Shown here: positions 1 to 21,285 of the stretch, in pieces | Position numbering within the stretch: position 1 is the first letter of the stretch | Layout of the letters: every line of letters begins with the position of its first letter | Assembly: GCA_017939025.1 (NCBI GenBank) | Contig: JAGBAI010000173.1 | Span: forward strand, 1-21,285 | DNA length: 21,285 nucleotides | Direction: 5' to 3' | Source: Oscillospiraceae bacterium | GTDB lineage: Bacteria; Bacillota_A; Clostridia; Oscillospirales; Oscillospiraceae | The notes under the pieces: model-generated | Told to the model about the DNA's origin: nothing | Database searches by the model: none | What the model saw: the letters and a program-made list of their open reading frames with translations, nothing else | Translations under genes and position numbers: made by a program

Positions 1-4
1 AATG

Positions 5-309
5 TTCCTTTCTTGTCCCGCCAAGAAAGGAACCAAAGAAGGCGGCATAGGGGAGGCGCTTCGAAAAGGCGCCCTCCCCTATGTACCCCTCCCGCCGCAT
101 CGATGGCCGACACCGGAAAATGTTCCGATTTTCCGGCGTCTATAGGGAGAAAACCTGCAAGTTTTTGAGCGGTAAGCGTTCAAAAATCGGAACATTTTTG
201 GACGCTGGCCAGAGATGCGGCGCAGGGGATTCTTAAGGGGACATGCCTTTTCGGAATGTCCCCTTAAGTCGCCTTCTTTTGGTACTTTTCTTGGCGAAGC
301 AAGAAAAGT
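5..309. repeat. long nested palindromic repeat element A
   Basis: This gene-free stretch is an imperfect palindrome of about 300 bases. Its outer arms (about 8-44 and 270-308) are reverse complements, and each arm also folds by itself (7-30 and 286-308). Inside are a strong hairpin at 46-83 (cataggggaggcgc with its complement), a hairpin at 233-268 around ttaaggggacat, a middle pair joining ccgcatc (96-102) with gatgcgg (214-220), and a small palindrome at 114-135. The centre holds GAGAAAACCTGCAAGTTT (147-164), which recurs in the repeat at 5982-6225. No transposase is present. A non-autonomous palindromic element is the likeliest reading; the class is inferred. Confidence 0.7.
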
Positions 310-397
310 ACATTACCGCACGGATGATTACAAAAAGGTATACGATTTCAAAAGTTTCAGCACTGACACTTTTCGTGCCAGTGCTGTAAACGTCTAT

Positions 398-1438
398 TTA
401 TACATCCAAATATCCGCACAGCAGTTTCAGAGTGTTGTACACACCCTCGATATGGCTACGCTCGTAGCCATGGCTGGCGTAAACGCCGGGGCCGATGAGA
501 CCGTGCCGGAGGTCAAAACCAGCACCCAGGGTCACGTCTACGTCAGAAGAATAGAAAGGATACACATCCACCGCGTAATCTGCCCCGGACTTTTTCGCCG
601 CTTCGATCAGCTTGCCCACTACTTCGTAGCTGTAGGGGCCGGCGGAATCCTTTGCGCAGATGCTCACCTGCTTTTCCGTGCAGGTTAAGCCATCACCCAC
701 ACAGCCCATATCCACAGAAATGGCCTCCGTCACGCCGGCGGGTACAGAAGCGGCGCCGCCGTGGCCCACTTCCTCATAGACCGTAATATGGATATATGTC
801 CGCCGTTTTAGATTGATGCGGTTGTCAGACAGATATTTGGCAAAGCCCACCAAAACACCCACGCTGAGTTTGTCATCCAGGAACCGGCTCTTTAAGTAGC
901 CGGAGGCTGTTCTTCTGGTTCTGGGCTCGAAGCAGACAAAATCGCCCACTTCCATCCCCAGCTTTCGGACATCCTCAGCGCTTTTCACATCCTCATCCAG
1001 CACCAGCTCACAGGTATCGAAGTCCCGCTTCGCCGTTTTGTAGTCGGCATTGACATGGACAGAAGCATTGCATAGCTGCAGCGTGCCTTCGTAGATCCGG
1101 CCGTCCCGGGTGTAGATCCGGGCGTTTTCCGCTTCGCCGTTTTCGGCACGCATGCCGCCGATCTTGGTCAGCTTCAACCGGCCGTTGCCCTTGATCTGGG
1201 CGATCATGCCGCCCAGGGTATCCACATGGGCTTCCAGCAGCAGCGCATCCTGGGCATCTTCACCGCCCAGGTCGATGAGCACACCGCCCTTGCGGGTGAT
1301 GTTTGCCCCAAAGCCCAGCTGTTCAAAGGTATTCTTCACCCAGAGGGCAGCCTTCTCCGTAAAGCCCGCGGGAGAATCGATGGCAAGCACTGCCGCAGCC
1401 TGTTCCCAGGCGTAGTCGGCGTAAGAAATATCAAGCAT
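398..1438 (-). CDS. M42 family metallopeptidase (glutamyl/deblocking aminopeptidase-like)
   Basis: A 346-residue cytosolic di-metal aminopeptidase that should trim N-terminal residues from peptides. The M42 metal-ligand pattern is visible: AHVDTLG with H71 and D73, FLDDK with bridging D188, the catalytic glutamate pair in YEEVGHGG (E222/E223), SVDMG with D243, and a late histidine in ERSHIEG (H329). The length fits the family, which usually has about 340-360 residues. The start is set by TTAGGAGG placed 5-6 bases upstream. The ATG overlaps the stop of the upstream YdcF-like gene by 8 bases (1431-1438), so the two are probably translationally coupled. The exact peptide specificity cannot be read from the sequence. 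Confidence 0.93.
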   Translation of the reverse strand: MLDISYADYAWEQAAAVLAIDSPAGFTEKAALWVKNTFEQLGFGANITRKGGVLIDLGGEDAQDALLLEAHVDTLGGMIAQIKGNGRLKLTKIGGMRAENGEAENARIYTRDGRIYEGTLQLCNASVHVNADYKTAKRDFDTCELVLDEDVKSAEDVRKLGMEVGDFVCFEPRTRRTASGYLKSRFLDDKLSVGVLVGFAKYLSDNRINLKRRTYIHITVYEEVGHGGAASVPAGVTEAISVDMGCVGDGLTCTEKQVSICAKDSAGPYSYEVVGKLIEAAKKSGADYAVDVYPFYSSDVDVTLGAGFDLRHGLIGPGVYASHGYERSHIEGVYNTLKLLCGYLDV

Positions 1439-2210
1439 ATTTGCCTCCTAACAGCAGGAAGTGCCACACACCGGCAACCTCCCGCATAAAGTGGTTGATG
1501 GTCTGGCCCATGCGGCTGGTGGCAGCGGGAACTCCCACAAAACCGACGCCGCATTCCTTCGCAAACAGGCTGGCCCGGAACAGATGGTATTCACTGGACA
1601 GGATACCCAGGGTTTCGGGACGGGCTCCTGTTTTTTCTTCGATCAGTTCCAAAGCAAAGTTAATATTTTCCCAGGTGGAGGTGGCTTTGTCTTCCACCCA
1701 GATCCGCTCCGGTTCAATCCCTAAGTATACCAGTTCCGTGTACATCACATCCGCCTCGGGCCAGGGTTCGTCGCTGCCCTGTCCGCCGGAGACGATGGCA
1801 ATGGTATCGGGATGGGCTTTCAGATATTCCTCCGCAGCATAGATCCGGTCCCACAGGGAAGCCGACGGGCCGGTGACCCGAACTTTGGCTCCCAGCACCA
1901 GCAGATAATCCACAGATTCATGAGGCGTACCGAAGCTGGCTTTGATCACGAGAATTTCTGTCACAGAAACGATCAGAATGCCAATGATCAGGCAAAGTGT
2001 GAAAATCCGGAAGGCCCATTTTGCCGCCACCGGAAAATGAAGCGCCGCCAGAGGATAAAAGGTATAAAACAGAATAATGCCGATCAGACAGCAGCAAACC
2101 AGCGCAGAAAAGCTGTAGCCCCACAGCACAAACCGCAGGATATAGGCACCGATGGCCAGCAGCAGGCACAGGATCAGCAGAAAAATGCGTAAGGGAGTAA
2201 AAAATGTCAT
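1431..2210 (-). CDS. YdcF/SanA family (DUF218) membrane protein
   Basis: A 259-residue protein with three hydrophobic N-terminal segments (about residues 7-28, 33-58 and 66-90), then a DUF218 domain. Family motifs are present: DYLLVLGAKV at about 100-110, VSGGQGSDE, the ED-x-ATST-x-EN block, and SSEYHLFRA. YdcF-like proteins are linked in other bacteria to envelope functions, and the DUF218 fold binds nucleotide-like ligands, but no reaction is firmly established. Start ATG 2210-2208 follows a modest TGAGG. It lies downstream of thrS and overlaps the M42 peptidase start by 8 bases, so the two form a small operon. It may be read through from thrS past the hairpin at 2314-2340. Confidence 0.88.
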   Translation of the reverse strand: MTFFTPLRIFLLILCLLLAIGAYILRFVLWGYSFSALVCCCLIGIILFYTFYPLAALHFPVAAKWAFRIFTLCLIIGILIVSVTEILVIKASFGTPHESVDYLLVLGAKVRVTGPSASLWDRIYAAEEYLKAHPDTIAIVSGGQGSDEPWPEADVMYTELVYLGIEPERIWVEDKATSTWENINFALELIEEKTGARPETLGILSSEYHLFRASLFAKECGVGFVGVPAATSRMGQTINHFMREVAGVWHFLLLGGKYA

Positions 2211-2221
2211 GGGAATACCTC

Positions 2222-2296
2222 AAAATACAGAATGCAGAATGCAAAATGCAAAACACAGGAAATCATTCTGCATTTTGCATTTTGGATTTTGCATTC
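2222..2296. repeat. imperfect inverted repeat of AAATGCA-type units
   Basis: The left half is built of near-tandem units (cagaatg, cagaatg, caaaatg, caaaa) and the right half of their complements (ttctgcattttgcattttggattttgcattc). The two halves fold into one long A/T-rich hairpin between thrS and the YdcF-like gene. It contains no coding sequence. It could pair in the read-through transcript. Confidence 0.7.
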
Positions 2297-2313
2297 CAAT
2301 ACAGGTATGGCAA

Positions 2314-2340
2314 GCAAGCCGCCCGGTATGGGCGGCTTGC
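2314..2340 (-). terminator. hairpin downstream of thrS
   Basis: A perfect 11-bp stem (gcaagccgccc with gggcggcttgc) and 5-base loop lies just after the thrS stop codon. There is no good U-tract on the minus strand, so termination may be partial. It could also act as a 3' stabilising hairpin or allow read-through into the next genes. Confidence 0.6.
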
Positions 2341-2349
2341 AAATTTGCT

Positions 2350-4146
2350 TTACACGTCCTTGGACTTGGTAGCGATCTCCATCAGGCACTTGGCGATGAA
2401 GGCATCGGGAGTCATGGCACCCAGATCCTCACCCTTGCGGGTACGGACAGAAACGGTGCCGTTCTCCATATCCCGGTCGCCGATGACCAGCATATAGGGG
2501 ATCTTCTGCATCTGGGCCTCACGGATCTTGTAGCCCAGCTTTTCGCTGCGGCAGTCGGTCTCGGTGTGGATGTTCAGGGCGTTCAGCTTTTCCGCCAGCT
2601 CCTTTGCATACTCGTGGGCACGGTCGGTGATGGGCAGAACCTTTACCTGGGTGGGCATCATCCACAGGGGCAGGGCACCGGCGTAGCGCTCGATCAGATA
2701 CGCCAGGGTACGCTCGTAGCAGCCCAGAGAGGTACGGTGGATGATATAGGGAGTCTTTTTCTGACCGTCGGAGTCGGTGTATTCCATGCCGAACTTCTGA
2801 GCCAGCAGCATGTCGATCTGGATGGTGACGATGGTATCTTCCTTACCGAAGACATTCTTGTACTGAATGTCCAGCTTGGGGCCGTAGAAGGCAGCCTCGT
2901 CAATGCCGATGGTGTATTCCACGCCCAGGTTGTCCAGGATCTCACCCATGACCCGCTGTGCTTCATCCCACTGTTCGGGGGTGCCTTCGTACTTGATGCC
3001 GGCACGGGCAGGATCCCACTGAGAGAATCGGAAGGTGCAGTTTTCCAGCATGCCCACAGTATCCAAGCAGTACTTGGCCAGCTCCAGGCAGCCCTTGAAC
3101 TCCTCTTCCAGCTGATCGGGACGGAGCACCAGGTGGCCTTCGGAAATGGTAAACTGGCGGACACGGATTAGACCGTGCATTTCGCCGGAATCCTCGTTGC
3201 GGAACAGGGTGGAAGTCTCGCCCAAACGCATGGGCAGGTCACGGTAGGAACGAGCCCGGTTCAGATAGACCTGATACTGGAAGGGGCAGGTCATGGGGCG
3301 CAGTGCGAAGCACTCCTTCTCCTCATCGTGGGGATCGCCCATAATGAACATGCCGTCCAGATAGTGATCCCAGTGGCCGGAGATCCGGTACAGGTCACGC
3401 TTTGCCATCAGAGGGGTCTTGGTCAGAAGATATCCGCGCTTCTGCTCCTCGTCCTCCACCCAGCGCTGCAGGGTCTGGATGACTCTTGCGCCCTTGGGCA
3501 GCAGGATGGGCAGACCCTGACCGATTTCCTCAACAGTGGTGAAGAATTCCAGTTCCCGGCCCAGCTTGTTATGATCCCGCTTCAGAGCCTCTTCCTGAGC
3601 CTTCAGGTAAGCATCCAGCTCATCCTTGCTGGGGAAGCCGATGCCGTAGATGCGCTGCAGCATCTTGCGGTTGGAGTCGCCACGCCAGTAAGCGCCGCAG
3701 GACTTGGTCAGCTTGAAGCCGTTGTGGCGCAGACGGCCGGTGTGATCCAGATGGGGGCCGGCACACAGGTCGGTGAACTCGCCCTGGGTGTAGAAAGAAA
3801 TGACAGCGTCAGCAGGCAGATCCTCGATCAGCTCCCGCTTGTAAGGCTCGTTCTGCGCGTCGGCCCAGGCCAGTGCCTCTTCCCGGGGCAGCTCGGTGCG
3901 AACCAGCTTGATCCGCTCCTTCACGATTTTCTTCATCTCCGCCTCGATCTGCTTCAGATGGTCGGGAGTGAACGCGAAGGGTGCGTCAAAGTCGTAGTAC
4001 CAGCCCTCATCGATAGCGGGGCCGATGGCCAGCTGAACCTCGGGCCACAGCCGCTTGACAGCCTGAGCCATCACATGGGAGCTGGTGTGCCAGAAGGTTT
4101 TGCGGTATTCGGGGTTTTCAAAGGTGTACAGATTTTCTTCGGACAT
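2350..4146 (-). CDS. thrS: threonyl-tRNA synthetase, TGS-less form
   Basis: A class II synthetase of 598 residues that charges tRNA-Thr. The start is placed at ATG 4146-4144 because GGAGG lies about 8 bases upstream; an in-frame extension to 4260 runs through repeat DNA. The editing domain has HTSSH (H20, H24) and DLCAGPH (C128, H132). The catalytic domain has ALRPMTCP (C287, expected zinc ligand), motif 2 around RNEDSGEMHG (317-325), SEGH (H338) and motif 3 near the end of the core. The C-terminal anticodon-binding domain ends with VSVRTRKGEDLG. The protein begins directly with the editing domain: the N-terminal TGS domain of the roughly 640-residue E. coli-type enzyme is absent. Expression is controlled by the T-box leader upstream. 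Confidence 0.96.
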   Translation of the reverse strand: MSEENLYTFENPEYRKTFWHTSSHVMAQAVKRLWPEVQLAIGPAIDEGWYYDFDAPFAFTPDHLKQIEAEMKKIVKERIKLVRTELPREEALAWADAQNEPYKRELIEDLPADAVISFYTQGEFTDLCAGPHLDHTGRLRHNGFKLTKSCGAYWRGDSNRKMLQRIYGIGFPSKDELDAYLKAQEEALKRDHNKLGRELEFFTTVEEIGQGLPILLPKGARVIQTLQRWVEDEEQKRGYLLTKTPLMAKRDLYRISGHWDHYLDGMFIMGDPHDEEKECFALRPMTCPFQYQVYLNRARSYRDLPMRLGETSTLFRNEDSGEMHGLIRVRQFTISEGHLVLRPDQLEEEFKGCLELAKYCLDTVGMLENCTFRFSQWDPARAGIKYEGTPEQWDEAQRVMGEILDNLGVEYTIGIDEAAFYGPKLDIQYKNVFGKEDTIVTIQIDMLLAQKFGMEYTDSDGQKKTPYIIHRTSLGCYERTLAYLIERYAGALPLWMMPTQVKVLPITDRAHEYAKELAEKLNALNIHTETDCRSEKLGYKIREAQMQKIPYMLVIGDRDMENGTVSVRTRKGEDLGAMTPDAFIAKCLMEIATKSKDV

Positions 4147-4191
4147 AATGATTTTCCTCCATTTCAAATGCTCTCCTGAACGGCGATTCGC

Positions 4192-4268
4192 AGGGGGCGA
4201 TGCCCACACTGCCCCTTGCAGACTGGCAATATGCTGCGGGGGATGGGCCGATGTGGGCATCGGCCCCT
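4192..4268. repeat. palindromic repeat within the thrS 5' UTR
   Basis: The arm agggggcgatgcccacac (4192-4209) is complementary to gatgtgggcatcggcccct (4250-4268). The right arm also folds alone, gggccgatg (4245-4253) with catcggccc (4258-4266). It lies between the T-box terminator and the thrS ribosome-binding site, so it is transcribed whenever the T-box reads through. It looks like a dispersed intergenic repeat that inserted into the leader. Confidence 0.65.
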
Positions 4269-4303
4269 ACGGTTATTCCATAGGAGGCTGGTGGGGAAGG
4301 TAT

Positions 4304-4341
4304 AAAAAATACCCATCCCCTGACGAAATCAGGGGTGGGAT
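4304..4341 (-). terminator. T-box expression-platform terminator
   Basis: The minus strand reads ATCCCACCCCTGA, a short loop, then TCAGGGGATGGGT and a run of six T. This is a strong G/C stem plus U-tract directly after the T-box sequence, the usual terminator alternative. Confidence 0.9.
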
Positions 4342-4547
4342 ACGGTTCAAGCAGTATTCCACGGTTCCACCCTGGTTGCTCATAAAAGAGCCACTCATTG
4401 ACGCTTTAACGGGCGCACCCGGCAGGGCATTTCTTCCCCGCGGCTCGGAAGTGGTATCGCCTTCGGCAGTGTTACAGATGCCTTTCACCATATGGCACCC
4501 TCTCTGAGAATCTTACCCAACGCGCATGTCTTCGTCACAGCTTTTCC
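4304..4547 (-). promoter_or_regulatory. threonine T-box riboswitch leader of thrS
   Basis: On the minus strand the leader carries the hallmark T-box sequence AGGGTGGAACCGTGG (4373-4359), followed by an intrinsic terminator. Upstream, Stem I elements AGAGAGGG and GGTGAAAG are recognisable. The likely specifier is ACC in GATACCACTTCCGAGC, at 4455-4453, a threonine codon matching the downstream gene. Known mechanism: uncharged tRNA-Thr pairs with the specifier and the T-box bulge and favours the antiterminator, so thrS is transcribed when threonine is short. The specifier assignment is by eye. Confidence 0.92.
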
Positions 4548-4553
4548 AAGAAG

Positions 4554-4582
4554 AATTTAGCACATTTTTTCCCTTAAGTCAA
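4554..4582 (-). promoter_or_regulatory. sigma-A type promoter for the T-box/thrS transcript
   Basis: On the minus strand TTGACT (4582-4577) and TAAATT (4559-4554) are separated by 17 bases. Transcription would start near 4547, just ahead of T-box Stem I. Confidence 0.8.
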
Positions 4583-4844
4583 TCCCTTTCCGGCAGAACG
4601 GCTGGTATCGATTGTCCAAAAGTTCGTCCCAAAACTGCTTCCAGGTTGTCCATAATGCCCAGGTAACCAAAAATTTCTACAGGTTACATAATGCAGCATA
4701 TTTCGTTAACAAATGTAATCATTTGACGCAATATATAGGGTGACCCTTCATAAAACGCCCTATATCCTGTGTTATGAGTTAACATAATTCTTCCCTAAAA
4801 TCCCTGTCAAAAGTTGCCGAATACAGTTATTTTTAAAGAAACAC
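4583..4844. other. divergent intergenic region, no gene seen
   Basis: This A/T-rich spacer lies between the divergent thrS and YabE-like promoters. It has two small dyads: gtaacc (4663-4668) with ggttac (4682-4687), and atataggg (4733-4740) with ccctatat (4758-4765). I could not match it to a known riboswitch and see no convincing small ORF with a ribosome-binding site. Confidence 0.5.
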
Positions 4845-4872
4845 TTGACTTTTTAAGATTAAATGCTATAAT
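4845..4872 (+). promoter_or_regulatory. sigma-A type promoter for the YabE-like gene
   Basis: TTGACT (4845-4850) and a perfect TATAAT (4867-4872) are separated by 16 bases. The implied leader to the ATG at 4961 is about 80 bases. Confidence 0.85.
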
Positions 4873-4960
4873 AACACCAACAAAAGCGCAGCACATGTCA
4901 AAATGTAATCTTTTGATATCTGCCGCCGCTTTTGCAGGAATAAAGCAGGGAGGTGCCATT

Positions 4961-5977
4961 ATGATCGGGCAAAGGACGAAACCCATCAACAAAAAGCGGC
5001 TGTTCATCCGGGTCTATGTATCGCTGATGGCGGTAATCCTTGCAGCATCCCTGATGGCGCTGATCTCCCAATCCATGGAGGCCAGAGCCCAGGAAAATCC
5101 CTATTCCATTACACAGACGGCAGCTATGCCGGAAGAAACACAACTAGAAAGAGAAAACATATCGGCCACGGGCGACGCACAGAACAAACGCGTCATCCGG
5201 GCCGATTCTGTTTTGATCCACTACCGCGGACAGACCACGAAGACCACAGCCGGCGGCGAAACAGCTGGGGAGCTGCTGCAGCGCCTGGGACTGGAAGTGT
5301 CTGGAGAGGACGTGGTCCGTCCCGGTTTGGATGAGAAAGTCTTTGACGGCATGGAGATTTTTGTTGACCGGATCGTCACCCGGGAGGAAACCTGTGCCGT
5401 CACCCTTCCTCATGAAGTCAGCCGCTGCACCGACACAACGCTCAGTCCCGGCACCCAGCAGGTGCTTCTGGAGGGCAGCGACGGTGAGCTGCTGCGCACC
5501 GAACGGGTCACCTACAAAAACGGGATCGAATTTTCCCGGGAGCCCATTCAGGAAACGGTAACCAGACAGCCAGTCCGGGAGATCATCGGCATTGCCCCGG
5601 ACAGGGATCCGGAGGAGACCTCTTCCCTGGAAATCGGTGACGGCTACATCCGCCTGCCCACCGGCGAAACACTGACCTACACCCACACCGCCGCCATCCG
5701 GGCCACCGGCTATACCCAGACCGATCCCGGCTGTGACGGACTTACCGCCACCGGCACCAATGTCCGCCGGGGCATCGTGGCAGTGGATCCCCGGTACATA
5801 CCTTATGGGACAAGAATGTTCATCCAGAATCTCAGCGGCTCCTACATCTACGGCATCGCCGTGGCAGAGGACTGCGGCGGCGATATCAAAGGTGACCGGA
5901 TGGATCTGTATTTCCCCACCTATGAAGAAGCCCGGGAATTCGGCAGAAGAGTCTGCACCGTCTATTTTTTGGGATAA
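4961..5977 (+). CDS. YabE-like cell-wall protein (DUF348, G5 and 3D domains)
   Basis: A 338-residue exported or membrane-anchored protein. Start ATG 4961 has GGGAGG 7 bases upstream; a longer in-frame reading from 4814 overlaps the promoter and is rejected. A basic N-terminus and one hydrophobic segment (about residues 14-38) make a signal peptide or anchor. A DUF348-like ubiquitin-fold repeat follows (about 65-120). A G5 segment has REPIQETVTRQPVREIIG near residues 195-215. The C-terminal 3D domain shows ATGYTQTDPGCDG, the block from GIVAVDP to IPYGTRMFI, and GDIKGDRMDLYF with its aspartates. Such proteins resemble resuscitation factors and lytic transglycosylases acting on peptidoglycan. 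In Bacillus, yabE lies near rsmA (ksgA) with rnmV between; rnmV is missing here. Confidence 0.9.
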   Translation: MIGQRTKPINKKRLFIRVYVSLMAVILAASLMALISQSMEARAQENPYSITQTAAMPEETQLERENISATGDAQNKRVIRADSVLIHYRGQTTKTTAGGETAGELLQRLGLEVSGEDVVRPGLDEKVFDGMEIFVDRIVTREETCAVTLPHEVSRCTDTTLSPGTQQVLLEGSDGELLRTERVTYKNGIEFSREPIQETVTRQPVREIIGIAPDRDPEETSSLEIGDGYIRLPTGETLTYTHTAAIRATGYTQTDPGCDGLTATGTNVRRGIVAVDPRYIPYGTRMFIQNLSGSYIYGIAVAEDCGGDIKGDRMDLYFPTYEEAREFGRRVCTVYFLG

Positions 5978-5981
5978 AGAG

Positions 5982-6225
5982 CAGTTGTAAATTGCAGTGT
6001 GTAGCACTGGCGCGGGAGCGCCCTAAAAGGCTCCCTCTGATGAGTGAGCTGTCACGCGAACAGCGTGACTGAGGGAGAGAAAACCTGAAAGTTTCCTTTT
6101 TCTATCGAGTCGCGGTGGAAACTGCAACCTTTTCTCTCCCTCAGTCGCCTACGGCGCCAGCTCCCTCATCAGAGGGAGCCCTTAGGGCGCTCCCGCGCCA
6201 GATCAACAAACTGCAATTTGTATCA
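5982..6225. repeat. long palindromic repeat element B
   Basis: This almost entirely base-paired element separates the YabE-like gene from rsmA. Outer arms are gttgtaaattgcagt and its near complement (to about 6224). Main arms run 6007-6083 and 6130-6200: ctggcgcgggagcgcccta pairs with tagggcgctcccgcgccag, and ggctccctctgatgag with ctcatcagagggagcc. A side hairpin gtcacgcg/cagcgtgac sits in the left arm. The unpaired centre includes GAGAAAACCTGAAAGTTT (6077-6094), 17 of 18 bases identical to element A. It has no coding capacity and could terminate yabE-like transcription. Confidence 0.8.
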
Positions 6226-6269
6226 GCGTTACCTTTTATTCGCTGTATTTCCCGCAGGAAAGGAACCTG

Positions 6270-6298
6270 TTGCAAAACCGTCTTTCTTCTGATATGAT
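6270..6298 (+). promoter_or_regulatory. probable promoter of the rsmA operon
   Basis: TTGCAA (6270-6275) and TATGAT (6293-6298) are 17 bases apart and end 24 bases before the rsmA ATG. The -35 box is imperfect. Confidence 0.55.
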
Positions 6299-6322
6299 AA
6301 TCGGAAGAAAGGCGGAATTTTT

Positions 6323-7195
6323 ATGCTTAATGTATGTGATATTCAGGTCATGAAGCCCCTTTTGGCGGAGCATGGCTTTCATTTTTCCAAGGCCAAGGGT
6401 CAGAATTTCCTCATCGCCCCCTGGGTACCCCGTTCCATTGCGGAGGAGGCCGGCGTGGATGAAACAGCCGGTGTGCTGGAGATCGGCCCCGGCATCGGCC
6501 CCCTGACCCAGCAGCTTTGCCTCCGGGCAAAAAAGGTCGTGGCAGTGGAGCTGGATGAGCGGTTGGAACCCATTCTGGACAAGACCGTAGGCGAATTTGA
6601 CAATCTGGACATCATCTGGAATGATGTGATGAAGCTGGATATTCCGGCCCTGGTGGCAGGAGAATTTGAAGGCCTGCGGCCCATGGCCTGTGCCAATCTT
6701 CCCTATTATATCACCTCCCCCATTCTGACTGCCCTGCTGGAAGCGGACTGCTTTGATTCCGTTACCGTCATGGTGCAGAAAGAGGTGGCCCAGCGGATCG
6801 CGGCCCAGCCCGGCAGCGCAGATTACAGCGCCTTCACCGTGTTTTGCCAGTATTACGCAGAACCGAAGCTGCTGTTCGATGTGCCTGCCCACTGCTTTAT
6901 GCCCCAGCCCAAGGTCACCTCTGCGGTCATTCAGCTGCAAGTGAGAAAGCAGCGCCATTGGGACATTCTGGACGAAAGTGTCTTTTTCCGTACTGTCCGG
7001 GCCAGCTTCGCCATGCGGCGCAAAAAGTTCTCCAACGGTCTGGCCTCCGGCTTCCCGGAGCTGGGAAAAAATGGTGCGGCAGAGGTCATTGAAGCTGCCG
7101 GCTTCGATGCCAACATCCGGGGCGAAACTCTGGGCATTCCGGAATTTGCGAAAATCGCAAATGAAATCGTAAAACGGCGGGGAGGTATCGTATGA
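6323..7195 (+). CDS. rsmA: 16S rRNA (adenine1518-N6/adenine1519-N6)-dimethyltransferase
   Basis: RsmA (KsgA) of 290 residues dimethylates the two adjacent adenines in the helix 45 loop of 16S rRNA during late 30S assembly, using S-adenosylmethionine. Visible signatures are the N-terminal KAKGQNFL block, SAM motif I VLEIGPGIGPLTQQL (51-65), the acidic VELDE end of motif II (75-79), and the catalytic NLPYYITSPIL motif (125-135). Length is normal. A ribosome-binding site AAAGGCGG precedes ATG 6323. It heads an operon: its stop overlaps the next ATG in an ATGA junction at 7192-7195. Confidence 0.97.
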   Translation: MLNVCDIQVMKPLLAEHGFHFSKAKGQNFLIAPWVPRSIAEEAGVDETAGVLEIGPGIGPLTQQLCLRAKKVVAVELDERLEPILDKTVGEFDNLDIIWNDVMKLDIPALVAGEFEGLRPMACANLPYYITSPILTALLEADCFDSVTVMVQKEVAQRIAAQPGSADYSAFTVFCQYYAEPKLLFDVPAHCFMPQPKVTSAVIQLQVRKQRHWDILDESVFFRTVRASFAMRRKKFSNGLASGFPELGKNGAAEVIEAAGFDANIRGETLGIPEFAKIANEIVKRRGGIV

Positions 7196-7881
7196 TCGAA
7201 TTTCTGTTTCTGGACTTAGATGATACCATTCTGGATTTTCACAAAGCCGAGCGGATCGCGCTGGGCAAGACCCTCCGGGATTTTGGCCTGGAACCTACAG
7301 ACCTGGTCCTCAGCCGCTACCACGAAATCAATATCTGGCACTGGCAGCAATTGGAGCTGGGCAAGCTCACCCGGGCAGAAGTGCTGGTAAACCGCTTCGG
7401 TGTTCTGTTCTCAGAGCTTGGCAAAACCGTGGACGCGGAAAAATGCGCCAAAGCCTACGAGCACAACCTGTCCATCGGCCACTATTTTCTTCCCGGTGCC
7501 GAGGAGGCCGTGGAGCGCCTCAGCAAAAAATACCGACTGTTCCTTGCCAGCAACGGCACTGCCTCTGTCCAGCACGGGCGGATGACCAGCGCCAACCTGT
7601 ACCGGTTCTTTGAACAGGTCTTTGTTTCCCAGGAGATCGGCCACAACAAGCCCAGTAAGGAATACTTTGACGGCTGCTTTGCCCGGATCCCGGGCTTCGA
7701 CCCGTCAAGGGCCATGATCGTAGGCGACAGTCTGACTTCGGACATCCGGGGCGGCATCAACGCCGGGATCAAAACGGTCTGGGTCAATCCCCTGCACAAA
7801 AGTTACGGTGAGATCCGGCCCGATCACGAGATCGAATCCCTATCTCAGCTGGAAGCACTGCTGGAAGGAGGATGCCTATGA
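7192..7881 (+). CDS. HAD hydrolase, YjjG/YfnB-type nucleotidase
   Basis: A 229-residue cytosolic phosphatase. HAD motif I is LFLDLDDTILDF with nucleophile D8 and acid D10, motif II is FLASNGT, motif III is the lysine of GHNKPSKEYF, and motif IV is GDSLTSDIRGG. A helical cap lies between motifs I and II. The N-terminal DLDDTILDF and the overall spacing resemble YjjG-type pyrimidine nucleotidases, which remove non-canonical nucleotides, though HAD substrates are hard to predict. It overlaps rsmA by four bases (ATGA) and ends in another ATGA junction with the next gene, so the three are probably translationally coupled. Confidence 0.9.
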   Translation: MIEFLFLDLDDTILDFHKAERIALGKTLRDFGLEPTDLVLSRYHEINIWHWQQLELGKLTRAEVLVNRFGVLFSELGKTVDAEKCAKAYEHNLSIGHYFLPGAEEAVERLSKKYRLFLASNGTASVQHGRMTSANLYRFFEQVFVSQEIGHNKPSKEYFDGCFARIPGFDPSRAMIVGDSLTSDIRGGINAGIKTVWVNPLHKSYGEIRPDHEIESLSQLEALLEGGCL

Positions 7882-9593
7882 TCCGGACACTGATCAAATT
7901 GGGTCTGATGCTGCTGTCCTATTTTGGCTGGTGGGAATTCTTCCGGGGCCGCTGCCGTGTGAATGTATATTTTGCGCCGCTGCTGACTTTGGGCGTTCAG
8001 TTTACCGCCATGTTCCTGCCGGGACTGCTGAATTTCCTGCCAGAGGCTGCCTGGGCATTGTACCTGGCGGGCTTTGTGTTTCTTGCCGATGCCCTTCGCC
8101 GGGAAAAGCTGGGCTTTATAAAGCATTATGTCAACTGGGGGTATTGCCTGTGTATTCTGGCCTTTGTGGTAATGCTCTTTGCCTTCCGCGGAAAGGTAGT
8201 CACCTGGTTTGACAATTTCACCCACTGGGCCACGGTGGTAAAAAATATCATCGCCGCTGACCAGTTCCCCACCTTCGCCCAGCCCAGCGTGGGCTTCCGC
8301 ACCTATCCCCTTGGCAGCGCCACGCTGATCTACTATTTCAGCCGCATCACCAGCGATGAAGAGGACTTCTGGATGCTGGCACAGGGCTTTATGCTGCTGT
8401 GTACCCTGCTGCCACTGTTTTCCATCCGGAAGAAAAACGGCCTGCTCACGGCTGCTTTTCTGGCGCTGGCAGGTTACTTCCTGCTTTGCTACAACATTCC
8501 CCTGACAGAGCTGCTGGTGGATACGCTTCTGCCTCTGGCCGGTACCGCCATGCTGCTGTTTTTGCACCGGGAATGCCTCCGGGACGAGGAGCCCTTGAAT
8601 CTCTGGTTTGCCCTCCCTCTGCTGTTCTGGGTCATGAACATCAAAAATGCCGGTATGCTCTATGTCCTTGCCGGACTTGCCATCCTGTTCTGGCAGCAAA
8701 GAAGGCAGAAGGAACAGGTAAAGCGCCTGGTACAAATGGTTTTGGTGCTGCTGGCAGGCTATTTCTTCTGGGAGCGCCATTGTGATTATGTTTTCTACAG
8801 CGAAGCCATCAGCCAGCATGAGATTTCTCTGGAATACTTTCAGGGAAAATTATCCGAAAAATCTCTGGCTGATATGGCCTCCATTGCATGGATGCTTCTG
8901 AAAGCCATGGTTCTGCGCCGGGAATTGGCGCTGATCCTGTGTTCTCTGGCTGTACTGGCAGGTCTGACCTGGCTGCTGGTTCCCCAGGCAAAAGCCAGGC
9001 TGTGGAAACTGACCGGTTTCCTTGTGTCTGCTTTTGTGGTATATGCAGGCAGCTTAGCCGCCATGTACATTTTCTCCATGTCCCGGGAAGGTGCTATGGA
9101 ACTGCAGAGCATCGACCGTTATATCCGTATTGGGGAAATCACCTATTGGTATCTGATCATTGTCTACGCCAGTTTTGTTACCGAAGGTATCCCCGGAGAA
9201 CGGCTGGCCAGCCTGTTCCTGCTGTTGGGAATGTTTGCCATCCGGCAGGTCTGCTATAACGGTCAGCAATACCCGGCACAGCTCTGGGATTATGAACTGG
9301 AAGACCGAAAGTATTATGAATCGATTCTTTGGGAACATGGAATTGAACGAGGCCGTGCCTATATGTTCTGCGCAGAGGATGATAGTTACTGGTATCCCGC
9401 ATTCCTGTGGGGCTATCATCTGGATTCCGGATCGATCCTGCAGATCAAGGTCACAGAGGAAAGCCAGATGGACATGGAAAAGAATTACGACTATGTGATC
9501 ATTCTGGACGAGAATAATCCCATTATCGAGCAGTGGGTCGCCAAAACCTATCCGGAACAGGCAGGCCGCACCGTCATCCAGTGCTTCAAATAA
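7878..9593 (+). CDS. polytopic membrane protein, GT-C glycosyltransferase-like
   Basis: A 571-residue integral membrane protein with about ten or more hydrophobic segments and a roughly 130-residue soluble C-terminal region after about residue 440. The start at 7878 is preferred over 7872: it sits 6 bases after AGGAGG and forms an ATGA overlap with the HAD stop, whereas 7872 touches the ribosome-binding site. An acidic-aromatic loop FDNFTHWATVVK (111-122), followed by FRTYPLGSATLIYYF, recalls the first extracytoplasmic loop of GT-C lipid-linked glycosyltransferases, where an acidic residue is catalytic. No donor or acceptor can be deduced. Another type of membrane enzyme or polymer-handling protein remains possible. 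Confidence 0.65.
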   Translation: MIRTLIKLGLMLLSYFGWWEFFRGRCRVNVYFAPLLTLGVQFTAMFLPGLLNFLPEAAWALYLAGFVFLADALRREKLGFIKHYVNWGYCLCILAFVVMLFAFRGKVVTWFDNFTHWATVVKNIIAADQFPTFAQPSVGFRTYPLGSATLIYYFSRITSDEEDFWMLAQGFMLLCTLLPLFSIRKKNGLLTAAFLALAGYFLLCYNIPLTELLVDTLLPLAGTAMLLFLHRECLRDEEPLNLWFALPLLFWVMNIKNAGMLYVLAGLAILFWQQRRQKEQVKRLVQMVLVLLAGYFFWERHCDYVFYSEAISQHEISLEYFQGKLSEKSLADMASIAWMLLKAMVLRRELALILCSLAVLAGLTWLLVPQAKARLWKLTGFLVSAFVVYAGSLAAMYIFSMSREGAMELQSIDRYIRIGEITYWYLIIVYASFVTEGIPGERLASLFLLLGMFAIRQVCYNGQQYPAQLWDYELEDRKYYESILWEHGIERGRAYMFCAEDDSYWYPAFLWGYHLDSGSILQIKVTEESQMDMEKNYDYVIILDENNPIIEQWVAKTYPEQAGRTVIQCFK

Positions 9594-9603
9594 GGAGGCC
9601 TTT

Positions 9604-9828
9604 ATGGAATACGAGTTGGTTCACGAAATCAAAAACCTCTGCCGGAACAATCAGATGCGGGATATTTTCTTCGAGGAAATCGAATGCGATGACCCGGAAA
9701 GCTGGCTGCGTCAGAGACTGAACGGAAAGAATTTGGAGCTGACCACCGAAGAAGGCTCCGCAGGTTCCGTCACCATCCACGCCGTGGTAGATGGTCTGAT
9801 ACAGAAATTTATCTTTACGCCCATTTGA
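9604..9828 (+). CDS. small protein of unknown function
   Basis: A 74-residue soluble protein preceded by AAGGAGG 7 bases before ATG 9604, only 10 bases after the membrane gene, so it is probably the last gene of the rsmA operon. It is acidic in the middle (IECDDPESW) with a helix-rich N-terminus and a beta-like C-terminus (SVTIHAVVDGLIQKFIFTPI). No signal peptide, membrane segment or cysteine motif is visible beyond two isolated cysteines. I do not recognise the family. Its place next to the GT-C-like protein suggests a partner role, but that is a guess. Confidence 0.75.
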   Translation: MEYELVHEIKNLCRNNQMRDIFFEEIECDDPESWLRQRLNGKNLELTTEEGSAGSVTIHAVVDGLIQKFIFTPI

Positions 9829-9850
9829 AATAAACCAGGGAGGTGTTACT

Positions 9851-10912
9851 ATAAAAAGTGTAAGAGAAGAACAGCTGCAGTTTTTGCGTTTTTTAGCGTT
9901 TTTAAACATTTTTCTTCTACATGTTGGCGATTGGTTATGGTTTCGGTATCCTTCCTGGAACGGTGCTGTTTCTGCTGTCAGTTTCTTTGTAATACTCAGT
10001 GGTGTCATGACCGGTTACAACGGTTACCATAAATCTGTAGAACTGAGTATCCGGGCAGTATGTAAGGATATGTGGAAAAAAGTACGCAAAATATATCCGC
10101 TGTATTTTGTAACGGTTTTTTTTACTACCTTTTATTTTGGACTGCCGGAACTTCTCGTCAATTATGATTTTTCTGGCGCCAAAAACGCAATTCAAGAGTT
10201 ACTGCGACATTTTCTATTGTTGCAATCCTGGTTTCCCGAAGGATACTTCAGCTATAATGGTGTTGGCTGGTACCTGTCTACGGTGATGTTTTTGTATTTA
10301 CTGAACATTCCGACAGTGTGCTTCTTAAAGAAAATCCAAACGAAGCGTAACGCCAGCAGATATTATATCGGCATCATACTGGGATGCAGTGTATTAACCG
10401 CAGTATATAGTCTTGGAACCTATGCCGGAGATGCCCATTTCCTGCAATACATTTTCCCGCCTGCCAGAATCGGCCAATACATTGCTGGTATGGTACTGGG
10501 TTTTTCTCTGTGCCACTTTAAAGAAAAAAGAGCGCAGGCACGTTCTTTTGCATATGCTACCATCAGTGAGTTATTTGTTCTGGGGATCTGGATACTGTCC
10601 TTGATGCTGCCGGAAGAAACCTGGCACAATCGGCTTCTAGACTGGATGCTGCCAAATCTTTTGCTGATTGGCGTGTTCCTGTTAGGCCGTGGCGGCATTT
10701 CCACGGTATTTCGGTGGAAACCCTTAGTGCGGTTAGGTGACATTTCCTTTGAATGTTACTTAGTCCATCAAATCGTGATCTATGTATTTTCAACGCTCAG
10801 TGGTGTTCAGCCTTATTCCAGGCTTGGATATCTGCTCTGTACAGGAATGTGCTTTACAATGACCTTGCTTCTCGCTTTTCTGCTCAACAGATCGAATCAG
10901 CGTATATCATAA
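9851..10912 (+). CDS. acyltransferase 3 (OafA/WecH-type) membrane protein
   Basis: An acyltransferase-3 protein of about 353 residues with roughly ten membrane segments, expected to O-acylate an envelope glycan or lipid-linked sugar. The family's N-terminal block is seen as REEQLQFLRFLAFLNIFLLHVG, with the conserved arginine and histidine. The C-terminal block is VRLGDISFECYLVH. The reading frame opens at ATA 9851, 7 bases after GGGAGG; the first accepted start codons, CTG 9875 and TTG 9884, lie inside the conserved block. So either AUA starts translation weakly or an ATG was mutated. Base composition is clearly more A/T-rich than in flanking genes, which suggests recent transfer. Confidence 0.85.
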   Translation: MKSVREEQLQFLRFLAFLNIFLLHVGDWLWFRYPSWNGAVSAVSFFVILSGVMTGYNGYHKSVELSIRAVCKDMWKKVRKIYPLYFVTVFFTTFYFGLPELLVNYDFSGAKNAIQELLRHFLLLQSWFPEGYFSYNGVGWYLSTVMFLYLLNIPTVCFLKKIQTKRNASRYYIGIILGCSVLTAVYSLGTYAGDAHFLQYIFPPARIGQYIAGMVLGFSLCHFKEKRAQARSFAYATISELFVLGIWILSLMLPEETWHNRLLDWMLPNLLLIGVFLLGRGGISTVFRWKPLVRLGDISFECYLVHQIVIYVFSTLSGVQPYSRLGYLLCTGMCFTMTLLLAFLLNRSNQRIS

Positions 10913-10939
10913 CCCAACAACTGCATGACTTCTGTAAAA

Positions 10940-10971
10940 GAACACCCCGGAACATCTGTTCCGGGGTGTTC
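10940..10971. terminator. bidirectional intrinsic terminator
   Basis: A perfect 15-bp stem (gaacaccccggaaca with its complement) has a 2-base centre and is flanked by A-runs on the left and TTTT on the right. It ends both the acyltransferase transcript (plus) and the convergent DUF1576 transcript (minus). Confidence 0.92.
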
Positions 10972-10979
10972 TTTTGGAT

Positions 10980-12314
10980 TTACTTACTCTTCAGTGCCTT
11001 CTTTTCGTCCTTGGTCTTGGCGAAGCGTTCCAGCTCCGGCACCAGGATGATGCAGATCAGCGCTGCGGCGAAGCCGCCGTTGTACAGGCAGAAGCCGCCA
11101 TGGAGGTTGGGCACGGAAGTCACCAGCAGGTAGTGCATAACTGCTGCGATACAGCCATACTGCCAGCCGTACTTATCCGCAATGGGGCTCAGGCCGTTGG
11201 CATAGCACAGGCCCACGCAGATGGCCTGGGCATTGATAGCCAGGGTGAAATCACCGCCCACCAGACCGGACAGCCAGCCAAAGACAGTGGAAGCCACAAC
11301 GTAGCCCAGCATAATGGGCCAGACATTGCCGGGATGGGAACCGGAATTGCAGGTAGACAGCATGCAGAAGATGATGCCGAAGGTAACGCCGTTGAAGGTG
11401 GCACCGATGGCATTGTAGTAGGCCAGAATGAACAGGCCGAACACGCCCACGTTCATCAGGAATACAGAATTGCCGTAGGTGGAAGAGAAATTGGTCACCA
11501 GGCTGGGATCCTTCAGCAGCTGCCAGTAGTCCCTGGGCTTGCACCCCAGCACAAAGGCAAACACCACGCAGGCGCCAAACAGGATCAGGCAGAAGGTATT
11601 GACAATAGCAGGCGAAGCTACCTGCAGCTGCTCACCGGCAGCACCGGCAGGCAGGGCTACGCCCATGGTCTTGAACAGGGTAGCATTCAGGAAGAACGCG
11701 GTCATACCGATGGGCAGAGCGGCGGAATACAGGTCAAAGCCCTTATGTACCTTGGGAGAATTGGCCAGGCCCGCAGGCAGGAAGAAGCCGATGATGGCAC
11801 CAACAAACAGGCTCAGGGCAATGCCGGGCAGGTTGAAGCCCACAACCTCCGCGTGGGGATAGCGAATCATCAGATCGGTAATCAGAGGGGCGATACCGGT
11901 GGAGAACAGCATGGCGTTCACAAGGCCGCCAAACTTTTCCTTCTTGACAATGCCGTAGAGCATGACGCCGAAAACCGTGGGCCACATATTCAGAATGTTA
12001 ATGCCCCAGGAAGCAAAGCCCAGAGTCAGAATAAAGGCCAGGTTGGAAGCATTATTAGGGGTTCCCTTGAAAATGAGGAACAGCGCCAGGGAAATAAAAC
12101 CTACCAGGCCCATGTTCAGGAAGGTGGCGGCGTAGCCGCCGATGGCAAAATAGCTGCAGGTCAGCTTGCTGGGCTGGCTGAGAATCTGCCACAGACCGGT
12201 GAACATGGTATTCCGGTCAGGCATGAGGAAGGCCGCCACCAGGAAGGCACCGGAGAAGAAAGCAAAGAACAGCTTCAGAAAATCCCCTTCAGAAAGTGCT
12301 TTGATTTTTTTCAT
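10980..12314 (-). CDS. DUF1576 family membrane protein, ZTP-riboswitch controlled
   Basis: A 444-residue polytopic membrane protein of the uncharacterised family DUF1576. Start ATG 12314-12312 lies 7 bases after AAGGAG; an alternative TTG two codons upstream is less well placed. Conserved blocks in order are INILNMWPTVFG, STGIAP, SPKVHKGFDLY, then GSHPGNVWPIMLG, ANGLSP with ADKYGW, and VPNLHGGFCLYNGGF. The second three echo the first three, so the protein is a tandem duplication. Transporter architecture is inferred from the many hydrophobic segments and the pseudo-repeat. Its leader carries a ZTP riboswitch and terminator, linking expression to one-carbon or purine stress. It is divergent from a second DUF1576 gene. 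Confidence 0.88.
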   Translation of the reverse strand: MKKIKALSEGDFLKLFFAFFSGAFLVAAFLMPDRNTMFTGLWQILSQPSKLTCSYFAIGGYAATFLNMGLVGFISLALFLIFKGTPNNASNLAFILTLGFASWGINILNMWPTVFGVMLYGIVKKEKFGGLVNAMLFSTGIAPLITDLMIRYPHAEVVGFNLPGIALSLFVGAIIGFFLPAGLANSPKVHKGFDLYSAALPIGMTAFFLNATLFKTMGVALPAGAAGEQLQVASPAIVNTFCLILFGACVVFAFVLGCKPRDYWQLLKDPSLVTNFSSTYGNSVFLMNVGVFGLFILAYYNAIGATFNGVTFGIIFCMLSTCNSGSHPGNVWPIMLGYVVASTVFGWLSGLVGGDFTLAINAQAICVGLCYANGLSPIADKYGWQYGCIAAVMHYLLVTSVPNLHGGFCLYNGGFAAALICIILVPELERFAKTKDEKKALKSK

Positions 12315-12357
12315 AACCAATCTCCTTAATATCTTTTTTGAGGCTGCCCGAAAAATG

Positions 12358-12393
12358 CAAAAAAGGGCAATTCAGCCTCAAACTGAATTGCCC
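12358..12393 (-). terminator. expression-platform terminator of the ZTP riboswitch
   Basis: The minus strand forms an 11-bp stem, GGGCAATTCAG with CTGAATTGCCC, and a TTTTTT tail. The GGGC at the start of the stem is also the end of the conserved ZTP motif CCGTCTGGGC, so ligand-stabilised aptamer and terminator should be mutually exclusive. Confidence 0.92.
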
Positions 12394-12462
12394 AGACGGT
12401 CGGCAGAAAACTCCTACACTCCACCGCGGTGAGATCCGCGAAACCCGTCAGTCATGTAAGAG
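12390..12462 (-). promoter_or_regulatory. ZTP (pfl) riboswitch aptamer
   Basis: The minus strand matches the ZTP consensus: P1 CTCTTACA with TGTAGGAG, the conserved TGACTGACGG directly after the first P1 strand, a P2 hairpin CGCGG/CCGCG followed by GTGGAG, a short linker, then GCCGACCGTCTGGGC. The GACGG of the first domain can pair with CCGTC of the second as the expected pseudoknot. ZTP riboswitches are known to turn genes on when ZTP/ZMP rises because 10-formyl-tetrahydrofolate is limiting. Here the controlled gene is a DUF1576 membrane protein. Confidence 0.93.
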
Positions 12463-12471
12463 GATATTACC

Positions 12472-12500
12472 ATTGTAGTGAAATTATCCCTTTTTGTCAA
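12472..12500 (-). promoter_or_regulatory. sigma-A promoter of the ZTP-DUF1576 transcript
   Basis: The minus strand has consensus TTGACA (12500-12495) and TACAAT (12477-12472), 17 bases apart, immediately ahead of the aptamer. Confidence 0.88.
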
Positions 12501-12505
12501 CAATA

Positions 12506-12539
12506 ATATCGATATAATTTTTCTTAAAAATATCGATGT
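12506..12539. promoter_or_regulatory. paired ATATCGAT boxes, possible operator
   Basis: The perfect palindrome ATATCGATAT (12506-12515) and a second copy ATATCGATGT (12530-12539) are spaced 24 bases apart. They lie between the two divergent DUF1576 promoters, just upstream of the leftward -35 box. The spacing of about two helical turns fits a transcription-factor site, but the binding protein is unknown. Confidence 0.35.
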
Positions 12540-12607
12540 TTCAGACTCTGCGGGGCTTTGCGCATATTCACCGAACCGGGCAGTCAAAAAACGGTAAATA
12601 CGCCAGT

Positions 12608-12636
12608 TTGTAACCCGGGAAAGTTTATGGTAAAAT
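12608..12636 (+). promoter_or_regulatory. probable promoter of the rightward DUF1576 gene
   Basis: TTGTAA (12608-12613) and TAAAAT (12631-12636) are separated by 17 bases. The leader to the ATG is under 45 bases, too short for a ZTP aptamer. Confidence 0.55.
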
Positions 12637-12680
12637 GATTTTTAATACTATCAAAACCGTTTTAACCGGAGGGCAAGCCC

Positions 12681-14006
12681 ATGAAACGACTGAACGACCT
12701 GTCCGAAAATGCCTTTTTGAAGCTGTTTTTCCTGCTTTTCAGCTTCTGTTTTCTCATTGCCGCCTTTTTTATGCCCGACCGGGCGGATATGCTTTCCGGC
12801 TATGTCCGGATCCTGTGCAGTCCCACCAAGGCTTCCACCAATTTCTTCTCCGTGGGCGGCTATGCGGCAACATTTTTGAACATGGGCATCGTGGGGCTCA
12901 TCTGTACCGCCCTGTACTGGATCCCCGGTGAAAAAGCAAACCATGCCGCTACCCTCGTCAACATCCTCACCACCAGCTTCGGCTCCTGGGGCATCCATCC
13001 CATGAATATGTGGCCCACCATGCTGGGCGTGCTGGTCTACTGCCTGCGGAAAAAGCGGCCCATCGGCAACTATACCAATGCCATGCTCTTCTCCACCGGC
13101 CTGGCTCCCTTCATGTCAGAGCTGATGCTGCGCTATCCCAACCGGGAACTGGTCGGCTACACCCCCGGCGGCATCCTTCTGGCAGTGGCTGTGGGTCTGA
13201 TCGTGGGACTGTTCCTCCCGGCAGGTCTGGATCACTCCCCCAAGGTACACAAGGGCTTTGCCATTTATTCCGCCGCTCTGCCTGTGGGTATGACGGCCTT
13301 CCTGCTCCAGGGCTTTCTGTACCGGGCCGCAGGACTGGAGCTGCCTGCCGCTGCCGGTGATATCCATGTGGAGTCCCATCTGATCGTCAACACCTTCTGC
13401 ATCACCGTCTTTGTTTTGTTCGTTCTCATTGCCATCGGCATGGGCGTTAAGTTGAAGGAATATCTGGCTTTCATGGCAGATCCAGACCATGTGGTGAACG
13501 TATCCCGGGCCTACGGCAACCGGGTACTGATGCTCAACGCCGGTCTGTACGGACTGTATGTGCTGCTGTATTACAACATCATCGGCGCGGAATTCAACGG
13601 CGTTACCTTCGGCATCATTTTCGGCATGCTCTCCACCTGCAACGCAGGCTCCCATCCCGGCAACGTCTGGCCCATTATGGTGGGCTACGCCCTGGCTTCC
13701 CATCTGAGCCAGTTCGTCGCACAGCTGACCGGCGGCGAATTCACCCAGTATCTTCACGCCCAGGCCATGATGGTGGGCCTGTGCTTCGCCAATGGCCTGA
13801 CCCCCATTTCCGACAAATACGGCTGGAAATACGGCCTGTTCGCCGCCTTCCTCCACTATTACATGGTCACCACCGTGCCCAACCTTCACGGCGGCTTCTG
13901 CCTGTATAACGGCGGCTTCACTGCCACCTTGGTGTGCATCCTCTTCATCCCCGTGCTGGAGCACCACTTCCGTACAAAGAAGCACCGGCTGGAAGCAAGA
14001 GGATAA
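12681..14006 (+). CDS. DUF1576 family membrane protein, divergent paralog
   Basis: A 441-residue paralog of the leftward gene. The start ATG has GGAGG 8 bases upstream. Conserved blocks are GIHPMNMWPTMLG (104-116), STGLAP (138-143), SPKVHKGFAIY (186-196), then GSHPGNVWPIMVG (323-335), ANGLTP (370-375) with SDKYGW, and VPNLHGGFCLYNGGF (399-413). Residues 66-116 and 285-335 align without a gap with 18 of 51 identical by hand count, showing an internal duplication. Many hydrophobic segments indicate an integral membrane protein, probably a transporter. Function of the family is not known. The pair may differ in substrate or in regulation, since this copy has no riboswitch. Confidence 0.88.
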   Translation: MKRLNDLSENAFLKLFFLLFSFCFLIAAFFMPDRADMLSGYVRILCSPTKASTNFFSVGGYAATFLNMGIVGLICTALYWIPGEKANHAATLVNILTTSFGSWGIHPMNMWPTMLGVLVYCLRKKRPIGNYTNAMLFSTGLAPFMSELMLRYPNRELVGYTPGGILLAVAVGLIVGLFLPAGLDHSPKVHKGFAIYSAALPVGMTAFLLQGFLYRAAGLELPAAAGDIHVESHLIVNTFCITVFVLFVLIAIGMGVKLKEYLAFMADPDHVVNVSRAYGNRVLMLNAGLYGLYVLLYYNIIGAEFNGVTFGIIFGMLSTCNAGSHPGNVWPIMVGYALASHLSQFVAQLTGGEFTQYLHAQAMMVGLCFANGLTPISDKYGWKYGLFAAFLHYYMVTTVPNLHGGFCLYNGGFTATLVCILFIPVLEHHFRTKKHRLEARG

Positions 14007-14061
14007 TACGTCGGAAATATGCTTACCCCTATCCCTTCACACCGCACCTACATATAAAAAA

Positions 14062-14085
14062 AGAGACTGCATTCAAGCAGTCTCT
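14062..14085. terminator. bidirectional terminator between convergent genes
   Basis: A 9-bp stem, agagactgc with gcagtctct, is flanked by a run of A on the left (U-tract for the minus-strand antiporter transcript) and TTTAT on the right (for the DUF1576 transcript). Confidence 0.85.
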
Positions 14086-14093
14086 TTATCTGT

Positions 14094-15371
14094 TTACCGT
14101 TCCTTCGGTTCATTATGCCGCCGGGCACTGGTACGGCCTTCAGGCCTGATCTCGCCCACTGCCAACAGAGAGCGTTTCGTCAGATAGGGGCCCACCAGCT
14201 CATAGATCAGCACCGCAAACAGCACCACATTCCGGGCCAGCGCACCGTCGGGCAGTGTTGCCGCCGTGAGCGCCATTCCCAGTGCGACACCTGCCTGAGG
14301 CAGCAGTGTGATGCCAAGGTTACCGGTAATGGGTTTGGACTGTGCAGTCAGGCGGCAGCTGATGGCAGCACCGAAATACTTGCCTGCACTGCGGGACAGA
14401 ATATACAGGATACCCACCAGAATGGTCACCGGCTGGGCCAGCACCTGCAGATCCAGCTCCGCGCCGGAAATGACGAAAAACAGCACATTCAGCGGCATGA
14501 CCCAATTGTCCACACGCTCCATCAATTCTTCCGATGTAGAACAGACATTGCAGAAAATGGTACCGGCCATCATACATACCAGCAGCAGTGAAAAGCCGCA
14601 GTGTACCGGGCCCACAGTAAATTCCAGCGTAGACAGGCCCACCGACAGCAGAACAAAGGCCACAGAGAGGGTCATACGCTTACTTCTGGAGTGGAAGAAT
14701 TGCTCTGTCCAGTTCAGCAGCCAACCGATGGCACTGCCCAGCCCCAGAGACAGAATAATTTCCGCCATGGGCTCCACCACTACAGCCAACGCACTGACCT
14801 GTCCATTGGACAGTGCCGTGGCTATGCCATAGGACACAGAGAACAGAACCAGGCCCACCGCATCGTCAATGGCAACCACCAGCATCAGCAGCCGGGTCAG
14901 AGGGCCGTCAGCTTTATACTGCCGAACCACCATCAGCGTTGCCGCAGGTGCAGTAGCGGAGGCAATCGCACCCAGGGTAATGGCGCAGGGAACGGAAATG
15001 ACACTGGGAAAGCAGAAATGCAGCGCAATAAGCACCAGATCCACCACGACCGTTGTAATAACGGCCTGCAAAATACCGATGGTGATGGCGGCTGCACCCA
15101 TGGTCCGCAGCTGGCTCAACCGGAATTCATTGCCGATGGTAAAGGCGATAAAACCCAGCGCTGTTTGCGTCACCACGGAAAGAGCCTCAACCTGATGCAG
15201 AGAATTGAAACCCATTCCTGGAATCCCCAGTCTGCCCAGGCAGAAAGGGCCCAGCAGCAATCCGGCCAGCAGATACGCCGTAACAGCCGGGAGATTCATA
15301 AGCTTGGTCAAACGGGAAAGCATCAGGCCGCCAATCAGAGCAGCAGCAAGACAAATCAAATAAATTTCCAT
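14094..15371 (-). CDS. CPA2-type cation/proton antiporter
   Basis: A 425-residue membrane protein of the monovalent cation:proton antiporter-2 family, expected to exchange Na+ or K+ for H+ across the cytoplasmic membrane. About 12 hydrophobic segments are seen. Signature regions are LPAVTAYLLAGLLLGP near residues 27-42, GAIASATAPAATLMVVRQY (134-152), and the acidic pair in VVAIDDAVGL (D169, D170), the proposed ion site. There is no C-terminal TrkA-N nucleotide-binding domain; the protein ends with a short basic tail. The start is set at ATG 15371 (GAGGAAGG upstream); a 36-residue in-frame extension would overlap the promoter. Confidence 0.92.
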   Translation of the reverse strand: MEIYLICLAAALIGGLMLSRLTKLMNLPAVTAYLLAGLLLGPFCLGRLGIPGMGFNSLHQVEALSVVTQTALGFIAFTIGNEFRLSQLRTMGAAAITIGILQAVITTVVVDLVLIALHFCFPSVISVPCAITLGAIASATAPAATLMVVRQYKADGPLTRLLMLVVAIDDAVGLVLFSVSYGIATALSNGQVSALAVVVEPMAEIILSLGLGSAIGWLLNWTEQFFHSRSKRMTLSVAFVLLSVGLSTLEFTVGPVHCGFSLLLVCMMAGTIFCNVCSTSEELMERVDNWVMPLNVLFFVISGAELDLQVLAQPVTILVGILYILSRSAGKYFGAAISCRLTAQSKPITGNLGITLLPQAGVALGMALTAATLPDGALARNVVLFAVLIYELVGPYLTKRSLLAVGEIRPEGRTSARRHNEPKER

Positions 15372-15434
15372 AAAAATGTTGCCTTCCTCAAAACAAGATA
15401 ACCATTTGGAATCGTTTCCATTTTTGGCCCGCAC

Positions 15435-15463
15435 ATCATAGCACTTCCCAGAGCAAAGTTCAA
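15435..15463 (-). promoter_or_regulatory. sigma-A type promoter of the antiporter gene
   Basis: The minus strand has TTGAAC (15463-15458) and TATGAT (15440-15435), 17 bases apart. The leader is about 60 bases and contains the small palindrome GGAAACGATTCC. Confidence 0.75.
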
Positions 15464-15567
15464 GATTCAATCCCACCAAATATTTTCCTGAAACTGGAAA
15501 TGATTTAGTAATTACTTATAAATTCCAACTTTTATTTTTGTTTATTTTGCTCATTTCCCAAAATGAT

Positions 15568-15590
15568 AACCACGCGCAAAACGCGTGGTT
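15568..15590. terminator. hairpin in gene-free stretch
   Basis: A 9-bp stem, aaccacgcg with cgcgtggtt, and a 5-base loop. It lacks a long U-tract on either strand. It is one of several hairpins in the stretch 15480-15920, where I see no convincing gene. Confidence 0.45.
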
Positions 15591-15720
15591 TGCTCAATAC
15601 CTAAAAGGTCATATTGTTCGTTATCCGGCTTTCTTCTTGCGTGGCCCTCTGGCTTGGAGTTGGGCAAGATTGGATCACCATTGGGGAAATACGCTTGCTC
15701 ATAACGGGTAAAATAAACAA

Positions 15721-15765
15721 ATAATCCGAACCCTTTTCCAATTCGGAAAATCTGGTTCGGATTAT
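15721..15765 (-). terminator. two-tier hairpin with U-rich tail
   Basis: An outer 12-bp stem, ataatccgaacc (15721-15732) with ggttcggattat (15754-15765), encloses an inner stem ttttcc/ggaaaa. On the minus strand it is followed by TTGTTTATTTT, consistent with a terminator downstream of tRNA genes. Confidence 0.6.
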
Positions 15766-15775
15766 ATTGGTTTGG

Positions 15776-15794
15776 TGCCGGTGACCGGACTCGA
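15776..15794 (-). repeat. 19-bp copy of the tRNA-Leu 3' end
   Basis: The 19 bases tgccggtgaccggactcga are repeated exactly at 15920-15938. On the minus strand they read TCGAGTCCGGTCACCGGCA, the T-arm and acceptor 3' strand of a tRNA, here followed by CCA. No other part of a tRNA accompanies this copy. The segment between the copies has further dyads (gattccg/cggaatc at 15809-15828, cagatgtcc/ggacatctg at 15833-15853). Confidence 0.7.
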
Positions 15795-15881
15795 TTACAT
15801 TATGGTGTCGATTCCGTCCAGCCGGAATCGAGCAGATGTCCACCGGACATCTGCATCTGATGGGTTCGAGTCTGCCAATGT

Positions 15882-15921
15882 CATAACAAAAGGGCACCCT
15901 ATCGGGTGCCCTTTTGTTATG
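15882..15921. terminator. terminator abutting the tRNA-Leu fragment
   Basis: A perfect 18-bp stem (cataacaaaagggcaccc and complement) with loop TATC directly follows the tRNA fragment on the minus strand. The CCCTTTTGTTATG arm supplies the U-rich side. It looks like the original terminator of the tRNA gene. Confidence 0.85.
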
Positions 15922-15971
15922 CCGGTGACCGGACTCGAACCGGTACGCCATCGCTGGCGGCGGATTTTGAG
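15921..15971 (-). pseudogene. 3' half of tRNA-Leu(CAA), probable attachment-site scar
   Basis: Reading the minus strand, CTCAAAA TCCGC is an anticodon loop with CAA and the 3' anticodon strand. A long variable arm (GCCAGCGATGGC) typical of leucine tRNAs follows, then the T-arm CCGGTTCGAGTCCGG and the acceptor strand TCACCGGC. The upstream half is absent: the preceding CCTCTGCG cannot pair with TCCGC, so the break lies at the anticodon loop. Tyrosine recombinases often use exactly the anticodon-loop-to-3'-end segment as core site, so this fits one end of an integrated element lying to the right. Confidence 0.8.
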
Positions 15972-16269
15972 CGCAGAGGTTTTTCGCGAATCTGGGGGCA
16001 TTCAGAGGTGCTGAACGGTACCATCCACTTGGCGAAGCGCATCAAAACCATGCAAATCCATCGCAAAAACTTATATTTTTCCCAATTTTCAAGATTATCA
16101 AATTCTTTTCAAACACTATAAATTCAAGGCAATTTGCAGAGAATTTTTGCACGTTGGAGGGATGCGGGAGGGATCCCCCTTCTTTCCCGCGTACTGTCCC
16201 TTAAATCCACCACATAAAAGATACATCCCTCCCGTCATTGACAATATGATTTTTGAGAGGATTGATCTT

Positions 16270-16512
16270 ATGAAAAACCGAAAATACTACCGCAACCGTT
16301 TCGCAGATTATCCCGATGTTCTGACGGTTCCGCAGTTCTGTAACATGATGGGCGGCATCTGCGACAAGACTGCCAGGAAGCTGATCCATGAAAACCATGT
16401 AAAGCATCTCCATGTTCGCAATGCCTATCTGATTCCAAAGGAATGGGCCATCGACTATATCCTCAGCACCCATTACGCCAAGTACCGCCCCGTGCTCAAG
16501 GGGAAGGTATAA
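16270..16512 (+). CDS. excisionase-like small DNA-binding protein
   Basis: An 80-residue basic protein. Start ATG 16270 follows GAGAGG at 9 bases; an upstream in-frame stretch to 16147 has no ribosome-binding site. The pattern YPDVLTVPQFCNMMGG, then CDKTARKLIHENHVKHLHVRN, then YLIPKEWAIDYIL is that of the winged-helix MerR/excisionase domain: a helix-turn-helix, a short wing and a conserved proline-lysine entry to the last helix. Excisionases bend attachment-site DNA and steer the integrase to excision. With tRNA scar and transposon relics beside it, this is the best-preserved gene of the remnant. It could instead be a general HTH accessory protein. Confidence 0.75.
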   Translation: MKNRKYYRNRFADYPDVLTVPQFCNMMGGICDKTARKLIHENHVKHLHVRNAYLIPKEWAIDYILSTHYAKYRPVLKGKV

Positions 16513-16528
16513 TAGGGAGGCGCTTATT

Positions 16529-16681
16529 ATGGAACTGAACTATATTCGCTGCGGGGATTATTACATTCCCGAACTGAAAGCAGCAACCCCTATGCTTTGG
16601 GTACAACGTATGAATAATATTCGGAACCGGGCAGAGGAGATAGTCCTCCGGGAACTGGTCTACGGGGAGGCGATGGTATGA
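16529..16681 (+). pseudogene. internally deleted TnpV (transposon-encoded protein)
   Basis: A 50-codon frame with GGGAGG upstream and an ATGA overlap to the next gene. Its N-terminus (MELNYIRCGDYYIPELK) looks like the start of TnpV and its C-terminus (MLWVQRMNNIRNRAEEIVLREL) like the end of TnpV, a protein of roughly 110-130 residues found in clostridial transposons. The middle, including the usual tryptophan-arginine rich region, is missing, but the frame is kept. I recognise the two ends from memory of the family; an alignment would confirm it. The short product may still be made. Confidence 0.7.
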
Positions 16682-16965
16682 GTATTTTGGAAGAATTCTG
16701 GTACGATAACATTGAACCAACAGAATACGATACCAGCTCAAGTAAAGAATACAAAGAAATGCTCCAGCTGATCAGCCGGAATGAAGAAAAGCTGCCTGCC
16801 ACCATGACAGATTCACAAAAAGACCTGTTCTCCAGATATCAGGACTGTGTACGGGAATTCCAAACTATGGCAGAATATTTGCTGTTTCAGAACAGTTTCC
16901 GGTTGGGAGCAAGGATGATGTTGGAGATCATGGAAGCCGATCCTGTGAATCACAGCTACAAATAA
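16678..16965 (+). CDS. DUF6809-like protein of mobile elements
   Basis: A 95-residue acidic, helical protein beginning MSILEEFWYDNIEP. A mid-protein DSQKDLFSRYQDCVREF segment is followed by an FRLGARMMLEIME C-terminus. This layout matches the small DUF6809 family often found beside TnpV in clostridial mobile elements; the function is unknown. Its ATG overlaps the TnpV-remnant stop by 4 bases and lies 7 bases after GGGGAGG, so it is probably translated by coupling. It ends shortly before a strong terminator. The frame is intact, which suggests recent loss of the rest of the element or a retained role. Confidence 0.75.
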   Translation: MSILEEFWYDNIEPTEYDTSSSKEYKEMLQLISRNEEKLPATMTDSQKDLFSRYQDCVREFQTMAEYLLFQNSFRLGARMMLEIMEADPVNHSYK

Positions 16966-16980
16966 CATCCGTTACATGCA

Positions 16981-17024
16981 AAAACAAGATAGCAGCGGTA
17001 TCAAAGCCGCTGCTATCTTGTTTT
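16981..17024. terminator. strong bidirectional terminator
   Basis: A perfect 18-bp stem, aaaacaagatagcagcgg with its complement, and an 8-base loop with A/T tails on both sides. It closes the plus-strand remnant genes and the minus-strand TauE/SafE operon. Confidence 0.92.
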
Positions 17025-17060
17025 TGTAGAATAACACGTTTAAGGAGGCTGTATGTTAGC

Positions 17061-17834
17061 TTATTTACTTAAAATCCAGGATACCACACTGACCAGAATC
17101 AGCACGGTACCTGCGGTGAGGTTCAGCTTGCGCTCGCTGACCTTGTTGGCAAACCGGGCAGAACCAACGGCACCGATGGTACACATGACAGTGACTACGA
17201 TGCTGGGGATCAGATCAACAGCAGCACCCATGGCAACATGGCTGACTGCACCGGTCAGCGCAACCAGGGTCATGATCATACTGCTGGTGCCAACGGCCAG
17301 CTTGGTGTCCATACCCATTATCATGGTCAGAACCATCAGCATCAGTGCACCGCCTGCAGATCCCATGAAGCCGCATTCCACGCCAATCAGGAAGCCCAGG
17401 ATCAGGGCGATGACGGTCTTGCGCTGGGCCTTCCGTTCCTCGGCTGCGGTAAGGTTCTCCTTCTTGGGTTTTGCGGGCATGAAGAATTTCACCGCCATAA
17501 ACAGATTGCTGATGATGACAAAATAGCTGATGCCGTTCTCACTCACCATACTGAACAGATAGCCTAAGTAGCTGCCCACCACAGCACCTGCAAAGGCAAC
17601 CACGGCCATGGGCATACCCTTCTTCATCTGGATATTGCCGTTTTTGTAGAAGGTCCAGCAGGTGACCATGGCGGAGGGCACATTGGCGATCAGAGACAGG
17701 GTCACGGCATCATAGCCGCTCCAGCCGCAGACGCTGCACAAAATGGGAGTCAGAACCATAGCGGCGGTCAGACCAGCCATGCCCGTCAGGACACCACCGG
17801 CAAGGCCTGCCAGAATATAAACAATATAGAGCAT
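17061..17834 (-). CDS. TauE/SafE (TSUP) family anion exporter
   Basis: A 257-residue membrane protein with about eight hydrophobic segments in two halves. Each half starts with a glycine-rich helix typical of TSUP proteins: GLAGGVLTGMAGLTAAMVLTP near the N-terminus and GFLIGVECGFMGSAGGALMLM in the middle. Relatives export sulfite, sulfoacetate or other small organosulfur or organic anions. The start has GGAG 7 bases upstream. It is last in a minus-strand operon, 11 bases after the SGNH hydrolase, so it might export a product or by-product of that pathway. The substrate cannot be read from sequence. Confidence 0.9.
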   Translation of the reverse strand: MLYIVYILAGLAGGVLTGMAGLTAAMVLTPILCSVCGWSGYDAVTLSLIANVPSAMVTCWTFYKNGNIQMKKGMPMAVVAFAGAVVGSYLGYLFSMVSENGISYFVIISNLFMAVKFFMPAKPKKENLTAAEERKAQRKTVIALILGFLIGVECGFMGSAGGALMLMVLTMIMGMDTKLAVGTSSMIMTLVALTGAVSHVAMGAAVDLIPSIVVTVMCTIGAVGSARFANKVSERKLNLTAGTVLILVSVVSWILSK

Positions 17835-17845
17835 CTTTTTTCTCC

Positions 17846-18565
17846 TTACTTACTGCTGATCACAGTGTAAACTTCCTGAGCAATGGCAGCTGCGCCCTCG
17901 TTGCTGGGATGGACGCCGTCCTTTTCAAACCATTCGGGATGCTGGGCGGTCAGTGCATAGATATCGATGAGGGTATAACCACGCTCTGCGGCAACTCCCC
18001 GGGTGATTTCCGCGATTTCCTCCACGATCAGAGGCTGGATATCATGATTGGCCACGCCCTCGGTCTGACCTTCCAGGAAGAAGGCGGAAGGCAGGGTGCA
18101 AAGGATGATCTCGCTATCGCCGTAAGTATCCAGCAGGCTCAGCAGGTCTGCCTTAAAAGCATCCGTACCCTTCCAGTTTTCCGGTTTCGAGTCATTGCTG
18201 CCCATCATAAATACAACATAGTCGGCATCATAGGCAAGGCTTTCCTGGTAATGGGGTAGGGTGCGGTAGGAGCGGTCTGCACCTGTCTGCACAGCAAAAC
18301 TGCTGACACCGTAGTTGTTTACATGGTATTTTTCGCCAAGCAGGTTCTGCAGAACAGCAGGATAGTTATTCTTGGGCCAACCGGAAATACCGTGACCGTA
18401 GGTGGTGCTGTCACCGGCGCAGGCGATCTTGATCTGGCCTTCTTTGGGCTCGGAAGTATTGCTCATACCGGACATACCATTAAAGTACAGGTAAGCAAAT
18501 CCACCGGCAACCATCAGAAGAATGATCAGAAGAATAATCATCAAAACTTTCAACACTTTTTTCAT
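17846..18565 (-). CDS. membrane-anchored SGNH/GDSL hydrolase
   Basis: A 239-residue protein with an N-terminal membrane anchor or signal (about residues 5-28) and an extracytoplasmic SGNH esterase domain. Catalytic blocks are GDSTTYG with nucleophile S53, NNYGVSS with G86, MMGSNDSKPE with N124, and DGVHPSNEG with D216 and H219, so the enzyme looks intact. It should remove or transfer ester groups, such as acetyl, on cell-surface or dietary glycans. It lies between an acyltransferase-like gene and the TauE/SafE exporter with gaps of 18 and 11 bases. The start fits a weak ribosome-binding site (AGAGATG region). Confidence 0.9.
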   Translation of the reverse strand: MKKVLKVLMIILLIILLMVAGGFAYLYFNGMSGMSNTSEPKEGQIKIACAGDSTTYGHGISGWPKNNYPAVLQNLLGEKYHVNNYGVSSFAVQTGADRSYRTLPHYQESLAYDADYVVFMMGSNDSKPENWKGTDAFKADLLSLLDTYGDSEIILCTLPSAFFLEGQTEGVANHDIQPLIVEEIAEITRGVAAERGYTLIDIYALTAQHPEWFEKDGVHPSNEGAAAIAQEVYTVISSK

Positions 18566-18583
18566 CTCTCTATATTCCTTCTT

Positions 18584-19873
18584 TTATTCCGCAGCGTAAG
18601 CGGTAATTTCTGCTACCATATCATCCAGGGTCTTCTGCAGAACCACCACATCCTCGTCAGTACACTGGACAGCAACCGCCAGAACACATTCCCCATCGAA
18701 GCTGATGACAGAGATCTGCATACCGGGCTTTTTCTTCAGAGGGCCGCCGAAGATGCCGCCGTTGGGGACAATGCCGTCCAGGGCGAAATCGGCGCACTTC
18801 AGATTGCCCAGATTGGTGACACCCACTGGGGCAGTGCCATAAACTTTACCCATAATCTCCAGCAGCAAACCGATGGGAACTTTTCTTGCCAGGGCGTGAA
18901 CAATGGGCATGCCTTCCAGACCGGCAAGAGGATTTTCCTTGACCTTAGTTGTCTGTTCGGCAATGATGGCCAGGGTTTCGCTAAAGGACTGAGAAACACC
19001 GTTTTCCAGCAGCGTCATAAAGGAGCCGGACATATTGCACAGACCCTCAGATTCCCCGTCCACGCAATGACGGCGCAGATCCATGGTGGAGTTCATGCAC
19101 ATGGGCGCAGAAGCATCGATCCCCTCCATCTTTGCATAGGCGTGGTAGGTAGCAGCGATCATCATATCATTGACGGAAGCGCCAACGCCCTTTGCCTTTT
19201 TCCGGGCGGCGTTCATGACGTCAGCGGGAATCTTCTTCAGTACCAGCCGGTTCCGTCCCGGTTCCTCATTGGGATAGGGATAGAAGGAGCGGACATTGGA
19301 AGAGGAAGGAGAGGATTTTTGCAGCTTCTTCATATCTTCCTTGCTAACTGTATCATAGACCTTTTCGGGGGCGCGGCTGCCGTTTTTGATCTGCAAAGCG
19401 TCAGCATTGCCGGTCTGAGCAATCCTATTATAGGCTTCCATCAGCTTGGCAAGCAGATACTTGCCATCGCCGCCGTCCACCACCAGATGGCTCATGCGGA
19501 CAACCACGCAGCTTGCGGTTTTGCTCTGCACCAAAGTGCAGTGGATCTGGACCTTGTCCTCAGAGTAAACAGGCAGCAGAGACAGGGAGTTGGCCGTCAC
19601 CACAGGATCACCGTCGGTTTCCACGTAAAGGAAGTAGTTGCTTTCATCCATGTTCTCATTCAGCTTCCAGTGGGCGCTGATACCCTCGGTGAAGAAAGTG
19701 CCGTGGAGTACATCCACACTTTCCACCACCGCCTTGATGGCCTTACGGAGGATGTCCACATCCACGATACCGGGGTAATTCAGCACAAAGCGAACAGTAT
19801 TGTCATTAAAATCCCGGAGAATGAACTGACCGCGCTCACCGCCGCCTGCTTTGATGATCTTGGGTCTTGCCAT
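18584..19873 (-). CDS. condensation/alcohol-acetyltransferase-like acyltransferase
   Basis: A 429-residue cytosolic protein of the CoA-dependent acyltransferase (chloramphenicol acetyltransferase/condensation) superfamily. The catalytic HxxxDG motif is RMSHLVVDGGD (H129, D133, G134). The second half has a VGASVNDMMIAATYHAY segment and a VGVTNLGNL bridge typical of the two-lobed fold. No carrier-protein or adenylation domain is present, so it is a stand-alone enzyme, perhaps making esters or acylated lipids. AAAGGAG precedes the ATG by 9 bases. It is first in a three-gene operon with an SGNH hydrolase and TauE/SafE exporter. The acyl donor and acceptor are unknown. Confidence 0.85.
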   Translation of the reverse strand: MARPKIIKAGGGERGQFILRDFNDNTVRFVLNYPGIVDVDILRKAIKAVVESVDVLHGTFFTEGISAHWKLNENMDESNYFLYVETDGDPVVTANSLSLLPVYSEDKVQIHCTLVQSKTASCVVVRMSHLVVDGGDGKYLLAKLMEAYNRIAQTGNADALQIKNGSRAPEKVYDTVSKEDMKKLQKSSPSSSNVRSFYPYPNEEPGRNRLVLKKIPADVMNAARKKAKGVGASVNDMMIAATYHAYAKMEGIDASAPMCMNSTMDLRRHCVDGESEGLCNMSGSFMTLLENGVSQSFSETLAIIAEQTTKVKENPLAGLEGMPIVHALARKVPIGLLLEIMGKVYGTAPVGVTNLGNLKCADFALDGIVPNGGIFGGPLKKKPGMQISVISFDGECVLAVAVQCTDEDVVVLQKTLDDMVAEITAYAAE

Positions 19874-19928
19874 AATGATAAACTCCTTTCAATTCGGGGA
19901 TATTGCTGCATTTTATGATGTCATTTTT

Positions 19929-19957
19929 ATTATAACTATGCCATTTTGCACAATCAA
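19929..19957 (-). promoter_or_regulatory. sigma-A promoter of the acyltransferase operon
   Basis: The minus strand has TTGATT (19957-19952) and perfect TATAAT (19934-19929), separated by 17 bases. No obvious TetR palindrome overlaps it. Confidence 0.85.
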
Positions 19958-19980
19958 CAAACAATGCGGGTACAATGTGG

Positions 19981-20173
19981 AAACTCCGACAATCCAAAAA
20001 GATTGTCGGAGTTTTTCTTATACGAGTTTTTAATAAACAGCCAAAGCTGTTTTATTCGGCTGCTTCAAAAGCAGCCTGCGGCGCAGCCGAAAAAACGAAG
20101 TCAATACGTTTTTTGCCGCCAAGGCGGCGTGCCATACCTATGGCACGATAAAATGGCAGCAGACCATTTTATC
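19981..20173. repeat. array of seven consecutive hairpins
   Basis: Nearly every base of this 193-base stretch lies in a stem: aaactccgacaatc with its complement (19981-20014); aataaacagc/gctgttttatt (20032-20056); ggctgctt/aagcagcc (20058-20076), able to re-pair with a downstream cagccg; aaaaaacg/cgtttttt (20090-20114); gccgcc/ggcggc (20115-20128); gtgccata/tatggcac (20129-20146); gataaaatgg/ccattttatc (20147-20173). The first could be a terminator on the plus strand (T-run at 20012-20016). The array lies just downstream of the TetR gene and no ORF with a ribosome-binding site is seen in it. Confidence 0.75.
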
Positions 20174-20184
20174 AAAAATAAGTA

Positions 20185-20781
20185 TTATTCCCGCATCCAG
20201 TCGGTCTCCAGGAATGCTCTTGCTGACTGGCAAATGATATCTCCAATTTGTGAAGAAACCTGATCCAGCGTACAGTCCAGTTTTCCTTCTGCCCAACGCT
20301 GATAGGCATTGATTATGCCTCCCAGGAAGAAATGGACCCGGATGCCAAACAACGCAGATTCCCGTACCGTTTCCGGAATATCAGAATTGTGCATAATATC
20401 GTATTCCATCATTTCCTGAAGCCGTTCGCTTTTGCGCTGGATGTTTTCCGATAAACCTAAACGCTGCATCAGTTCCAGATTTTGCTCCATGGTTGTGGCA
20501 ATGCAGTCAAGATATGGCTTCGGGTCTTTCAGAATATTCCGGAACAGGATCTGCTGAAACAGCTCCATATTGCGCTGAATGATCTCTTCCTGCATTTCAT
20601 CCACGATTCCGTAGATGTCCGGATAGTGGGCATAGAAAGTAGAGCGGTTCAGGTCTGCCCGGGCAACAATATCGGTGACTGTGATTTTGTGAAATCCCTT
20701 CTCTTTCAGCAGTGCTTCAAAAGCCTCCCGGATCATCTGCCGGGAGCGGCGTGCATTTCGGTTTTCTTTTCGTTCTGTCAT
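20185..20781 (-). CDS. TetR/AcrR family transcriptional regulator
   Basis: A 198-residue dimeric repressor type. Start ATG 20781-20779 follows AGAGG at 9 bases; a longer in-frame start at 20811 falls within the preceding terminator hairpin. The N-terminal helix-turn-helix reads IREAFEALLKEKGFHKITVTDIVARADLNRSTFYAHYPD (about residues 17-55), the standard TetR layout including the STFYxHY recognition helix end. The C-terminal ligand domain is variable, as usual. It lies upstream of, and in the same orientation as, the acyltransferase-SGNH-TauE operon, separated by the hairpin array and that operon's own promoter, so it is a plausible regulator of it. The ligand is unknown. Confidence 0.92.
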   Translation of the reverse strand: MTERKENRNARRSRQMIREAFEALLKEKGFHKITVTDIVARADLNRSTFYAHYPDIYGIVDEMQEEIIQRNMELFQQILFRNILKDPKPYLDCIATTMEQNLELMQRLGLSENIQRKSERLQEMMEYDIMHNSDIPETVRESALFGIRVHFFLGGIINAYQRWAEGKLDCTLDQVSSQIGDIICQSARAFLETDWMRE

Positions 20782-20802
20782 TGTGGTAAACCTCTGGGCC
20801 TG

Positions 20803-20830
20803 CAAAAGCACCGGCGATTTCAGCCGGTGC
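20803..20830 (-). terminator. terminator of the epimerase-like gene
   Basis: The minus strand reads GCACCGGC, a 7-base loop, GCCGGTGC and TTTT, placed 23 bases after the stop of the upstream gene and before the TetR start. Confidence 0.85.
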
Positions 20831-20852
20831 CTTCGCGGAACGAAAAAGGTGA

Positions 20853-21285
20853 TTATTTTCTGCTCAGGCGCTCCTTGGCCTCTTCGGTGGTTTCTCCCTC
20901 CCGGGCCAGGAATTTCTGAACGAACTTGTCTTCGATCTTCTTGTAACCGGAAACAAAGCTGTTTTCCACTTTCTTGTAGCCGCCTACCACACCGTCTTCA
21001 ATCTTTTCGTAGGTCTCCACAACGGTTTCTTCGATGGCTTTGTAGGCTTCCACGGGATCGATCGCTTCTGTATAGCCGCCCTCACTGACCTGACCGTCAG
21101 TCATTTCAGCATGCTTTTCGGTAACACCGCTGCCGTCGATGAGGCCCTCGGCGATCATCCACTGGACTTCATCGTGGATGGTTTCCTCATAGGAGCGGGT
21201 GGTGTAGCCCAGCTCGTTTTCTGCCTTGGAGTAGTCGAATTCGTTGTTTCTTGCCAGGTTGTAGACAGAGAAGGTGGTCATCAGG
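20853..21285 (-). CDS. C-terminal part of an NAD-dependent epimerase/dehydratase with 11-residue repeat tail
   Basis: The gene is cut by the window edge: the frame stays open past 21285 and the methionine at 21281 sits inside the fold. The visible part begins with the C-terminal signature of extended SDR epimerases (SVYNLARNNEFDYSKAENELGY, then RSYEETIHDEVQWM). After residue 60 of the visible part comes a tail with four repeats starting at tyrosines 80, 91, 102 and 113, exactly 11 residues apart, consensus Y-K-K-I/V-E-D/N-x-V/F-V-x-G. It ends KFLAREGETTEEAKERLSRK. The catalytic Rossmann part lies outside the window, so the substrate is unknown. The repeats probably form an amphipathic helix. 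Confidence 0.8.
   Translation of the reverse strand, partial: LMTTFSVYNLARNNEFDYSKAENELGYTTRSYEETIHDEVQWMIAEGLIDGSGVTEKHAEMTDGQVSEGGYTEAIDPVEAYKAIEETVVETYEKIEDGVVGGYKKVENSFVSGYKKIEDKFVQKFLAREGETTEEAKERLSRK

Follow-up and report, generated by a model that had tools for sequence, protein, structure and literature searches.

We propose that a riboswitch-preceded DUF1576 membrane-protein gene of an Oscillospiraceae bacterium (gene A) probably encodes a ZMP/ZTP-activated formate channel or carrier, one that replaces FNT with no detected sequence relation to FNT/FocA. Formate import is the simplest account because it unites a ZTP ON switch, partner enzymes that use formate and a genomic slot that FNT fills elsewhere; the ligand response in this leader, the formate cargo, the inward direction and a channel rather than a carrier are the parts of the proposal that we infer. 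The features on which it builds lie in a 21,285-nt stretch of one contig (the whole stretch analysed, hereafter "the window"):

10980..12314, minus strand: DUF1576 gene A (PF07613), a two-repeat membrane protein of 444 aa (Pfam, structure model)
12321..12327, minus strand: ribosome binding site AAGGAGA, read from the sequence
12364-12359, minus strand: U run (TTTTTT) after the terminator stem
12365..12393, minus strand: intrinsic terminator stem-loop of 13 pairs, with GGGC in common with P3
12383..12465, minus strand: ZMP/ZTP riboswitch aptamer RF01750, with P1, P2, P3 and a J1/2-P3 pseudoknot, GACGG/CCGTC
12472..12500, minus strand: promoter TTGACA-N17-TACAAT, 11/12 matches in a consensus scan
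12681..14006, plus strand: DUF1576 paralogue B of 441 aa (Pfam), divergent from A and 56% identical to it

A preliminary description, made from the letters of this DNA, had read a complete ZTP aptamer overlapping an intrinsic terminator, between a consensus promoter and a DUF1576 gene, and each element of that reading was recovered here. A covariance-model search with the Rfam ZTP model, which that description had proposed as a check, matched RF01750 at 12465-12383 of the minus strand with 60.8 bits (cmscan; gathering score 39, E 7e-8), aligned the full length of the model (positions 1-86 of 86) and gave no other Rfam match at gathering scores in the whole window. The terminator (12393-12365) takes up the 3' arm of P3, the promoter (12500-12472; TTGACA-17-TACAAT, 11/12) precedes the aptamer by 6 nt, such that transcription would start near 12465, and the downstream gene matches PF07613 at 230 bits (paralogue B at 213.7) against a gathering score of 25. 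By itself the consensus scan is weak evidence, since it found five promoter-like sites and one terminator where shuffled sequences give 1.0 and 0.6, respectively. The competition between the two structures is explicit in sequence and predicted folds: the 3' arm of P3 forms the beginning of the terminator's 5' arm (GGGCAATTCAGTT), and the leader RNA folded alone forms P1, P2 and P3 (-24.2 kcal/mol) but refolds into the terminator once the downstream part is included (-39.3 kcal/mol). The folding energy of the aptamer by itself is unremarkable (z -0.27).

Across 28 aligned aptamers, the five pseudoknot pairs are paired in 100% of cells (28/28 sequences), with double changes in two pairs (one sequence each), and the P1 helix carries double changes in seven pairs. 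The pair count fits poorly in P2 (55% of cells paired) and in the outermost P1 pairs (37.5%), which we put down to an alignment effect. A chance match to the aptamer model is ruled out by the score, the pseudoknot, the terminator and recurrence of the aptamer at 41 of 80 related loci (the best 80 of 94). At the level of sequence and folding, the aptamer of a ZMP/ZTP riboswitch is thus confirmed, with the P3-competing terminator as its expression platform.

The recurrence comes from a scan of GTDB genome contigs that yielded 94 related loci, of which the best 80, by title mostly uncultured Oscillospiraceae or Clostridia (some named Faecousia), were kept and searched on the same strand, within 600 nt upstream, using a covariance model built from the 28 aptamers. 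A ZTP aptamer stood directly upstream of DUF1576 at 41 of these best 80 of 94 loci; of the remainder, 35 had upstream sequence but no ZTP and four had <350 nt. The match at L004 is weak (E 0.0014). A P3-sharing terminator, its arm beginning at the GGGC of P3, accompanies 38 of 51 ZTP matches, the window included, and changes in one arm are matched in the other (e.g., GGGCAATCCGAT with ATCGGATTGCCC at L076). The preliminary description had also suggested a survey of how often DUF1576 genes follow ZTP aptamers: the link stood among these relatives, and as a general property of DUF1576 it is ruled out by a phylum sample. Within 398 genomes of that sample, DUF1576 was matched in 40 (37 over cut-off) and ZTP in 73, and by eye no ZTP place lay near a DUF1576 place among the matches listed (one of the two scans having stricter filters). 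Thirty DUF1576 loci fetched from the sample contained no aptamer (best E 0.88), and 20 of those compared with all of Rfam gave nothing. The literature we searched, which included few subscription papers, contained neither "DUF1576" nor "PF07613", and the association of DUF1576 with ZTP may have been noted before.

How far the one-carbon context extends depends on the form of DUF1576. We distinguish type I, which resembles gene A, from type II, a distant form that shares roughly 24-32% identity with it. Of 120 genomes sampled evenly across the same family, 35 had a DUF1576 match, and 40 loci fetched from this sample comprised 13 of type I, 26 of type II and one resembling neither; L173 scores alike to both types and was put in type I by the tree. 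Two genomes (G001 and G451) feed both this family sample and the 80-locus set, so the sets overlap. In the family sample, fhs, fchA or folD lay upstream at 10/13 type-I loci against 0/26 of type II, some of the type-II contigs being short; one type-II locus (L157) has folD downstream, and a ZTP aptamer was found at L172 only of the 40 loci. The type-II loci of the phylum sample had fhs, fchA or folD in 0/20. As a separate observation, a gene for a small HATPase (histidine-kinase-like ATPase) comes next after type II at 14 of 20 loci (within L116-L135; one Pfam-checked), so that type II has another partner than type I.

In a quick tree with SH-aLRT support only, many open forks and long type-II branches, the deepest type-I branch (L173, 32% identity) already has the operon, deep type-I branches are fhs-linked except L167, and at least 17 changes in ZTP presence are required against at least nine in operon linkage. 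Because deep branches are fhs-linked and ZTP changes often, fhs linkage is probably old in type I, with ZTP later, labile and common where the gene lies outside the operon. Paralogue B (12681-14006, plus strand), a divergent gene that the preliminary description had passed over, clusters in the tree with copies 2 of tandem pairs, and a second ZTP match was not found between genes A and B. Members of its clade form the second tandem copy at L026, L044, L048, L059 and L061 and stand alone at L060, L066, L067 and L079; no ZTP was found directly ahead of this clade.

Among the best 80 of 94 loci, 51 have fhs, fchA or folD upstream on the same strand, at a distance of up to 4.5 kb. When only loci with at least 3.5 kb upstream are counted, 33/53 have such a gene and 15 of the 20 that do not are preceded by a ZTP of their own; at least one of the two links is present at 71 of the best 80 of 94. 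Neither link was found at L001, L003, L024, L028, L060, L066, L067, L079 and L080. Upstream sequence is short at three of these (L024, L028 and L060), and at L003 both fchA and folD are present but on the opposite strand. Reference neighbours exceeded the Pfam cut-offs for FTHFS, FTCD_C, THF dehydrogenase/cyclohydrolase and AIR carboxylase; NCBIfam cut-offs were reached by Fhs and PurE and missed by FchA and FolD. An Rfam scan of the 39 loci that lack a nearby ZTP or have only a short upstream stretch placed FTHFS RNA (RF02981) directly before fhs at 8/39, in the order FTHFS RNA-fhs-fchA-folD-DUF1576. No relevant paper emerged from literature searches on formate operons, the FTHFS motif or parallels in fold; the fhsA motif, in the accessible portion of its description, is a different fhs-linked RNA (PMC11109978). 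We also observed a trigger-factor-like gene heading fhs-fchA-folD-DUF1576 with ZTP directly ahead (L005 1184-2276, L038 211-1458, L071 861-1944), and a trigger-factor gene near fhs at 10 of the best 80 of 94 loci and at L165.

Purine genes are the other recurrent neighbour. At six of the best 80 of 94 loci DUF1576 is divergent from purE, each gene with its own ZTP; the paired, outward-facing aptamers at L006, L008, L011, L017, L018 and L053 are about 168-197 nt apart, four on the purE side score low (about 35 bits) and at least one has an inserted hairpin. This arrangement and the ZTP control itself would suit a transporter of purine nucleobases or nucleosides, a reading we hold very unlikely: purine genes adjoin at 6/80 against 51/80 for fhs, fchA or folD (best 80 of 94 loci), and the structure model suggests a small solute.

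A folate cargo, by which type-I DUF1576 would import THF or 5-formyl-THF and so relieve a cofactor shortage, draws on folate gene clusters that contain DUF1576. Two such clusters, found in the deeper relatives L151 and L170, are headed by a THF riboswitch and contain a FolT-family transporter, fhs, fchA, folD and DUF1576, with 5-formyl-THF cyclo-ligase in both and folC in L151. Yet both clusters already hold that transporter (over the NCBIfam cut-off, though Pfam ranks the proteins as general ECF S components), the modelled DUF1576 resembles channels for very small solutes, and FNT fills the slot elsewhere, such that we regard folate import as quite improbable.

Gene A likely starts at ATG 12314, after AAGGAGA, to give 444 aa. 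An open frame of 451 aa runs antisense to the entire DUF1576 gene (window 10974-12329, plus strand) and is probably a by-product of codon usage. The structure model of the protein has a pLDDT of 94.9, its repeat halves align with probability 99.8, and among known structures it matches AmtB, Rh and urea transporters best, at a weak Foldseek score and 7-12% identity. Two histidines, H190 and H405, are invariant and sit at repeat-equivalent places. Such features could indicate an ammonia or urea-like channel that supplies nitrogen to purine or glycine metabolism, an alternative we judge unlikely, as the recurrent partner genes act on formate and C1-THF and the same two histidines are invariant in type II too, which is without that context. 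Only DUF1576 appeared among Pfam families for A up to E 10 (i.e., no FNT, Amt/Rh or urea-transporter row), and sequence searches of the PDB gave nothing or chance rows. The FNT family has an aquaporin-like fold; FNT structures were absent among the fold matches listed, and such a match may still exist.

Formate import is favoured further by the distribution and placement of FNT (PF01226). Present in 64/120 family genomes, FNT was found in 0/40 genomes with gene-A-type DUF1576 (the hosts of 40 of the best 80 of 94 related loci), 39/40 of which have fhs over cut-off, some as fragments. Within the family sample, FNT occurs in 1/12 type-I genomes, in 12/22 with type II alone and in 63/108 without type I (1/12 vs 63/108: Fisher p 0.0013, kinship ignored). 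In 13 of the 64 FNT genomes, as compared by eye, no more than 10 kb separates FNT from fhs. In 20 fhs loci fetched from sister genomes (those 13, chosen for FNT near fhs, and 7 others), the order fhs-fchA-folD-FNT recurs in six (L176, L177, L178, L179, L182 and L187); FNT adjoins in a different gene order at L180 and L183. All six slot proteins, two of which are short (about 200 aa), exceed the Pfam FNT cut-off; NCBIfam scoring of two slot proteins matched the FocA and fnt models below cut-off, and weak FTHFS RNA matches, under cut-off, precede fhs in two of the six genomes. Type-I DUF1576 thus sits, judging from gene order, in the slot of a probable formate channel. At L186 (12194-15907), purC- and purF-like genes are followed on the same strand, about 1 kb further downstream, by a gene for FNT, a parallel to DUF1576 beside purE at other loci. 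Our confidence in formate import is slightly lowered because the slot FNTs fall under the NCBIfam FocA cut-off and because L167 breaks the operon pattern.

PFL-like enzymes were detected in only 5/40 type-I genomes, and many type-I bacteria may therefore need formate from outside. Some members of the PFL Pfam family catalyse reactions that yield no formate. Absence of PFL as a general mark of type I is unsupported in the family sample (6/12 type I vs 62/108 others), having been seen only in the 40-genome set. These counts bear on direction as well. Linkage by itself is silent on direction, and FNT channels transport both ways, both of which leave room for an exporter of formate or another C1 compound. 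We assign export a low probability, since a ZTP ON switch acts at formyl-THF shortage, when formate loss would hurt, and 35/40 type-I genomes lack a detected PFL-like enzyme, though 6/12 in the family sample have one.

The preliminary suggestion that the cargo is folate, formate or a purine precursor can be narrowed, probably to formate, by the fhs-fchA-folD operons, the FNT slot and the FolT-family clusters. Under the formate-uptake model, a shortage of 10-formyl-tetrahydrofolate would cause ZMP/ZTP to accumulate; their binding to the nascent leader would hold P3 and the pseudoknot and block the terminator, so that gene A is made; its protein would let formate in; and Fhs (formate-tetrahydrofolate ligase) would convert formate to 10-formyl-THF for purine synthesis. 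By a slight balance we also favour the broader view that type I is an FNT-independent formate channel family with an ammonia/urea-channel-like fold, which displaced FNT in the fhs-fchA-folD operons of gut Oscillospiraceae and came under ZTP, THF and FTHFS RNA.

These data and conceptual model give a testable function to one type in a membrane family of thousands (5022 matches among 8000 scored candidates). If true, the proposal adds a second way of taking up formate, explains the formate supply for purine synthesis in gut Clostridia without FNT, extends the ZTP alarmone regulon to transport and links a defined gene to the cross-feeding of formate in the gut.

Set beside known systems, the leader in the window is like the transcriptional ON type of ZMP/ZTP (pfl) riboswitch in its aptamer, pseudoknot and P3-competing terminator, as far as the accessible portion of the T. 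carboxydivorans study describes that switch, in which ZMP stabilises the pseudoknot and termination is prevented (PMC7337938); it differs in its target, a membrane protein of unknown function. With FNT (FocA family), type-I DUF1576 shares the slot after fhs-fchA-folD, and the two are nearly exclusive in presence; gene A, however, encodes 444 aa in two repeats where the FNT open frames of the family sample are mostly about 200-320 aa, has no Pfam match to FNT and finds its best structural matches elsewhere. Those matches, the Amt/Rh ammonia and UT urea channels, differ from gene A in Pfam family, identity (7-12%) and gene context, while Amt has a pore histidine pair (named in a structure title) for which H190 and H405 of the model are candidate counterparts.
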